Shown here: positions 1 to 64,000 of the stretch, one piece after another
How positions within the stretch are numbered: position 1 is the stretch's first letter
How the letters are laid out: every line of letters starts with the position of its first letter
Source of the DNA: Bacillus tuaregi
Lineage (GTDB): Bacteria; Bacillota; Bacilli; Bacillales; Cytobacillaceae
Reading direction: 5' to 3'
DNA length: 64,000 nucleotides
Assembly: GCF_900104575.1 (NCBI RefSeq)
Contig: NZ_LT629731.1
Coordinates: 384,189-448,188, forward strand
Notes under the pieces: model-generated
What the model was told of the DNA's origin: nothing
What the model saw: the letters and a program-made list of their open reading frames with translations, nothing else
Database searches by the model: none
Position numbers and translations under genes: made by a program

Positions 1-1429
1 TAATCGTAAGGTGGAAATTATTTTTCCAAAAGAAACCACTTATGCCTTAGACGGTCAAAGTAAAATATGTAATTGGCTGTATAATCAATTAATTCAAGCT
101 GCCCAAAATGATTATGAGAATGGTTCCCCTTTAAAGTTGTTAGAAGGACGAAATTTAAGAAATTACGCTACAACATTGAAAAAAATCCATCCATTCCTTC
201 GGACCGTTCATTCTTCCCCGTTAAAAAACACGGCCTTGCGCTTAAAAGATGCCTATGACCGTTTTTTTAAAAAGCAAAATGGATATCCAAAGTTCCGTAG
301 TTGGAAGGAGAAGTGGTTTTCTTTATACTTTGATGAGCCAAACAAAGGGTTTAAATTACTCGATTCTAAAACGATTAGGATTTCATTTGGGAAAGATATA
401 TCAGGCAAACAACTCACAGTAAACGGAACGTTACGTGAACCTTTTTTTATTAAAGAAAAAGAAGAAATCAAAACCTTTCGGTTATGCAAACAACAAGGAA
501 ATCGTTTTTATGGGATATTTACCATTGAAAGATATAAAACAATGGAAAAAGAACAAAAACAAATAGAAAAAACATTTAAAGAACTAAAGAAAAAGTTATT
601 ACATACACATTCGATTTATCACTCGAAGAAAAAGAAAAAACAATCAAAAACAAAAGAAAGGTTCCCGAAGGGAACCAAATGGGTTAGTTTAGATCCGAAT
701 CATAAAAATTTCTTTGTAGCAGTAGATTACAAAGGAGTTTCCTATGAAATGAGTAAAATTTATCAAACAGAATTCTGGGATCAAAAGATTGATGAAATCA
801 AAAGTAAAAGAGATTTTTGCGAGAGAAAATCAATCAAAATAGAAACAGAACACGGCAACGCTTACTGGCAGCCAAGCAAAAGATGGGCTCGATACAATAA
901 TACTTTGAATAAAGCGTACCATACACGACGAGAACAAATTAAAGTCGCGTTATATAGTATCGCACATTGGTTATATAATCACTACGATTTAGTGATTATT
1001 GGTGATTATACGCCTACGAATGGCACAGCTCGTTCTAAAAATATGAAAAGAAGTATGTTGAATCAAACACATATTGGTGAATTCCGTAAAATATTACAGT
1101 GGGTTGCTTCTAAACGTGGGAAACAATATAAAATGGTAAACGAAAGAAATACAACCAAAGAATGTTGTGTTTGTGGTCATAAAGAAAAGAAAGAACCGGA
1201 GGTTCGTTTGTTTATTTGTCTTTCTTGTGGACATACCATTGTTCGTGACTTAAATAGTGCCATTAATATGGCTAAAAAGATACAAATATTGTCTGGCTCG
1301 GACTGGGTGAAAAAGTGGAAGCTCGCTTGTATCACCTATGCGGTAAGGTATGATTTGTTCGCAAATCATGAGAAACCGATTGCATCCGTTAGAAATAGCG
1401 GTGCAAATAAATTGAATCCTATGGCTTGA
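1..1429 (+). CDS. tnpB: TnpB-family RNA-guided nuclease (IS605 OrfB/IS1341-like), 5' end may lie outside the window
   Basis: Transposon-encoded RuvC-like nuclease of the TnpB family, which acts with an omega-RNA made from the element's right end. The first in-window start is GTG at 11, but the frame is open to base 1, so the true start may be further left. Numbering from that GTG: RuvC-I Asp228 (motif SLDPN), a zinc ribbon with two CxxC pairs (CCVC and CLSC, about residues 383-407), and RuvC-III Asp413 (VRDLNSAIN). The canonical RuvC-II Glu is missing: the motif reads VIIGDYTP, with Gly331 where Glu is expected. A Glu378 in VNERNTTKECC just before the zinc ribbon sits where rearranged-glutamate TnpB/Fanzor relatives carry theirs, so the protein may still be active. 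No tnpA is visible next to it. Family call sure; activity uncertain. Confidence 0.88.
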   Translation, partial: NRKVEIIFPKETTYALDGQSKICNWLYNQLIQAAQNDYENGSPLKLLEGRNLRNYATTLKKIHPFLRTVHSSPLKNTALRLKDAYDRFFKKQNGYPKFRSWKEKWFSLYFDEPNKGFKLLDSKTIRISFGKDISGKQLTVNGTLREPFFIKEKEEIKTFRLCKQQGNRFYGIFTIERYKTMEKEQKQIEKTFKELKKKLLHTHSIYHSKKKKKQSKTKERFPKGTKWVSLDPNHKNFFVAVDYKGVSYEMSKIYQTEFWDQKIDEIKSKRDFCERKSIKIETEHGNAYWQPSKRWARYNNTLNKAYHTRREQIKVALYSIAHWLYNHYDLVIIGDYTPTNGTARSKNMKRSMLNQTHIGEFRKILQWVASKRGKQYKMVNERNTTKECCVCGHKEKKEPEVRLFICLSCGHTIVRDLNSAINMAKKIQILSGSDWVKKWKLACITYAVRYDLFANHEKPIASVRNSGANKLNPMA

Positions 1430-1527
1430 CCAAGGGAGCAAGGTTTACTGGAAAACTTGCATCTAAGTAGTATTTAAGTAAGTTTAGGTAAATTTTGTAG
1501 AGCGGAAAATCCTACTGTGCTCTTTTG
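1430..1527 (+). ncRNA. candidate omega-RNA / right-end region of the TnpB element
   Basis: The 98 bp after the tnpB stop hold no gene and contain short complementary segments (GCAAGGTTTACTGG with AAACTTGC nearby). In the TnpB family the omega-RNA scaffold overlaps the 3' end of tnpB and runs to the element end, so this is where it would lie. I could not define the right-end boundary or the guide. Inference by position only. Confidence 0.3.
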
Positions 1528-1752
1528 TTAATAAAACCAAAATGGATTTCTTCTGTTTTCGCGGCGTCCATCGTCATGGTCATCATGATGTTTACGATCA
1601 TGATTGTCATCATCTTCATTTTTTACGATTACTACATCATCTGCGCGGATAATCACTTTATCTACATCTAAAATTAAATTACCATCATCGTCAAACACTC
1701 CAGCAACCCGGCCTTTGTCAAAGTGAATATAATGGTGTCTTCTTTCTTCCAA
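1528..1752 (-). CDS. small His/Asp-rich hypothetical protein
   Basis: A 74-residue protein of unknown function. The start is TTG at 1752, chosen because a strong ribosome binding site (AAAGGAGGGGACTGA) lies directly upstream. The N-terminal half looks folded (RVAGVFDDDGNLILDVDKV, then a run ending in VVIVKNE). The C-terminal half is a low-complexity tail of Asp, His, Asn and Arg that ends in an aromatic cluster (FWFY). The His/Asp tail could bind metal or be a surface tail, but nothing shows this directly. No signal peptide or membrane segment is visible. It stands alone between the TnpB gene and the kinase gene. The ribosome binding site and clean frame make it likely to be a real gene. Confidence 0.65.
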   Translation of the reverse strand: MEERRHHYIHFDKGRVAGVFDDDGNLILDVDKVIIRADDVVIVKNEDDDNHDRKHHDDHDDGRRENRRNPFWFY

Positions 1753-1911
1753 TCAGTCCCCTCCTTTCATCCTTCTTAAAATTAAAATATGCTTCTGTCA
1801 AAAAATGGTATGGATAAGTGTAAAAAAAGGCGAAAATAAGAATGTTATAATTTCTAATTGTAGAATGCAATTGAAGCATATAGGAAGATACCAAGCATTA
1901 TGGCGGACATA

Positions 1912-1952
1912 AAAAAAGCTCCTTTCGCAGTCAACGCTGCGAGGAGCTTTTT
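1912..1952 (-). terminator. intrinsic terminator of the sensor kinase gene
   Basis: Inverted repeat AAAAAGCTCC...GGAGCTTTTT with an inner GCAG/CTGC pairing and a T run on the minus strand; it overlaps the kinase stop codon. Confidence 0.85.
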
Positions 1953-3192
1953 ATACGGGAATAATAAGTGTAAAGGTGGTGCCTTTTCCTTTTTCACTAT
2001 CTACTTTTATCGTCCCCTTCATTTTATGGATAGTACTGTAAACCATCAGCATGCCAAGGCCTGTTCCATGTTTTTTCGTAGAATAATATGGCTTGCCGAG
2101 CCAGGAAATCTCATCTTCTGTCATTCCGATACCGTTGTCTTTAATTGCGATGATAATTTGATTCTTTCGCCCTGATACAGCAATCATGAGTGTCCCGCCA
2201 ATTTCTTTCATTGCTTCAATGCCGTTTTTACAGAGGTTAATCAAGCATTGCTGGATTTGATTTTTATCATATTTTTTAAGAAGAGAATTTTTAAAAGAGA
2301 GTTGAATTTCTACATGATGCATATGAGCGTAAGGCAGTAGAATATTTTTGGTATACTCGACTTCTTCTTTAAAATTCGATAAAACCATGTTTTCACTTTG
2401 TGGCTTTGAAAAAGCAAGAAAGTCACTGACTATTTGCTCGGCTCGATTTAATTCCTGCAAGGAAAAGTGAATATATTCTTTCTCCTTTTGGGGAATCTCA
2501 TTTGACTCCCTTAGTAGCTGTAGAAACCCGTTGGTTACCGTTAATGGATTGCGAATTTCATGGGCAACACTGGCGGATAATTCACTAATGATGTGAAAAC
2601 GCTCTGTGTGTAAAAAGGCTTCTCGAGCTTTTACATTGGCAATTATTTTTTCAATTAAAAACATAAGAATAATTGTCATGAAAAAATAGGTTGTCAAAGA
2701 ATGAATAACAAGGAGCCAGAATTCTTGGTTTAATGGTATTTGCGGTGCAAGCGTAATGAGATAAAAGAGAATCGAGAAAAACGCGATGACACCAGCCAAA
2801 CAAATTCTGGACCGTGGTTCCAATTGCCGAAACTTGTTGCTCCATAACGTAATGAACGGAAACAACGCTGTATTATATAAAAAGGCCTGTATCGAGCCGT
2901 CACCACCAATGATTAAACAACGGTAGCTAATGAGAACAAGATAGAGGATAAAGGCGTATTTATATCCTCCGTAAAGGGCTACCATGATTAACGGAATTAG
3001 CCTTAAATCAAAAATAAATCCACTTTCCAAATGAATCGGAAATGACATACTTAGGACCATAGATATTGCGGCAAGAAGGACAACAACCGGCATTCTCAAA
3101 ACATATTGATAAAATCGGTCCTCGAAGAAGATCAAATAAGCTAAAACAGGCAAAAGCAAAATTAAAAAATTTAACAATAAGGATTCTAGCAC
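1951..3192 (-). CDS. membrane sensor histidine kinase with 5TM-type sensor (sporulation-kinase-like)
   Basis: Sensor kinase that autophosphorylates on His and passes phosphate to a response regulator. The N-terminal ~190 residues hold several hydrophobic segments in the pattern of the 5TM-5TMR_LYT sensor. Next come a HisKA motif HEIRNPLTV (His at about residue 211) and a HATPase domain with NLCKNGIEAM, DNGIGM and GTGLGM boxes near the C-terminus. The start is set at GTG 3192: GGAGG lies 10 nt upstream, whereas the longer TTG frame overlaps that site. No response regulator gene is adjacent, so it is an orphan. The HEIRNPL box plus 5TM sensor resembles Bacillus phosphorelay kinases such as KinB, but other roles are possible. 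Confidence 0.88.
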   Translation of the reverse strand: MLESLLLNFLILLLPVLAYLIFFEDRFYQYVLRMPVVVLLAAISMVLSMSFPIHLESGFIFDLRLIPLIMVALYGGYKYAFILYLVLISYRCLIIGGDGSIQAFLYNTALFPFITLWSNKFRQLEPRSRICLAGVIAFFSILFYLITLAPQIPLNQEFWLLVIHSLTTYFFMTIILMFLIEKIIANVKAREAFLHTERFHIISELSASVAHEIRNPLTVTNGFLQLLRESNEIPQKEKEYIHFSLQELNRAEQIVSDFLAFSKPQSENMVLSNFKEEVEYTKNILLPYAHMHHVEIQLSFKNSLLKKYDKNQIQQCLINLCKNGIEAMKEIGGTLMIAVSGRKNQIIIAIKDNGIGMTEDEISWLGKPYYSTKKHGTGLGMLMVYSTIHKMKGTIKVDSEKGKGTTFTLIIPV

Positions 3193-3340
3193 AGCCGAAC
3201 ATCCTCCCAATAAAATATGCTATTCTTGCTATTCTACCATAATATTGAAAAGGTGGGGATGATTCTTTTTCTTCCCTTTTTTTGTTGTAGAAGGAAAAAT
3301 GGCTTCTTGGTTTTCAGGAGCTATATGTATAAGGATTGAA

Positions 3341-3372
3341 AGACACAAGGCTTTGTCCGAGCCCTTGTGTCT
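3341..3372 (-). terminator. stem-loop after the Gly/Tyr-rich gene
   Basis: Perfect inverted repeat AGACACAAGG...CCTTGTGTCT between two genes; the T run on the minus strand is weak, so it is a probable rather than certain terminator. Confidence 0.55.
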
Positions 3373-3427
3373 ATAGGTTGTTGAATATTGATAAGGTATT
3401 CTGAAAATTTGTTAGACGAAGCGTTGG

Positions 3428-3844
3428 TTATTCCCAATCTACTTCAGTTGCTAATTCATCAAATACTTCCTCTGGTTCGCGCCCATATCCTGATCCGTAG
3501 CCCATTCCATAGCCTTGGCCATTCCAAGGATTCCCATATCCTCCATAGCTTTGCCCGTAGCCTGAGTGAGGATAACCATTATAACCCTGCCCATACCCTG
3601 GGTTTCCATAGCCACCATATCCCTGCCCATACCCTGGGTTATATCCACCATAGCCCATTCCGTATCCTGGACCACCATATCCACCGTAGCCAGAACCATA
3701 ATAACCTGCTGGACTACCGTAATAATTGGGTCCACCTAGTACCTGACCACCTAAATAATTTAATCCGGCTCCAATTAAGGCTGCTCCCGCTGGCCCTACA
3801 CCAGATGTCCTATCTTCAAAAGGAAATGGATGTAATCTAAACAT
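3428..3844 (-). CDS. Gly/Tyr-rich low-complexity protein
   Basis: A 138-residue protein of unknown function. After a short N-terminus (MFRLHPFPFEDRTSG) and an Ala/Gly hydrophobic stretch, residues ~45-122 are imperfect repeats of GYGGYGNPGYGQGY type, about half Gly and a third Tyr. The C-terminus is acidic (EEVFDELATEVDWE). The ATG start has a good ribosome binding site (GGAGGAGAGG). Tyr/Gly repeats of this kind occur in Bacillus spore-coat and surface proteins that can be cross-linked through tyrosine, so a coat or envelope role is possible, but no targeting signal shows it. The opposite strand of the repeat is also open, which is a composition effect. Confidence 0.7.
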   Translation of the reverse strand: MFRLHPFPFEDRTSGVGPAGAALIGAGLNYLGGQVLGGPNYYGSPAGYYGSGYGGYGGPGYGMGYGGYNPGYGQGYGGYGNPGYGQGYNGYPHSGYGQSYGGYGNPWNGQGYGMGYGSGYGREPEEVFDELATEVDWE

Positions 3845-3970
3845 GATGAGCCTCTCCTCCAGTCATTCATTATCTCTAACATTACGGTTACATCCTATTC
3901 CTCACCATCAATGATGTATAGGCGTAAGGCTAGATATCATTTCCTTTTTTTGCTTTAATGCAGTAACAAG

Positions 3971-4029
3971 GTGGGGGACAGTCCCCCAGCGCTTTAAAGC
4001 ACTGGGGGACTGTCCCCCGCTCCTTTAAT
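3971..4029. repeat. REP-like palindrome pair
   Basis: Two inverted units with cores GGGGGACAGTCCCCC and GGGGGACTGTCCCCC, joined by an AGCGCTTTAAAGCACT linker. They lie just downstream of codA and could fold into one long hairpin. Same family as 7318, 50859, 52996 and 55405. Confidence 0.85.
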
Positions 4030-4057
4030 GTACGAAAGTCTTTTCCCTAATTGTTTT

Positions 4058-5329
4058 TTATTTGGTGAAGTTTACTTTTTCTTCTTTTTGTCCGAGTTTG
4101 ATGGTTGTTTGTGCTGGTTCGGTTTTGGCGATTACTTGGCCGTTTCGAATTGAGCACGTGACGGTTGCTTGCTTGCGGATGGCTTCGTATTCGTTTTCGG
4201 CCGAAAGCACAATCAGGTTGGCTGGTTTGCCTTCTTCGATTCCGTAGCGCTCCTCGATATGCATTGTTCTGGCGCTGTTCGCTGTGATGAGGTCAATTGA
4301 GTTCACAATCTGCTCATAGCCCATCAATTGTGAGGCGTGAATACCCATATGCAAGACCTGCAGCATGTTGCCGGTTCCTAGTGGATACCATGGGTCAAAG
4401 ATATCATCATGACCAAAGCTGACATTCATTCCAGCCTCAAGCAATTCTTTTACTCGCGTTAAACCTCTGCGTTTTGGGTACGTATCAAAGCGACCGCCTA
4501 AATGCATATTGACAAGCGGGTTGGAAACAAAGTTAATCTCCGACAGCTTCAACAGACGGAATAGCTTATACGTGTAGGCATCATTATAGGAGCCCATTGC
4601 CGTTGTATGACTGGCCGTCGTGCGGGCACCATATCCACGTTCGAAGGCTTCCTTTGCAACCACCTCAACAAAGCGTGACTGTTCATCATCAATTTCATCA
4701 CAGTGAATATCGACTAAACGATCATATTTTTCCGCCAAATCAAACGCGATTTTCATAGAATCGACACCGTATTCGCGCGTAAATTCAAAGTGGGGGATGC
4801 CGCCGACTGCATCTGCACCCATTTTTAACGACTCCTCTAAAAGCTCTGTACCATTCGGGTAGGAGAGAATTCCTTCCTGCGGGAAAGCGACAAGCTGAAG
4901 GTCGACATATGGTGACATTTCTTCTTTTACCTCAAGCATCGCTTTTAACGCCGTTAAGGTTGGGTCCGTTACATCGACATGTGTCCGAACATGCTGAATT
5001 CCTTGGGCTAGCTGCCATTTCAAGGCCGTTTTCGCTCTCGTTTTTACATCCTCAAACGTTAGTGATTCTTTTCGCTCGGACCATCTTTGAATACCTTCAA
5101 AAAGCGTACCGCTCTGATTCCATTTCGGTTCACCTGCTGTTAGCGTTGTATCAAGGTGAATATGCGGATCAATAAAAGGGGGAAGGACGAGAGAACCCGC
5201 CGCATCGATGATTTCGTGATTTCCAGTCTCTAAATCCGTATCCTGCGTTATTTTCGCAATGATACTGTCCGTCATCACGATATTCCATAGTCCAGTTGTT
5301 CCTCGAAGCGTTGCATTTTTAATAATCAT
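4058..5329 (-). CDS. codA: cytosine deaminase
   Basis: Hydrolyses cytosine to uracil and ammonia in the cytoplasm, feeding pyrimidine salvage. The protein is 423 residues, close to E. coli CodA (427), and collinear with it. Metal-site residues of the amidohydrolase superfamily are present: HIH at 56-58 (DPHIHLD), His209 in [14 protein letters not shown] with the catalytic Glu, and the Asp pair near 308-309 in [10 protein letters not shown]. It lies 3 nt after the codB stop, and its ribosome binding site (AAGGTGAG) is inside the codB end, suggesting translational coupling. It shares the PyrR attenuator upstream of codB. The motif match to CodA is strong. Confidence 0.95.
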
Positions 5330-5332
5330 CTC

Positions 5333-6595
5333 TTAACTCACCTTTTCATTTAATTTACGTACAGACTTTGGTGCGAATAACGGTGCACTTTTCATAAGCG
5401 CTACATAAAGGATGATTGACCCAATAAGCCCATTCACCGGCGCAATGCCTGGTACTAATTCTGCAGCGGCAACACCGCCAACCCAGGCGGCAATCGCCAT
5501 CCAATTGACTGATTTAAATTCCATTTTTTCAAAGCTAGTATATTTCCCGCGATTTAAGAAAAAGTAATCTGCAATAATAATCGCCCCGATGGATGGAAGA
5601 GCGGAACCCAGCACCGTTAAGAAGCCAGTAAAGTTGTTGTAGAGCCACATCGCTGCTACCGTTCCAAGAACACCGTTGAAGACAACGATTTTATTTTTAT
5701 TCCACTTTGTAATCGTTGTGTAGCCTAAGCTTGAAGCATATAAGGCATTTTCGTTTGTTGTCCAAATATTCAGTCCAAGGACGATAATCGCTGGTAAAAT
5801 TAGCCCTTGTAAAAACATCACATCGGAGATATCGGCTTTGCCGTAAGTCATCGCGCCGACAGCACCGAACAAGAACATCAACGAATTTCCTAAGAAAAAG
5901 GCAATCACGGTTGCCGTTACGGCAGACTTCGATGTTTTGGCAAAGCGGGTAAAGTCTGGTGTTAAAGTACCGGCGCTGACGAAAGAGCCGATACAAATCG
6001 TTAAGGCAGCGGCAATTCCTAAGCCTTGGATCGGCTGATAGGCCATTAAGCCTTCCATCCCGCCGATTTTTTCCGTTGCTTCAAAAACAGAGTAGCTTCC
6101 AAGAACGGTAATGGCAGGTACGGCTACCATTCCAAGTATGGCTAGAGCTTTCATTCCGTAAATCGCTGTTAAGGTCATCAGCATTCCTGCGAGTACAATA
6201 AGCAGATATAAATTAATGCCGGTTGCTTTATGCACAGGGACGGCAAACATCGCGACACCAACACCGAACCAGCCGACCTGTGTAGATGCCAGCAGGAAAG
6301 AAGATAGATAGGATCCTTTTACGCCAAAAGCATATTTGGTTAAAAGATGTGTCGATAAGCCTGTTTTTGCTGAGATATGGGCAAGGGCTCCGGTATAAAT
6401 ACCAAGTAATAGATTTCCTGCCAGTACGACGAGGATAAAGGTTGTGAAGCTGAGTCCATTTCCAAGCGTTCCCCCAGCCCACATGCTTGCTGAGAAGAAG
6501 GTCAATCCAAGCATGACCGCGAGTATTTTCCAAAATCCATTCCGGTGTGATGCTGGTACAGGCGATAATGAGAATTCTAAATCCTTGTTTTCCAT
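5333..6595 (-). CDS. codB: cytosine permease
   Basis: NCS1-family transporter of 420 residues bringing cytosine into the cell for CodA. About twelve hydrophobic segments are visible. Family features include the early LGLTFFSASMWAGGTLGNGL segment and conserved helices such as GWFGVGVAMFAVP. The ATG start has a clean ribosome binding site (TTGGAGGAATTGG). It is the first gene of the codBA operon, preceded by a ~200-nt leader that holds a PyrR-binding motif and a terminator. The two genes together form a complete cytosine-to-uracil salvage unit. Confidence 0.93.
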   Translation of the reverse strand: MENKDLEFSLSPVPASHRNGFWKILAVMLGLTFFSASMWAGGTLGNGLSFTTFILVVLAGNLLLGIYTGALAHISAKTGLSTHLLTKYAFGVKGSYLSSFLLASTQVGWFGVGVAMFAVPVHKATGINLYLLIVLAGMLMTLTAIYGMKALAILGMVAVPAITVLGSYSVFEATEKIGGMEGLMAYQPIQGLGIAAALTICIGSFVSAGTLTPDFTRFAKTSKSAVTATVIAFFLGNSLMFLFGAVGAMTYGKADISDVMFLQGLILPAIIVLGLNIWTTNENALYASSLGYTTITKWNKNKIVVFNGVLGTVAAMWLYNNFTGFLTVLGSALPSIGAIIIADYFFLNRGKYTSFEKMEFKSVNWMAIAAWVGGVAAAELVPGIAPVNGLIGSIILYVALMKSAPLFAPKSVRKLNEKVS

Positions 6596-6648
6596 TCCAA
6601 TTCCTCCAATATACTATTTTTGGAACTGGTACCGAAGTACTGGAGCAT

Positions 6649-6685
6649 AAAAAAAGGTTTACTGCCATTACCTGACAATAAACCT
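6649..6685 (-). terminator. attenuator terminator of codBA
   Basis: On the minus strand AGGTTTATTGTC and GGCAGTAAACCT form a 12-bp stem (with wobbles) around loop AGGTAAT, followed by seven T. It lies 54 nt before the codB start, inside the leader, so it can stop transcription before the genes. Its 5' side contains TTGTCAG, complementary to CTGACAA next to the PyrR site. Confidence 0.85.
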
Positions 6686-6756
6686 CTTCGAAGTATCATA
6701 GTCTAAAAGGTATGGAAATAGAGCATACCCCGTCTATTGATACATGTCCGTTGTCC

Positions 6757-6775
6757 TTGTCAGCCTCTCTGGACT
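6757..6775 (-). promoter_or_regulatory. PyrR-binding loop (anti-antiterminator) of codBA
   Basis: Minus strand reads AGTCCAGAGAGGCTGACAA. The first 14 bases match the PyrR RNA-binding consensus ARUCCNGNGAGGYU at every position. The adjoining CTGACAA is the exact complement of TTGTCAG in the downstream terminator (6672-6678), giving mutually exclusive folds. Established for the B. subtilis pyr operon: PyrR plus UMP/UTP stabilises the binding loop and favours termination. By inference cytosine salvage is shut off when pyrimidine nucleotides are plentiful. Confidence 0.85.
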
Positions 6776-6806
6776 GAATTAAAGGTACCAGTATTTAATT
6801 GTGTTT

Positions 6807-6835
6807 ATTATTGCAGGAAAAAGATAGAGTGTCAA
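6807..6835 (-). promoter_or_regulatory. sigma-A type promoter of codBA
   Basis: TTGACA (6830-6835) and AATAAT (6807-6812), 17 bp apart on the minus strand, placing the transcript start near 6799, just before the PyrR site. Confidence 0.7.
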
Positions 6836-6900
6836 TAGAAAAAATCTATTAAATTGAATTTTCTATAGAAATAGTAAATAAATCAAATGATACGAAACTA

Positions 6901-6928
6901 AAAACAGGCAGCCGTGATGGCTGCCTGT
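6901..6928 (-). terminator. terminator of the HesB-like gene
   Basis: ACAGGCAGCC/GGCTGCCTGT hairpin followed by TTTTTAG on the minus strand, about ten bases after the stop codon. Confidence 0.85.
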
Positions 6929-6936
6929 CCTGCTAT

Positions 6937-7206
6937 CTAACAGCCTTGCATTCCTAATAATGCAAAGCCCCGGTACTCGTCATAATCTAATGTAAGGTGT
7001 GTCGCATATTCATGAATTCCTTGTTCAAAAGCGATTTGAATTCCATTGATCATTTCTACCTGATCATTCTCTTGTGCCTCATCCAGAGACACTCCAACCT
7101 CTGGGCCTCCTCAGCCAAAGCCTGCAAAATACAGGCGAACTCCCGCTTTATTCTGTGACTCTAGTAAAGAAGTAAGTTCATCACGTGCAGTATCCGTAAC
7201 CTTCAA
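6937..7206 (-). CDS. HesB/IscA-like protein with in-frame TGA (putative selenoprotein)
   Basis: An 89-residue protein if TGA at 7111-7113 (codon 32) is read through. It aligns by eye with the small HesB-like family (often misnamed adhesin) that carries a GFGCGGP motif; here the motif reads GFG-TGA-GGPEVGVSLDE, so the TGA replaces the conserved Cys. The frame after it is intact to the natural end (LLGMQGC), with no other lesion. A hairpin CCAGAG/CTCTGG (7083-7104) begins 6 nt after the TGA, where a bacterial SECIS would lie. The start is TTG 7206, with AGGAGAGGG ten bases upstream. The gene has its own promoter and terminator. HesB-like selenoproteins are a known family; the alternative is a nonsense mutation. 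Confidence 0.75.
7083..7104 (-). promoter_or_regulatory. candidate bacterial SECIS hairpin
   Basis: CCAGAG, a ten-base loop GTTGGAGTGT, then CTCTGG on the coding strand, 6 nt downstream of the in-frame TGA. The loop starts with G, as bacterial SECIS elements usually require. The TGA-to-loop distance (12 nt) is slightly shorter than typical, which lowers confidence. Confidence 0.5.
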
Positions 7207-7254
7207 CCTTCTCCATCCCTCTCCTAAAAAAGTAAAAATTATTTTATGAACCTA

Positions 7255-7283
7255 ATAATATACCACACAGGGTATTTTGTAAA
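7255..7283 (-). promoter_or_regulatory. sigma-A type promoter of the HesB-like gene
   Basis: TTTACA (7278-7283), 17-bp spacer, TATTAT (7255-7260) on the minus strand, about 50 bp before the TTG start. A good promoter argues that the gene is expressed rather than dead. Confidence 0.65.
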
Positions 7284-7317
7284 GCCATTTACCTAAATCA
7301 AGGCCTACACTTTGGCA

Positions 7318-7366
7318 CATTAAAGCGCTGGGGGACTGTCCCCCGCTGCTTTATAGTGCTAAAGCA
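7318..7366. repeat. REP-like palindrome, single unit
   Basis: TTAAAGCGCTGGGGGACTGT followed by CCCCCGCTGCTTTA; one copy of the family at 3971. Confidence 0.8.
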
Positions 7367-7439
7367 GTGTTTTATTCACATTTTTGCTGTGCCGGCATAG
7401 GATATAGTGGAAAAATTCTTGGCTGGGAGGGAAGAGTAT

Positions 7440-7898
7440 ATGGTGGAGCGTAAGAAGAATGAGGAAAATGATCACTTTGGAGAGTTAATGAGACCTTTTA
7501 ATCAGTTTTTCAATGAGAAACCGGTAAAGGGATTTCTACAGCAGATAGATGAGCTGTTTCATAAGCCGTTCTTTTTAGCTTCTTCATTCAATGTGGATGT
7601 TACCGAAACGGAAAAGGAATACCTGATAAAGGCTGAGCTTCCGGGAATCAAGCGTGAACAAATTGATATTGATATTTTGAATCATTACGTAACCATCTCC
7701 GTACAATCATCTGAGTCTTTAACAGAGGAGGATGAGAATCACGATGTGGTAAGAAAACAGCATTCGATGCAGCGGTCGAGCAGAACCATTCCACTGCCAC
7801 AGCCAATCAATGAAAAAACAGTCAAAGCTAGCTACGATGACGGTCTGCTCCAAATTATCGTACCGAAGCAAAAAGGAAAGAAAATTTACTTAGAATAG
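7440..7898 (+). CDS. Hsp20 / alpha-crystallin small heat-shock protein
   Basis: ATP-independent holdase chaperone of about 152 residues. The alpha-crystallin domain spans roughly residues 50-140 (FNVDVTETEKEYLIKAELPG, then the strand-loop motif DDGLLQIIVPK near the C-terminus). The start is ATG 7440, preceded by GGGAGGG with 8-nt spacing; the upstream in-frame GTG at 7407 runs through that site. The N-terminal arm contains MRPFNQFFNE and QQIDELFHKPFF, amphipathic segments as in CotP/Hsp18-type Bacillus proteins, some of which are coat-associated. It is a single-gene unit with its own terminator. No CIRCE-like repeat is evident upstream. Confidence 0.88.
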   Translation: MVERKKNEENDHFGELMRPFNQFFNEKPVKGFLQQIDELFHKPFFLASSFNVDVTETEKEYLIKAELPGIKREQIDIDILNHYVTISVQSSESLTEEDENHDVVRKQHSMQRSSRTIPLPQPINEKTVKASYDDGLLQIIVPKQKGKKIYLE

Positions 7899-7906
7899 GA
7901 ACAAAA

Positions 7907-7936
7907 AACAAGCAGGAATCCATCCTGCTTGTTTTA
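7907..7936 (+). terminator. terminator after the Hsp20 gene
   Basis: AACAAGCAGGA/TCCTGCTTGTT stem followed by TTTATTTATT. Confidence 0.85.
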
Positions 7937-8073
7937 TTTATTCTTTCGCTATGGAGTAAATGCGCTTAATCAAAATGAATGAAGCATACCGAGCAGCAAG
8001 ATTCAGCCTAAATAATTGTCACCAAATACCCAAAAATGTATAAACTGCCATAAAGGATGAAGAAGGTGATCGG

Positions 8074-8247
8074 ATGTTACTGCAAATAGCTCTTTATCTT
8101 TTAGTCGGCTTCACCCTCCTTTGGTTTTTCAGAGCACAGCCCCTCAACACCATCTTAAAAGAAATCAACCTCGTCCTCCTATGGCCCTTTTTTCTCCTCC
8201 TCCAATTCATCGAGCTCGTCGATAACGTCAAACGAAACCGAGAATGA
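8074..8247 (+). CDS. small two-helix membrane protein (57 residues)
   Basis: A short ORF beginning MLLQIALYLLVGFTLLWFF and ending IELVDNVKRNRE. It has two hydrophobic segments (about residues 2-19 and 33-48) separated by a polar stretch (RAQPLNTILKEIN) and a basic C-terminus, as in a helical hairpin membrane protein. The ATG has AAGAAGG about 9 nt upstream, and a strong terminator follows 59 bp after the stop. Function unknown. Codon use is unusually C-rich at third positions (CTC, ATC, TTC) compared with its neighbours, which may mean transfer or merely drift. Confidence 0.6.
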   Translation: MLLQIALYLLVGFTLLWFFRAQPLNTILKEINLVLLWPFFLLLQFIELVDNVKRNRE

Positions 8248-8305
8248 TCAATCGAACCATTCGCCTTGCTTTCCCATAGCTTTTTATAAAATATTAGACT
8301 ACTTT

Positions 8306-8338
8306 AAAAGGATCTGTAATCCCTTACAGGTCTTTTTG
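8306..8338 (+). terminator. terminator after the small membrane protein gene
   Basis: AAAAGGATCTGTAA pairs along its full length (two G-T pairs) with TTACAGGTCTTTTT around a CCC loop. Confidence 0.8.
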
Positions 8339-8468
8339 TCTGGTAACAAACTGATCGACGGTCATGTCGAAAAAATGTCACTCACAAAAAGGTCGTTTTA
8401 TCCTTTTTTAATCCGGAAATATGTTACTATTTTCTTTATAACTCTGTATTAGAAAGGCCAGTGCAGCA

Positions 8469-8867
8469 ATGAAATTACATAATCTCCATCATATTGCCAT
8501 GATTTGTTCAAACTACGAGAAGTCAAAGGACTTCTATGTGAGAATTCTTGGGCTTACTCCCATCCGTGAGGTCTACCGCGAGGACAGGGACTCCTATAAA
8601 TTGGATTTAGAGGTAAATGGACTGTACCAGATTGAATTATTCTCTTTCCCAAACCCACCCGTACGTCCGAGCTACCCGGAAGCCGCGGGCTTACGTCATC
8701 TAGCGTTTGCAGTTGAAAATATCGAAGAGGCGGTCAGCTATTTAACTGAGCACAAGATTGAAGTTGAAAAGGTCAGAATCGACCCGTATACGGAGAAAAA
8801 ATTCACGTTCTTTTCTGACCCAGATGGATTGCCGATTGAGATTTATGAACAAGCAGAAGTGAACTAA
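8469..8867 (+). CDS. VOC / glyoxalase-fold protein (YaeR-like)
   Basis: A single-domain VOC metalloprotein of 132 residues. It begins LHHIAMICSNYEKSKDFYV, with the first metal-ligand His, has GLRHLAFAVENIEEA in the middle and ends FFSDPDGLPIEIYE, with the Glu ligand. This matches the YaeR/GloA2-type subgroup in length and motif order. The reaction is unknown; members bind a divalent metal and some act on methylglyoxal adducts. The ribosome binding site is weak (AAAGG at long spacing). The efflux pump gene starts 89 bp downstream, so the two may be co-transcribed. Confidence 0.85.
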   Translation: MKLHNLHHIAMICSNYEKSKDFYVRILGLTPIREVYREDRDSYKLDLEVNGLYQIELFSFPNPPVRPSYPEAAGLRHLAFAVENIEEAVSYLTEHKIEVEKVRIDPYTEKKFTFFSDPDGLPIEIYEQAEVN

Positions 8868-8956
8868 AACAATGAAGAAATTTTGGTGATAAAAAGCCAC
8901 AAAAAATGAAATATGGAAGCTGAAGCACCAACTCCGGCTTTCAAGGGGAGAGTCAG

Positions 8957-10336
8957 ATGAAAAAGGTAACAAGTGAGAAGTGGGTCATTTGGGCGTTGTT
9001 AATTGCGACGTTCCTAACGGCCATTGAGGGAACGATTGTGAGCACAGCCATGCCTGTGATTGTCAAAGATTTAGGAGGCAGTGAGCTTTATACGTGGGTG
9101 ATATCTGTCTATTTATTAGCCATGGTCATTGGGACACCGGTGTTTGGAAAAATGGCCGACCTGTATGGGAGAAAGCTTATGTTTACGCTTGGCGTCATCA
9201 TCTTTCTTGCAGGCTCGATGCTGTCCGGTCTAGCGCAGACAATGGAGCAGCTCGTTTGGTTCCGTGCCATTCAGGGAATTGGAGCGGGTGCGTTAACAAC
9301 GATTCCGTTTACGATTATCGGCGATGTATTCGCCTTTGAACAGCGCGCGAAAATCCAAGGCATGATCAGCTCTGTCTGGGGGATATCTGGAATTATCGGT
9401 CCGTTAGCAGGCGGTTTTATCGTTGATTATATTTCCTGGCGTTGGATTTTCTTTATGAATCTGCCATTTGGAATTGTATCTCTCATTCTATTATGGGTAT
9501 CCTTACACGAGCACCTTGAAAAGAAAAAGCAGATTATCGATTATCCGGGCATTTTCACCTTTGCCATCAGCATGACCTCGTTTCTCTATGCACTGACCAT
9601 GCTGAAGGAGGAAAACGGTCTAACAGGCAGTATTATGCTGCTCTTGGCCGTTGCAGTAGCCGGAATGGCCCTGTTCTTTTGGATTGAAAAAAATTCAAAG
9701 GAGCCAATGCTGCCATTATCTCTATTTAAAAATAAATTACTTTCAGTGGCCAATACAGCTGGATTTTTATTTGGATTTATCCTTGTGACCGTCACGTTTT
9801 ACATTCCCTTATGGGTTCAAGGTGTAAGCCAATTAAATGCGACATTGTCCGGAATCTCGATGCTGCCAATGTCGATTACATGGCCAGTGGCAGCGATGCT
9901 TTCTGGAAGGTGGCTCGCCAAGACACCAATTGGTAAAATTGCTGTTACGGGAATTTTCTTTGTCGTTGCAGGGACCTTTGGATTAACGTTTATGAAGGAG
10001 GACACGACCATCGCCTTCATGATGATCATGACAGCGATTATGGGGGCTGGATTCGGATTAGCTCTCACCGCCTTTACCGTAGCCGTTCAATCAGCGGTAG
10101 AATGGAGACTGCGCGGGGCTGCCATGGGTACCTTTAACCTGCTGCGTAACCTTGGTCAGGCAATCGGTATCGCCGTTTCCGGACTATGGTTAAGCGAAGA
10201 GCTATACGGTCATGCCCTGGCACAAAGCCTGCACACCGTATTCATTATTCTCGTCATTCTAGCTGTTGCAGCCCTTCTCACAGGCAGCCTGCTGCTAGGG
10301 AAAAACGCACTATCCCTATCCACAGAGGAAAATTAG
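8957..10336 (+). CDS. DHA2-family drug:H+ antiporter (EmrB/QacA-like MFS)
   Basis: Multidrug efflux permease of 459 residues with about fourteen hydrophobic segments. Family motifs are visible: the early TIVSTAMPVIVKDLGG stretch, motif A GKMADLYGRKLMF between TM2 and TM3, GIGAGALTTIPFTIIGDVF, and the antiporter motif region GISGIIGPLAGGFIVD in TM5. The substrate cannot be read from sequence; relatives export dyes, quaternary amines or antibiotics. ATG is preceded by AAGGGGAGAG. No TetR-type regulator is adjacent. A strong terminator follows. Confidence 0.9.
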   Translation: MKKVTSEKWVIWALLIATFLTAIEGTIVSTAMPVIVKDLGGSELYTWVISVYLLAMVIGTPVFGKMADLYGRKLMFTLGVIIFLAGSMLSGLAQTMEQLVWFRAIQGIGAGALTTIPFTIIGDVFAFEQRAKIQGMISSVWGISGIIGPLAGGFIVDYISWRWIFFMNLPFGIVSLILLWVSLHEHLEKKKQIIDYPGIFTFAISMTSFLYALTMLKEENGLTGSIMLLLAVAVAGMALFFWIEKNSKEPMLPLSLFKNKLLSVANTAGFLFGFILVTVTFYIPLWVQGVSQLNATLSGISMLPMSITWPVAAMLSGRWLAKTPIGKIAVTGIFFVVAGTFGLTFMKEDTTIAFMMIMTAIMGAGFGLALTAFTVAVQSAVEWRLRGAAMGTFNLLRNLGQAIGIAVSGLWLSEELYGHALAQSLHTVFIILVILAVAALLTGSLLLGKNALSLSTEEN

Positions 10337-10360
10337 TATAGGGTCTATGATTTGATTTTA

Positions 10361-10417
10361 AAGGGGATGGTGCTCTTGCTTCTGCAAAGAAGGAAGGAGC
10401 ATCATCCCCTTGTTTTT
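10361..10417 (+). terminator. terminator after the efflux gene
   Basis: AAGGGGATGGTGCTC pairs with GGAGCATCATCCCCTT across a loop, then GTTTTTG. Confidence 0.85.
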
Positions 10418-10420
10418 GTA

Positions 10421-10429
10421 TTCGACAAA
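10421..10429 (-). promoter_or_regulatory. possible Spo0A box upstream of yppF-like gene
   Basis: TTCGACAAA is the reverse complement of the 0A box TTTGTCGAA. A single 9-base match about 120 bp upstream of the next gene; chance occurrence cannot be excluded. Confidence 0.3.
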
Positions 10430-10549
10430 TTTTTGTAGAAAAATGTCGGTAGTTTGAATTTTTTTAAAATAAAAGTGAGGAGAATCAATGTGATATACTA
10501 AATCCAACATAAGCAAGGTGATAAAATAATTAATGAAATGAGTGGATGA

Positions 10550-10753
10550 ATGATGATGCTAGAAGAGTTAACTAGACGTTTTGAATCGGTAAAAAAGCGT
10601 AACCCATTACATGCCAATGAATTATTAGATTATCTGCAAAAAAGCTATATCTATGAAGAATTATCTATTGTAGAATACAAAAAATTCTTCTCGGAGCTTC
10701 ACAAGCTTGAAGCGCAAAAGCCAGAGCAATTTGTTTTTTCAGCAGCCATGTAA
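10550..10753 (+). CDS. yppF: YppF-like small protein
   Basis: A 67-residue soluble protein resembling the YppF family of Bacillus: an all-helical pattern with NELLDYLQKSYIYEELSIVEYKKFF, then LHKLEAQKP. Function of the family is unknown. Three Met codons lie in tandem at the start (one is separated by no other codon), so any of them may be used; the ribosome binding site is weak (GTGGATGA). An intrinsic terminator follows at 10801. It forms a single-gene unit. Confidence 0.65.
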   Translation: MMMLEELTRRFESVKKRNPLHANELLDYLQKSYIYEELSIVEYKKFFSELHKLEAQKPEQFVFSAAM

Positions 10754-10800
10754 GTAGGGAAAGTCTTCAATAATGCGATCCACGATATTCTATAGGTACA

Positions 10801-10835
10801 AAAAAGAGAGAAAGACATGTTCTTCCTCTCTTTTA
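10801..10835 (+). terminator. terminator after the yppF-like gene
   Basis: AAAAAGAGAG...CTCTCTTTTA with inner AAG/CTT pairing. Confidence 0.8.
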
Positions 10836-10914
10836 TTATATAAAAATACCTATTCATCACATGTTTGGATTTCACTCTTAGTCAGCATCCACTCAAAAAA
10901 CAAGACAATCCTAG

Positions 10915-11394
10915 TTACACCACATTTTCCCTGCCATAAAGGCTTCTAAAATACGCCTCGCTTTTTTCTTTGGCAAATTGAAAGGCATCGATTTCGGTCT
11001 TGCGTTCCTTATAAGGCAATTTTTTATCACTTTCGAAATGAAGTCGGAAGACCGGGTCCTCATCCTGCATGACATGACGAAATTCATGGAAAAGGGTCTC
11101 AATTAACGTTTCATACTCCTCGTATTGGAAAATAAAGATAATCCCCAGCTCACGCCAAAAAATCCCTGCAGCAAAGCGCAAATACTCATCCTCTTCGTCC
11201 CCTAAATCGCTGATGATTTGGTTCGCTTCCCGAATGGAGCAAAAAATCACCGGAATATGGAAGACATTCTCTAAATAAGCATCCATCGTATGATAGATGG
11301 AGCGGAGATTCCAGGAAAACTCGCTATCCAAGACATACCAGTTCTTATATCGTTGAAGGATGGTACGCTTCTGCAGTACTTCGGTTAAGGTCAT
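10915..11394 (-). CDS. zincin-like protein with HEFRH motif
   Basis: A soluble protein of about 159 residues with a zinc-metallopeptidase signature HEFRHVMQ (HExxH) at about residue 107, followed by EIDAFQFAKEK, whose Glu/Asp could be the third ligand region, as in IrrE/ImmA and related zincins. No DNA-binding domain or signal peptide is visible. The start is ATG 11394, preceded by TTGGAGG with 8-nt spacing; the longer ATG at 11409 lies upstream of that site. Substrate unknown. It may belong to a Bacillus-specific uncharacterised zincin family, which I cannot verify. Confidence 0.72.
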   Translation of the reverse strand: MTLTEVLQKRTILQRYKNWYVLDSEFSWNLRSIYHTMDAYLENVFHIPVIFCSIREANQIISDLGDEEDEYLRFAAGIFWRELGIIFIFQYEEYETLIETLFHEFRHVMQDEDPVFRLHFESDKKLPYKERKTEIDAFQFAKEKSEAYFRSLYGRENVV

Positions 11395-11613
11395 GAAGAC
11401 AGCCTCCAATCCAATTTAGATCAGCATGCTACTATCATATCGCCTATAGGTGCAGGATTATACCTATTGGGTATTATTTCCATTCTTAAAATAATTCTAA
11501 AAAGAATGAATAGTAAAAGCTGTACTAAGAGTAGGAAGGGCTGCTGTTCATCTTTTATGAGGTAATGTGTTTCATTATGCTGACACCCAAAGAAGACACT
11601 AAAAAGCGTTTAA

Positions 11614-12009
11614 TCAGAACATTTCAATAAACCGCTGGGCACCCTTCGATAGAGGACGGTTTTTGTCCCAGATTAGAGAAATTTTATTTTGCAGAGGACA
11701 ATCCTCTATTTCAACAATTTTAATATCGTCAGACGGGTGGATGGCAAAGGTTGATCTTGGCAAAACAGCTCCTCCCATCCCGGCTGCGACAAAGGAGAAG
11801 ATAATCGCAGCGTCATGAGATTCGCAGATAATATTTGGTTTGACCCCTAGTTTGTTACAGGTATCTTGAAAGGCGGTATACTTTCCATACTTGTTTTCGC
11901 GTACGAACATGACAAGCGGGATGTCTTCCAAATCCATCATATGAATGGTTGCTCTAGATGAATCCCACTCCCATTTACTTGGAATGAATAATACATAGGG
12001 CTCCAGCAA
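11614..12009 (-). pseudogene. LysR-type regulator, C-terminal fragment
   Basis: About 130 residues matching only the second half of a LysR substrate-binding domain (EPYVLFIPSKW, then FSFVAAGMGGAVLPRSTFA, ending KGAQRFIEMF). The N-terminal winged-helix domain and first half are absent, and no upstream reading frame supplies them: the sequence breaks near 12010 into the PrpD fragment on the other strand. The apparent TTG start has no ribosome binding site. It was probably the divergent regulator of the decayed catabolic cluster next to it. Confidence 0.75.
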
Positions 12010-12014
12010 TCAAG

Positions 12015-12353
12015 GTGTTGGAATTGCAGGAAACGGAAGAAGACAAGCGTCTTAATCGAAGATTAGCGGTAGAAATTCAAATCAAAACAAAGAATGGGCA
12101 AGTGTATGAAAAATCGGTTCAGCACGCACCGGGCTCGAAAGAAAAACCACTGAGTGAAGCCGAGCATCGTGAAAAGTGGGTCAGCTGCTTGAGCCATTAT
12201 GGAGAGCCATCATCGGCTCCTGGCAGCATAGAGTCCATCGCCCATGACCTGTATGATCAAGGTTTACGAATGGACACATACACCTGCTTCAGTGATTGGA
12301 TGAACGAGATACACAAACAATTGAATGCTTATAAACCAAAACAGATGATTTGA
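12015..12353 (+). pseudogene. MmgE/PrpD-family (2-methylcitrate dehydratase-like), C-terminal fragment
   Basis: About 110 residues resembling the C-terminal end of MmgE/PrpD proteins: an RRLAVEIQIKTKNGQVYEKSV strand pair, then APGSKEKPLSEAEHREKW and a terminal helix. Full-length members have about 450 residues, so about three quarters are missing on the 5' side. There is no ribosome binding site before the putative start, and the 5' edge abuts the LysR fragment. The frame ends in TGA, and the same frame continues directly into the gentisate-dioxygenase-like fragment. Confidence 0.7.
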
Positions 12354-12830
12354 TTCCAGAAAGGAATCGAGTGGAAGGAGTATCATAATGAAATTCCGTA
12401 TCTGTGGAAAAAGAAGCTGATTCTTGAGGCCTTGGACAAAGCAAAGGAGCTACTTCAGGTAGGCACAGGCTCAATTGATAGAAGAGCGGTCTATTTAGTG
12501 AATCCAGGTATGAAACAGATGGAGCCACACGGCTGGGGTGGCGCAACACAAACCTTATATGCAGCCGTTCAAGCGCTTAATCCTGGGGAAGTCGCTCCAT
12601 CTCACAGGCATATGACATCAGCTCTAAGGTTTATTATGGAGGGTCACGGTGCATCCGGTATTGTGAATGGTGTGAAGTATCATTTTGAACCGGGAGACTA
12701 TGTCATTACACCAGAGTGGACTTGGCACGATCATGTGAATGAAGGAAACGAAACGGTACTATGGATGGACTGCTTAGATATTCCATTCACATCAGCACTG
12801 ACAAGCTCCTTCTTTGAGCTAGCAGGGGCT
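12354..12830 (+). pseudogene. gentisate 1,2-dioxygenase-like cupin, internal fragment
   Basis: Reads GIEWKEYHNEIPYLWKKKL, then the first cupin domain: GEVAPSHRHMTSALRF (metal His pair), EPGDYVITPEWTWHDHVNEG and WMDCLDIPFTSAL. This matches the first half of bacterial gentisate 1,2-dioxygenase (ring cleavage of gentisate to maleylpyruvate). The true N-terminus and the second cupin domain (about 200 residues) are absent. The frame runs out at about 12830, where aconitase-like sequence begins in another frame. A TTG at 12432 could start a 135-residue product, but it would be incomplete. Confidence 0.72.
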
Positions 12831-13906
12831 GTTCCATGAACAGGATACCATTGGGAAAGGTAAAGCATATTCTGATTATATTCAGTTTGACTTACAGACG
12901 GTGGAAGCAAGTGTTTCCGGTCCCAAGCGACCGCAGGACAGAATGCCGATTTCAGAGGTAAGACAATCATTTCCAAAGCCACTTTCAGCTAGCGAACCAA
13001 ACGAGCTGGATGCTCAGGGAACGGAATTGCAGAATGGCTCCATTGTCATAGCAGCCATTACAAGCTGTACGAATACATCCAACCCCTTCAATATGATAGG
13101 TGCTGGATTATTGGCTAAGAAGGCTGTTGAATATGGTTTAACCGTACCGAAGACGATTCAGACTTCTTTGGCGCCTGGATCAAAGGCGGTTACAGCTTAT
13201 TTGCAAAAAGCAGGATTACTTCCGTATTTGGAAAAGCTGGGCTTTTATCATGCCGGCTACGGCTGTGCCGTATGTGTAGGCAACAGCGGGAAGCTTAATG
13301 CTGAAGTCGAGAAAATGATTCAGGAGAATGATCTGACGGTCGCTGCTGTATTAAGTGGCAACCGTAATTTTGAAGGACGAATTCATGCCTTAGTAAAAGC
13401 AAATTATTTAGTTTCGCCTCCGTTAGTCATCGCCTTTGCCATTGCAGGCACGATGAATATTAATTTGGAGAATGAACCGCTGGGTCGAACTTTATCAGGT
13501 AAAGAGGTCTATTTGCAGGATATTTGGCCGAGCTCAGATGAAATTGCTAGCCTAGTAGAGTCTGCGATTTCATCTGATATTTTCCGTGAAGCCTATGAAA
13601 ATGTGTTTGAAGGCGACGAGAAATGGCGGGAACTGGAATATCATGATTATCCGATTTTTAAATGGGATGATCGGTCCACCTATTTTAAAAAGTCTCCTTT
13701 TCTCGAGTCCGGACAAATCCAACGATTCAGCGCTTTCTCCAGGCAAGGGGAACCTTTGCCCATCCAAGGCTGTAAAACCCAATGGCTCAAGGACATCATT
13801 TGAAGCCGTACTGCGTCTGGATACGAAAATGGAGATTGAGCTCTATCAGAAAAAGGGAGTCTTTCAGAATATCCTCGACCAATGGGGAGAAACACAAAAG
13901 GTATAA
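12827..13906 (+). pseudogene. aconitase / 2-methyl-cis-aconitate hydratase-like fragment, swivel domain deleted
   Basis: Begins mid-protein (GLFHEQDTIGKGKAYSDY) and contains GPKRPQDR, the cluster-ligand motifs SCTNTSNP and GYGCAVCVGNSG (Cys ligands of the [4Fe-4S] cluster), GNRNFEGR and RSTYFKKSPF. It stops at 13803. Sequence for the final aconitase tail (FEAVLRLDTKMEIELY) follows in a different frame to 13906. The intervening swivel domain, normally with GDSVTTDHISPAG and SSRDWAAKG motifs, is missing. So about 350 N-terminal residues and an internal block of about 200 are lost. It cannot encode a working enzyme. Confidence 0.8.
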
Positions 13907-13918
13907 TACATGTTACAG

Positions 13919-13956
13919 AAAAAAGGAGAATCTTCTAGTAGATGTTCTCCTTTTTT
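13919..13956 (+). terminator. terminator after the decayed cluster
   Basis: AAAAAAGGAGAA...TTCTCCTTTTTT hairpin. Confidence 0.85.
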
Positions 13957-14170
13957 CTATGCAAATGAAAAGGCCAAAGAATAGAAAAATTCTATCAATA
14001 AATGGAAAAATGAAGGTAATCGATTATTATAAATCCCCTTTCGCTCAAAGGGAAGAAAAATCGTTATTGTTCAAAATAAGGACAAGAATTTGTGAAAACT
14101 ATATAAAAGTGATCTGGAATCCATAGAAATTCTCCATGTATTTTATGTATGATAGGTACGTACTAACAAA

Positions 14171-14186
14171 TGTGATATTGTTCACA
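14171..14186. promoter_or_regulatory. Fnr/Rex-type operator palindrome
   Basis: TGTGATATTGTTCACA is a full match to TGTGA-N6-TCACA, the Crp/Fnr half-sites in Bacillus, and close to the Rex operator TGTGAA-N4-TTCACA. It lies only 5 bp before the ribosome binding site of the flavoprotein gene, downstream of a TATGAT at 14149, so it would sit in the 5' leader. That fits repression (Rex-like) better than activation from -41.5. Confidence 0.55.
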
Positions 14187-14204
14187 TATATAGGAGATGA
14201 CAGT

Positions 14205-15728
14205 ATGAAGAAGAAAAATTGGTTACTAATGCTCATCATGAGTATTTTTATGCTATTTGCTGCTGCTTGCGGAAACGACTCTGCAAGTGAACCAAAGCAG
14301 GAAGAGCCAAAAGAAGAGCAAAAGGAAGATGAGGTAACAGGTGCTTCTGAAGGAGCAAGCTACACACCTCTTGACGAGCTTCAGGATAACTATGACATCG
14401 TCATTATCGGTGCTGGTGGTGCCGGAATGACAGCTGCTCTTGAAGCAAAGGCAAACGGCATGAATCCAGTTATTTTTGAAAAAATGCCAGTTGCTGGAGG
14501 AAACACATCAAAATCCTCTTCTGGAATGAATGCATCAGAAACAAAGTTCCAAACCGAGCAAGGCATTCAGGATAGCAATGATAAATTTTATGAAGAAACA
14601 TTAAAAGGCGGAAAAGGTACAAATAATCCAGAATTACTTCGTTTCTTCGTTGATAATTCAGCTGATGCGATTGACTGGTTAGATTCAATCGGCATCCGCT
14701 TGAACAATATCACGATTACAGGTGGAATGAGCGAAAAGCGTACACACCGTCCTGAAGATGGTTCTGCAGTAGGCCAATATCTTGTGACTGGCTTAGTAAA
14801 AAATGTGGAAGAGCAAAAAATTCCTTTATTCGTTAATGCGGATGTAAAGGAAATTACGCAAAAAGATGGACAAGTTAACGGCGTTAAAGTTGTATTTGAT
14901 GGAAAAGATGAGAAAGCAATCTCTGCAAAGGCTGTTGTAGTCGCATCAGGCGGTTACGGAGCTAATATGGATATGATCACAAAGGTTAGAAGCGATTTAG
15001 AAGGCTATGTAACAACAAACCAAGAAGGTAGCACAGGCGATGGTATCACGATGATTGAAGCTCTTGGCGGCACAGCGGTTGATATGGATCAAATCCAGGT
15101 TCACCCAACTGTACAACAGGAAAAATCTTACCTAATCGGTGAAGTGGTTCGTGGAGAAGGTGGAATCCTTGTTTCTGCAGAAGGAAAGAGATTCCATAAC
15201 GAAATGGATACTCGTGACAATGTGACAGCTGCAATCAACAGCCTACCAGAAAGATCAGCATGGTTAGTATTTGATTCTGGTGTCAAATCTCGTGCGAAGG
15301 CCATTGATCAATATGAAAAAATGGGCTTTACAGTAAAAGGTGAAACGATTGAAGCATTAGCAGCAGAAATGAAGGTTCCAGCAGAGGCATTAAGTGCAAC
15401 GCTTGATACTTGGAACACTACTGTTGCCAATAAAAACGATGCTGAATTTGGCAGAACAACGGCGATGGACAACGATTTATCAGGTGCTCCATTCTACGCC
15501 ATTAAAATTGCTCCTGGAATTCACTACACAATGGGTGGCGTGAATATCAACACAAATACAGAAGTAATCACTGAAGCTGGTCAAGCAATTCCTGGTCTAT
15601 TTGCAGCAGGAGAAGTAACTGGCGGATTACACGGTCAAAACCGTATCGGTGGAAACTCTGTAGGAGATATCATTGTATTTGGTCGTCAAGCGGGTGTGAA
15701 ATCAGCTGAGTTTGTAAAAGCACAATAA
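14205..15728 (+). CDS. lipoprotein flavoenzyme, fumarate-reductase/flavocytochrome c-like
   Basis: An exported FAD-dependent reductase of 507 residues. The signal peptide ends in lipobox FAAAC (Cys22), followed by an acidic Glu/Lys linker. The FAD-binding Rossmann motif is IVIIGAGGAGMTAA. Active-site features of soluble fumarate reductases are present: QVHPTVQ, EVVRGEGGILV, then FHNEMDTRD (Arg donor region) and GIHYTMGGV, with NRIGGNSVGDIIVFGRQAG at the C-terminal end. It lacks the cytochrome domain of flavocytochrome c and any FMN-attachment domain, so its electron donor is unknown. The start at ATG 14205 follows AGGAGATGACAGT. The substrate may be fumarate or another alpha,beta-unsaturated acid. 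A terminator follows. Confidence 0.88.
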   Translation: MKKKNWLLMLIMSIFMLFAAACGNDSASEPKQEEPKEEQKEDEVTGASEGASYTPLDELQDNYDIVIIGAGGAGMTAALEAKANGMNPVIFEKMPVAGGNTSKSSSGMNASETKFQTEQGIQDSNDKFYEETLKGGKGTNNPELLRFFVDNSADAIDWLDSIGIRLNNITITGGMSEKRTHRPEDGSAVGQYLVTGLVKNVEEQKIPLFVNADVKEITQKDGQVNGVKVVFDGKDEKAISAKAVVVASGGYGANMDMITKVRSDLEGYVTTNQEGSTGDGITMIEALGGTAVDMDQIQVHPTVQQEKSYLIGEVVRGEGGILVSAEGKRFHNEMDTRDNVTAAINSLPERSAWLVFDSGVKSRAKAIDQYEKMGFTVKGETIEALAAEMKVPAEALSATLDTWNTTVANKNDAEFGRTTAMDNDLSGAPFYAIKIAPGIHYTMGGVNINTNTEVITEAGQAIPGLFAAGEVTGGLHGQNRIGGNSVGDIIVFGRQAGVKSAEFVKAQ

Positions 15729-16076
15729 TATTTGTCTGAATGGCTGGTCAAACAGCTATGGTTAAAATAAAAGATTACTAGAAAAAGAGTCATCCTTATG
15801 GGATGGCTCTTTTCTTGTATGAATGGTGTTTATGGAAAAAGAGGGACTTGTTTGGTGCAACTAATATATGGAAGGAAGTGAAGCAGGTTTGGTGGAAATG
15901 GACTAATAAGTATTTTACAATAATAGTAGAAAAGTATATTTAAATATTCAGATTTATAGTGGCTAAATACTCAGTGTACGGTAAAGGGGGAGTTTTAAAC
16001 GTAATCACCTAGAAATATGAACTTTTTTCACATTTAAGATTGGATTTGATTAACAAGTGATGAAAGGGTGCTTTGT
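15729..16076. other. intergenic stretch with one terminator
   Basis: Holds the flavoprotein terminator at 15782; the rest (about 260 bp) is AT-rich and I see no ORF, repeat or clear promoter in it. Confidence 0.5.
15782..15814 (+). terminator. terminator after the flavoprotein gene
   Basis: AAAAAGAGTCATCC/GGATGGCTCTTTT hairpin. Confidence 0.85.
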
Positions 16077-16514
16077 ATGCTGAAGGAAATTGAAAAAAAG
16101 CTGATCGATCATGTTTTTGACATGAGTGTGAAAGGTGGGGAGAAGCTGTCATTAGAACAATTTGAGTTGGCGGAAAAGGATAACCCAGATTACCGGGTCA
16201 AATGGAGTGAGCTTGGCTCCTATTTATTGAATTTAAGGTCGCAGGATTATTTGCGGTTTGATGACAGTATTTTAACCTGTGGCGGTGAAGTAAACCAGAA
16301 GTATGATAATAATATTAGCTTTGTCTGGACGGATAAACTAGAATTAGGTCATAATGGAATCACCTTTATTTTAGATGAGCTGAAGGCTGTTAAGGATAAG
16401 GAAATTCAGGCCTTACTGGCTGCCGGACAATCCACTCGAAGCAAATGGACGAACGCTCTTATCTTCTTCGTGCTTGGCCTGATTGTTGCCTGGATGATAA
16501 GGTTTTTTAACTAA
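16077..16514 (+). CDS. hypothetical protein with C-terminal membrane anchor
   Basis: A 145-residue protein of unknown function. The start is ATG 16077 with AAAGGGTG upstream. The first ~120 residues are soluble: a helical N-terminus (LKEIEKKLIDHVFDMSVKGG), then RVKWSELGSYLLNLRSQDYLRF, resembling a small winged-helix or YjcQ-like fold, and a strand segment ending HNGITFILDELK. A single hydrophobic helix (ALIFFVLGLIVAWMIRFF) closes the protein, so it is probably tail-anchored with the soluble part in the cytoplasm. It stands alone between two terminators. The fold resemblance is my impression only. Confidence 0.68.
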   Translation: MLKEIEKKLIDHVFDMSVKGGEKLSLEQFELAEKDNPDYRVKWSELGSYLLNLRSQDYLRFDDSILTCGGEVNQKYDNNISFVWTDKLELGHNGITFILDELKAVKDKEIQALLAAGQSTRSKWTNALIFFVLGLIVAWMIRFFN

Positions 16515-16567
16515 GGCAGATAGGGGAAAACCAAAATGTTGTCAACTTATGGAAAAAATAACACGCT

Positions 16568-16605
16568 AAAAAATGTCCTTCAAGGGTGATGAAGGACATT
16601 TTTTT
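16568..16605 (+). terminator. terminator
   Basis: AAAAATGTCCTTCA...TGAAGGACATTTTTTT hairpin; serves the plus-strand gene at 16077 and could act for both strands. Confidence 0.85.
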
Positions 16606-16645
16606 AACTTCATTCAGCAGTCGAAAATTAGACGGGCGAATTTGC
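16604..16645 (+). repeat. deletion remnant of the ~190-bp interspersed element
   Basis: TTAACTTCATTCAGCAG (left end of module A) is joined directly to a mutated copy of module B's right end (AGACGGGCGAATTTG). The middle of the element is missing. Compare the full copies at 38727 and 49126. Confidence 0.7.
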
Positions 16646-16657
16646 TTGTTGAGCTAT

Positions 16658-18640
16658 TTAGTGAACTCTTACAGGAGATTTTTTACAAACCTGAGATTCT
16701 AGCACATAGGCTAATTCAAACGCATCCTTCACGGCAGTCGATAAGGACCCAGGATGATTAACGGCATCGCCGATGACAAATACCTGGTCAAAATGCTGAC
16801 GGAACGACTCTTCTAATGGATTATAGGCTTGGGTTCCCATTGCAATCACCACATTGTCCATATCAATGGACGTCTGCTGGCCTGAGGCAGGATCCTCAAT
16901 GACGACAGCATCCGGCTGAATCTCTGATACCCGGTGGTCGCTAATAATCTTTACATGATTCTTCTTCAATCGATTCATTAATCGTGCTCTTGTCGGTGGA
17001 CTAATTCGTCTGCCGATGGCAGTAGGAAGTTCGATATAGGTTACGTCATTTCCCTTTGCTGCCAGCTGGTCTGTGATACTAAAGCAGATCATCCCGCTGC
17101 CCATCACGACGATTTTTTCCTGATTAAAATATTTATGATGTGAATAAACATATTCATAGCCATAGACATTTGGCTGGTTAATTCCTGGGATATCAGGCAT
17201 ATAGCCCTTTGCACCGGTGGCTAAAATGACCGCATAAGGATTCATCGCTTGTATCATGCCAATCTCTGCCTCTGTATTCATATGAATCTCAACGCCTAAA
17301 CGATTCAATTCATTGCGATGATAATCAATAAACCAGTTCATTTTCTCCTTATGGAGCGGCTTGCTCACAAGCGGCAGCTGTCCGCCAAGCTTGTTATCCT
17401 TTTCAAATAAGGTAACTCGATAGCCTTTTTCCGCAAGCACTCTTGCTGCTTCCATTCCGCCAGGACCACCCCCGACAATCACTACATGGCGCTTGTCTTG
17501 AATTTGAGGAAGCTTCTGATCAAATTCAAGCTCACGTCCTGCTCTTACATTAATCGCACATTGGACATGCAGTCCCTTTCCAACCGAGCGGATGCAGTGC
17601 ATACAGCAGATGCATTTGCGAAGTTCGTCTTCGCGCTCCTCCATTACCTTATGAACCCATTCCGGATCGGCAATCTGACCACGGCCAATCGCAATAAAGT
17701 CTGCTTTTCCATCTGCTAAAATCGACTCGGCAAACTCTGGCTCACGAATCACACCAACGGTAATGACTGGAATGCTAACAGCCTTTTTCATTTCCTCGGC
17801 AAGATACACTCTCCAGCCCTGCTCATAAAGCGGCGATTCGACGATAACCTCGGAGGAATCATAGGTGCCGGCACTTGCGTGAAGTGAATCAACTCCGGTC
17901 TTCTCCAAATGGGCCCCGATTCTTAAACCCATTTCAAGGTCAATTCCACCCTTTACGAATTCATCGACGCTAAGGCGGACGGAGACAGGGAAATCTTGAC
18001 CGCAATGCTTCTTAATCCCAACGATGATTTCGTCAATAAACCGCATGCGATTCTCAAAGCTGCCGCCATATTCGTCGGTCCTTAGATTGGTATAAGGGCT
18101 GAGGAATTGGTTAACTAAATAACCATGGGCAGCGTGTATTTCAACACCGTCAGCACCAGCAAGCTTTGCGCGGACAGCTCCCATGACGAATTTCATTACA
18201 AGCTCCTTCACCTCAGCAGTCGTGAGCTCTCTAGGCTCCTCACCGATGGACGGACAGGTGACAGGACTTGGCGCCACAATTTGTTTCCCGCCAATCAGAA
18301 TTGACTTGGATTCACGCCCGGCATGGTGCAGCTGCATAAAAATCTTCGCTCCATGCTTGTGAACCGCATTAACCAACCGGTGGATACCCGGAATGAAGCG
18401 ATCCTCATCAACCCGCGGCTGAGTAACCGCTGCCTTCCCATATTCATAATCAATAGAGGCAACCTCTACAATAACCAACCCTGTACCACCTTTTGCCCGT
18501 TCTTCGTAATAGGCAATCATATGATCAGTAATTTCACCATCAGGACCGGATAGGTTGGTTCCCATCGGCGGCATAACGATTCGATTTTTCAATGTAAGGC
18601 TGCCGATTTTTCCTTTAGCAAATAAATGCTGATATTTCAT
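16658..18640 (-). CDS. NADH:flavin oxidoreductase / 2,4-dienoyl-CoA reductase-like enzyme
   Basis: A 660-residue two-part oxidoreductase. The N-terminal Old Yellow Enzyme TIM barrel binds FMN (residues ~1-335; GVEIHAAHGYLVNQFLSP with catalytic His-Ala-Ala-His, and DFIAIGRGQIADPEW). A [4Fe-4S] segment follows with Cys spaced as CICCMHC...QC (~340-365). Then come FAD- and NAD(P)H-binding Rossmann domains (VVIVGGGPGGMEAARVLAEKG; VVMGSGMICF). This is the layout of FadH, BaiCD and enoate reductase enzymes that reduce activated C=C bonds. The exact substrate is not readable. ATG follows AAAGGGGGAA. A full copy of the interspersed repeat sits just upstream. Confidence 0.9.
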   Translation of the reverse strand: MKYQHLFAKGKIGSLTLKNRIVMPPMGTNLSGPDGEITDHMIAYYEERAKGGTGLVIVEVASIDYEYGKAAVTQPRVDEDRFIPGIHRLVNAVHKHGAKIFMQLHHAGRESKSILIGGKQIVAPSPVTCPSIGEEPRELTTAEVKELVMKFVMGAVRAKLAGADGVEIHAAHGYLVNQFLSPYTNLRTDEYGGSFENRMRFIDEIIVGIKKHCGQDFPVSVRLSVDEFVKGGIDLEMGLRIGAHLEKTGVDSLHASAGTYDSSEVIVESPLYEQGWRVYLAEEMKKAVSIPVITVGVIREPEFAESILADGKADFIAIGRGQIADPEWVHKVMEEREDELRKCICCMHCIRSVGKGLHVQCAINVRAGRELEFDQKLPQIQDKRHVVIVGGGPGGMEAARVLAEKGYRVTLFEKDNKLGGQLPLVSKPLHKEKMNWFIDYHRNELNRLGVEIHMNTEAEIGMIQAMNPYAVILATGAKGYMPDIPGINQPNVYGYEYVYSHHKYFNQEKIVVMGSGMICFSITDQLAAKGNDVTYIELPTAIGRRISPPTRARLMNRLKKNHVKIISDHRVSEIQPDAVVIEDPASGQQTSIDMDNVVIAMGTQAYNPLEESFRQHFDQVFVIGDAVNHPGSLSTAVKDAFELAYVLESQVCKKSPVRVH

Positions 18641-18663
18641 CTCAAATTCCCCCTTTTTAAAAT

Positions 18664-18856
18664 GATCAAATTCGCCCGTCGAATTTGCGTCCGGATTTTT
18701 ATCGAGCTCGCTCGATAAACTACCTTTAAAAAATCCGTGACATCCGCCTGAGACTTAACTTCATTCAGCCGGGGGTTGAACCCCACTGAATCGAATGACC
18801 ATTTGCATTCATCCCCCACTTATAGAAGCGGAGGACTTCTGCTGAATGAAGTTAAA
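18664..18856 (-). repeat. ~190-bp interspersed element, full copy, reverse orientation
   Basis: Both modules are present: AAATTCG/CGAATTT palindrome and CGAGCTCGCTCG in module B, and the TTAACTTCATTCAGC...GCTGAATGAAGTTAA inverted ends in module A. It lies 24 bp upstream of the OYE-family gene start. Confidence 0.88.
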
Positions 18857-19299
18857 TAATTCACATAACGATACAAAAAAATAATTCCAATCCCTATTAT
18901 AAAGGAAGGGAGGGGCAATTTTTTGTCATAAAACGGACAATTGAGTGACATAAGTAGGTCGATTAAGGGTCAAGTAAAAATGTTATTTTACTAACTATAA
19001 TTCTCTTCATCTGGATTATTGTAAAATAATTTTAAAAATGACAATCTGTGCCTAATAATATCGAGATTTCAGACATACTGTGTCGTTGTTATATGATTTT
19101 ATAAACGATATCATTAAATCGTAATAATTAATTTCATAGTTGTTAGATGAAGATACTCTATCCAGAAGATATCGGGAAATAGTAAATGGAGAAGGATAGG
19201 CTTTTTTAATAATCAGGATTGTTATTGCATTCACATATTTTGTCGTACACCTATGAAATTAATGAAGGCTATTAAAATCATTGTAAGGGGTGTTATTCG
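18857..19299. other. AT-rich intergenic stretch
   Basis: About 440 bp with no credible ORF. It must contain the promoter of the catechol dioxygenase gene, but no well-spaced -35/-10 pair stands out. Two short complementary segments (TTAATTTCATAG and CTATGAAATTAA, near 19130 and 19252) could pair over ~110 nt. Confidence 0.4.
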
Positions 19300-20220
19300 A
19301 TGAATGGTAATGGAATTGAAAGATTAGGTCGGATTCAGCTTCGAGTGTTTGATTTTGAAAAATCAGTTGATTATTACACAAATGTGCTTGGCCTTGACAT
19401 TACAGCCCGAGATGAGAACAGAGTCTATTTAAAGGCATGGGACGAATGGGATCATCATAGTGTGATTCTCGAAAAGTCTGATCGAGCCGGCGTAGACCAT
19501 GTTGCCTTTAAAGTAACAAATAATGATGTATTGGATACATTAGAAAAGAAAATTGGAGATTTTGGCTGCACGATGGAGCGTGTTTCGAATAAGGACCGTA
19601 TTGGCGAAGGTCAAGCGATTCGGACAACACTGCCAACCGGCCATAAAATTGAGTTCTATCATGATATTGAGTATGTAGGGGTTCCGACTGGCACATTGAA
19701 TCCACATCCATGGCCAGAGGGACAAAGAGGCATTTCCCCACATCGTCTTGATCACTGCTTATTATCAGGTGATGATATTGTCTCTACTAAACGCTTATTC
19801 AAGGATGTGCTCGGCTTTGTAGAAACGGAAAAAGTCGTGACCGTTGATGGTGAATCGTTAATTGCGACTTGGTTAACAACGACTATGACGGGACACGACA
19901 TTGCCTTAATTAAAGGACCGGAAGCAAAAATCCATCACGTCGGCTTCTTTTTAGATAACTGGTATGATATTTTAAGAGCTTCCGATATTCTATCTCGCTA
20001 TGAGATTGAAATCGATGTAACACCGACTCGTCACGGAATTACTCGTGGTCAAACCATCTACTTCTTTGACCCATCAGGTAACCGTAATGAGGTGTACACC
20101 GGCGGCTATGCAGTATATTCTGACTTCCCAACGATTACTTGGACAGAGGACAAGCTTGGACAGGGTATTTTCTATCACCGCCGTCAGTTAAACGAAGCAT
20201 TTACAGCTGTATTTAGCTAA
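19300..20220 (+). CDS. catechol 2,3-dioxygenase (extradiol, type I)
   Basis: Cleaves the aromatic ring of catechol beside the hydroxyls to 2-hydroxymuconic semialdehyde, using Fe(II). The protein has 306 residues in two VOC domains, like XylE (307). The metal ligands of the C-terminal domain are His152 (HRLDHCLL), His213 (IHHVGFF) and Glu264 (NRNEVYTGGY), one position off from XylE numbering. The ATG follows AAGGGGTG. No downstream meta-pathway genes (semialdehyde dehydrogenase, hydrolase, hydratase) are adjacent, so it is a solitary ring-cleavage gene, perhaps left over from the eroded catabolic region at 11.6-13.9 kb. Confidence 0.92.
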   Translation: MNGNGIERLGRIQLRVFDFEKSVDYYTNVLGLDITARDENRVYLKAWDEWDHHSVILEKSDRAGVDHVAFKVTNNDVLDTLEKKIGDFGCTMERVSNKDRIGEGQAIRTTLPTGHKIEFYHDIEYVGVPTGTLNPHPWPEGQRGISPHRLDHCLLSGDDIVSTKRLFKDVLGFVETEKVVTVDGESLIATWLTTTMTGHDIALIKGPEAKIHHVGFFLDNWYDILRASDILSRYEIEIDVTPTRHGITRGQTIYFFDPSGNRNEVYTGGYAVYSDFPTITWTEDKLGQGIFYHRRQLNEAFTAVFS

Positions 20221-20233
20221 ACAAAACCATCGA

Positions 20234-20273
20234 TAAAAAAAGGGAGATCCTTACCATGAGGATTTCCCTTTTT
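20234..20273. terminator. bidirectional terminator between convergent genes
   Basis: AAAAAGGGAGATCCT...AGGATTTCCCTTTTT; A and T runs on both sides serve the dioxygenase gene and the convergent deoR-type gene. Confidence 0.85.
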
Positions 20274-20295
20274 CTAATTGAAATTATTATTTATT

Positions 20296-21069
20296 TTATT
20301 GTGGCGTAATGACCTCAATATTATGTGCTACAAGCTCTTGATACATTTCAGCGCTTACCTGTTGATCTGTAATCAATGCATCAATTTGATTAAGGCCCGC
20401 GAAAGCTGCGCTGGAGTTACTTCCGATTTTCGTTGAATCTACTAGGGCAACCACCTTATTAGACCTTTTAATCATTTCCTTTTTAAGCGAAATTTCATAG
20501 AGATTAAAGTCCGTTAAACCAGATTCTACAGAAAAGCCATTGGCCGATGTGAAAAATATATCAATATTGACATTATCGAGAATACTTACTCCTAAGGTGC
20601 CTTCAATGGAAGTAGAGCCTTTAGTTACTAGACCACCGACTAAGATAACCGTTATATCTGGATTGTCCTTTAACTCTAAAGCAGTTTGGAGTCCGCTGGT
20701 AACAACCGTTAAGCGAATCGGCTGCTCCTTTAAATAACGGGCAAATTCTAAAACCGTTGAACTGGCGTCTAGGAGAATACATTGCTTTTCCTTCACAAAT
20801 TCTGAAGCCAGCTTGGCAATTTGCATTTTTTCTTGCTTGTTTTTCTTTTCACGGGCTGAGAAACTCATTTCATTATTGGACTCTTCATTTAGTACTGCCC
20901 CGCCATGAGTTCTGGTTAATAGACCTTCCATTTCCATTTTACTTAGGTCGGTTCGTAATGTAGCTTCAGATACTCCGATTTCTTTAGCCAAGTCCTTTAC
21001 GGTGATTCGTTCCTGTTCCTGCAGGATTTGCATAATTATGTTTTTTCGCTCACTTGCAAACATTTTCAT
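20296..21069 (-). CDS. DeoR-family transcriptional regulator of the polyol operon
   Basis: A 257-residue repressor-type regulator. The N-terminal DeoR helix-turn-helix (residues ~3-58: ERKNIIMQILQEQERITVKD, then IGVSEATLRTDLSKME) is followed by the DeoRC sugar-phosphate sensor domain (LASEFVKEKQCILLDASSTV; VTSGLQTALELKDN; VALVDSTKIG). DeoR proteins usually sense phosphorylated intermediates of the pathway they control. It is transcribed away from the eight-gene polyol operon across a 725-bp spacer rich in CGTTT/AAACG repeats, so it very likely regulates that operon. The start ATG has AAGGATG upstream, with a second in-frame ATG two codons on. Confidence 0.9.
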   Translation of the reverse strand: MKMFASERKNIIMQILQEQERITVKDLAKEIGVSEATLRTDLSKMEMEGLLTRTHGGAVLNEESNNEMSFSAREKKNKQEKMQIAKLASEFVKEKQCILLDASSTVLEFARYLKEQPIRLTVVTSGLQTALELKDNPDITVILVGGLVTKGSTSIEGTLGVSILDNVNIDIFFTSANGFSVESGLTDFNLYEISLKKEMIKRSNKVVALVDSTKIGSNSSAAFAGLNQIDALITDQQVSAEMYQELVAHNIEVITPQ

Positions 21070-21105
21070 TTTTATTCATCCTTATAACTTGGTATATTAT
21101 TTTTA

Positions 21106-21172
21106 TCATATTTTATTTTCGTTTATTTTTCAATCTAATTCTCGTTTTCTTTTCTAATTTTAAAAGAAAACG
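21106..21172. promoter_or_regulatory. DeoR-type operator candidates near the regulator gene
   Basis: TTTTCGTTTATTTTTC at about 21113, and the perfect inverted repeat CGTTTTCTTTT (21143-21153) / AAAAGAAAACG (21162-21172). T-rich CGTTTT repeats are typical of DeoR/GlpR-family sites in Firmicutes. Likely autoregulation. Confidence 0.5.
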
Positions 21173-21358
21173 AAAATGAATAGATATATGAATATAAAAA
21201 CTGTGATATATAGGGTATTTCCTAAATATATTTGGCTAATTCAACTTCTTTACCTTCTTCACAGGTAACAATGTTCAGCCGCATTCTCCCTCTATATAGT
21301 ATGTACTCATTTCTAAACCCAATATATGGTGATTTCACCAATAAAATCAAACTGGGCA

Positions 21359-21378
21359 TATTTTCGTTTATTTTCGTA
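21359..21378. promoter_or_regulatory. DeoR-type direct repeat upstream of the operon promoter
   Basis: TTTTCGTTTATTTTCGTA, two TTTTCGT units one helical turn apart, about 45 bp upstream of the -35 box. Confidence 0.45.
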
Positions 21379-21421
21379 TGAAAAAAATTAAAGATAAACA
21401 CAAAAAATAATTAAAACTAAG

Positions 21422-21478
21422 TTGACAAAACAAAAATAAATGATAATATTAAAAGTGTAAAACGAAACCAAACGAAAC
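21422..21478 (+). promoter_or_regulatory. promoter and operator of the polyol operon
   Basis: TTGACA (21422-21427), a 16-bp spacer and TAATAT (21444-21449), followed at the expected start site by ACGAAACCAAACGAAAC (21462-21478), the same CGTTT-type repeat on the other strand. An operator at the start site fits repression. Confidence 0.65.
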
Positions 21479-21530
21479 AATAGAGAAAAGGAGTGGAAAG
21501 CAAAAATCAATAAATTGAAACCGATTTCTC

Positions 21531-21690
21531 TAATAAGTAACTGTAACGAAGTATTTGAACTCAAAGATCAACATAGTAGAATGGTAGATTCCTAGTATAA
21601 GTGGTTTTATCTTAGCAACTGTAACGGAAGTCACGGATAGTCAGAATGAAATCAGGTAGTATAAAATGGTCTGTCTATTTATAATAGAAG
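21531..21690 (+). promoter_or_regulatory. long leader with a tandemly duplicated motif
   Basis: The transcript start near 21456 leaves a leader of about 340 nt before the first gene. It contains AACTGTAACGAAGT (21539) and AACTGTAACGGAAGT (21617), each followed 22-24 nt later by TAGTA..AAATGGT or TAGTAGAATGGT. No ORF is apparent. Could be a regulatory RNA; matches no riboswitch class I recognise. Confidence 0.4.
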
Positions 21691-21794
21691 GTTTCCTTAC
21701 ATTCGCAGGTGAGTTTTTAAAATAATATACATCTTAGATTATCCTCATCTTATAAGATGAAGGAAATAAGTATTTAGGAAAAGGAGAATACAAA

Positions 21795-22904
21795 ATGACT
21801 CAAACTCTTAAAAACGAAACAATTCAGGGAAATGAACTGCCTAAAACAATGAAAGCGGTTGTAGCTTATGCACCTGGTGATTATAAATTTGAAGAAGTAC
21901 CAGTACCAACGATTGAAAATGATAAAGAAATCATCATTAAAGTGGAAGCGTGTGGAATTTGCGCAGGAGATGTAAAAGCATTTGATGGAGCACCGAGCTT
22001 CTGGGGGGATGAAAAGCAGCCTGCATATATCAAGGCTCCTATGATTCCAGGTCATGAATTTATTGGACGTGTTGTGCAAAAGGGTTCAGCCGTTAAGGAT
22101 TTTGAAATTGGCGATCGAATCATTTCTGAACAAATTGTTCCATGTGAAGAATGCCGTTTTTGTAAAAGAGGTCAGTATTGGATGTGTGAAAAGCATGATC
22201 TATACGGATTCCAAAATAATGTAAACGGCGGTATGGCTGAATATATGAAATTACCGAAGGAAGGCCGTAATTATAAAGTTCCTGAAGATATGCCGATTGA
22301 ACAAGCTATTTTAATTGAGCCATATGCTTGTAGCCTTCATGCTGTACAGAGAGCCAACATCCAACTTGGAGATTTCGTTGTCCTATCTGGTGCAGGAACA
22401 CTAGGTTTAGGAATGGTTGCTCCAATTAAGAAGTCAGGTGCAGGAACATTGGTTGTATTGGACCTTCAGGATGACCGACTAGAATTAGCAAAGAAATTCG
22501 GTGCGGATATTGTTTTAAACCCAAGCAAAGTGGACGCAGTGCAGGAAATTAAGAATATGACGGAAGGCTATGGCTGTGATATTTACATTGAAGCGACAGG
22601 ACATCCGGCATCAGTTGAACAAGGCTTAAGTGCGATTAGAAAGCTAGGTACATTTGTTGAGTTTGGTGTATTTGGTAAGCCTGTAACGGTTGATTGGAGC
22701 ATCATTAGTGACCGTAAAGAACTTGATTTACTAGGTGCGCATTTAGGACCATACTGCTACCCATTAGTAATTGATGGAATTGCTAAAGGCGAAATTCCAA
22801 CTGAAAGCGTTGTAAGTCATGAATTTGGATTAGAGCAATTCAAAGAAGCCTTTGATTTAGTGAAAAAAGGTTCAGAATCCTTAAAGGTTATTTTAGTACC
22901 ATAA
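21795..22904 (+). CDS. eltD: zinc-dependent polyol dehydrogenase, erythritol/L-threitol dehydrogenase (EltD)-like
   Basis: Medium-chain NAD-dependent dehydrogenase of 369 residues. Catalytic zinc ligands are Cys56 (GICAGD) and His87-Glu88 (GHEF); the structural zinc is held by Cys117, 120, 123 and 131 (CEECRFCKRGQYWMC). The cofactor loop is SGAGTLGLGM. Stretches such as SEQIVPCEECRFCKRGQY and DWSIISDRKELDLLGAHLG closely recall, from memory, mycobacterial EltD, which oxidises erythritol and L-threitol to erythrulose. It is the first gene of the operon, directly before a polyol permease. Another C4-C5 polyol cannot be excluded without assay. ATG follows AAAAGGAGAA. Confidence 0.82.
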   Translation: MTQTLKNETIQGNELPKTMKAVVAYAPGDYKFEEVPVPTIENDKEIIIKVEACGICAGDVKAFDGAPSFWGDEKQPAYIKAPMIPGHEFIGRVVQKGSAVKDFEIGDRIISEQIVPCEECRFCKRGQYWMCEKHDLYGFQNNVNGGMAEYMKLPKEGRNYKVPEDMPIEQAILIEPYACSLHAVQRANIQLGDFVVLSGAGTLGLGMVAPIKKSGAGTLVVLDLQDDRLELAKKFGADIVLNPSKVDAVQEIKNMTEGYGCDIYIEATGHPASVEQGLSAIRKLGTFVEFGVFGKPVTVDWSIISDRKELDLLGAHLGPYCYPLVIDGIAKGEIPTESVVSHEFGLEQFKEAFDLVKKGSESLKVILVP

Positions 22905-22910
22905 GCTAAG

Positions 22911-22944
22911 TAATCCGGACGCAAATTCGACGGGCGAATTTGAT
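22911..22944 (+). repeat. partial interspersed element (module B right end)
   Basis: TCCGGACGCAAATTCGACGG and the following GCGAATTTGAT match the last ~33 bp of the full copies; the rest is absent. Confidence 0.8.
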
Positions 22945-22956
22945 ATATCCCCCCTG

Positions 22957-23040
22957 AATGGTAACGCTGCACCAAATGCTGCGTTACCATTCAAAATAGC
23001 AACTTCCCTAGTAATTTTTCTAAATCATTAGGAAAGTTAC
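22957..23040 (+). other. two hairpins between eltD and the permease gene
   Basis: AATGGTAACGC/GCGTTACCATT (22957-22993), then AACTTCCCTAGTAAT pairing with ATCATTAGGAAAGTT (23000-23040). Neither has a T run, so they look like mRNA-processing or stability hairpins rather than terminators. Confidence 0.5.
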
Positions 23041-23046
23041 TTAAAA

Positions 23047-23060
23047 TGAAAGCGTTTTAT
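23047..23060 (+). promoter_or_regulatory. candidate CcpA cre site
   Basis: TGAAAGCGTTTTAT matches the cre consensus TGWAARCGYTWNCW at all but one position. It lies 53 bp before the permease start, inside the operon, where it could act as a roadblock under glucose repression. Confidence 0.5.
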
Positions 23061-23112
23061 ATGAGTGTGTGACTTAGAAAAAATATATGTTGGCTTTGGG
23101 AGGGTTAGGAAA

Positions 23113-24396
23113 ATGAATGATTTGAGGCAGCAAGGCAGTTTTTTAGATAAAATAGGCATTCCTTCAAATCTGGTGTGGGGTTATATTGGCGTTCTTATTT
23201 TTATGATGGGGGACGGTCTCGAACTCGCATGGATCAGCACATATCTTGTTGAACAAGGATTAACAGTCCAACAGGCAGCGACTCTTACCACTGCATATGG
23301 AGTAACGATTGCCATTGGAGCCTGGTTTTCTGGTGTGATGGTCGAAGCCATTGGGCCGCGGAAGACGATGACAATTGGTGTCTTATTCTATGTCATTGGA
23401 CATGCATTATTTGTGGGTCTTGCTTTGCCTAGTATTAAATATGGACTCATGATACCCACTTATGCAATAAGAGGTTTTGGTTATCCGTTATTTGCTTATT
23501 CATTCTTAGTATGGGTTACATATAAAACACCGCAGCAAAAGTTAGGAACGGCGGTTGGTTGGTTTTGGTTTGTCTTTACAGGTGGGCTCAGCGTACTAGG
23601 TGCTTACTTTTCTAGCTGGGCGATTCAAGCGTTTGGGCATATGGCTACCCTTTGGAGTGCGATTCTATGGGTATTAATTGGATGGCTATTAGCAGTCTTC
23701 GTAAACCGAGATTCATTCGAGGTAAAGGCAAAAGGTGATAATCAGGCTTCATCAAAATTAAAAGAGTTATTAAATGGAGTTACAATTGTAAAAAGAGAGC
23801 CAAAAGTTGCGATTGCGGGAATCGTAAGGATTGTCAATCAAACATCACAGTATGCATTCCCACTATTCCTACCTATTTACTTATCTAACTATGGAATCAA
23901 TATGACGGTATGGTTAAATATTTGGGGAACGATTTTCATTTCAAATATCGCCTTCAATTTAATTTTCGGTGTGGTTGGAGATAAATTTGGCTGGAGAAAT
24001 ACCGTTACATGGTTTGGCGGAATTGGATGTGCTACTTTCACACTATTACTATACTTAGCACCACAATGGTTTGCGGGAAATATCGTCGCTCTTTCAATTA
24101 TCGGTGTGCTATGGGGCGCATGTCTAGCAGGATATGTACCACTTTCTGCCCTAACTCCATCATTAGTAAGCGATGGCGACAAGGGTGCAGCGATGTCGAT
24201 TCTAAACCTAGGAGCAGGCTTATGTGTTTTCGTAGGACCAGCACTAGTTGCTTTATTCTATAACTTTGTTGGAGCACAAGGGATTATCTTTATCTTAGTA
24301 GGTCTCTACTTATTAAGTGCTGTTTTAACAAGATTTTTAAAATTACCTTCTGAAGTTCAAGTAAAAGGAGAAGGAATTGAAGAAAAAGTAATCTAG
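23113..24396 (+). CDS. MFS transporter, polyol permease family (CsbX/RbtT-like)
   Basis: A 427-residue major facilitator permease with twelve predicted membrane helices, most like the polyol permease family that includes ribitol transporters and CsbX (often misnamed alpha-ketoglutarate permease). Typical are GDGLELAWISTYLVEQGLT near the N-terminus and GFGYPLFAYSFLVWV. The start is ATG 23113, preceded by GGGAGGGTTAGG; the longer frame from 23065 lacks a site. Placed between the dehydrogenase and the kinase genes, it likely brings in the tetritol. A weaker alternative is transport of the ketose itself. Confidence 0.85.
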   Translation: MNDLRQQGSFLDKIGIPSNLVWGYIGVLIFMMGDGLELAWISTYLVEQGLTVQQAATLTTAYGVTIAIGAWFSGVMVEAIGPRKTMTIGVLFYVIGHALFVGLALPSIKYGLMIPTYAIRGFGYPLFAYSFLVWVTYKTPQQKLGTAVGWFWFVFTGGLSVLGAYFSSWAIQAFGHMATLWSAILWVLIGWLLAVFVNRDSFEVKAKGDNQASSKLKELLNGVTIVKREPKVAIAGIVRIVNQTSQYAFPLFLPIYLSNYGINMTVWLNIWGTIFISNIAFNLIFGVVGDKFGWRNTVTWFGGIGCATFTLLLYLAPQWFAGNIVALSIIGVLWGACLAGYVPLSALTPSLVSDGDKGAAMSILNLGAGLCVFVGPALVALFYNFVGAQGIIFILVGLYLLSAVLTRFLKLPSEVQVKGEGIEEKVI

Positions 24397-24526
24397 TTTT
24401 ATAGATATTGTCAATTAAAAAAATGACAATATTAATCTATAAATATATGTCATAGATTCCATTGATATGGGAAAATAAAATGGATTATCTAGTTGAACAT
24501 CAGAATGCTAAAGGAGTGCATCAGCT

Positions 24527-25531
24527 ATGAAAAAACTCATTAACGATCCAAAAAATGTAGTAGAAGAAATGCTAGAAGGATATATTAAAGCACACCCAAA
24601 TTATATAAAAGTACTACCGGAAAATGACCGCGCACTTGTAACAACAAAAGAGACAAGAGAAGGAAAAGTTGGCATATTAATTGGTGGAGGCTCAGGCCAT
24701 GAACCAGCGTTTATGGGTTATGTAGGTGCTGGAATGGCTGATGGCGTTGCTGTTGGGAATATTTTCGCTTCCCCTTCACCAGACCCAATAGTAGAAGTGA
24801 CAAAAGCGATTGATAAGGGTGCAGGTGTTGCCTATTTATATGGAAACTATGCCGGCGATGTGATGAACTTTGGAATGGCAGCTGAAATGGCTGATTTAGA
24901 AGAAGATATTAAAGTAGAAATGGCTTTAACATCTGATGATGTAGCGTCAGCTCCGAAGGCAGAAAAAGAAAAACGCCGTGGAATTGCGGGATCATTATTT
25001 ATTTGGAAGGCAGCAGGTGCCGCAGCAGACTTTGGCTATAGTCTTGAGGATGTTATCCGCATGGCGAAGAAAGCAAATGAAAATACCCGCTCAATGGGTG
25101 TCGGTTTATCTCCATGCTCCTTGCCGCAAACGGGTAAGCCAAGCTTTGAATTAGGCGAAAATGAGATGGAGATCGGTCTTGGCCACCACGGAGAGCCTGG
25201 GGTTGAAAAGGGACCAATTAAAACAGCGGATGAAGTAGCCGATCGTCTTGTTCAAGATATTTTAGCTGATATTGAGATAACAAAGGGTGACAAAGTAGCT
25301 GTACTGGTGAATGGTCTTGGTTCCACACCTAGAATGGAATTATATATTCTGTTTAGAAGAGTGGAGCAAATTCTTAACGAAAAAGGAATTGAAATTCATC
25401 GCTCCTATGTAGGCGATTATATTACTTCTTTAGAAATGGGCGGTTGCTCGGTAACCTTAATGAAATTGGATGATGAGTTAATGAAAGCGGTTGATCATCC
25501 GGTTGATTGTCCTATGTTTGTTCAAAAATAA
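24527..25531 (+). CDS. dhaK: dihydroxyacetone-kinase subunit DhaK (probable erythrulose kinase, substrate-binding subunit)
   Basis: A 334-residue DhaK protein. DhaK binds short ketoses covalently through a histidine as a hemiaminal; here that is His221 in GLGHHGEPG. The N-terminal GILIGGGSGHEPAFMG box and GNYAGDVMNF segment are typical of the family. In this operon, after a tetritol dehydrogenase, the likely substrate is erythrulose rather than dihydroxyacetone, by analogy with the DAK-type erythrulose kinases of mycobacterial tetritol pathways. ATG follows AAAGGAG. The partner DhaL starts 15 bp downstream. Confidence 0.88.
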   Translation: MKKLINDPKNVVEEMLEGYIKAHPNYIKVLPENDRALVTTKETREGKVGILIGGGSGHEPAFMGYVGAGMADGVAVGNIFASPSPDPIVEVTKAIDKGAGVAYLYGNYAGDVMNFGMAAEMADLEEDIKVEMALTSDDVASAPKAEKEKRRGIAGSLFIWKAAGAAADFGYSLEDVIRMAKKANENTRSMGVGLSPCSLPQTGKPSFELGENEMEIGLGHHGEPGVEKGPIKTADEVADRLVQDILADIEITKGDKVAVLVNGLGSTPRMELYILFRRVEQILNEKGIEIHRSYVGDYITSLEMGGCSVTLMKLDDELMKAVDHPVDCPMFVQK

Positions 25532-25546
25532 AGGGGGGTTATGAGA

Positions 25547-26200
25547 ATGGAATTAACAGCAGTAGATTTGAAACAATTTTATAAAGAGATAGTGGAAATG
25601 ATTGAAGTTCAAAAGGATTATCTATGTGAACTGGACCGTAAATTAGGCGATGGTGACCATGGTGTGACGATGTCTATCGGCTGGCAGGCGATTAATAATA
25701 AATTGGAAAATGAGCTCCTAGAGGAAGAGGATTGCAGCAAGATTAGTATTACGGTAGGAAAAACGTTTTTAAGTGCGGTTGGCTCCTCTGTGGGTCCGTT
25801 ATATGCTACAGGATTTTTACGGGGGGCAAAGGAAATTAAAGGTAAAACCGTTATAAACGATCATGACCTTGCGCAATATTGGATTGCCTTTGCTAAAGGT
25901 GTGAAGGAGCGAGGTCAGGCAGAGGTCGGCGATAAAACTATGATTGATACACTGGAGCCTTTCTTCCAGACATTAGAAGCAAGCTATGGTGAATCACAGA
26001 ATTTCGTTAGCTCGTTCCGCTTGGCTGTGGAAGCGGGTAAAAAAGGCATGGAGTCTACGAAAGATTTATTATCGAAAAGAGGACGTTCCAGTCGTTTAGG
26101 TGAAAGGTCTCTTGGTGCACAGGATCCTGGTGCTACATCAGCCTACTACATCCTATCTACTTTCCAGAGCTTTATTGAGAAGTACAGCGTAGCCGTATAA
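25547..26200 (+). CDS. dhaL: dihydroxyacetone-kinase subunit DhaL (nucleotide-binding)
   Basis: A 217-residue DhaL protein carrying the ADP/ATP-Mg site: LGDGDHGVTM near residue 35 (the Asp triad that holds two Mg ions), TFLSAVGSSVGPLYATGFLR and a C-terminal GERSLGAQDPGATSAYYIL. In PTS-type systems DhaM rephosphorylates bound ADP; no DhaM (EIIA-like) gene is in this operon, so it may use free ATP or a DhaM encoded elsewhere. The start is set at ATG 25547, 8 nt after GGGGGG; an ATG two codons earlier is only 2 nt from it. A terminator-like hairpin follows. Confidence 0.87.
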   Translation: MELTAVDLKQFYKEIVEMIEVQKDYLCELDRKLGDGDHGVTMSIGWQAINNKLENELLEEEDCSKISITVGKTFLSAVGSSVGPLYATGFLRGAKEIKGKTVINDHDLAQYWIAFAKGVKERGQAEVGDKTMIDTLEPFFQTLEASYGESQNFVSSFRLAVEAGKKGMESTKDLLSKRGRSSRLGERSLGAQDPGATSAYYILSTFQSFIEKYSVAV

Positions 26201-26278
26201 TAGTCATTTGAATAAAGAATAACCACATAACATCCTAGAATGAACAGAAAAAAATAGTAGTATTCAAAAAAAGGAATC

Positions 26279-26308
26279 AGGAACCTTTATTTCTGGTTCT
26301 TTTTTTTA
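26279..26308 (+). terminator. hairpin between dhaL and rpiB
   Basis: AGGAACC...GGTTCT with eight T. It may reduce transcription into the distal genes, which have an AT-rich 150-bp region of their own before rpiB. Confidence 0.7.
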
Positions 26309-26454
26309 GAAAAAAACGGTTAGTATTTTTAAATGAAAATTAAAAATGAAATAAAACGATAAAAAACAAAAATAAAAATTGAAAAATGATAAAATAAGTA
26401 TTAAAATGAAAATATATAAAAGAATATACGAAAAACCAAGGGGGTTTACGAAAA

Positions 26455-26931
26455 ATGAAAATTGGTATTGGCAGTGATCATAATGCGTTTCAATTTAAGG
26501 AAGAGCTTAAAAGGTTCTTGGCAAATACAGAGCATGAAATCGTAGACTATGGATGCTACAGTCAGGATGCAGTTGACTATCCGGATGTAGCCTTTGAAGT
26601 GGCAGAGGCCATTAGTGAAGGAAAGCTTGAACGCGGCATCTTAATTTGCGGGACGGGTATCGGTGTTTCGATTGCTGCTAATAAATATCCAGGCATCCGA
26701 GCAGCGCTATGTCATGATACCTACTCTGCTGAAAGAGCGCAGCTCAGCAATAATGCGCAAATCATTACGATGGGATCACAAATTATTGGTTTAGAAACGG
26801 GGAAGAAAATTGTGGATGCCTACCTAAATTCTGAGTGGGCAGAAGGTTCTAAAAAGAAAGTAGATAAAATTATCGAAAAAGAAAAAGAATTTGTAAATGT
26901 AAATTTTAAAGAAGTAGTTGCTTGCAGCTAA
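26455..26931 (+). CDS. rpiB: RpiB-family isomerase (ribose-5-P or D-erythrulose-4-P isomerase)
   Basis: A 158-residue sugar-phosphate isomerase of the RpiB/LacAB family: [13 protein letters not shown] at the N-terminus, catalytic Cys65 in [13 protein letters not shown], and [18 protein letters not shown]. Two roles are known for this family: interconverting ribose-5-P and ribulose-5-P, or converting D-erythrulose-4-P to D-erythrose-4-P in erythritol catabolism (EryI/DerI type). Its place downstream of EltD and DhaKL favours the second. ATG follows AAGGGGG. The upstream AT-rich stretch contains AAACG-type repeats that may be further operator or promoter sequence. Confidence 0.88.
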
Positions 26932-26959
26932 AAGAGCAAAATCCAAAGGGGGCGACAAC

Positions 26960-27910
26960 ATGCAATCATTGTTGCTGGATATAGTAAAAGTAACCGAATC
27001 AGCTGCCATTGCAGCACTGCCTTGGATTGGTAGCGGCGATAAAATGGCGGCAGATGGTGCCGGGACTAACGCAATGCGTGCGTCATTAAACAGGTTAAGG
27101 ATGAACGGTACTGTCGTGATAGGCGAAGGAGAAATCGACGAGGCACCAATGCTGTTTATCGGTGAAAAGGTGGGAGCTGGAAATGGTCTGGAGGTGGATA
27201 TCGCCGTTGATCCGATTGAAGGGACGAATCCTACCGTTAATGGACAGAGCAATGCCAGCGCAGTGATAGCTGTTGCGCCGAAAGGGACTTTGCTTCATGC
27301 TCCAGACATGTATATGGAAAAAATCGCGGTCGGACCAAAAGCAAAGGGCAAGATCGATATTGAAGCACCATTGCTAGATAATATTCAGGCTGTCGCCAAG
27401 GCAAGCGGCAAGGATGTAAGAGAGTTAACCATCCTTATCCAAGATAGACCAAGACATCAGGAATATATTGACATCATCAGAGGATGCGGAGCCAAGGTCC
27501 ATTTATTCAATGATGGCGATGTGACCTACACAGCAGCAACCTGTATTGAAAACTTGAATATCGATATGTTTCTCGGCATCGGTGGTGCGCCAGAGGGCGT
27601 GCTTGGTGCTGTTGCCGTAAAAGGTCTTGGTGGTGAAATGCAGGCTAAGCTACTGCCATTTGATGAAGAAGAGTTTAATCGATGCAAGAAAATGGGAATT
27701 CTTCATCCGACCAAACCACTTAGGCATGAACAATTAATAAGTTCAGAAGACTGCATTTTTGCCGCAACTGGAATTACAGATAATCTGTACTTAAACGGAA
27801 TTAAAAAGGAATCTAACCAGTATGTCACCCATTCCATCTTAATTTATGGAATAGAGCAGCGAGTAAGATATATCGAAAGCTTATATCCAGAGTATGAGTT
27901 TGCTAGATAA
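26960..27910 (+). CDS. glpX: class II fructose-1,6-bisphosphatase
   Basis: A 316-residue GlpX phosphatase (Li-sensitive, Mn-dependent family). It shows ADGAGTNAMRASLNRL, GEGEIDEAPMLFIGE (metal-binding acidic residues), VDPIEGTNPT and GIGGAPEGVLGAVAVKGLGG. It hydrolyses fructose-1,6-bisphosphate, and many GlpX proteins also accept sedoheptulose-1,7-bisphosphate. The latter would make S7P from erythrose-4-P plus DHAP after aldolase action, fitting a pathway that delivers erythrose-4-P. Start is ATG 26960 with AAGGGGGCGAC upstream; the rpiB end is 28 bp before it. Confidence 0.9.
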   Translation: MQSLLLDIVKVTESAAIAALPWIGSGDKMAADGAGTNAMRASLNRLRMNGTVVIGEGEIDEAPMLFIGEKVGAGNGLEVDIAVDPIEGTNPTVNGQSNASAVIAVAPKGTLLHAPDMYMEKIAVGPKAKGKIDIEAPLLDNIQAVAKASGKDVRELTILIQDRPRHQEYIDIIRGCGAKVHLFNDGDVTYTAATCIENLNIDMFLGIGGAPEGVLGAVAVKGLGGEMQAKLLPFDEEEFNRCKKMGILHPTKPLRHEQLISSEDCIFAATGITDNLYLNGIKKESNQYVTHSILIYGIEQRVRYIESLYPEYEFAR

Positions 27911-27979
27911 AAAGATAATTATATTAATAGTTTAAAGGGTCAAGAATATCAATAAAAACCAATATTGGAGGCAACAAGC

Positions 27980-28639
27980 ATGGAATTTTTCTTAGATACA
28001 GCAAACATAGAAGAAATCAAGCGTATTAACCGCTTAGGTCTTGTGGATGGAGTAACTACGAACCCGACGATCATTGCAAAAGAAAACAGAGATTTTGAAG
28101 AAACCATTAAGGAAATTTGCAATCTTGTTGAGGGCCCTGTTAGTGCGGAAGTGATTGGTTTAACCGTTGATGAGATGGTGACGGAAGCAAGAGTAATTGC
28201 GGAGTGGGCTCCGAATGTTGTTGTAAAAATCCCAATGACAGAAGCTGGTCTTGAGGCTGTGAATATTTTATCAAAAGAAGGCATTAAAACGAATGTAACG
28301 TTAATTTTCTCGGTTTCGCAAGGATTAATGGCGGCAAAAGCTGGGGCAACCTATGTCAGCCCATTTGTTGGAAGAGTTGACGATATTGGAGTTGACGGCT
28401 TAGAGCTTATCCAAAACTTAAAAACAGTACTAGTAAACTATCAGTTAGATGCAAAAATTATTACGGCAAGTGTACGAAACATCGGACATTTAGAAAAAGC
28501 TGCGATTGCCGGTGCAGATATTGCTACAATCCCAGGCAATTTATTCCCTAAATTATGGAGCCATCCATTAACAGACAATGGAATTAAGCAATTTTTAGCT
28601 GATTGGGAAAAGGTGCCGAAGAAACAAGAGGTAAGATAA
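27980..28639 (+). CDS. tal: transaldolase (TalC/MipB type)
   Basis: A 219-residue short transaldolase of the TalC/fructose-6-P aldolase subfamily. It begins [15 protein letters not shown] and has [12 protein letters not shown], the Schiff-base Lys83 in [12 protein letters not shown], and [11 protein letters not shown] with [13 protein letters not shown]. It transfers a dihydroxyacetone unit between F6P and erythrose-4-P to give S7P and G3P, which would consume the erythrose-4-P made by this operon. The start is ATG 27980, with TTGGAGG 8 nt upstream. Confidence 0.9.
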
Positions 28640-28685
28640 TTCGGGAATAACCCCAGTCTTATCAAAAGAAAAAGGAGTGTTCCAT

Positions 28686-30692
28686 TTGACTGCTATTGCG
28701 ACATCTGTTGAACAATTATCCATTAATGCCGTTCGTACACTGGCAATTGATGCGATTGAAAAAGCAAATTCAGGACATCCCGGTCTGCCAATGGGAGCGG
28801 CGTCTATGGCTTACACATTATGGACGGAGCATATGACACATAACCCTAAAAATGCCAAGTGGTTTAACCGTGACCGTTTTGTCCTATCTGCCGGCCATGG
28901 TTCCATGCTTCTCTACGCATTGCTTCATTTATCAGGCTACAATGTCACCATGGACGATTTGAAGAATTTTCGTCAATGGGGCTCGAGAACCCCAGGTCAT
29001 CCGGAATATGGCCATACAGATGGAGTCGAAACAACAACAGGACCGCTTGGGCAAGGGATTGCTACAGCCGTTGGGATGGCAATGGCCGAAGCGCATCTAG
29101 CTGCAGCGTACAATAAAGAAGACTTCACGGTAATTGATCATTATACATTTACACTTGTTGGTGACGGTGATTTAATGGAAGGAATCTCCCATGAAACCGC
29201 CTCGCTTGCCGGGCATCTTGGATTAGGAAAATTAATTGTTTTATATGATTCCAATGACATCTCCCTTGATGGCGACTTGAATAAATCTTACTCAGACAAT
29301 ACAGCGGAACGCTTTAAAGCCTACGGCTGGCAGGTGTTGCGGGTAGAAGACGGAAATGACCTAGGTGCTTTAAACCAAGCGATTCATGAAGCAAAAAGCA
29401 ATACGGCTCAGCCGACGTTAATTGAAGTGAAAACGGTCATTGGTTACGGATCACCGAATAAATCAGGCTCCTCTGCATCACATGGTGCACCGCTTGGAAA
29501 GAGTGAAGTGGAATTAACAAAGGAAAGTTACCAATGGAGTTATGAGCCGTTCCAGGTTCCAGAAGAGGTTTATCACGATTTTAACGAAAAAACACGGGAA
29601 AAGGGTGCTGTTGCAGAAGAGGCATGGAATCATGTGTTTTCTGCATACAAAGAAAGGTATCCTAAAGATGCGGAAGAGTTAGAGCGTGCGATAAAAGGTG
29701 AACTGCCGCTGAATTGGTCTGAAAATCTTCCTGTCTATGAACTTGGTGAAAATAAAGCAACCCGTGATGCATCTGGCCAAGTGCTCAATGCCATCGCAGA
29801 AGCTTTGCCACAATTTATCGGTGGAAGCGCAGATTTAGCAGGTTCAAACAAAACAACAATTCTTGGACAGACAGATTTTTCAAAGAATGCCTATGAAGGT
29901 AGAAATATATGGTTTGGCGTCCGTGAATTTGCCATGGCTGCAGCGTTAAACGGAATGGCCTTGCATGGAGGATTAAAGGTATTCGGTGGGACATTCTTTG
30001 TCTTCAGTGACTATCTCCGCCCAGCCGTACGATTATCTGCCCTAATGAAATTACCTGTCACCTATGTCCTTACACATGATTCCATTGCTGTAGGGGAGGA
30101 CGGTCCTACGCATCAGCCGATTGAACACTTAGCTTCTTTCCGTGTGATGCCTGGTTTATCCGTCATCCGTCCGGCAGACGGAAATGAAACGAGTGCAGCC
30201 TGGAGACTCGCGGTAGAATCTACGAATAAACCAACTGCTTTAGTACTGACAAGACAGAACCTGCCAATATTAGCAGGGACGAAGGAACAGGCCTATGAAG
30301 GTGTGACAAAAGGTGCTTATGTGATTAGTCCGGCAGTCAAGGATACAGCGGATGCGATTTTAATTGCAACCGGATCAGAGGTCCATCTGGCCATTCAGGC
30401 ACAGCAAGCGTTAAAAGAAAAAGGGATTGCCGTGAGTGTGGTCAGCATGCCGTCATGGGATCGTTTTGACGAACAAGACCAGACGTATAAGGATGCTGTC
30501 CTGCCTCCACAAGTAACCAAACGGTTGGCGATTGAAATGGGCTCCCCATTTGGCTGGGAACGCTATGTGGGAGACAAAGGCAGAATAATTGGAATTGATA
30601 CGTTTGGAGCATCTGGAAAAGCGGAGAAATTAATGGAGGACTTTGGATTTACGATTGACAATGTCGTAAAACAAGTGGAAGGCTTATTGTAA
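28686..30692 (+). CDS. tkt: transketolase
   Basis: A 669-residue thiamine-diphosphate enzyme. Features include [18 protein letters not shown], the TPP motif [12 protein letters not shown]...[11 protein letters not shown] (Mg/TPP), the central pyrimidine-binding region [14 protein letters not shown], and [17 protein letters not shown] in the middle domain. Length and motif order are those of bacterial Tkt. It moves C2 units among S7P, G3P, erythrose-4-P and pentose phosphates. Start is set at TTG 28686, 8 nt after AAAGGAG; GTG at 28677 overlaps that site. Probably a second, pathway-dedicated copy, since a housekeeping tkt would be expected elsewhere. Confidence 0.92.
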
Positions 30693-30765
30693 GTGACCTT
30701 GATTAATAAATTACTTTTATTGCTAATTTGTTTACTACCCATTTTGAAAAGATAGATAGAACATG

Positions 30766-30992
30766 TTAACTTCATTCAGCAAATGCTTTTTGTACCGAAA
30801 GCTTGCGACAGGTACAGAAGTCCTCCACTTCTACAAGTGGGGGATGAATGCAAATGGTACTTCGATTCAGTGGGGTACAAACCCCTGCTGAATGAAGTTA
30901 AGCCACCGGCGAGTCTTGCGATTTTTTAAAGGTAGTTTATCGAGCGAGCTCGATAAAAAATCCGGACGCAAATTCGACGGGCGAATTTGATT
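30766..30992 (+). repeat. ~190-bp interspersed element, full copy with an extra hairpin
   Basis: Modules A and B in forward orientation. Module A carries an added ~35 bp after the left inverted end, containing TGTACCGAAAGCTTGCGACAG, in effect TGTACC/GGTACA. Otherwise like the copy at 38727. Confidence 0.88.
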
Positions 30993-31067
30993 AAAAAAAC
31001 CGGAACAAACTTTGGTTCTGCCCCAAGAACCGTGACTTTATTGGAAGGGAACGCCATAAAGGTCTGT

Positions 31068-31107
31068 GGAAAGATGCCATTTCTTACTGAAGAAATGGCA
31101 TCTTTCC
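31068..31107. terminator. long perfect inverted repeat, possible operon terminator
   Basis: GGAAAGATGCCATTTCTT, a 4-base loop, then the exact 18-base complement and TTTGGG. It is the first strong hairpin after tkt. The T run is short, so it may instead be a mobile-element remnant. The rest of 30993-31191 holds no gene. Confidence 0.5.
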
Positions 31108-31191
31108 TTTGGGTGCGGATGCTTCGGAACCAGCCTGCGAAACGTCCTCGTAAGGAGGTTCTGAATGCCTCGGAACCCCTAATAATTGGCT

Positions 31192-31899
31192 TTACATCAG
31201 TCCGGTTACCTGTAGGTCGGTAATGAGAAACACTCCGTATGGAAACTTTTTTACGGTATAGATATTTTCAAAGTCCATGACGGTTTCTCGCGCCTCATCC
31301 CCGAAATAGACTCCAAACGATTCTTGGACGGTTATCTGATAAGTATCCTCTTCAATCGGAGTAATTTTGCTAACCTCATAATAGAGCAGGGTTTCCTTTA
31401 TGTTACGTTCATACGTATCAAGAACATATTCAGCCTGTGCATGATAGAAAACACTCGTCGGGTCAATGAGATGCATGATATAGATGAAGGCTCCCTCGTT
31501 GACCGCCAAAGGATAATTGGTCATATATTCGTCCATCAGCATCCTTATTTTCTGCTCCTCCAGCTCGGAGGGTCCCTCCACGTCTGAAGTGGTAGCAGAA
31601 GGTATTTCAGCAGGTGGTGCTGGACCGTCAGCTTCTGCTCCAGTAGGCGGTGCAGGGCGCTCACCCCCTGTTTTTGTATCATTAGGCAGCTCCTTTGTTG
31701 GTTTCGTTTGAGTGGGCGCTTCCTCCTTTGGAGCCGTTTCCTTCCGGCTGGCCTCCTCAACAGTTTCTTGACCCTGGACATTCTCCACGGGTGTCTCCTC
31801 AATTGAAGCGTCGTTAGAAGTCTCCTTATCAGAGCAGCCAACCACTAATAGGAGGCAAATTATCCATAATAGGATCAATCCATACGGTTTTCTCATCAT
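31192..31899 (-). CDS. lipoprotein with C-terminal NTF2-like domain (TcaA-like)
   Basis: A ~235-residue exported lipoprotein. Signal peptide LILLWIICLLLVVGC with the lipobox Cys at about residue 22, then a ~90-residue low-complexity linker rich in Glu, Thr, Pro and Ala. The compact C-terminal domain (~115-235; MDEYMTNYPLAVNEGAFIYI, then TYERNIKETLLYYEVSKIT) resembles NTF2-like domains of TcaA/YvbJ-type envelope proteins. Role unknown, perhaps cell-envelope stress sensing. Two tandem ATG codons follow GAGGTGAG, so the start is uncertain by one residue. Ends against the noncoding stretch after the polyol operon. Confidence 0.75.
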   Translation of the reverse strand: MMRKPYGLILLWIICLLLVVGCSDKETSNDASIEETPVENVQGQETVEEASRKETAPKEEAPTQTKPTKELPNDTKTGGERPAPPTGAEADGPAPPAEIPSATTSDVEGPSELEEQKIRMLMDEYMTNYPLAVNEGAFIYIMHLIDPTSVFYHAQAEYVLDTYERNIKETLLYYEVSKITPIEEDTYQITVQESFGVYFGDEARETVMDFENIYTVKKFPYGVFLITDLQVTGLM

Positions 31900-32188
31900 C
31901 TCACCTCTGCAGAATATGGACGTGATTAAGATAAATAGTAAATAAGTGATAAAAAAAGTCCCAACTCTATCCTATTCAGCTTGGGTGAAGAAATATGCTT
32001 CGTCCTTCAAGAAAATTTGCGGGGAAAGCGACCGGAAAAAGGTCATTATTGTTTGGTTATGTGGCATGGTCTAGAAGGATAGCGTAAAACGGCTAAGTAA
32101 ATGGAGAATTTATAAATGGTAATCTATGAGATAAGAAATATTGATAACGAAGCCTATGAACATGAAGTGGTTGAAGAGCGATAAATTA

Positions 32189-32312
32189 AGCGGGATATCT
32201 GATTGAAAAAATATATCCGCGGTTTTGGGAGACTTATCCGCGGATTTCAGCGGGATATCCGCGCTTTTTGATAAGATATCCGCGCTTTTTTAACACATAT
32301 CCGCATATATCC
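32189..32312. repeat. cluster of ATATCCGC repeats
   Basis: Six or seven copies of ATATCCGCG or its complement (CGGGATATC, ATATATCCGCGG, TTATCCGCGG, GATATCCGCGC twice, ATATCCGCATATATCC) spaced 15-25 bp within a ~500-bp intergenic region that otherwise has no gene. Confidence 0.75.
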
Positions 32313-32361
32313 ATTTTATACCAATTATTAAAGGCTTAATTACCTCTTTATATAAAAAAAC

Positions 32362-32404
32362 AAAAAGAGTCAGCCCCCTACCGTTGAGAGGATTGACTCT
32401 TTTC
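32362..32404 (-). terminator. terminator of the DUF418 gene
   Basis: AAAAGAGTCA...TGACTCTTTT hairpin just after the DUF418 stop. Confidence 0.8.
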
Positions 32405-32414
32405 TTATCTTATC

Positions 32415-33176
32415 TTATTCGTTCGCTTCGCTAGCCTTCACTTCTTTTTTCATCGGCTGAACATATCCGTATGTCATTGTCCGCCACAGCCATTCAAACG
32501 GACCAAAGTGGAAGCTTCTCAGCCAGATATAGCTGAACAGAGTTTGAGCCGCATAGATGGCGAGACAGATAAGTGTTCCTGCTGCGAGGCTGACCTTTCC
32601 ATAATAATTCAGCCCTAAGAATATCCCGAGCGAGATAAAGGTCTGCAATAAATAATTTGTTAACGCCATCTGTCCGGTATAGCCAAGCGGACGCAGCAGT
32701 CTTTGCCAGAACGAACGACGCAGTAGCAGCACTAATGATGACATATAGAAGAAGCATAGGACCACTCCGCTTAAGCTAGTAAGGAGGAAGATGGTATTTT
32801 GCTGATAAGCACCTGTGTCGATGGCACCTGTTTTAAAGGAAGCCAATAGAGCAACAAGCGGAAGACCTAATAACAGCGTAATCCACCATACCTTTTTAAG
32901 CATTCGCAGATGGTCTGAGACCGCCCGGAACACACCGATTTTTCCGGCATAAAGTCCGAATAAGAACATGGCCAGAACCGTGATAATCGTAAAAGGGATA
33001 TTTGCTAGTACCATGCCTATTTCGGTTTGCAGGCGGTACGCAACCAGCTCTAAATATGGTGCATTTTCATACATCTCTACATATTCGGCAAGCTTACCCG
33101 ATTCAGTCTCGTCTATCTCTGTGTAAATGGTTTCCATCTTGGATGCAGGAATTAGAAACGGGGCAGATAGTGAACC
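32415..33176 (-). pseudogene. DUF418 membrane protein, C-terminal half (interrupted gene)
   Basis: Carries the C-terminal part of a DUF418/YeiB-like membrane protein: ANIPFTIITVLAMFLFGLYAGK, several helices, the typical TGQMALTNYLLQTFISLGIF, and FGPFEWLWRTMTYGYVQP near the end. The reading frame stays intact through to its natural stop, so the lesion is only the insertion at about 33176. The N-terminal half continues on the far side of the IS200/IS605 element (34949-35424). Family function unknown; often linked to transport or envelope. Confidence 0.85.
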
Positions 33177-33420
33177 ACTCCCACCACTTACCACCCTTAC
33201 GGGTCGCTTGAAGTGGGGGCTTCTCGACTTATCGTTACTTTTACTAGCTAACGAAAAATGACCGAGCTAACCCTCTTGTTCCAAGAGTTCTTGTTTCTAT
33301 GATAACGCCAATAGGCGAATACCTTCATTTTTGATATTGATTGCTGAATTGTAGTCACGCTCTGCCACGTAACCACATGAACAACGGTAGGTGCGTTCAG
33401 ATAGTTTCATTGGTTTTTCT
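33176..33420 (-). ncRNA. candidate omega-RNA of the second TnpB
   Basis: The region from the 3' part of tnpB to the right end, with the palindromic terminal hairpin, is where the omega-RNA of TnpB elements lies. The guide would be the DUF418 sequence just beyond the right end. By position and family knowledge only. Confidence 0.45.
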
Positions 33421-34409
33421 GCACCACAACAAGAACACTTCTTAGTGGAAGGGAACCACTTATCCATTTTCACGAGTTGTTTTCCTTGTTCTTTTAGCTT
33501 GTACGCTAAGAAAGTAGTGAACATACCCCAACCATTGTCGTGAACGCTTTTTCCAAAGTGAAGGGCTTGAGACATTCCCTTCATGTTCAAGTCCTCAATC
33601 ACGACAGCATCAAAGTTAGAAGCTAATTCTTTTGACTTATGATGAAGAAAATTCATGCGTTGGTTCGCCACTTTCTCATGTAACTTAGCTACTACTAGTC
33701 GTTGCTTGTTCCAACGTGCAGAACCTTTCTTACGTTTGGACAGAATGCGTTGTGCTTTTGCTAATTTTTCTGACATGACACGATAGTAACGAGGATAATT
33801 GGCTTTCTCATTCTCACTACTCACGTATAATTCATCCATAGCAAAATCTAGCCCAACGACATTTTCTATTGTTTTAGGCTGTATGTCTTTTTCGTATTCT
33901 GTTAGTACAGACACATAGTATTTCCCTGACTTCGTTCTCGAAATGGTGCAGGATTTCAGTTTGTAGTTCTCAGGAATTTCTCTATGCTGTTTGATTTTCA
34001 CAAGTTTTAGCTTAGGTAATTTGATATGACCGTCTTTCAATTCGATGTTTCCATCGACTAAGTTAGTCGTGTAGGATTGTTTTGCTTTACGGTTTTTGAA
34101 CTTTGGAAATTCCGCATTTCCTACAAAGAAATTCTTATAAGCAGTCTGCAAGTTGATTTGTGCGTTCGCTAAGGCTAATGAATCCACTTCTTTTAGGAAT
34201 GGAAACTCACCTTTGTATTTTGCAGGAGTCGGAAACTTTTGCTTTTTAAGCATTTCTTTATCGTCCTTGAACTTTTCATAGGTTTCCTTGCGTTCAGCTA
34301 ACATCTTGTTATAGACAAAACGAACACAGCCGAAAGTTTTGGCTAATAATACGGCTTTTTCTTTGTTTGGCAACAATCGAAATTTGAAAGCTTTGTTTTG
34401 TTTGGTCAT
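33297..34409 (-). CDS. tnpB: TnpB RNA-guided nuclease of the IS200/IS605 element
   Basis: A 370-residue TnpB. All three RuvC acidic residues are in canonical motifs: VGLDFAMDEL (Asp), VVIEDLNMKGM (Glu) and ERDYNSAINI (Asp). The zinc ribbon is CSCCGAEKPMKLSERTYRCSCG in two CxxC pairs (split in the middle by 14 residues). The N-terminus NKAFKFRLLPNKEKAVLLAK is typical of the family. It probably cleaves DNA under omega-RNA guidance to help the element persist. ATG start 11 bp after the tnpA stop. It appears intact, unlike its partner TnpA. Confidence 0.93.
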   Translation of the reverse strand: MTKQNKAFKFRLLPNKEKAVLLAKTFGCVRFVYNKMLAERKETYEKFKDDKEMLKKQKFPTPAKYKGEFPFLKEVDSLALANAQINLQTAYKNFFVGNAEFPKFKNRKAKQSYTTNLVDGNIELKDGHIKLPKLKLVKIKQHREIPENYKLKSCTISRTKSGKYYVSVLTEYEKDIQPKTIENVVGLDFAMDELYVSSENEKANYPRYYRVMSEKLAKAQRILSKRKKGSARWNKQRLVVAKLHEKVANQRMNFLHHKSKELASNFDAVVIEDLNMKGMSQALHFGKSVHDNGWGMFTTFLAYKLKEQGKQLVKMDKWFPSTKKCSCCGAEKPMKLSERTYRCSCGYVAERDYNSAINIKNEGIRLLALS

Positions 34410-34420
34410 ATCAATTCACC

Positions 34421-34819
34421 TCACTTTTGACCTTGATTTTCGATGTATTTTTTGATGGTATCAATTGGAGCACCGCCTGTTGTAAGTAGACAGAAACTCC
34501 TTGACCAGAACATTTCTTTCCATAGCTTTTTTCTGATATGCGGAAAATCTCTCTTTATCAATCGAGAACTTGCACTCTTATAAGCATTGATGAACTTTGA
34601 TAATTCAGAGTTGGGATGTGCTTTGAATAAGATGTGGATATAGTCTTTATCATGATTCCATTCCACTAAAGAAATATTGTACTTACTTCCAATCTCAGTG
34701 AACATCACCTTTGCAAAATCAGATATTTCACTGTCAAACACTTGTCTGCGATATTTCACAACCAGTACAAGATGATAATACATCAAGAACACTGAATGAT
34801 TATTACTATCTAATTTCAT
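34421..34819 (-). CDS. tnpA: IS200-type Y1 transposase TnpA with altered HUH motif
   Basis: A 132-residue Y1 transposase. Catalytic Tyr125 (IKKYIENQG) and the conserved FINAYKSASSRLIKRDFP and FWSRSFCLLTTGGAPID segments are present. The metal-binding HUH motif reads DYIHILFKA: Tyr60 replaces the first His while His62 remains (codon TAT, one transition from CAT). Established for the family: both His coordinate the divalent metal needed for strand cleavage, so this copy is probably inactive or weak. Start ATG; the ribosome binding site is modest. Confidence 0.9.
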   Translation of the reverse strand: MKLDSNNHSVFLMYYHLVLVVKYRRQVFDSEISDFAKVMFTEIGSKYNISLVEWNHDKDYIHILFKAHPNSELSKFINAYKSASSRLIKRDFPHIRKKLWKEMFWSRSFCLLTTGGAPIDTIKKYIENQGQK

Positions 34820-34948
34820 TGTTATATCAATCCTTTATTCTACCTAAGACTGATTATACCAAAACCTTTGGCTAAAGCCAACCGAAATTCATCTCCCACC
34901 TACTCATTGGGCTATCGCCCTTCACAATTCTTGAGGATGGGAGACTTC

Positions 34949-35424
34949 TTTCGGAAATCCGTTAAAGCATGGAACGCAATTAATAAGCTGAAAGCCCAAA
35001 TCAACAGTGTTTTAGGTTTTCTCTTATAAAAAAGCAGCAGTAGAAAGCCGGCAATGGCGTAGGTATGGAGGATATCCCCGTACCAAAGGAGCACGAGATG
35101 AAGGGCGCCAAATAATAGCAGTGCGAATAGCCGTCTGGAAAACAAACGGTTGATCCTGAGCCCCTTCTGTTCGGCACGGCTCATAAAGATGTAAAACCCA
35201 AGGCCGAATAGGAAGGAAAAAATCGTATAAAATTTCGTTTGAACAAACATCTGAAACAAGAGGTCAAGCCAGTAATCCATGCCGTTATACTCCGGAGCAC
35301 TCACCATCAAAGCCGGTGAATGGAAGGCAGGCATATTCACCAGGAATATCCCGAGCAGCGCAAAGCCACGAATGATATCGATTGTCAAAATCCTCTCCTG
35401 GCTGGATATCGGTGTTGATTTCAT
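34949..35424 (-). pseudogene. DUF418 membrane protein, N-terminal half (interrupted gene)
   Basis: Starts at ATG 35424 (AGGAGATGATG upstream) with the DUF418 N-terminus: RILTIDIIRGFALLGIFLVN, QTKFYTIFSFLFGLGFYIFM and GALHLVLLWYGDILHTYAIA. The frame passes into IS sequence after about residue 158 (ALTDFRKK), adding a short foreign tail (SPILKNCEGR) before a stop inside the element. A truncated protein with about five helices could still be made. Module B of the interspersed repeat lies 15 bp upstream. Confidence 0.87.
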
Positions 35425-35438
35425 CCCATCATCTCCTA

Positions 35439-35500
35439 ATCAAATTCGCCCGTCGAATTTGCGTCCGGATTTTTATCGAGCTTGCTCGATAAACTACCTT
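35439..35500 (-). repeat. partial interspersed element (module B), reverse orientation
   Basis: AAATTCGCCCGTCGAATTT palindrome, GCGTCCGGATTTTTATCGAG and CTTGCTCGATAAACTACCTT; module A absent. Between here and 35798 I see no gene. Confidence 0.85.
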
Positions 35501-35798
35501 AAACAAACAATTATCAAGATGAAATATCGATAGGGTCAATCAAGAAAACATTAGTCCCATAATTAATATGTAGAAATTAAACAGGGTATACCGGAATATT
35601 TGGATATAATATCCAGAAGTGGTGTCAGGCATCATTTAATCAGACTAGACCTCCATCATAGGTCCACACTCGGTGACTTGCTCAAGGAAGCTTGTAAAGA
35701 AAAAAGAGAATGAGATTGACGTAAATAAGGAACTACTATAAGAAGTGATAGGACTAATTTTCTAAATCAAGGAAATCGATGGTTTTGGGGAGGTCTAC

Positions 35799-37355
35799 AT
35801 GGATAGAAGAGTATGGAAGAATCCTGTTTTTTCAGTATCGGCGGTCGTTATTACATTGCTGGTGATATTGGGGGCTGCTGTTCCAGAGCGATTTGGAATC
35901 GTTGCTGGGCGCTTATTTAATTACACCACCATCAACTTTGGCTGGTTTTATTTGATTGCTGTATTTATATTAATCATTTTTTTAGTAGGACTTGCCATTA
36001 GTAAATATGGGACGATTCGTTTAGGAGGGGAGGATGAGCGTCCGGAGTTTTCCTTTTTTACGTGGATTGGCATGCTGTTTTCTGCTGGCTTTGGTGCTGG
36101 GCTTGTCTTCTGGGGAGTTGCCGAGCCGATGAGTCACTTTTTTACCTCACCTTTTCCGGGAGTGGAATCGCAGAATGAGGAAGCGGCAAGGGTGGCCATG
36201 GGCTATGCCTTTTTTCATTGGGGTGTCAGCCAATGGGCGGTGTTTGCGATTGTCGGATTGGTGATTGCCTTTTTACAGTTTCGAAAACAAAAAAATGGCT
36301 TGGTGTCGACAGCCCTCGAGCCAGTGACGGGCAGTAAACCAATAGTGAAGGGGACGATTGATACGCTGGCTGTTATCGCCACGGTTATGGGGATAGCAAC
36401 CTCAATCGGCTTAGGTGTTCTGCAGATGAATGGCGGAATTAATGCGGTATTTGGGACGGAGAACTCCTTTGGAATTCAGCTAATGATCATCTTTTTCATT
36501 TTTATCGCCTATATGCTGTCCTCAACCACTGGACTCGATAAGGGGATTAAATTTCTGAGCAATTTAAACTTAGCTTTAGCGATTGTCCTTTTGTTGTTCG
36601 TCCTAATTGTAGGTCCGACGGTGTTTATTATGGAAAGCTTTACGCTGGCAATCGGAGATTATTTTTCTAACTTCATTCAGTACAGCTTACGGCTGCAGCC
36701 TTATCGCGGCGGGACTTGGGTACGAGATTGGACGATTTTCTACTGGGCATGGGCCATCGCCTGGTCACCATATGTAGGGGCGTTTGTAGCGAGAGTTTCA
36801 AGGGGGCGGACGATTCGAGAATACATCATGGGGGTGATGGTCATTCCGCCGCTGATTGCTTGTCTCTGGATTGCAGCTTTTGGGGGGACGGCGTTATGGA
36901 ATGACCTAAATCGCCAGGCAGGTATCGCGGAGGCAGTCAATGCGGATATTACCTCGGCCCTGTTCGAGACCTTTAGCCAGCTGCCATTTACGGCCATAGT
37001 GTCATCACTTTCCATTTTGCTGATTCTAACATTCCTGGTCACATCGGCGGATTCTGCTACCTATACATTAGCGAGCATGACCAGTAATGGCACGCTGACA
37101 CCGCCAACCTTTGCCAAGCTGGTCTGGGGTGTCTTGATGTCAGCGATTGCAACCGTCCTGCTTTATGCCGGCGGTTTGGAGGCCCTGCAGACGGCTTCCT
37201 TGATAGCGGCTTTGCCGTTTACCATCATATTGCTGATGCTAATTTTTGCAATAGTTAAGCTGTTAAAGCATGAGCCTCTGCCCATTCGTAAAGCAGACTT
37301 ACGCCGTTTTCGCCGTCTCGAGATGGCAGCCGCGAATAAAAAGGGTAAGAAATAA
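35799..37355 (+). CDS. BCCT-family transporter (glycine betaine/choline/carnitine)
   Basis: A 518-residue secondary transporter of the betaine/choline/carnitine family, probably Na+-coupled import of compatible solutes, as OpuD does. About twelve helices. Family signatures are FSAGFGAGLVFWGVAEPMSH in the unwound helix region and the aromatic substrate-box helix DWTIFYWAWAIAWSPYVGAF. The C-terminus is short and basic. ATG follows GGGGAGGTCTAC. The exact solute cannot be read. A terminator follows; a convergent EamA gene lies beyond. Confidence 0.9.
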   Translation: MDRRVWKNPVFSVSAVVITLLVILGAAVPERFGIVAGRLFNYTTINFGWFYLIAVFILIIFLVGLAISKYGTIRLGGEDERPEFSFFTWIGMLFSAGFGAGLVFWGVAEPMSHFFTSPFPGVESQNEEAARVAMGYAFFHWGVSQWAVFAIVGLVIAFLQFRKQKNGLVSTALEPVTGSKPIVKGTIDTLAVIATVMGIATSIGLGVLQMNGGINAVFGTENSFGIQLMIIFFIFIAYMLSSTTGLDKGIKFLSNLNLALAIVLLLFVLIVGPTVFIMESFTLAIGDYFSNFIQYSLRLQPYRGGTWVRDWTIFYWAWAIAWSPYVGAFVARVSRGRTIREYIMGVMVIPPLIACLWIAAFGGTALWNDLNRQAGIAEAVNADITSALFETFSQLPFTAIVSSLSILLILTFLVTSADSATYTLASMTSNGTLTPPTFAKLVWGVLMSAIATVLLYAGGLEALQTASLIAALPFTIILLMLIFAIVKLLKHEPLPIRKADLRRFRRLEMAAANKKGKK

Positions 37356-37390
37356 GGAGCAGGTGCGGTTTCTATCGATTCTAATACCTG

Positions 37391-37422
37391 AAAAAAGACA
37401 AACTCGGGGAGTTTGTCTTTTT
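37391..37422. terminator. terminator between convergent genes
   Basis: AAAAAGACAAACTC/GAGTTTGTCTTTTT, A and T runs on both sides. Confidence 0.85.
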
Positions 37423-37436
37423 AGCGTTGCCTGACA

Positions 37437-38354
37437 CTACAGCTGCATTTGTTTGTTTCTGCGTTGAAGGATGAGGGCTTCTAGTGTTCCAGATCCGAGG
37501 AGGACTCCGGAAACAATGAGAACTAATCCGGCATAGTGTGCGGGTACGATGGCTTCATTCAGGAACAATGCTGCACCTAGGACGGAGAAGAAGGTATTTA
37601 AGTTCAAGAATATGGACGCTTCGGCAGGTCCGACCTGGCTGATGCAATAGTTATAGACGGCGTGTCCAATGCCCGTTCCAAAGACGGCTGAAAGCAGGAA
37701 GACCACCCATAGCGACGGCGTTGCCCCTGGAATCGTCGCTAGCCCATTTGGTTCTAGAAGTAGGCTGAAAAGAAATAGAATCAGTGAGCCGAAAAACAGC
37801 ATATATCCGGTAAACAACACTGGATTCATCGTTTTAGACACTTTGCTGATGATAAGAAAGCTGAACGCCTGCGATAATATGGCAAGGAAGATATGGAAAT
37901 CCCCAATATTAATCGTTTCGAGTGCGCCATTGCCAAATAGGACAGTAACTGAGACACCGGCACCACCAAGGAAAAAGCCTAGTAATGCAAGTGGTGTCGG
38001 TCTCTTCTTCAAAAAAATCATTGACAAAACAACCGTTAGCAGGGGTCCCATCCCTAGAATTAAGCCGCCATTGGCAGCGGAGGTTTTCGATAATCCACTG
38101 GCTAAAAAGTAATGATGAAGAATGACGCTCAGCAGTGACCCAGCCCCGATGTACAGCCATTCCTTTTTCACCGGTAGACGGAGCTTCCGAGTGAAGGCCA
38201 GCATGAGCAGAACGACAAGCGAGGCAGAAAAGATCCGCAGTGACGTAATCGTAATAGGCGCCCAATTCTCAACAATGGTTTTCACCATTGAAACGTTAAA
38301 GCCCCAAACAATCATCAATAGGAACAGAATCATGTATATTTTCATTGCATTCAT
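37437..38354 (-). CDS. EamA/DMT-family transporter
   Basis: A 305-residue transporter with ten hydrophobic helices in two five-helix EamA repeats. Motifs include LMIVWGFNVSMVKTIVENWAP at the N-terminus, PLLTVVLSMIFLKKRPTPLA at the end of repeat one and a matching LNTFFSVLGAALFLNEAIVP in repeat two. Members export amino acids, nucleosides or other metabolites; substrate unknown. The start at ATG 38354 (after AAAGG) is chosen over the longer frame from 38390. It ends close to the convergent terminator at 37391. Confidence 0.85.
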   Translation of the reverse strand: MNAMKIYMILFLLMIVWGFNVSMVKTIVENWAPITITSLRIFSASLVVLLMLAFTRKLRLPVKKEWLYIGAGSLLSVILHHYFLASGLSKTSAANGGLILGMGPLLTVVLSMIFLKKRPTPLALLGFFLGGAGVSVTVLFGNGALETINIGDFHIFLAILSQAFSFLIISKVSKTMNPVLFTGYMLFFGSLILFLFSLLLEPNGLATIPGATPSLWVVFLLSAVFGTGIGHAVYNYCISQVGPAEASIFLNLNTFFSVLGAALFLNEAIVPAHYAGLVLIVSGVLLGSGTLEALILQRRNKQMQL

Positions 38355-38726
38355 AGTGAATATAGAACCTTTCAGGTGTATTTCAATCATTATAACATTA
38401 AGCAGTTATTTTATAATTATAATGGGGCTTTTAAAAAGCATATTTACCATTAAATTTCTTTGTTGAGATTTACAAAATTATAGTATAATAACTTTTGTGA
38501 TTCAGACGGAAGTATGAAGCTTTTCGTAAAGTATGATGAGGCAGAGGTTCCTATGATAGTAGTCAAAGGCAGTTAAATTCATGATTTGAAAAATGAGGAT
38601 TTTTCCAGAAATTTGCCATCAGGAAAGTCTTTGGTTTTTCAAGTTTTTCAATTATAATAGAAACTATTGGGAATTTGCAGCAACTTTTGGCTTATTTTGT
38701 AGAATGATAGCTGATGAATCTTTTTT

Positions 38727-38905
38727 ACCTTCATTCAGCAGAAGTCCTCCACTTCTATAAGTGGGAGATGAATGCAAATGGTACTTCGATTCAGTGGGAG
38801 TACAAACCCCGGCTGAATGAAGTTAAGCCTCCGGCGGATGTCACGGATTTTTATCGAGCGAGCTCGATAAAAATCCGGACGCAAATTCGACGGGCGAATT
38901 TGATT
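38727..38905 (+). repeat. ~190-bp interspersed element, full copy
   Basis: Module A (CTTCATTCAGC...GCTGAATGAAG ends with the GTCCTCCACTTC / AAGTGGGAGATGAATG hairpin) plus module B (CGAGCGAGCTCG and AAATTCGACGGGCGAATTT). It ends 48 bp before the Wzz-like gene; the preceding 370 bp hold no gene. Confidence 0.9.
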
Positions 38906-38952
38906 AAAAAAGAGCGGAAGCATTTTACTTCATACACAATTAGGAGGGCAAA

Positions 38953-39702
38953 ATGGAAGAGGAAACAATAAGTTTAAGGGAATTATTTGCTGTTTTGAGA
39001 AAGCGATTATCGATGATAATCATCATAACGGTATTAGCAACGGTAGCTAGCGGTGTTGTCAGCTATTCATTCTTAAAGCCTGTGTACCAGGCTTCGACGC
39101 AAATTCTAGTCAGTCAGGCTGCAGCAGGATCGCTGGCATCAATTGCAGGCATGTCATTTGATAATGATGCAAAATACATTGAAACTTATAATGTGATTTT
39201 AAAAAGTCCATATATCTTGGACCAGGTTATTGATGAATTGGACTTGAATACATCGGCACAAGGCTTAAACAGCCAGGTGAATGTAACACAGCAAGGAAAA
39301 TCACAGGTTGTGACGATTGCTGTACAGAATAATAATCCGGCAGAGGCCGTTACGATTGCGAACGAAATCGCTAGTGTTTTCCAGCGGGAAATTTCTGCTT
39401 TAATGATGATTGATAATATTCATATTCTTACACCGGCAGAGCTGCCGGAAAACCCATCCCCAATCAAGCCACAGCCAATGTTAAATATGGCAATTGCTTT
39501 AGTGGTTGGATTAATGGCATCAGTCGGAATTGCTTTCTTACTGGAATATCTTGATAATACGATTAAAAATGAACAGGATATTGAAAAGCTCTTAGGAATC
39601 CCAGTCCTCGGAACGGTCAATACAATTGAATTAGAGGATGAAAAAACATCGACCAAAAAATCATCCATGATGAATAGTAAGCGGGGTGCAAAGGTTGTTT
39701 AA
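38953..39702 (+). CDS. Wzz-like chain-length/tyrosine-kinase modulator (YwqC/TkmA-type)
   Basis: A 249-residue membrane protein with two helices (residues ~20-42 and ~175-195) flanking an extracellular Wzz domain, and a cytoplasmic C-terminus ending in basic residues. The N-terminus ISLRELFAVLRKRLSMI and the ENPSPIKPQPMLNMAIALVV segment before TM2 are characteristic. In Bacillus such proteins activate the BY-kinase encoded next door and influence capsule or exopolysaccharide length. The gene overlaps the kinase gene by 17 bp. ATG follows AGGAGGG. No polymerase or glycosyltransferase genes are adjacent. Confidence 0.88.
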   Translation: MEEETISLRELFAVLRKRLSMIIIITVLATVASGVVSYSFLKPVYQASTQILVSQAAAGSLASIAGMSFDNDAKYIETYNVILKSPYILDQVIDELDLNTSAQGLNSQVNVTQQGKSQVVTIAVQNNNPAEAVTIANEIASVFQREISALMMIDNIHILTPAELPENPSPIKPQPMLNMAIALVVGLMASVGIAFLLEYLDNTIKNEQDIEKLLGIPVLGTVNTIELEDEKTSTKKSSMMNSKRGAKVV

Positions 39703-40390
39703 GAAAAAAGAAAAAAACAAGGTTTCAAATAAAAAGTCTTTAATCACCTTTCTAAATTCCCGTTCACCGATTTCAGAGCAATATAAAACGATTCGGACAA
39801 ACATTCAATTTTCGTCAGATTTAGGTATTCGTTCGATTGTTGTGACGTCGTCAGCACCTGGTGAAGGGAAATCAACAACCGTTGCCAATCTGGCAATTGT
39901 TTTTGCCCAGCAAGGAAAAAAGACACTCCTAATTGATGCTGATATGCGTAAGCCGACCGTTCACTATAAATTCAATATTGATAACAGCAAAGGGTTAACC
40001 AACGTTTTAACAAATCGTAATGATTTGGAAGATTGTCTTCAGGAATCATTGATTGATAACTTATCTATTCTTACAACAGGACCTATCCCGCCAAACCCTG
40101 CAGAGCTTCTTAGTTCAAAGGTGATGGATGATTTAATAGCGAAGGCTTTAGAGGAATTTGATATGATTCTAATTGATACACCACCTGTACTAGCTGTTAC
40201 AGATGCGCAAATTCTAGCTAACCGCTGTGATGGGACTATTCTTGTTATAAAAAGTGGTGAAACAGAAGTTGATGCTGCGGTGAAAGCGAAGGAATTATTA
40301 GTAGCGGCAAATGGAAAGCTTTTAGGTACTGTGTTAAATCAGAAAAAGGTAAATGAAAGTCATTATTACTATTATTATGGTAATGAATAA
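39686..40390 (+). CDS. bacterial tyrosine kinase (CpsD/YwqD/PtkA-type)
   Basis: A 234-residue BY-kinase. Walker A is APGEGKSTTVANLA, Walker A' is LLIDADMRKPTVH and Walker B is MILIDTPPV. The C-terminus carries a tyrosine cluster (ESHYYYYYGNE), the autophosphorylation tail typical of Gram-positive BY-kinases. It works with the membrane modulator encoded just upstream; targets in Bacillus include UDP-glucose dehydrogenases and DNA-binding proteins. The start is GTG 39686 within the upstream gene's end; a TTG three codons later is possible. A terminator follows. Confidence 0.92.
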   Translation: MQRLFKKKEKNKVSNKKSLITFLNSRSPISEQYKTIRTNIQFSSDLGIRSIVVTSSAPGEGKSTTVANLAIVFAQQGKKTLLIDADMRKPTVHYKFNIDNSKGLTNVLTNRNDLEDCLQESLIDNLSILTTGPIPPNPAELLSSKVMDDLIAKALEEFDMILIDTPPVLAVTDAQILANRCDGTILVIKSGETEVDAAVKAKELLVAANGKLLGTVLNQKKVNESHYYYYYGNE

Positions 40391-40397
40391 GTAATGC

Positions 40398-40430
40398 AAA
40401 AAAGATGGCTCACATGGGTCATCTTTTTTT
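40398..40430 (+). terminator. terminator after the tyrosine kinase gene
   Basis: AAAAAAGATGGCTCA...GGTCATCTTTTTTT hairpin. Confidence 0.85.
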
Positions 40431-40531
40431 GCATGGACTGAAAAAATTTGCGCTGTTAATTGGCCAATTAAAATATGAGAATGACATCTTCTTTTTCAAA
40501 CCATAATAATGTGAAAAAGGAGTGTGTTGTT

Positions 40532-41617
40532 TTGAAGGGCAAAGGGATTTGGATTTGTTTCGTTTTATCTATGGTAATAATCATGATTTGGCCTAATCAG
40601 GCTAATGCAGGAGAACAGGCAAATGAGGTTTCTGTTCGACAGGTATTTGAATCAATGGGCTATAAGGTGGTTGGAAAAGGTAAAAATATTCTTATCACTC
40701 GCGAGCAGGATGATGTAATTAGACTACAAACAGATTCAAAAGTGGCAAACAAAAATGGGAAAGCTTATCCGCTAACAAAGCCGATTCGCTTTGATAAGCC
40801 TAGCAAAAAGAATATGATTCATGTCCTGGATATATATAAGCTGGCAAAGGAGGATAAAAAGGAAAAGCATTATCGAGTCAAACCAGGTGACACGTTATTT
40901 TCTGTTTCACGAGCATTTGCTGTCACGGTTAAGAATCTAAAAGCATGGAACGGGTTATCGTCAGATGTGATTTTTCCGGGACAGCATTTACATACCCAGG
41001 ATCCTTATTATGTTGTGAAAAAGGGTGATTCTATTTGGGAGATTGCCCATAAAACGGAAAGTACCGTAAAGGACCTAAAACGAGAGAATGGTTTGCTAAT
41101 CGACATCGTTCAGCCCGGTCAGCGCCTACGGCTTCCAACCCAGCCATCTTTGAAACCGCCCAAACAGTTCGCTGATGGTGTGTTCCCGTTAGCCCAGGAA
41201 ACCTATGACCCGTTTATTGACAGCTATGGTGACGGCCGGAGCTTTTCGACGAATGGTCAGTCTAGAACGCATGAGGGAGCCGATATTATGACAGTGAAGT
41301 GGGTTCCTATCTTTGCTGCTGTAGAAGGAACAGTCATCAGGCACGGCTGGAATACCTATGGCGGCTATCGCATCACGATTAAAGCCAAGGACGGAACAAC
41401 CTTTTATTATGCTCATTTAATGGGCTATCCTCCTGGTTTGAAAAAGGGCCAGAGTGTTTCCAGAGGTCAGTTGATTGGCTATTCAGGTGATACGGGCTAC
41501 GGGAAGGAGGGCACGAGTGGAAGGTTTGCTCCGCATCTCCATTTTGGCATGTATGATCCAAAGGGCAAACCAATGAACCCTTATCCCTATTTAAAATGGT
41601 GGGAGATGCAGCCATAA
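40532..41617 (+). CDS. secreted LysM-M23 peptidoglycan endopeptidase
   Basis: A 361-residue exported wall hydrolase. The signal peptide ends PNQANA-GEQ. Two LysM modules follow (HYRVKPGDTLFSVSRAFAVT and YYVVKKGDSIWEIAHKTEST), which bind GlcNAc chains. The C-terminal M23 domain has RTHEGADIM (His and Asp zinc ligands), FYYAHLMGYP and HLHFGMYDP, so the zinc site and catalytic His are complete. The start is TTG 40532, 9 nt after AAAAGGAG; the longer ATG at 40475 has no site. The M23 part resembles SpoIIQ/LytM-type D,L-endopeptidases. Single-gene unit with a strong terminator. Confidence 0.9.
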   Translation: MKGKGIWICFVLSMVIIMIWPNQANAGEQANEVSVRQVFESMGYKVVGKGKNILITREQDDVIRLQTDSKVANKNGKAYPLTKPIRFDKPSKKNMIHVLDIYKLAKEDKKEKHYRVKPGDTLFSVSRAFAVTVKNLKAWNGLSSDVIFPGQHLHTQDPYYVVKKGDSIWEIAHKTESTVKDLKRENGLLIDIVQPGQRLRLPTQPSLKPPKQFADGVFPLAQETYDPFIDSYGDGRSFSTNGQSRTHEGADIMTVKWVPIFAAVEGTVIRHGWNTYGGYRITIKAKDGTTFYYAHLMGYPPGLKKGQSVSRGQLIGYSGDTGYGKEGTSGRFAPHLHFGMYDPKGKPMNPYPYLKWWEMQP

Positions 41618-41625
41618 TAAATGAA

Positions 41626-41668
41626 GAAAGCTCAAAACCGAATTTTGGTTTTGAGCTTTCTTTTTTTG
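41626..41668 (+). terminator. terminator after the LysM-M23 gene
   Basis: GAAAGCTCAAAACC/GGTTTTGAGCTTTC followed by seven T. Confidence 0.9.
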
Positions 41669-41698
41669 TTGGTTATGTTAGACATGTGTGTTGGTTCC

Positions 41699-41743
41699 AG
41701 GCACTTCGCTTTCCTGCGTGCGACCGCAGGAGTCTTCGTGCCT
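41699..41743. repeat. isolated imperfect palindrome
   Basis: AGGCAC...CCTGCG TGCGAC CGCAGG...GTGCCT: nested inverted repeat between two convergent genes, unlike the other repeat families in the window. Confidence 0.5.
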
Positions 41744-41799
41744 TATACTACAATCAACCTGCTAAAAAATCAACCATGTACTTTAACACAGTCTTTTTG

Positions 41800-42477
41800 T
41801 TAAAAGTCCTCTAATTCACTAATAATATGTGCCAAACGCTGAGCTTTCTTTGTTTGATATTCGGTCTTAAATTCAGCTGCTTCATTTGTATCATGACCGT
41901 ATTTTTCCAAATCTACCAGCAGTTGATTGTAAATGGTATTAAACATTTTATCTGCATTTTGCTCGAGTGTCATGGCGGCATCCTGATACTTAACGGCAAG
42001 GTCTGCTTTAGACAGCTTTCCGCTGACATAATCGGCCTTTGCCTTCACAACTAATTGATCGACCCTACTCGTTTCCTGAACCTCTAAATCTGAGAAAATC
42101 TTGCGGTAATTACCTTTGATTTCCTCTAGAGAAGTACCTTTATATCGAGATGAACCAGTAGTGTCCTCCGAACCGGCTTCTTCATTGCCGGTACTATCAT
42201 CGATCACGGATCCGTCGCTTTGAGCTCGATCAGGATCATTCTCAGAGTGGGTACCTGTTGCGGAGTGATTGGTTCCATTTGTTTGGGAACCAGTGCCTTC
42301 TGCGTTCTCTGAAGCATCTACATTTTCCCGCTTCTCGATCCTTTTTTCCTCTGCCACTTTTATATCTTTCTTTGCCTTCTCAGTGGTTGTTTCCACCTTT
42401 GAATTCCATTGGGCCACACTGAAGGCAATAAGCACAATCCCTAGGATAATACCGCTGATTAATAAATATTTCTTCAT
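41800..42477 (-). CDS. hypothetical membrane-anchored protein
   Basis: A 225-residue protein of unknown function. An N-terminal helix (YLLISGIILGIVLIAFSVAQ) anchors it, or acts as an uncleaved signal. A polar low-complexity region rich in Glu, Asn, Ser, Thr and Gly (~residues 30-110) leads into a helical C-terminal domain (IKGNYRKIFSDLEVQETSRV; LSKADLAVKYQDAAMTLEQN). The start is ATG 42477, after AAGAAGGG. It faces away from the SLH-protein gene, with 274 bp between their starts, so the two may share control. I do not recognise a family. Confidence 0.7.
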   Translation of the reverse strand: MKKYLLISGIILGIVLIAFSVAQWNSKVETTTEKAKKDIKVAEEKRIEKRENVDASENAEGTGSQTNGTNHSATGTHSENDPDRAQSDGSVIDDSTGNEEAGSEDTTGSSRYKGTSLEEIKGNYRKIFSDLEVQETSRVDQLVVKAKADYVSGKLSKADLAVKYQDAAMTLEQNADKMFNTIYNQLLVDLEKYGHDTNEAAEFKTEYQTKKAQRLAHIISELEDF

Positions 42478-42751
42478 ATATAATCCCTTCTTTATTTCGA
42501 GTCCATTTTTTGTTATCATTTGCCCTATGCGCCTGCCAAATAGTCAGATGCCTAGGAAAGTAATCAACAAAATTCATTATAGAGAATGCCTTGTGAAATT
42601 GGAAACAATTTTTAGTTTCTAAATGTTGGATTCTCATTGAAAAAACCATTCTAGTAGTATAGTATTATTTTATCAGACTTCTGCTATTTTTATACATATG
42701 TAGAAAAATGATTAGGGTCGAAATAAGAAAATAATTTTAAGAGGTGGAATT

Positions 42752-44821
42752 ATGAAGAAATATCCATTTAGTAAAAAGGCTGTACAGGCAATGCTAGCTG
42801 CAGCGATTGCGTTTTCACCGGTAGCAGGATTTGGAGCGGCGCAGGTGCAGGCAGATGTGACTGTGGCAGAAGATATTATTCCTGAGTATACTATGGAAGA
42901 GCTAATTGAGAGATTGGATCAAGTCTATACAGTATTAAATGAAAAAGGGGAATATAAAACTCTAATAGAACCTATCAAAGAAAAGGTAGCAAATAAAGAA
43001 ATTAATTTAGAATCCTATGCTAATGAAATAGTAAAGGATGAAGAATATAAAGGTCTAATTGAGGATATGTTAGCAGGTATTGTTGATATTTCACTTAGTA
43101 CTTCTAAAGTAGAATTAGAAGAAAGTATTTTAAATCTTAGAAGTAAAATTTTAGAATCGGAACAATTGTTTGGTGAAAATGGGTTAACAGTTGATCAGGT
43201 TCAAAACCTTTATTTTTCAGCAATATCTGAGTATAACAGTGCAATTTCTCAACTTGATAGCGCTAATATTGATAAAAAGACACTTGATAGTGTTTTAAAA
43301 GTATCGTTAAAAAATATTAAGCTAGATATAAATACATTAATTCAAATCGAATCTATTATAAAATATGATGAAACAAAATCAGCAATTATAGAGTTAGTTC
43401 ATGAACTAGATAGTACTGGAGCAGCTAGAGTTGCTTTTGCGAAAGCTGTCAAAAGTACAGAACCCGTTACTCCACCACCTGGTGGCGGATCAGGTGGTGG
43501 AGCACCAGTAACACCACCAACACCACCTACACCTGAAACAGGTAAAGACGAAGTTGCTGTACCAGAAAAGGCTGCTGAAGTAGTTAAAGAGACAAATCAA
43601 GCTGGTAAAACAGAAGTAGTAACAAAGGTTACAAAAGAAAAGGTTTCAGAAATTGCTAATCTAGTAACTTCACAGAAACCAGTTGTTGCGTTACAGCTTG
43701 CAAAGCCAGAAGCAGGTGAAGTAGCAAAAGCTCAGGTTCCTGCTTCATTATTCACAGAAGCTGCTAAGAAGAGTGCGGATGCTGCTATCAACATTAAAAC
43801 TGAAGAAGCAAGCTACAAGCTTCCTGCAAGTGAAATCAAAGTAGACGAATTAGCAAAAGAACTAGGTGTGACAGCTGGCGAAGTTGAAATCACAGTAGCA
43901 GTAAACGTTGTTGAACCAACTGCTGAAGAAGTAGCTGATTTCGTTAAAAACAATAAACCAGTATCTAAGATTATTGAGTTTGAAGTAAAGGCTGTATCTG
44001 GCGATAAAGAAGTCCATGTAACTACTTACCGTTACTATGTTGACCGCGTGATAAATTTAGACTCTGAAGTGAGCACAAGCGCAGTAAATGCAAGTGCAGG
44101 AGCTAAATTAAATGCGAACAATTTAGCTGGTGTACGTATTAATGAAGATGGCACATTCAGCCCAGTTCCAACTGTATTTGATGGTGACAAAGCTACCATT
44201 AAATCATTAACAAACTCTAAATACACAATCGTTGAAAATAGCAAGACATTCACAGATGTTGATAATGGTGCGAACTATTTCGAGGCGAACATTGAAAAGC
44301 TAGCATCTAAATATATCATCAACGGTAAAACAGACAGCACATACGCTCCAAGTGCAGACATTACTCGTGGTGAATTTGCTGCCTTAATTTCTCGTAGCTT
44401 AGGTTTAATCGCTAAAAACCCTGCTGAAGTGAAATTCCCTGACGTTCCAGCAACTAAAGCTGTGAACAAAAATGGTGAAATCAATGCAGCTGTTGAAGCT
44501 GGTATTATCCAAGGCTTCCCAGATGGAAACTTCAAGCCAGATCAACCAATGACTCGTGCAGAAGCAGCCATCATGATTGATCGTGCGATGAACTTTACGA
44601 AGGTAGCTGACTCTAAGCTTGATAAAACGAAAAAGATTACAGGTCTAGCAGACCATGCATCTATTAGTAATACAAGCCGCGATAGCATCTTAAAGGTGTA
44701 CCAAGCTGGTATCATGGGCGGATTCAAGACTGGTGAGTTTGGTCCGTACGAAAATACACAACGTGACCAAATGGCTAAAGTACTTGATGAATTCCTTAAA
44801 GTAGCAGGAATGATTAACTAA
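42752..44821 (+). CDS. surface protein with three C-terminal SLH domains
   Basis: A 689-residue exported protein. Signal peptide with AAAIAFSPVAGFGAAQVQA-DV. Residues ~30-230 are helical; then a Pro/Gly linker (TPPPGGGSGGGAPVTPPTPP) and a strand-rich middle part (~260-500) follow. Three SLH repeats close the protein (~500-689): FTDVDNGANYFEANIEKLAS, FPDVPATKAVNKNGEINAAV and a divergent third (GLADHASISNTSRDSILKVY). TRGEFAALISR and TRAEAAIMIDRAM are SLH cores. SLH domains bind pyruvylated wall polysaccharide, so it is wall-attached. ATG follows AAGAGGTGG. Codon use shifts in the SLH part (GCT/GCA-rich), as is common in abundant surface proteins. Confidence 0.9.
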   Translation: MKKYPFSKKAVQAMLAAAIAFSPVAGFGAAQVQADVTVAEDIIPEYTMEELIERLDQVYTVLNEKGEYKTLIEPIKEKVANKEINLESYANEIVKDEEYKGLIEDMLAGIVDISLSTSKVELEESILNLRSKILESEQLFGENGLTVDQVQNLYFSAISEYNSAISQLDSANIDKKTLDSVLKVSLKNIKLDINTLIQIESIIKYDETKSAIIELVHELDSTGAARVAFAKAVKSTEPVTPPPGGGSGGGAPVTPPTPPTPETGKDEVAVPEKAAEVVKETNQAGKTEVVTKVTKEKVSEIANLVTSQKPVVALQLAKPEAGEVAKAQVPASLFTEAAKKSADAAINIKTEEASYKLPASEIKVDELAKELGVTAGEVEITVAVNVVEPTAEEVADFVKNNKPVSKIIEFEVKAVSGDKEVHVTTYRYYVDRVINLDSEVSTSAVNASAGAKLNANNLAGVRINEDGTFSPVPTVFDGDKATIKSLTNSKYTIVENSKTFTDVDNGANYFEANIEKLASKYIINGKTDSTYAPSADITRGEFAALISRSLGLIAKNPAEVKFPDVPATKAVNKNGEINAAVEAGIIQGFPDGNFKPDQPMTRAEAAIMIDRAMNFTKVADSKLDKTKKITGLADHASISNTSRDSILKVYQAGIMGGFKTGEFGPYENTQRDQMAKVLDEFLKVAGMIN

Positions 44822-44850
44822 TTTAGCTTAGTTAATGAAATTGAATAGAC

Positions 44851-44890
44851 AAAAAAGATGCCGGAGATTCTTCGGCATCTTTTATTTTTT
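44851..44890 (+). terminator. terminator after the SLH gene
   Basis: AAAAGATGCCG...CGGCATCTTTT hairpin; a second hairpin AGCCGGTTT/AAACCGGCT follows at 44900-44926. Confidence 0.85.
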
Positions 44891-45124
44891 TGCTAGAGGC
44901 AGCCGGTTTGTTTTATAAACCGGCTAACTATACTTTCTATCAAGGTGGGTGACTAGCTAGAAAACTATTAAAGTATTTTTCTTCTAATTTATGTCGAAGT
45001 GATCTTTTTACTATCTAGCATACATAACCTGTAGAACTTAAAGGCAATTATGTTCACATTTCCATAAATTCCTGATTTAACAAGCTTCTTCTCTCCGTTT
45101 CCCTGGAAAGGTATAATAGCGAAC

Positions 45125-45253
45125 TTAACTAAACAGCTTTTTCCGCGGTCTGCTTCCTAGTTTAAAGTAAATACCACCTTCTCTTGATCTGAATAATTTT
45201 ATCCCTAGAAGCTTAAGTGGTGTACTGATTTCTTTCATCTCAATTAAAGGCAT
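45125..45253 (-). CDS. 42-residue basic peptide, paralogue 1
   Basis: A short ORF with a strong ribosome binding site (AAGGAGAGTTATTTT before ATG). The peptide begins MPLIEMKEISTPLKLLGI and ends GSRPRKKLFS. It has the same length as the ORF 116 bp upstream (45370-45498) and shares the pattern MPLI-MKEI-TPLKL-GI-LF-S-EG--Y-K-G-RPR-K-F, about 26 of 42 positions identical. Shared residues despite diverged DNA imply selection on the protein. It is cationic, partly amphipathic, with no signal peptide. Function unknown. Confidence 0.65.
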   Translation of the reverse strand: MPLIEMKEISTPLKLLGIKLFRSREGGIYFKLGSRPRKKLFS

Positions 45254-45369
45254 AAAATAACTCTCCTTATATAGTTAGGTGATGTGATGATTATCACACT
45301 AATTATACACGAAAAAGTCGATTTATATATTTTAATATTTCAAAAAGTGAAACTTTACATGTCCCAATT

Positions 45370-45498
45370 TTACCCAAATATCTTTCTCCGTGGTCGATTC
45401 CCTACTTTAATATAAAAATCGCCCTCACTTGATTTAAATAAACGTATTCCTACCAATTTAAGGGGTGTAAAGATTTCCTTCATGGCTATCAATGGCAT
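45370..45498 (-). CDS. 42-residue basic peptide, paralogue 2
   Basis: A short ORF (ATG at 45498, AAGGAATG upstream) encoding a peptide that begins MPLIAMKEIFTPLKLVGI and ends GNRPRRKIFG. It is paralogous to 45125-45253 over its whole length. The two genes are tandem on the minus strand between the SLH-protein gene and a small membrane protein gene, each with its own ribosome binding site and spacer. I recognise no described family. Confidence 0.65.
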   Translation of the reverse strand: MPLIAMKEIFTPLKLVGIRLFKSSEGDFYIKVGNRPRRKIFG

Positions 45499-45658
45499 AA
45501 TAGACATTCCTTATAGATTTAAATATTCAAATATTTCTATCATTATAACTTAAAAAGAACGTAAAAAGCTATAAAAATTCTTTATAAGGAACAACGAATG
45601 GTATAATAAGGAATTTATCTGAATATCTATAAAAAAATGTCTAGGGGGAAGCTCTTAA

Positions 45659-45919
45659 ATGGGAAGAATCGTATTGAAGATATTCAGTATTCTACTGGCT
45701 TTGCTTGGGACTTTTCTCTTTATAATGGAAAATGAAGGAATGGGGATTGCTGCGGTTGTGGTAGCTGTTATTATCTTTCCAACAGAACGCAGAGGTGTAT
45801 CACAGCAGGTCTATCGTCATCATGAACATCATGATAATGAAGAATATAATAACCGGCAGGATATCGACAGCAAAGATTCTTCCAATATTAGTGATCAAGA
45901 CAATGGGGGAGAGGACTAG
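45659..45919 (+). CDS. small membrane protein with polar tail
   Basis: An 86-residue protein of unknown function. Two hydrophobic segments (VLKIFSILLALLGTFLFIM and GIAAVVVAVIIF) are separated by a short acidic turn, and the ~40-residue C-terminal tail is rich in His, Asn, Asp and Glu (YRHHEHHDNEEYNNRQD). ATG follows AGGGGGAAG. Both ends probably lie on the same side of the membrane. It lies next to the tandem peptide genes but on the opposite strand. Confidence 0.65.
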   Translation: MGRIVLKIFSILLALLGTFLFIMENEGMGIAAVVVAVIIFPTERRGVSQQVYRHHEHHDNEEYNNRQDIDSKDSSNISDQDNGGED

Positions 45920-46076
45920 AATATTTATGCAAGAAAAGCTCTGTAGCATACAGAGTTTTTTGCGTTTGCTGTGTTAAATCGGTAGTGGATACTGAAATAA
46001 CCTGTGCTGAACTTGTCCATTATGTGATTTATGTAAATCAAGACCATGACCACTTTACACACACGTCATTTTAGAT

Positions 46077-46265
46077 TTAACTTCATTCAGCAGAAGTCCT
46101 CCACTTCTACAAGTGGGGGATGAATGCAAATTATTCTTTGATTCAGTGGGGTTCAAACCCCGGCTGAATGAAGTTAAGCCTCCGGAGGATATCTCGGATT
46201 TTTTAAAGGTAGTTTATCGAGCGAGCTCAGGTAATCCAGACGCAAATTCGACGGGCGAGTTTGAT
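46077..46265 (+). repeat. ~190-bp interspersed element, full copy
   Basis: Modules A and B forward. Module B here has the variant GAGCTCAGGTAATCC in place of GAGCTCGATAAAAATCC, and ACGGGCGAGTTTGAT at the end. Confidence 0.9.
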
Positions 46266-46379
46266 CATAGCTTTGCTACTAATTAAGCGTACAGCTTCAT
46301 AGATTGTTTTTCGTATATTTGCATTATTAATAATAGAAATTCTCAGTCTGTATGAAAGAAACGCCTTTTATACTCCAGT

Positions 46380-46408
46380 TTTACGATAATCTACGAAAAG
46401 GCTATAAT
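46380..46408 (+). promoter_or_regulatory. sigma-A type promoter of galE
   Basis: TTTACG (46380-46385), exactly 17 bp, TATAAT (46403-46408), about 37 bp before the galE start. Confidence 0.75.
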
Positions 46409-46444
46409 AGTTCTATCTGGATTTTTTATAAAGGAGATATCTCT

Positions 46445-47413
46445 ATGATTTTAGTCGTCGGCGGAGCCGGTTATATCGGCAGTCATTTAGTAAAAGAGCT
46501 AGTAAAAGAAAAGGAAGTTGTCGTGCTTGACAATCTGTCAACAGGTCATCGCTGGGCTGTTGATGAGAGAGCGGTGTTTGTTGAAGGAGACTTAGGAAAT
46601 TCTAAGGATTTGGATTCTATTTTTTCTACATATAGTATTGAAGCGGTAATGCATTTTGCGGCCAACAGTCTTGTCGGGGAATCGGTGGTTGACCCGATGA
46701 AGTATTATCAAAACAATGTGGCTGCAACCTTGACGTTGCTAGAAACAATGAAGAAATATAATGTGAAGAACTTTATTTTCTCTTCCACTGCGGCAACCTA
46801 TGGAATCCCTACGGTTGAGATGATTACGGAAGAAACTCAGACGAATCCAATCAACCCATACGGTCGTTCCAAGCTAATGGTTGAACAAGTATTAGTGGAT
46901 TACGCGAAGGCGTACGGCTTCCAATATATTGTGCTGCGCTATTTCAATGCGGCTGGTGCCCATGAGTCCGCGGACATTGGTGAGAAGCATACCCCGGAAA
47001 CACATTTAATTCCAATCGTGCTGCAGCAGCTGTTAGGGGAGCGAGAAAGTATTTCCGTGTTTGGCAGTGATTATGACACGCCGGACGGCACCTGCATCCG
47101 TGATTATATTCATGTGACAGATTTGGCTCGGGCTCATATTTTAGCAATGGAAGCATTACTTTCTGGTAAAAAATCAACAGCTACCTATAATCTGGGCAAT
47201 GGCTTAGGCTATTCTGTAAAAGAGGTCATTGAAACCTGTGAAAAAGTGACCGGCAAATCAGCGAACGTCATCATGGCCGAGCGAAGAGCAGGAGACCCGG
47301 CAAGGCTTGTCGCGTCCTCCGAGAAAATCTATCATGAGCTTGGTTGGAAAGCAGAGTTTTCGTTAGAGGATATTATTGCGAGTGCGTGGAAGTGGCATTT
47401 GAGAGGGGTATAA
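46445..47413 (+). CDS. galE: UDP-glucose 4-epimerase
   Basis: A 322-residue short-chain dehydrogenase-fold epimerase converting UDP-glucose and UDP-galactose, supplying sugars for wall or exopolysaccharide. NAD-binding VVGGAGYIGSHLVKEL at the N-terminus, catalytic FSSTAATYG (Ser/Thr) and YGRSKLMVEQ (YxxxK), and the DGTCIRDYIHVTDLARAH segment typical of GalE. The start is ATG 46445 after AAAGGAGATATC; the longer frame from 46352 lies across the promoter. It stands alone here, not in a gal operon, so polysaccharide synthesis is more likely than galactose catabolism. Confidence 0.93.
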   Translation: MILVVGGAGYIGSHLVKELVKEKEVVVLDNLSTGHRWAVDERAVFVEGDLGNSKDLDSIFSTYSIEAVMHFAANSLVGESVVDPMKYYQNNVAATLTLLETMKKYNVKNFIFSSTAATYGIPTVEMITEETQTNPINPYGRSKLMVEQVLVDYAKAYGFQYIVLRYFNAAGAHESADIGEKHTPETHLIPIVLQQLLGERESISVFGSDYDTPDGTCIRDYIHVTDLARAHILAMEALLSGKKSTATYNLGNGLGYSVKEVIETCEKVTGKSANVIMAERRAGDPARLVASSEKIYHELGWKAEFSLEDIIASAWKWHLRGV

Positions 47414-47589
47414 GTATTTGGTAGGCATCCGTTTTTGTGGCGGGTGCTTTTTGATTTGGGGTTGGAATAGATGAATTTTTATGTGTGTCTTCTATTATAT
47501 TAAAGTCTTTTATGGAAGTTAAAAATGGGCCACGTGCATTATGGGGGGATAGGCTCATGCGGATGTAGAAATAGGATCAGCGCGCATAT

Positions 47590-47750
47590 GGGGGATTGAT
47601 ATTGCCCATGGTGAATCTGGGGAAGCAAAATGGTCGCAATAGGGTTATGATAGTGCCCACGGGGAATCTAGCGAAGGTGAAACGGTCACAATAGGGTTAT
47701 GATAGTGCCCATCAGGAATTCATCAAAGACAAAAGGGTCACTATGAGCGT
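47590..47750. repeat. degenerate tandem repeat, period ~51 bp
   Basis: Three copies of a unit containing AGGGTTATGATAGTGCCCA (clearest at 47641 and 47693; a weaker one at 47592 with GGATTGATATTGCCCA), each followed by GGAATCTAGCGAAG-like and GGTCRCAAT sequence. A fourth, very degenerate, lies near 47795. The rest of the 47414-47940 spacer has no gene. Confidence 0.65.
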
Positions 47751-47940
47751 TTGAGATGTCGATGAGTAAGTCGACAATGCAACCTTGGGTAATAGGGTTA
47801 TAGAAAAGTAGCAATGGATACTAGGGTATACTGATAAGCAAAAAAATTCCCAGTTAATAACTGAGAAACTTTCATAGGACTATTCAACTTTTACAGAGCA
47901 ACAGATACCTATTTTCCAAAAAAGAGTAGTAGTCTGGCTA

Positions 47941-49050
47941 CTACCCCCGAAACGTCTTCGCCTCAACCGTATAATAATCGACCATTTTCCGGTTGACTTC
48001 ATACCCAATCCCTGGCTTGTCCGGCACCGTAATCCTTCCGTCCTTAACTACAACCTCTGGATCAATGATATCGCGCTCCCAGTAATGAGAGGAACCGGCG
48101 GTATCACCTGGCATCGTAAAGTTCTCCAGCGAGGTAATCGCAATATTATGCGCCCGGCCAACGCCCGCCTCAAGCATGCCTCCGCACCAGACGGGAACAC
48201 CCTTTTCCTTGCATAAATCATGTATCTTTACCGCCTCGGATAATCCACCGACACGCCCGATTTTAACATTAATCACGCCGCATGCCCCTATAGCAATGGC
48301 CTTTCGGGTGTCCTCCAGAGAAAGAATACTCTCATCCAAGCAAATCGGCGTCCGAAGCTGTGACTGCAGCTCTGCATGGTCAATAATATCATCAGACCCT
48401 AGCGGCTGTTCAATCATCATCAAACCATACTGATCCAGCTCCTTCAGACGGGCGATATCCTTCAGCGTATAGGCAGAATTAGCATCAGCCATCAATGGAA
48501 TCGTGGGAAACCTTTTTCGAATAGCCTCAATCAGCTCCACATCCAAGCCTGGCTTTATTTTTACCTTCATCCGGCGATAGCCCTCTGTCGCATATTGATC
48601 AATTAAGCGTAAGAGGTCATCGGTCGTTTTCTGAATTCCAATGGCAATACCGACCTCGATGGTCTTCTTTTTACCGCCAAGAGCCTGACTTAAGGAAATG
48701 CCCTGTCTTTTCGCATATAAATCCCAAACGGCTCCTTCAATCGCAGCCTTTGCCATGTTATTTTTCCGGATAAAAGAAAAACGCGCATTCAGCTCATCCG
48801 GATGGTCAAAGGGAGCTTTGAGGGCGATGGGCAAAAGAAAGTCCTCTAGCATGTGCCAGCTTGTCTTCACTGTTTCCTCTGTATACCAAGGAACAGGAAA
48901 CGCAACGCCCTCGCCCCAGCCTGTGACGCCGTCCTCATCAATCGCTTCAACCAAGATGAGGTCCTTAGTCTTAAACGTTCCGTAGCTTGTGGAAAAGGCT
49001 GATTTTTGCTCCATTTGTAAATGTTTTAGGACGACTCGATTTAGCTTCAT
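47941..49050 (-). CDS. o-succinylbenzoate synthase / N-acylamino-acid racemase family enzyme
   Basis: A 369-residue enolase-superfamily enzyme. Catalytic lysines lie in RMKVKIKPG and [10 protein letters not shown], and the Mg ligands are in [14 protein letters not shown] and CLDESI. The N-terminal capping domain and [14 protein letters not shown] match the MenC/NAAAR group, in which one protein can dehydrate SHCHC in menaquinone synthesis or racemise N-acylamino acids. No men genes are nearby, but an M20 amidohydrolase of aminoacylase type lies next upstream, which favours the racemase role. Start ATG 49050, 6 nt after GGAGG; an ATG directly before it is also possible. Confidence 0.85.
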
Positions 49051-49125
49051 CATGTGCCTCCAACGTACCAATTCTTATATCATAAGGTGTATCGATCCAA
49101 TGTTTATTTGGGTTGTCTACACCTT

Positions 49126-49316
49126 TTAACTTCATTCAGTAGAAGTCCTCCACTTCTATAAGTGGGGATGAATGCAAATGGTACTTCGATTCAGTGGTGG
49201 TACAAACCCCGGCTGAATGAAGTTAAGCCTCCGGCGGATGTCACGGATTTTTTAATGGTAGTTTATTGAGCGAGCTCGATAAAAATCCGGACGCAAATTC
49301 GACGGGCGAATTTGAT
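49126..49316 (+). repeat. ~190-bp interspersed element, full copy
   Basis: Modules A and B forward, lying between the racemase and amidohydrolase genes (both on the minus strand), i.e. antisense within the presumed operon. Confidence 0.9.
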
Positions 49317-49339
49317 AGTTACCTAAAAAAATCATACCC

Positions 49340-50470
49340 TTATTTTTTACCACGTTCAAATGTTTTCATGACGGTCGAAGCCAAAATCAGAACTCCGTTC
49401 AGGAGATCATCACGGTTAAACGTCATATCGGGATGGTGTAGTCCAGGCTTCAAGTCACAGCCAAGGCCAAGCATCGTTGATTTCAAATCTTCCTTCATTA
49501 GCGAATAAAAGTGGAAATCCTCGCCGCCTGAGGTGATGACCGGTGGTGTGCAGTATTCTTGTCCCATGACCTCAATAATAGCACTTTCCATTAGTTCCTG
49601 TGCTTCAGGATCAACCGTTGCTGCTGGAAGCTTGATTTCGGATTTTAGCTTAATTTCCGTGTCATAGATAGCAGAAAGTCCTTCAGCAATCTGGATCAGC
49701 TTATAATCCATTTCACTCATGACCTCGTTTGTTTGAGCTCTTAGATCGAGCGTAAACTCAGCGCGGTCGGGGATCACATTACCGCTAGGGCCCCCTGCAT
49801 GGAAGGCAGTCATTTTGATCGATGACGGCACCTGAGGGTCAACATGGATCTTACTGATTTCTTGAATCAGGCTGCTGCCAACTTCAATCACATTAATGCC
49901 AAGATGAGGGCGGGCACCATGTGCTGAAACGCCTTTAATGACTCCTTTTACAAGCTGTGAAGCGCCATGGCAGATGGCAGGAGAGGCATAACCGCTGCGC
50001 AGCTCCTGGATGGGGCGGAGGTGGACACCAAACAAGTAGTCAACATCATCAAGAAGCTTCTTTTCCATCATTTTCAGGGCACCTGACCCTTTTTCCTCTG
50101 CCGGCTGAAAAATAACCTTCAGTTTACCTGGTGGCTGATAACCAAGCTTATTCAGCAGTTTTACAACGCCAAGTGCCATTGTTGAGTGGGAATCGTGTCC
50201 GCAGGAATGAACAGCCTGCCACTTGCCATCCTTTTCCTGCCAAAGTGCATCCATATCAGCCCTCAGCGCGACAGTAAAATCTCCTTCCCCGATTTCCCCA
50301 ACAACCCCTGTACAATCCTCAAACGTTTGGACGCGAAAGCCTTCCTTTTCAAGCTGCTCTTTTATGAATTTCGTGGTTTGAACCTCTTCCCAGCTTATTT
50401 CCGGATGACTGTGGAGATGATCAAACACAGCAAACAGGTCGTTCTCAATCTCTTTCAAGGCTTGTTTCAC
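49340..50470 (-). CDS. M20-family amidohydrolase (N-acyl-amino-acid deacylase type)
   Basis: A 376-residue metallohydrolase of the M20D group (aminoacylase/indole-acetyl-amino-acid hydrolase type). Metal and catalytic motifs are VALRADMDALW, HSCGHDSHSTMALG, FQPAEEKGSGA and SGGEDFHFYS, with HHPDMTFN near the C-terminus. It would release the amino acid from an N-acyl amino acid or related amide. The start is GTG 50470 after AAAGGAG. With the racemase-like gene and a peptide transporter it could form a small salvage route for N-acylated amino acids or peptides. Confidence 0.88.
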   Translation of the reverse strand: MKQALKEIENDLFAVFDHLHSHPEISWEEVQTTKFIKEQLEKEGFRVQTFEDCTGVVGEIGEGDFTVALRADMDALWQEKDGKWQAVHSCGHDSHSTMALGVVKLLNKLGYQPPGKLKVIFQPAEEKGSGALKMMEKKLLDDVDYLFGVHLRPIQELRSGYASPAICHGASQLVKGVIKGVSAHGARPHLGINVIEVGSSLIQEISKIHVDPQVPSSIKMTAFHAGGPSGNVIPDRAEFTLDLRAQTNEVMSEMDYKLIQIAEGLSAIYDTEIKLKSEIKLPAATVDPEAQELMESAIIEVMGQEYCTPPVITSGGEDFHFYSLMKEDLKSTMLGLGCDLKPGLHHPDMTFNRDDLLNGVLILASTVMKTFERGKK

Positions 50471-50858
50471 GGTGCCACAGCTCCTTTTGATTGGAGGTAT
50501 GTGCCTCCAGAAAGTTATTTAACTACGTTTATTAGTTAATTAATAAGCAAAAGAAAATTACGAATGTGTTCCTACTATAGATTATTTTCATATTGCAATG
50601 GATGTGAAAGAAAGGAGACTCAAGAAGCAAGAAAAAGTCCTTATCTAAAGCAATTTAGCTCGCTAGTAGAATCAAGAGGCTAATAAAAATAAAAAACAAT
50701 TTATATTTTACAATAGTATAACGGAATGAAGACTCATTCAAGTTTTTTGACTGAATGTTCAGTATTATCGTCATGCACGATAAATGTCTATATAAATAAA
50801 AGAAAAAACAGCCAACATACACCTCATACATATCTATGTACGCTAAACACTGCTATGC
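50471..50858. other. AT-rich intergenic stretch
   Basis: About 390 bp upstream of the amidohydrolase. It contains a small GGAGGCACATACCTCC hairpin just before the gene; otherwise I see no ORF or repeat. Confidence 0.45.
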
Positions 50859-50944
50859 ATTAAAGCACCGGGGGACAGTCCCCCAACGCTTTAATGTGAT
50901 AAAACTCTAACGTAATGGGGGACTGTCCCCCATTACGTTAAAGC
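50859..50944. repeat. REP-like palindromes, two units
   Basis: CCGGGGGACAGTCCCCC and TAATGGGGGACTGTCCCCC ATTA units between TTAAAGC-type borders. Confidence 0.85.
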
Positions 50945-50981
50945 ATAAAAATACCTGCTTCGAATGCTTTCGAAGCAGGTT
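50944..50981 (-). terminator. terminator of the peptide-transporter gene
   Basis: ACCTGCTTCGAA/TTCGAAGCAGGT hairpin with ATTTTTATG on the minus strand. Confidence 0.85.
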
Positions 50982-51005
50982 AATAGTTAAATATTGAAAC
51001 AATTC

Positions 51006-52496
51006 TTATTTTATACCCTTCATTAGGCTTTGGATCTTTGGTGAAATCGCGAAGAGGATGATACTTAGAACGATTGACGCTCCACCGATTGCACCGAAGT
51101 AAACCATTTCTGTTGCAGGTGAATAGAATTTAACTAATTGTGCGTTAAGTGCTTGTGCAGCAGCACTTGCTAGGAACCATAAGCTCATGGTTTGTGCAGA
51201 GAATGCAGCTGGTGCTAGCTTTGTTGTGGCTGAAAGTCCTACAGGAGATAAGCAAAGCTCTCCAAGTACGACAATGAAATAACTTAGTACAAGCCATAAT
51301 GGGCTAACTAATGAATCTGATCCGCCAAAGTAAGCAGGTAATAGAATCACAAGGAATGATAAACCAGCGAATAATAAGCCTAGAGCGAATTTTTTCGGAA
51401 TCGAAGGCTGGCGGCTTCCAAGTTTGACCCATAACCCAGCAAAAACTGGTGCAAAGATGATAATGAATAATGGGTTTAAGGATTGGAACCAAGCTGGTGA
51501 AATAGTTAGACCAGCAAATTCAAGTTGTGTACGCTTATCGGCAAAGTTGGCAAGAATTGTTGAACCCTGCTCTTGAATCGCCCAGAACATAACCGCTGAA
51601 ATGAATAACGGAATATAAGCGATAACGCGTGAACGCTCCTCTGCTGATGTTTTTGGACTGCGATACATCACTATAAAATATAGAGTAGGGATAATAATTC
51701 CAAGAACAGCAACAAGATTAATAAAACTGCCAATAGTCAGATAACCAGTTGGAACGGCCACTGCAATAAAGATAGCAAGAATAATGATTCCAATACCAAT
51801 TCGAGTGAATACTGTTTTCTTTTCATCTGGCGCAAGTGGGTTTGCTACATAAGTACCAGCAAGACCAAGATTTTTTTTCTTCGTTAATACAAACATCACT
51901 AATCCAAGGAACATACCAATGGCAGCGAAGCTGAATCCTAAGTGGAAGCTAGTATCCATGACAGAACCAACAACTAGTGGTGAAATAAAGGCTCCAAGGT
52001 TAATACCCATATAGAAGATACTGAAACCTGCATCACGGCGCTCGTCGCTTGTTGCATAGATATCGCCGACAACACTAGATACGTTTGGTTTAAGAAGACC
52101 TGTACCAAGCACGATTAATACCATGGAAACAAAGAATAGAGAAACATTACCCGGGATCGCTAACACGATGTGTCCAAGCATAATCAAAATACCGCCGTAG
52201 AATATGGCCTTTTGCGTACCGAATATACGGTCAGCTAACCAGCCTCCAATAATACCGGACATATAAACAAGTGAACCGTAAATGGATACAATGGCTAGAG
52301 CTGTTGACTCTTCAAGTCCTAAGCCGCCTTTTGAAACCTCGTAGTACATATAGTAAACAAGGATGGCACGCATACCATAATAAGAGAAACGTTCCCAAAA
52401 CTCAGTGAAAAAAAGCGTAAATAATCCTTTGGGATGTCCAAAGAAACCTTTTTGTGGAACGCTTTCCACAATTTTCTGTTTATTTATACCAGACAC
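51006..52496 (-). CDS. dtpT: POT-family di/tripeptide:H+ symporter
   Basis: A 496-residue peptide transporter with about fourteen hydrophobic segments. PTR2 signatures include FFTEFWERFSYYGMRAILVY (the ExxERFxYYG motif coupling protons) and FSIFYMGINLGAFISPLV. The start is GTG 52496, preceded by AAAAGGAGG with 6-nt spacing; the longer ATG frame starts upstream of that site. It lies upstream of the amidohydrolase and racemase genes on the same strand, separated by a terminator and REP units, so it is probably a separate transcript but a related function. Confidence 0.92.
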   Translation of the reverse strand: MSGINKQKIVESVPQKGFFGHPKGLFTLFFTEFWERFSYYGMRAILVYYMYYEVSKGGLGLEESTALAIVSIYGSLVYMSGIIGGWLADRIFGTQKAIFYGGILIMLGHIVLAIPGNVSLFFVSMVLIVLGTGLLKPNVSSVVGDIYATSDERRDAGFSIFYMGINLGAFISPLVVGSVMDTSFHLGFSFAAIGMFLGLVMFVLTKKKNLGLAGTYVANPLAPDEKKTVFTRIGIGIIILAIFIAVAVPTGYLTIGSFINLVAVLGIIIPTLYFIVMYRSPKTSAEERSRVIAYIPLFISAVMFWAIQEQGSTILANFADKRTQLEFAGLTISPAWFQSLNPLFIIIFAPVFAGLWVKLGSRQPSIPKKFALGLLFAGLSFLVILLPAYFGGSDSLVSPLWLVLSYFIVVLGELCLSPVGLSATTKLAPAAFSAQTMSLWFLASAAAQALNAQLVKFYSPATEMVYFGAIGGASIVLSIILFAISPKIQSLMKGIK

Positions 52497-52664
52497 GTTG
52501 TAACCTCCTTTTATTCTTTTACTATAATACTTTCCGTGTAATAGCTTTGTCAAAGCCTCTGAAAGTATTCATATTAGCAAAATAATAACGATAAGTCATA
52601 AAATTTTTATAAATTGTTTCTATATTAAAATAATAATAACAAAATAGAATTTAATGTCAAAGGT

Positions 52665-52855
52665 TTTACTTCATTCAGCAAAAGTCCTCCATTTCTACAA
52701 GTGGGGGATGAATGCAAATGGTTCTTCGATTTAGTGGGGGTTCAAACCCCGGTTGAATGAAGTGAAGCCTCCGGCGGTGTCTTGTGATTTTTTAAAGTCA
52801 GTTGATCGAGCGTGCTCAGGTAATCCGGACGCAAATTCGACAGGCGAATTTGATT
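52665..52855 (+). repeat. ~190-bp interspersed element, full copy
   Basis: Module A begins TTTTACTTCATTCAGC and ends GTTGAATGAAGTG; module B carries the GAGCGTGCTCAGGTAATCC variant and AAATTCGACAGGCGAATTT. More diverged than the other copies. Confidence 0.88.
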
Positions 52856-52995
52856 GTTTGGAGCAGAGGAAAAAGATAATACTAGCAATTAAAGCATGCT
52901 CGAAATAGGCGGAAAGTATTCAAACAAAAGATTGACTTCCATCATGAAGGATTATCACTTAAAATAAGGAAAAAGTCTGGAAATCCCTTGCCTGC

Positions 52996-53071
52996 TTTAA
53001 CGCAACGGGGGACAGTCCCCCGCCGCTTTAAAGCGCTGGGGGACTGTCCCCCAACACGGTAATGCGTTAAA
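52996..53071. repeat. REP-like palindromes, two units
   Basis: GGGGGACAGTCCCCC and GGGGGACTGTCCCCC joined by GCCGCTTTAAAGCGCT, with AACGCG/TAATGCGTTAA borders. Confidence 0.85.
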
Positions 53072-53189
53072 AGGGAGGGGGTCTTTCCTCGCAAGACATG
53101 GTTTCATGTTGTATGATACAGTAATAATGTGTTTTTTTACTGGCATTTTCTTGTATACTAGATGGTATGAAATGTAAGAGGTGTTTATT

Positions 53190-55403
53190 GTGGAAGTAGG
53201 AAGAAACGATCTCTGCCCTTGTGGTAGCGGAAAGAAATATAAAAAGTGTTGTATGAAGAAAGCTCAAGTTATTGAAATCGGGCAGGTTAAGCGTGAACGA
53301 TTTTTTCAATTGAAATATGAGCTCGTCCAGGGATTGGTCCGTGAGGTTTTCCCGTCCTTTTCCATGGATGAGCTGAAGGCTTTAGAGAAGGAATTTGAAG
53401 CACGAGTGGAAACGGAAATTCCGGATTCCTTTTTTCAACATTGGCTTTTGTTCTTCCACCGCGATGCGCAGGGCTTGCGTGGAATTGAGAGCTATAACAG
53501 GGCAATCGGCAACCATCGCGATCCAATTTTAAAGGAGCTTGCGCTTGATTGGGAAAAGATGATTCCGCGGCTGATTCAGCAGGTGGATTATGATGAGCAT
53601 GGTGTAATTGTGGAGGATTTGTTTTCCAACGAAAAATTCTATATGCCGTTCTGTGAAACGATGCCAGAGTGGATACCATGGGCTGGGACAATATGTATGC
53701 TGGAGGAATTTGACGGCGGCTACTATATCAATGGAGTTGCGACATCTGTTGGTCCTGACTCATTGAAGAATGCGTATGAATACATAGAAGAGAAAATGAA
53801 GGAAAATCAATCCACTCCACATGAAGTGGCCTTCGAGCACTACCCGGAAATTCTAAGAGCATTGCTTTTAGCACCGGATTATTCTAAGGATGCGGTCGAA
53901 ATTATTCAAACAGAGCTGCAATATGAGGTTCAAAATACCGATTCGGTTTTCCAAATGTTACAGGCAGACGATCGCTTTTATATGGATGAATCGAAGGGCA
54001 GCAACGGAAAAGGTGCCTATTTGAAAAAAATCTACCATTACATAGATAACTGTGCTCCAGGGCCTGTCCGCATTGCAGAGGTGGAGGGCAGTGTGGAAAT
54101 TACCGACAAAAAGCTCGTGTACTCAACGCTTTCGGTGGATGAGGCGGTTTCTTTTAAAAACAAGCTTTCATCCATACAGGGAGTGAAGCTTGTAGAGGAA
54201 AAGGCTGATAGCATGATGGCATCTCCTGATACCAAAGTGGCCTTTTATAGTGTCATGCTGGCAAATGGAGTCCCGCAGGAGTTTGCGACCATCGCACAGC
54301 GGGCTCTATTATTAGAGGAAATGGATCAGCCGATGCCATTCTTTGCTGGCCGCTCTCCAGTGCAGATGGCTGCTGCTGGAAAAACTGACGAGCTCGAGCA
54401 ATGGCTTCGTAAGCATGAATATGGCAGCTATGTGACTATGAAAAATACCGCAGGTCAGGTAAAGGTAACGGCAGACTTTAATACGATGAGAAGAAGATTA
54501 GACCTTGAGCTGTCGCCGTTTGTGACGCTTCGTGAAGAGCGAAATTCAAGACTTGTTCCGGAGCTTCCAGCCGAAGCTCCAGTTGAAGTTCCAGAGACAC
54601 CAGCTATGTCTGACACTCCAGCTCCAGATGTAAATATGCCGGTAAGCTCTTCGGTAACGGAAGAAGACCTTAAACTCATGGAGGAAATCGGAATTCCGTT
54701 TGAAGAAGCGGAGCAATTTTATGTGAAGGATATTCTCGAGTGCTTTAGGGAAAAGGGCGAAGGGAAATCGCAGAGTACCTATTATAAATATCGTCTCGGT
54801 CTCCAAACCATCGGTTATTTCTTAAGTCAAAAAATTATCTATTCCTGGAATGACGTAAACGAAGACGATTGGAGAAAGTGGCTGACCTTTAATTACTTGG
54901 CTTTCAATATGGATGCAACCGTTAATCAGGTAAAGGGCTTTATGTCCGTTCTCAAGAACTTCATTGATAAAATCGATGGCACTTACGGAACGAAGCATGC
55001 CCCAGTTGTGAAAAAGCTAATCAAAGAGCTGGAGCCTTCGATTCTCGCTGCGGTAAAGGTAATGGATTCATACGCATCTTATCAGGAGCGTCGAAATGAG
55101 CCGGAATATGACATGGACCCATTATTCGATACCATTGCATCAGGTCCGGCTACTGCGTCAGATAAAGCCACTGGTCTATTTGAAGTAAAAACGGTTAATG
55201 AAACAGGTGTCACGATGAGACTGCTAGGTGCAGGTCAGAGCGACTACACCACATTGGCTGACGCCAAGTACCTCGAACACCTAGAACCAGGCATGGTCAT
55301 CTTCGGACAACTCGAAAACCAAAACCAATGGCAGCTAAGTAAAATATATCGAACATTCCCATCACAATCTGTTCAATATATAGACATGCTAGTAACGAAC
55401 TAA
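53190..55403 (+). CDS. large SEC-C zinc-motif protein with integrase-like helical domain
   Basis: A 737-residue cytoplasmic protein. The N-terminus is a SEC-C zinc motif (GRNDLCPCGSGKKYKKCC). A long region of unknown fold follows (~30-440). Next is a Pro/Ala/Glu linker (VPELPAEAPVEVPETPAMSD), then a helical domain (~510-610: GEGKSQSTYYKYRLGLQTIG, WNDVNEDDWRKWLTFNYLAF) resembling the core-binding SAM-like domain of tyrosine recombinases. No catalytic domain is present. The C-terminal ~90 residues look beta-rich. SEC-C motifs usually bind zinc and mediate ribosome or protein contacts; the cellular role is unknown. Start GTG 53190, 6 nt after AGAGGTG. Confidence 0.8.
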   Translation: MEVGRNDLCPCGSGKKYKKCCMKKAQVIEIGQVKRERFFQLKYELVQGLVREVFPSFSMDELKALEKEFEARVETEIPDSFFQHWLLFFHRDAQGLRGIESYNRAIGNHRDPILKELALDWEKMIPRLIQQVDYDEHGVIVEDLFSNEKFYMPFCETMPEWIPWAGTICMLEEFDGGYYINGVATSVGPDSLKNAYEYIEEKMKENQSTPHEVAFEHYPEILRALLLAPDYSKDAVEIIQTELQYEVQNTDSVFQMLQADDRFYMDESKGSNGKGAYLKKIYHYIDNCAPGPVRIAEVEGSVEITDKKLVYSTLSVDEAVSFKNKLSSIQGVKLVEEKADSMMASPDTKVAFYSVMLANGVPQEFATIAQRALLLEEMDQPMPFFAGRSPVQMAAAGKTDELEQWLRKHEYGSYVTMKNTAGQVKVTADFNTMRRRLDLELSPFVTLREERNSRLVPELPAEAPVEVPETPAMSDTPAPDVNMPVSSSVTEEDLKLMEEIGIPFEEAEQFYVKDILECFREKGEGKSQSTYYKYRLGLQTIGYFLSQKIIYSWNDVNEDDWRKWLTFNYLAFNMDATVNQVKGFMSVLKNFIDKIDGTYGTKHAPVVKKLIKELEPSILAAVKVMDSYASYQERRNEPEYDMDPLFDTIASGPATASDKATGLFEVKTVNETGVTMRLLGAGQSDYTTLADAKYLEHLEPGMVIFGQLENQNQWQLSKIYRTFPSQSVQYIDMLVTN

Positions 55404-55404
55404 A

Positions 55405-55556
55405 ACGGCGGGGGAACACCCCCCCCGCTAAGGTAACGCGTTAAAGCGCCGGGGGACAGTCCCCCGCTAAGGTAATGCGTTAAAGCACCGGGGGACTGTC
55501 CCCCATTTGGGTAATGCGTTAAAGCGCTGGGGGCCTGACCCCCAGTGCTTTAACGT
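55405..55556. repeat. REP-like array, four units
   Basis: Four consecutive G5-C5 palindromes (one degenerate, GGGGGAACACCCCCCCC, and one GGGGGCCTGACCCCC) separated by TAAGGTAATGCGTTAAAGC-type spacers; the densest cluster of this family in the window. Confidence 0.88.
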
Positions 55557-55673
55557 GGAAAAGGAAAATCTCTGGCCAATAGTGAATTTGGTGGGAGGTT
55601 TTCTTTTTTTTGTTATTGGTGGGGAATGATACGGGGTATCTGCCTGTTTTGTCATTTAGACTTGAGATGGTGT

Positions 55674-55702
55674 ACCATTCCATATTTCTGTTTCATAGAG
55701 TA
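55674..55702 (+). promoter_or_regulatory. candidate sigma-K promoter of spsAB
   Basis: ACC (-35) and CATAGAGTA (-10, consensus CATANNNTA), 17 bp apart, about 60 bp before spsA. In B. subtilis the sps operon is sigma-K-dependent; the match here is by eye and short. Confidence 0.45.
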
Positions 55703-55761
55703 TAAGGAACAGCTATGCAATGCTTAGTGACTAAAACTAAAACAGAGAAAGAGGTGGAGTC

Positions 55762-56541
55762 GTGCCGAAGGTATCTATTATCTTAACCAGCTATAATAAG
55801 CATGAGTATGTTGACAAGACTCTTCAATCCATCTTGAATCAAACCTACCAGGACTTTGAATTGTTTATTATGGATGATAATTCAAATGAAGAAACCTTGG
55901 AAAAGATAAAACCTTTTCTAGAGGATGAGCGAGTCCATTTTTTCAAGAGTGAGATTCAAACCATCGATCAGCGTGTAGCCAAGACAAGATACGCTGTATT
56001 GATTAATCAAGCGCTGGAGTCAGTAGCCGGAGACTATATTGCCTATGCTACGGATGATAATGTCTATGACAAGCAAAAGGTTGAGAAAATGGTGGATTTT
56101 CTGGAGAGCCATCCGAAGGCAATGGTCGTGTATTCTGCCTCGCAGACAAACTATATCAATGAGAATGGGGAAGTAACAAAATCCATTGTCAGACCTGCTA
56201 AGGCGATTCAATGGAATGCACCTTGTGTAACCGATCATTGCTCAATTATGCACAGAAGAACGGTATTACCGGTGATTGCCGAAAAATTTGGCTCGATTTG
56301 GGATGAGGACCCGCAATTTTACAGGATTGGCGATGCTCGCTTCTTCTGGAAACTGAATCATTATTGGCCGTTTTACCCGATAAATGAAGTTCTCGACTAT
56401 AACACCATTACGCCCATTTCCATTCACGCCCAAATTTTTGACGACAAGCCAAGTGAATTTGCAAGTAAGCTTCCAGATCAGCGAACCTGCAAGGAGCTTA
56501 GAGACTCGATAAGAGCCATGAGAAAGGACCCGAGACCATGA
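55762..56541 (+). CDS. spsA: SpsA-like family 2 glycosyltransferase
   Basis: A 259-residue inverting GT-A glycosyltransferase, strongly reminiscent of B. subtilis SpsA (256 residues) of spore-coat polysaccharide synthesis. It begins PKVSIILTSYNKHEYVDKTL and has LFIMDDNSNEE, the nucleotide/metal motif IAYATDDNVYD, then TDHCSIMHR and IGDARFFWKLNHYWPFYP. GTG start after AGAGGTGGAG. It overlaps spsB by 4 bp (ATGA), so the two are translationally coupled. Donor and acceptor unknown. Confidence 0.88.
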   Translation: MPKVSIILTSYNKHEYVDKTLQSILNQTYQDFELFIMDDNSNEETLEKIKPFLEDERVHFFKSEIQTIDQRVAKTRYAVLINQALESVAGDYIAYATDDNVYDKQKVEKMVDFLESHPKAMVVYSASQTNYINENGEVTKSIVRPAKAIQWNAPCVTDHCSIMHRRTVLPVIAEKFGSIWDEDPQFYRIGDARFFWKLNHYWPFYPINEVLDYNTITPISIHAQIFDDKPSEFASKLPDQRTCKELRDSIRAMRKDPRP

Positions 56542-57932
56542 ATACGTACTTGGATCATTACTGGGCTCTCTATCGTGAGTTTATCGAAGCCTTTAAGCAC
56601 CTTACCTTCAAAAAGATTCCCATTTGCCTGTTAACCAATTTTTATCAGCATATCGACCAAGAGCTGAAAGTGAAGCTGGAAGCCGAACATTTCCCTCTCC
56701 CGGAATTGAAGCAGGATACGATACAGCCTTATTTTGAAAAATACCTGCCCAAAACTCAGACCATCAATAAACCAACAACCAACGGCAAAATACTAGTAAA
56801 CTATGACTATACTCGGATTCCAGAGTCCAGCTATCAAGCTTGGTTTGACCCCAACAAAACCATCATTCTCTCTCGCTCAAGAAACAGTCATGTCTATGGG
56901 ATTCCCAATGAAACAATCGCAAAATATGAGGAGCCAACGGAGGAGATCTCTGAGCAGCTGGTCGAGGAGGCGAAGCTGGTATTTGCCCAATTCAAGGACC
57001 ATATCGCCTTTGGCAATGATTTCTTTCAGCAGACATTTCTGAAACGGATTCCCCTCATTGTCAAAACCATTAATACCTGCTTCAATTTATTCAACCAGCA
57101 CACTATTTCAGCGATTATCGTCGGGACGACAGAGGACGTGGTCAGCAGGTCGCTTGCTATCGTGGGTTCTCTTCATGGAATCAAGAGTATTTGTCTTCAG
57201 CACGGGATCTTAATGGGGGAAGAGGCATTTATGCCGATTTTTACAAGTGCCGCCGCAGTTTATGGAGAGTATGAGAAGAATTGGTACCTGCAAAGAGGAC
57301 TTGCCCCAGAGCGGATTCTGGAAATCGGACACCCAAAATATGATGAAATATTTACAGGCCCATATTTGCATCGTACATCTTCAAAGGAAAGCATTAATCC
57401 AGACCAGACAACGCTATTAGTCATAACCGGTCCCAATTTGGATCCCGACCGATTTACAAAGCTAATCAAGTCCCTCGCGGATTCGCGGCGCTATCAACTA
57501 ATCATAAAGCCACACCCATGGGAAATCGCCAAGAAAAGATGTGACCTTTATTATAAGCTGGAAAAAGAGTACAAGTCCATTAAGGTGCAGGCATCGCGGG
57601 AGGTGAACCTGTACGAATTAATTGGCTCTGTCGATGGAGTGGTTGCGACATTATCGACGGTTGTGGTAGAAAGCATCCTGTTGAATAAACCGGTATTTCT
57701 GTTTGACTTTTTAAAAAGCAACCGAGTTTATGATTATTTTAACGGCCTGGGAGGATATGTCCAAACTAACTCAGATGAGCTTTATAGGATGGTCCATCAA
57801 TATTATTCCTCTCCGAAGCAAAAGCTGGATTATGCCAAAGTGAGGCAGCGCTATGTGGACAGTCTTTATCTTGATGGAACCTCAGGACAAAGGCTTCTTG
57901 AGGAATGTGGCAAAATCGAAGGAGATTCATAA
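56538..57932 (+). CDS. spsB: SpsB-like polysaccharide synthesis protein
   Basis: A 464-residue protein matching SpsB by length, context and motif style. It is a GT-B/CDP-glycerol-transferase-like fold: SICLQHGILMGEEAFMP, RILEIGHPKYDEIF, LLVITGPNLDPDRF, LIIKPHPWE and VVATLSTVVVESILLNKPVF are the nucleotide-sugar and phosphate-binding loops seen in CDP-glycerol glycerophosphotransferases and capsule synthesis proteins. Coupled to spsA. The convergent pse genes next to it probably supply the nonulosonic acid incorporated by this pair. Biochemical activity unproven. Confidence 0.82.
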   Translation: MNTYLDHYWALYREFIEAFKHLTFKKIPICLLTNFYQHIDQELKVKLEAEHFPLPELKQDTIQPYFEKYLPKTQTINKPTTNGKILVNYDYTRIPESSYQAWFDPNKTIILSRSRNSHVYGIPNETIAKYEEPTEEISEQLVEEAKLVFAQFKDHIAFGNDFFQQTFLKRIPLIVKTINTCFNLFNQHTISAIIVGTTEDVVSRSLAIVGSLHGIKSICLQHGILMGEEAFMPIFTSAAAVYGEYEKNWYLQRGLAPERILEIGHPKYDEIFTGPYLHRTSSKESINPDQTTLLVITGPNLDPDRFTKLIKSLADSRRYQLIIKPHPWEIAKKRCDLYYKLEKEYKSIKVQASREVNLYELIGSVDGVVATLSTVVVESILLNKPVFLFDFLKSNRVYDYFNGLGGYVQTNSDELYRMVHQYYSSPKQKLDYAKVRQRYVDSLYLDGTSGQRLLEECGKIEGDS

Positions 57933-57934
57933 GA

Positions 57935-57975
57935 AAGGAAGGACCTGCCATAGAAATAGCAGGTCCTTCCCTTTT
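57935..57975. terminator. terminator of spsAB
   Basis: AAGGAAGGACCTGC/GCAGGTCCTTCCCTTTT hairpin. Confidence 0.88.
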
Positions 57976-57985
57976 GCACGGCACC

Positions 57986-58021
57986 AAAAAAGCGGAGGCT
58001 CATCACATAGTCTCCGTTTTT
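57986..58021. terminator. second terminator-like hairpin between spsB and pseI
   Basis: AAAAAGCGGAG...CTCCGTTTTT; A and T runs on both sides, placed so that it could also serve the convergent pse operon. Confidence 0.7.
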
Positions 58022-58139
58022 ACCAATTTGAAAAAGTGACGGGTCTGTCTGTTCCACAAGTTAGTCGGCCTAGTGTCTACACTTCTTGTTCGTTGCCTCG
58101 ATGTGCACTTTTCATCCACGAACCCTTTAAGCACCAAAT

Positions 58140-59198
58140 CTAAACAAACGACCAATCCGCAGGCGTTCCTGCCTTCACATCCACTCGAGCCTTTTTCCCC
58201 AATAGTTGCTCATAGTATTTCGGGGCCAAGCCGAAGCCAGGCCGGATGACTTTTAAATGCTCCTCTGTTAACACATCTCCTGCCCGTACATCCTTGACAA
58301 TATAAATCGATCTGCGGAATTTTAAGGAGCTTTGTTCAGCATCAGTCGGACCGTAGCTCACGTGTCCTAAGGCCTGCCAGACCCGTTCGGTTTCCGTCAC
58401 CAATGCTCTCATTTCCTCAGGCTCCATCGAAAAAGCAGAGTCAACCCCCTTGTCAGCACGAGATAGGGTAAAGTGCTTTTCAATCACCGTCGCACCTAAC
58501 GGAACACTTCCGACGGCAACGCCAATCCCCATCGTATGGTCCGACAGGCCGACCTGGCACTGAAAGGTCTCGCGCATATGAGGAATGGTGACGATATTGG
58601 TATGCCTCGGTGAAGCCGGATAGGTACTTGTACATTTCAACAAAATCAGATCCTGACACCCGTGTGCCCTTGCTGTTTCAACCGTCTCCTTGATTTCCTC
58701 CATCGTCGCCATCCCAGTCGAAATAATCATCGGCTTGCCTGTTGCCGCTACCTTTTTAATCAAGGGGATATCATTATTTTCAAACGAGGCGATTTTATAA
58801 AAGGGTACGTTTAGGCTTTCTAAAAAATCAACCGCCGTGGCATCAAAGGGGGTGCTAAAGGGAATCATTCCCAGCTCCCGCGCACGTTCAAAGATTGACT
58901 GATGCCACTCCCACGGCGTATAGGCCTGTTGATAAAGGGTATAAAGATTACTGCCATTCCACAGACTCTGCCCGTCATTGATTTGAAAATCAGCTGTATC
59001 AAGATTAATCGTCATCGTATCAGCCGTATAGGTTTGGATTTTCAAGGCATGCGCTCCAGCCTTTGCTGCAGCCTCCACAATCTGCAGGGCACGTTCCAGG
59101 GACTGGTTGTGGTTCCCAGACATCTCCGCAATAATAAAAGGAGGATGGTTCTCTCCAACCATTCGTCCTCCAAGATTGATTTCCTTCAAGTGAAACAC
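58140..59198 (-). CDS. pseI: pseudaminic acid synthase
   Basis: A 352-residue NeuB-family synthase condensing the 6-deoxy-2,4-diacetamido hexose with phosphoenolpyruvate to pseudaminic acid (B. subtilis SpsE is the sps counterpart). FIIAEMSGNHNQSLERALQI at the N-terminus is diagnostic; ALKIQTYTADTMT, PFFSTPFDATAVDF-type residues (MIPFSTPFDATAV) and GLSDHTMGIGVAVG follow. A C-terminal SAF antifreeze-like domain (~290-350: YIVKDVRAGDVLTEEHLKVI) closes it. The start is GTG 59198 or TTG 59189; AAAGGA upstream fits neither perfectly. Last gene of the pse operon. Confidence 0.93.
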   Translation of the reverse strand: MFHLKEINLGGRMVGENHPPFIIAEMSGNHNQSLERALQIVEAAAKAGAHALKIQTYTADTMTINLDTADFQINDGQSLWNGSNLYTLYQQAYTPWEWHQSIFERARELGMIPFSTPFDATAVDFLESLNVPFYKIASFENNDIPLIKKVAATGKPMIISTGMATMEEIKETVETARAHGCQDLILLKCTSTYPASPRHTNIVTIPHMRETFQCQVGLSDHTMGIGVAVGSVPLGATVIEKHFTLSRADKGVDSAFSMEPEEMRALVTETERVWQALGHVSYGPTDAEQSSLKFRRSIYIVKDVRAGDVLTEEHLKVIRPGFGLAPKYYEQLLGKKARVDVKAGTPADWSFV

Positions 59199-59204
59199 AT
59201 CCTT

Positions 59205-59738
59205 TTATGTCATACTCAAGTTGACTTTCTCTCTATGAAGCTCCCAATCTTCTTTTGTTAAAATAAACCGCAGGACCTGAAAGGGCTGTTCCTTTCGAAA
59301 AAATGTATGCTGATAAGGCAAATCCTGCTGAAAGCCTAGCTTCAGATGAAACGCAGCACTTTTTTGATTAAAGTCAAACACCTCACCAACAATACAGTTG
59401 GCTCCTAACGTATGAAAGGCATAATCTAAGCCTAAATAACCCATCCATGTACCGGAGCCTTTAGGTGTTTGAGTCTCGCCAATATAAAATCCCCAGTGAA
59501 AGACCTTATTTTGGCCAACCTCCTCTTTAAAGGAAATAAGCCCTAATGGCCTGTTAGAATCACAAAAGAGGCGATAATACTCCTTTTGATTCAGCAAAAC
59601 CTTATTAAACCACTGGCAATGATGTTCATAGGGAATGACTTCATCATGGTACATATTGACCCGGATAAATTTGGCATTGCGCCAGCTATAAAGCAAATCT
59701 TTATCCTGATTGGTTAATGCACGTAAAGTATAGCTCAT
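59205..59738 (-). CDS. pseH: GNAT acetyltransferase of pseudaminic acid synthesis
   Basis: A 177-residue GNAT N-acetyltransferase acetylating the 4-amino group of UDP-4-amino-4,6-dideoxy-AltNAc in the Pse pathway. Features are LRALTNQDKDLLYSWRN at the N-terminus, the acetyl-CoA loop region GETQTPKGSGTWMGYLGLDY, and VGEVFDFNQKSAAFHLKLGF. The start is ATG 59738, overlapping the pseG stop region (GGGTGATTAGAATG). Its place between pseG and pseI supports the assignment; sequence alone would only say GNAT. Confidence 0.88.
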   Translation of the reverse strand: MSYTLRALTNQDKDLLYSWRNAKFIRVNMYHDEVIPYEHHCQWFNKVLLNQKEYYRLFCDSNRPLGLISFKEEVGQNKVFHWGFYIGETQTPKGSGTWMGYLGLDYAFHTLGANCIVGEVFDFNQKSAAFHLKLGFQQDLPYQHTFFRKEQPFQVLRFILTKEDWELHREKVNLSMT

Positions 59739-59739
59739 T

Positions 59740-60831
59740 CTAATCACCCATTTTTATGATGTACTTAATCATTAATTGAATATCAACTGAATGATTCTTC
59801 ATTAAATCTGCAGACCTCTGTGACATGGCTGCCCGTTCTTTTTCATCTGCAAGAAAGGCCTTAAGCTGCTCCGTTAATAGGATAGGCTTCACTTGATGAC
59901 TCTCCCCAAGATAATGGATGATGCCTCTTTTTCCTAAATATTCACACATCGACCTCTGATTCTCGGCCAGACTCCATACAATCGACGGTAGCCCTAGATA
60001 GCAGCGCTCCCATGTCGTCGTTCCTCCAGCGCCGATTGCGATGTCTGCCTGTCGCATGAGGAGGGCCATATGATTGATTTGGCAATGAAAATGAAGCTGA
60101 TCATGCTGGTCACAAAGAGCTTTCAGCTGTTGTTTATGAAGGTTGGATTGTCCGACCACTACGTCTACCTCGATGTCAGTTCGATTCAATTCTAAAAAAG
60201 AAGTGAGCGCTTTTCCTGTTTCATTCGTCGGATCGAAGCCGCCAAAGAAAAGGAAGATTCTTTTAACAGAGCCTGTTCGATGCTTCATGTGACTCCTTTG
60301 CTGTACGAATTCAGGTCTCAATAGGACGTAGCTAGGACCAAGAAACAACCTGCAATATGGCGGAACGAGCGAACGATATTTGAGGGGGGCATCGAGTGCG
60401 GTTGGATCCATTAACAAATCACAATCATGCTTTCGATCCCCCAAATCATCTATCACCATGATTCTTTTGGCGATCCCTTTCAGGACGTGTTCCCATTCGA
60501 GAGAAATGGCATAATGATCCACCATCAGCCAATCAACCGTGTATCCCTGCAGGAGGGCTTTGGTTTGCTCTGCATCAATCTCCCAGGGAACACCGAGCCA
60601 ATGGGAGTGGGACGTTAAAGCTGAAAGAGGGGCATCACCCGTTGGAGGTGGGAGCCTGGAGACGATAAAGCCCTTTGCTTCAATGAAATCACAGAGATGT
60701 CCGGCATGCTCTCGGCAAATAAAGCTGACAGTCGCCCCATGAGAGCGGAGGGTTTCTGCGAGCGTTAAGCATCTCATCACATGTCCGGTTCCAATCTCCT
60801 TAGAAGCGTCTACCCGAAAAAACACCTTCAT
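59740..60831 (-). CDS. pseG: UDP-2,4-diacetamido-2,4,6-trideoxy-L-altrose hydrolase
   Basis: A 363-residue GT-B-fold nucleotide-sugar hydrolase removing UDP before the PseI step (SpsG-like). N-terminal FFRVDASKEIGTGHVMRCLT contains the conserved GxGHxxR motif with the catalytic His. GAGGTTTWERCYLGLPSIVW is the UDP-binding loop of the second domain. MVDHYAIS and RIMVIDDLGDRKHDCDLLMD are typical PseG segments. It overlaps pseF by 4 bp (ATGA). Somewhat longer than Campylobacter PseG (274), with an extended C-terminus. Confidence 0.92.
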   Translation of the reverse strand: MKVFFRVDASKEIGTGHVMRCLTLAETLRSHGATVSFICREHAGHLCDFIEAKGFIVSRLPPPTGDAPLSALTSHSHWLGVPWEIDAEQTKALLQGYTVDWLMVDHYAISLEWEHVLKGIAKRIMVIDDLGDRKHDCDLLMDPTALDAPLKYRSLVPPYCRLFLGPSYVLLRPEFVQQRSHMKHRTGSVKRIFLFFGGFDPTNETGKALTSFLELNRTDIEVDVVVGQSNLHKQQLKALCDQHDQLHFHCQINHMALLMRQADIAIGAGGTTTWERCYLGLPSIVWSLAENQRSMCEYLGKRGIIHYLGESHQVKPILLTEQLKAFLADEKERAAMSQRSADLMKNHSVDIQLMIKYIIKMGD

Positions 60832-61583
60832 AACGAGTCATCCAGCTTCTTTTGCTCGATATGAGCATTGATCAAGGTCCAGTCAGGCTTTTCCTCTAGC
60901 ACACGCAGGATGTCTTTAAAGGGGACAAAATCCATCCCTTTAGTAGAAAAGTGATGGATGAGCCTGCTGATGAGTTGGAAATCCTCTTCGGTATCCACGG
61001 TTAGCCGATATTGGCTCGCATCAAAGGAATTTTTGACAGTGCCCAAGGAGAATTTCTCGGGGTGGGAATAAAGATAGGAGGTCACATGCTCACGATGTAC
61101 ACCGCTTCGTGCTTCGTGATGGGCCTGCTCTAGAGCCTTCATCGACATCACCTCAACATCGAGGCCTCGCGGAAAGGTTCGTTCAAGGGTATTGGACACA
61201 TAATCATAATCGTCTAGATTTGATAGATATTCGCTAATGACCGCATCGATAATATCCGGGTCGATGAACGGACAGTCAGAGGTCAGACGGACGACAACAG
61301 TCGCATGGTACTTCGTGGCAGCCTGCCAGTATCTTGCTAAGACATCCTCCTCTGAACCACGGTAGTAAGCAAGGGAGAGCCTATTACAAAGATCAATAAT
61401 AGGCTGGTCTACCTCCTTGCTTGTGGTGGCAATGACAATTTCATCAATTCGTTTCGACCTTTTGACTCTTTCAATTTGATATTCAAGCAAGGGCTTGCCC
61501 AGTACTTCCTTGAGTACTTTACCAGGAAGCCTGGTTGAACCCATTCTCGCTTGAATGATGGCAACAATCTTCAGAAGAATCAC
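60828..61583 (-). CDS. pseF: pseudaminic acid cytidylyltransferase-like protein (SpsF-like)
   Basis: A ~250-residue CMP-sugar synthase-type nucleotidyltransferase activating the nonulosonic acid with CTP. The N-terminus IVAIIQARMGSTRLPGKVLK holds the nucleotide-binding loop; RLTSDCPFIDPDIID contains the metal-binding Asp, and GLDVEVMSMKAL and REHVTSYLYSHPEKF follow. The start is ambiguous: GTG 61583 directly abuts the AGGAAGG site, while CTG at 61574 has normal spacing and would give MKIVAIIQARMG, the usual start of the family. Homologue of B. subtilis SpsF. Confidence 0.9.
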   Translation of the reverse strand: MILLKIVAIIQARMGSTRLPGKVLKEVLGKPLLEYQIERVKRSKRIDEIVIATTSKEVDQPIIDLCNRLSLAYYRGSEEDVLARYWQAATKYHATVVVRLTSDCPFIDPDIIDAVISEYLSNLDDYDYVSNTLERTFPRGLDVEVMSMKALEQAHHEARSGVHREHVTSYLYSHPEKFSLGTVKNSFDASQYRLTVDTEEDFQLISRLIHHFSTKGMDFVPFKDILRVLEEKPDWTLINAHIEQKKLDDSL

Positions 61584-61587
61584 CTTC

Positions 61588-62763
61588 CTATGCTTTGCGG
61601 TAGTGACAGATGACTTTTTTTACAGCCTGAATCACGTCATGAACGTCCTTCTCAGTCATAGCTGGGAAGAGGGGGAGGGTAATGATTTCTTCATACAGCT
61701 TCTCAGCTTTAGGGCAAAGGCCTTTTGGGTAGCCGAGACTTTGATAATAGGGCAGGTAATACACGGGAATATAATGAACATTGACCCCGATATTTTCCTG
61801 GCGCAGACGATTGAAAATATCCTCCCGAGTCCCGCTTAATTGATCTAATTGAAGGCGGATAACGTATAAATGCCAGCTAGAGCAGCGATTGCTGTCCTGA
61901 AACGGCAGGGTGATTGCTTGCAGGCCCTGAAACGCTTCGTCATACATGGTGCGATATTTCTTTCTTCGTTCGATAAAAGCATCAAGCTTCTTTAATTGGC
62001 TGAGCCCAAGCGCTGCCTGAATATCGGTCAAGCGATAGTTATAGCCAAGGAATTGCATTTCATAATACCAAGGGCCATGATTTTCTGTTAGTTTATTGAC
62101 ATCCCTTGTGATTCCATGTGAGCGGAATTGCAGCAACTTCTCGTAGTAATCCTTATCGTTAGTGGTGATAATCCCCCCTTCACCAGAGGTAATATGCTTA
62201 ACCGGATGAAAGCTAAACATGGTCATGTCACTAATCGAGCCAATCTTGTTTCCTTTATAAGTGGCCCCAAGTGCGTGGGCGGCATCTTCAATCACGACTA
62301 ACTGATGCTTTTTGGCGATCGCGGCGATTTCATCGAGCGGTGCGGGCTGTCCGGTAAAATGGACCGGGATAATCGCTTTTGTCTTACTCGTAAGCTTTTT
62401 TTCGATTTCGGCAGGGTCTAGATTGTATGTCTCCTCATCGATATCGGCAAAAACAGGGGTCCCGCCCTGATACAAAATGCAATTCGCACTTGCGGCAAAC
62501 GTCATCGGACTGGTAATGACTTCATCACCGTCGGAAATTCCAGCCGCAAAGCAGGCACCGTGCAGGGCTGCGGTGCCATTGGCAAAGCTAACGGCATATG
62601 TGGCTCCAACATAGCTGGCGACAGCTTTTTCAAAACGAGTAATATAGGGTCCTGTTGTAAGATATTCGCCCTTTAAGACTTCTACGACAGCTTGAATATC
62701 CTCTTCATCAATCCACTGTCGACCGTAGGGAAGAAAGGAATCTCTTGTTGGCTTCTGTTCCAT
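61588..62763 (-). CDS. pseC: UDP-4-amino-4,6-dideoxy-N-acetyl-L-altrosamine transaminase
   Basis: A 391-residue PLP aminotransferase of the DegT/DnrJ/EryC1 family (B. subtilis SpsC). It aminates C4 of the keto sugar made by PseB. Visible are FANGTAALHGACFAAGI, EDAAHALGATYKGNKIGS (PLP-phosphate and Asp region) and the Schiff-base lysine in FSFHPVKHITSGEGGI. The ATG start follows AAGGAGGCATAAA. It lies 16 bp after pseB in the operon. Confidence 0.93.
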   Translation of the reverse strand: MEQKPTRDSFLPYGRQWIDEEDIQAVVEVLKGEYLTTGPYITRFEKAVASYVGATYAVSFANGTAALHGACFAAGISDGDEVITSPMTFAASANCILYQGGTPVFADIDEETYNLDPAEIEKKLTSKTKAIIPVHFTGQPAPLDEIAAIAKKHQLVVIEDAAHALGATYKGNKIGSISDMTMFSFHPVKHITSGEGGIITTNDKDYYEKLLQFRSHGITRDVNKLTENHGPWYYEMQFLGYNYRLTDIQAALGLSQLKKLDAFIERRKKYRTMYDEAFQGLQAITLPFQDSNRCSSWHLYVIRLQLDQLSGTREDIFNRLRQENIGVNVHYIPVYYLPYYQSLGYPKGLCPKAEKLYEEIITLPLFPAMTEKDVHDVIQAVKKVICHYRKA

Positions 62764-62779
62764 TTTATGCCTCCTTCCG

Positions 62780-63784
<1,005 letters not shown>

Positions 63785-63788
63785 TTAT

Positions 63789-64000
63789 TTATTGTAAAAA
63801 GTCGATCATCCTCTGCATGCGGTGATGGAAGGTATGGCTGCTTAGGACTCTCTCCATAGCCCTCCGGGAATAATTAGCCCTTTTCTCGTCGTCATGGATA
63901 AACGTGTGTATGAGCTTTAGACATTCTTCCACTGTTGTATAGCTCACCAATTCACATTTGCTGTCAAAGTGTAAGACGGTATCCGGCTTTGCCGTGATCA
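63789..64000 (-). CDS. glycosyltransferase, C-terminal part only (cut by window edge)
   Basis: An open frame from the right edge to a TAA at 63789 encodes about 70 residues reading AKPDTVLHFDSKCELVSYTT, then VEECLKLIHTFIHDDEKRAN and ending HHRMQRMIDFLQ. A tail of SxxTFxHRMxxMI type is common at the C-terminus of CgeB-like/family 1 glycosyltransferases. It is 22 bp upstream of pseB on the same strand, so it is likely in the same operon and may transfer the finished sugar. The rest of the gene lies outside the window. Confidence 0.7.
   Translation of the reverse strand, partial: ITAKPDTVLHFDSKCELVSYTTVEECLKLIHTFIHDDEKRANYSRRAMERVLSSHTFHHRMQRMIDFLQ

Follow-up and report, generated by a model that had tools for sequence, protein, structure and literature searches.

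The HesB-like gene and its signals

The window analysed here is a stretch of 64,000 nucleotides from Bacillus tuaregi (contig NZ_LT629731.1). On its minus strand lies a small, solitary HesB/IscA-like gene that has a promoter and terminator of its own and a single TGA codon within its frame. An earlier note, made from the letters alone, had described this frame as intact except for the TGA, and the rest of it is indeed without lesion. The features of the locus are listed below.

7255..7283, minus strand: promoter TTTACA-17-TATTAT (promoter scan, 10/12)
7260..7275, palindrome with no assigned strand: ATACCCTGTGTGGTAT in the minus-strand reading, a putative CstR-type operator lying between the -35 and -10 elements and sharing one base with the -10
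6937..7206, minus strand: HesB/IscA-like gene, a predicted selenoprotein gene (from the frame, family matches and orthologues with the same TGA)
7111..7113, minus strand: TGA, predicted to encode selenocysteine (Sec32), where IscA/ErpA have their first conserved Cys (alignment to HI1723 and AQ_1857)
7083..7104, minus strand: hairpin CCAGAG/CTCTGG pointed out by the earlier note, +7 to +28 after the TGA, not conserved
7074..7092, minus strand: likely SECIS, 7-bp stem GTGTCTC/GAGGCAC with loop TGGAT (7081-7085), +19 to +37 after the TGA
about 6904..6928, minus strand: intrinsic terminator, a stem-loop followed by a T run, seen by eye

The frame 7206-6937 gives 89 residues (LKVTDTARDEL...YFAGFGUGGPEVGVSLDE...GMQGC) and ends in a TAG stop codon at 6937-6939. 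Translation probably starts at a TTG codon (7204-7206), the same codon as in the nearest orthologue, L024. The promoter claimed by the earlier note is present at 7283-7255; the stem-loop and T run of its terminator can be seen, but the scanner did not report a terminator there.

Selenocysteine machinery and conservation of the TGA codon

A search of the B. tuaregi genome (4.86 Mb in 16 contigs) for selA, selB, selC (tRNA-Sec) and selD, as the earlier note had advised, found all four; their absence, which it had held would count against a selenoprotein, is not the case. The scores are 560.7 bits for selA, 350 bits for selB and 406.3 bits for selD, which adjoins selA and has an in-frame TGA of its own (STKAGUGCKIG) with a hairpin after it. 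The tRNA-Sec scores 56.9 bits, over its cut-off, and ARAGORN calls it tRNA-SeC (tca), with anticodon UCA. The set that accompanies a bacterial selenoprotein gene, selA, selB, selD and tRNA-Sec, is thus found together in one genome. In G001 a second tRNA-Sec-like match lies about 12 kb from selA (L111, G001:C11:33201-33294); it scores 48.2 bits, over the cut-off, and received no ARAGORN call.

How widely is the TGA codon kept? An orthologue is found in four of the five genomes of the genus (B. tuaregi itself and three others at 69, 59 and 53% identity), each with one TGA and no frameshift, and in G004 (88% complete) there is a distant Cys homologue only. The random stop codons and frameshifts in close relatives that the earlier note had named as contrary evidence were not seen, and three genus orthologues keep the TGA. 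A genome scan with alignment A1 returned 16 loci. B. tuaregi has a second HesB-like gene with a TGA (L030, at C16:2023453), which is 32% identical to the window gene.

HesB matches are present in 153 of the 193 genomes of the family, with up to four per genome when TGA and Cys genes are counted together. Among the 150 matches listed (more exist), a hand count gives 140 with one TGA, one with TAA and nine with no stop; all 140 TGA matches among those listed are in genomes with selA over the cut-off. In every row fetched, the TGA stands at the same codon. The selA gene is over the cut-off in 172 of the 193 genomes, and selenocysteine use is common in this genome family, contrary to the remark of the earlier note on its rarity in Bacillaceae. 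The 21 genomes without selA over the cut-off have 11 matches in ten genomes, and seven of the 11 are intact Cys genes (GCCGP). The other four carry TGA: one in G179, two in G171 and one in G175. In G179, which is 81% complete, selB and tRNA-Sec are present; among the 21 genomes selB is over the cut-off only in G179 and G183, as is tRNA-Sec among the eight of them in which it was looked for. Alternation of Cys and TGA, proposed earlier as a check, is therefore seen and mostly tracks the presence of selA, but G171 and G175 are exceptions.

G171 and G175, which belong to one genus, have no selA, selB or tRNA-Sec over the cut-off despite a TGA HesB-like gene. Their loci (L071, L072 and L073) are intact or fossil TGA genes with the hairpin and with the machinery missing; the intact gene is identical in both genomes and forms all seven hairpin pairs. 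A relic or a recent transfer might be guessed at. A different case is L074 (G009:C2:43284-44544), where the selenocysteine codon is TAA in a gene that is otherwise intact and retains its hairpin. Recoding of TAA as selenocysteine was considered and rejected: G009 is a selenocysteine-decoding genome whose tRNA-Sec has anticodon TCA, and since this tRNA reads UCA, a loss mutation is the likelier explanation. Going by its sequence, the G009 copy is probably dead. In G001, a Cys HesB-like copy adjoining L032 has a TAA nine codons past its CCG motif (L036, G001:C14:13271-13510).

The likely SECIS hairpin

A bacterial SECIS is a hairpin 3' of the TGA with a G among the first two bases of its loop and with the loop 16-37 nt after the TGA. 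The window hairpin at +19 to +37, with a loop that starts at +26, has these properties. All seven of its stem pairs form, which has a probability of 0.0033 under synonymous shuffling; measured against dinucleotide shuffles, the window 60-mer, as a single sequence, shows no extra stability (z -0.15).

The comparison among homologues was made on 63-nt stretches from the codon on, with 87 entries reduced to 54 distinct TGA genes and 19 distinct Cys genes and with the TAA copy excluded. The stem at +19 to +37, whose loop is TGGAN, reaches seven pairs in 39 of the 54 TGA genes, six in eight and five in seven; the genes are related, so that these counts are not independent events. The mean is 6.59 of seven pairs, where 500 synonymous shuffles give 4.40 (sd 0.12), and the mean folding energy of the TGA stretches lies at z -14.4 (60 shuffles). 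Pair types vary while pairing is kept (CG/GC at +19/+37, TG/TA at +20/+36 and GC/TG/AT/GT at +22/+34), the fraction of paired cells is 0.94 at the true register versus 0.23-0.50 when the partner is slid, and the loop begins with TG in 54 of 54. The 19 distinct Cys homologues show no hairpin signal, with at most four pairs and a mean of 2.00 versus 2.16 when shuffled (z +1.5).

In the clade of eight to which the window gene belongs, only two members (L023 and L024) form all seven pairs. The other six (L025, L026, L041, L047, L059 and L060), which make up six of the seven TGA genes with five pairs, reach only -0.9 to -2.0 kcal/mol in the seven-pair model. For these six, a stem with an interruption (GAG/CTC plus CTC/GAG), enclosing the unchanged loop, was tried; it gives -3.4 to -4.5 kcal/mol and is not the minimum-energy fold; their minimum-energy folds match neither stem.

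The 6-bp hairpin that the earlier note had proposed does exist at +7 to +28 and has a probability of 0.012 by synonymous chance in the window, but all six of its pairs are found in only two of the 54 distinct TGA genes, and it was rejected as the SECIS. Its folding energy is -8.5 kcal/mol, versus -10.7 kcal/mol for the hairpin at +19 to +37. From this comparison of sequences, the latter (7074-7092) is likely to be the SECIS.

Selenocysteine is very probably inserted at TGA 7111-7113, to judge from the genes and codons compared here, and the probable selenoprotein of the earlier note gains support from the machinery in the genome and from the TGA kept in genus orthologues. That the TGA is an ordinary nonsense mutation, which would leave a pseudogene or a 31-residue fragment, is very improbable. 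The probably truncated copies of G171, G175 and G009 show that such genes occur in the family, and six of the eight orthologues of the clade have a weak hairpin. Set against this, the codon persists in genus orthologues of 53-69% identity and, across the 54 distinct TGA genes, at identities as low as about 30%, dN/dS downstream of the TGA is 0.05-0.46 in all nine pairs tried and so below 0.5, the selenocysteine machinery is complete, and the hairpin forms in a majority of the TGA genes but never in a Cys gene. Reading of the TGA by an ordinary tRNA, as Trp or another residue, is hardly credible: UGA is leaky in Bacillus, but the non-TGA homologues fetched have Cys at the codon and never Trp, apart from the one TAA, and neither the hairpin nor the association with selA fits.

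The product and its relatives

The window protein matches NF038090 (IscA_HesB_Se; 1.3e-13), TIGR01911 (HesB_rel_seleno; 7.5e-11) and PF01521 (5.7e-05), with TIGR00049 also among the best family matches, and all four matches are under the curated cut-offs. With 51.1 bits against a cut-off of 85 for NF038090 and 42.5 against 66.35 bits for TIGR01911, it is a divergent relative and not a strict member of either family. The HesB-like selenoprotein motif is UxGP according to excerpts of PMC13188914, and in the window gene the Cys position of that motif is the in-frame TGA (UGGP). The AlphaFold model of the protein, built on 17 alignment rows, has pLDDT 90.0 and pTM 0.77. A PDB search with alignment A4 gave five matches up to E 1, the top two being IscA-type; a search with P0001 returned only those two entries.

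IscA/ErpA carriers have three conserved Cys, one central and two in a CGC motif at the C-terminus. The window protein shows sequence kinship to such carriers, HI1723 (PDB 2apn; presumably ErpA) and AQ_1857 (PDB 1nwb), and in the sequence alignment its Sec32 falls on their conserved Cys. It differs from them in having selenocysteine for Cys and in the C-terminal CGC, which is reduced to one or two Cys: the window protein has Sec32 and one terminal Cys in place of the three. Of 43 distinct TGA proteins, 41 have a Cys among their last three residues; the distant L070 and L071 are the exceptions.

HesB-like selenoproteins as such are not new. In the excerpts available, 11 were counted in 2006 (PMC1794560) and 90, in 86 organisms, in 2016 (PMC5029168). 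One from Methanococcus maripaludis, MMJJ_08070, was found by mutagenesis and 75Se labelling and is said there to be of unclear function (PMC11097638, in part); it resembles the window protein by description and differs in being archaeal. With the curated family (TIGR01911; NF038090), as far as its available description goes, the window protein shares an IscA-like character, selenocysteine in UxGP and a bacterial selenocysteine system. It differs in that its gene belongs to a Bacillaceae clade, scores below the cut-offs and has a putative CstR-type operator. The Bacillaceae clade is aerobic or facultative.

A putative CstR-type operator

What controls the gene? The palindrome in the promoter follows the pattern ATACC-N6-GGTAT, of which a strict match occurs once in the window (0.03 expected). 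The strict palindrome lies upstream of six of the 71 homologues examined, with 0.007 expected per gene. All six are in the one clade of eight, with support 99/94 in a tree of 63 rows and few columns. In L025, L041, L047, L059 and L060 the palindrome lies 56-75 nt upstream of the aligned start; it has one mismatch in L024 and is lacking in L026. Outside the clade, one-mismatch palindromes precede L070 and L090.

In the whole genome, ATACCYN{4,6}GGTATA is found at 13 distinct places (16 rows). One is the HesB-like gene, seven precede sulfur or CsoR/CstR-family genes, two precede copA, one a transporter gene, and two are others. Sorted by spacer, they are as follows.

Spacer 6: before the HesB-like selenoprotein gene
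Spacer 6: before a rhodanese gene (L131)
Spacer 6, two sites: before a CoA-disulfide reductase gene (L132/L133)
Spacer 6: before a membrane protein gene, rhodanese-like by eye and with no Pfam or NCBIfam hit (L134)
Spacer 6: before a DsrE gene (L136)
Spacer 6: before a CsoR/CstR-family repressor gene (L137)
Spacer 6: before a TusA-rhodanese gene (L139)
Spacer 6: before an SBF/ACR3-like transporter gene (L140)
Spacer 7, two sites: before two copA-like genes, with one spacer base more than the HesB site
Spacer 5, two sites: one before a DUF3920 gene (window 11460-11474), one beside no clear gene

Further along the operon of L139 come a DsrE-like gene and one for a metallo-hydrolase/rhodanese that by eye resembles a persulfide dioxygenase. 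The spacer-5 site in the window, ATACC(N5)GGTAT, is upstream of a DUF3920 gene on the minus strand (10915-11409).

A looser pattern, without the final A, has 12 distinct places in G002 and 14 in G012. Seven of the 12 and five of the 14 precede HesB, CsoR/CstR-family, DsrE, rhodanese or copA genes or, in G002, a Cys IscA-like gene (L163); these genes were named by eye, except for L155 and L167 (PF02583), L157 (no hit) and L163, which were searched against families. Most of the other sites are inside genes. L163 (G002:C38, site 18353-18368) is a distant relative with its CstR-type palindrome about 200 nt upstream. A reversed-pattern control gave 7+3 rows versus 7+9 for the pattern in the B. tuaregi genome and 4+4 versus 11+12 in G012; in G002, with 7+12 versus 8+8, the control was as frequent. 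The bare pattern is thus weak, and it is the position before sulfur genes that carries the argument.

CstR is a CsoR-family repressor of sulfide oxidation genes with the sensor pair C31/C60, according to excerpts of PMC5480029. A CsoR/CstR-family repressor with Cys31 and Cys60 (counted by hand) is encoded by the B. tuaregi genome, so that both marks of a CstR regulon are found: the putative operator of CstR type within the promoter and, in the genome, a repressor of the CsoR family with this Cys pair. In the Staphylococcus aureus regulon (cstA, cstB and sqr), as partly seen in its description, the repressor is likewise of the CsoR family with C31/C60; the regulon is taken as a single operon there, whereas here the sites are dispersed and include a selenoprotein gene. 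In Thermus, a member of the CsoR family that is linked to sulfur genes binds a palindrome, and the form of it that was tested includes TATACCTTGGTATG (PMC10318464, in part). A different palindrome, TACCATGGTA, was seen by eye before the TGA HesB-like gene in 12 of 17 fetched loci of genus g14 (L038-L057) and is perhaps the site of another regulator.

Control of the selenoprotein gene by a CstR-type repressor at the predicted operator is moderately well favoured by this distribution. The site might instead belong to a copper-sensing CsoR, with the selenoprotein serving in copper or Fe-S protection. The pattern does stand before two copA genes in the same genome, and IscA-type proteins bind metals, but the HesB spacer of six bases agrees with the sulfur genes and not with the seven bases of the copA sites; the copper reading is unlikely.

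Paralogues in arsenic operons

TGA and Cys paralogues are found directly downstream of ArsA at 13 loci by eye, one of which, L058, was confirmed (TIGR04291, 703 bits), and directly downstream of a dual-specificity phosphatase (L067 was checked). Elsewhere the neighbours are rhodanese (L037), DsrE and rhodanese (L071) or CoA-disulfide reductase (L064). Two Cytobacillus plasmids carry, at the end of the ars operon, a TGA HesB-like copy (L176 and L177, 5001-5279) for which no gene is listed in a plasmid gene table that is incomplete by its own description, and on a Priestia plasmid a Cys copy at the end of the ars operon is annotated 'adhesin' (L178, 4001-4285). The ars1 operon of Bacillus sp. 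CDB3 includes a HesB-like orf7, according to excerpts of PMC4562236 and PMC5481582; it resembles the paralogues in name and in its ars neighbourhood, and the window gene differs in lying outside any ars operon.

These neighbours, together with orf7 of CDB3 (PMC4562236, in part), speak for a selenoprotein that acts in arsenic or other metalloid handling. Such a role is improbable for the window gene itself, which is a lone gene between a promoter and a terminator of its own and carries a sulfur-type operator.

A working model and its meaning

The gene, its TGA, the machinery, the hairpin and the distribution of the operator are read directly from sequence. Taken as a whole, the explanation by a working selenoprotein gene read through its TGA is highly probable. 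SelD would make selenophosphate, SelA would charge tRNA-Sec (anticodon UCA), and SelB, docked on the +19 to +37 hairpin, would deliver this tRNA to the TGA. The product would be an 89-residue protein of IscA fold, with Sec32 for the first IscA Cys and Cys89 near the CGC end of IscA. In this orthologue group, which spans two genera, a persulfide-sensing CstR-type repressor on ATACC-N6-GGTAT probably blocks transcription. Under reactive-sulfur stress, the selenoprotein would be made along with rhodanese, DsrE, TusA-rhodanese and CoA-disulfide reductase, and it would probably work either by accepting or reducing sulfane sulfur or by binding or protecting an Fe or Fe-S centre, through the Sec32-Cys89 pair.

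A role of the selenoprotein in reactive sulfur handling can be put forward only tentatively. There is a nearly even chance that the HesB-like selenoprotein is a direct CstR-type target in defence against reactive sulfur (perhaps selenium), with Sec32 and Cys89 as sulfane-sulfur or Fe-S ligands. The selenoprotein family is already known, and the palindrome and the link to persulfide are the new part; CstR together with a selenoprotein was not found in the literature searched, whose scope mostly excludes subscription journals, and the single paper there that combines three of the terms CstR, HesB, IscA, selenoprotein and persulfide does not mention CstR.

A large group of Bacillaceae genomes holds a divergent clade of the family, of which the four members tested score under the curated cut-offs. 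The operator ties one orthologue group to persulfide sensing, and neighbours tie others to arsenic. If true, control by CstR would provide the first physiological context for an orphan selenoprotein family, and the protein may be a natural case of selenocysteine as an Fe-S ligand. The links through operator and neighbours make the question of the family's function open to simple induction and knock-out tests.
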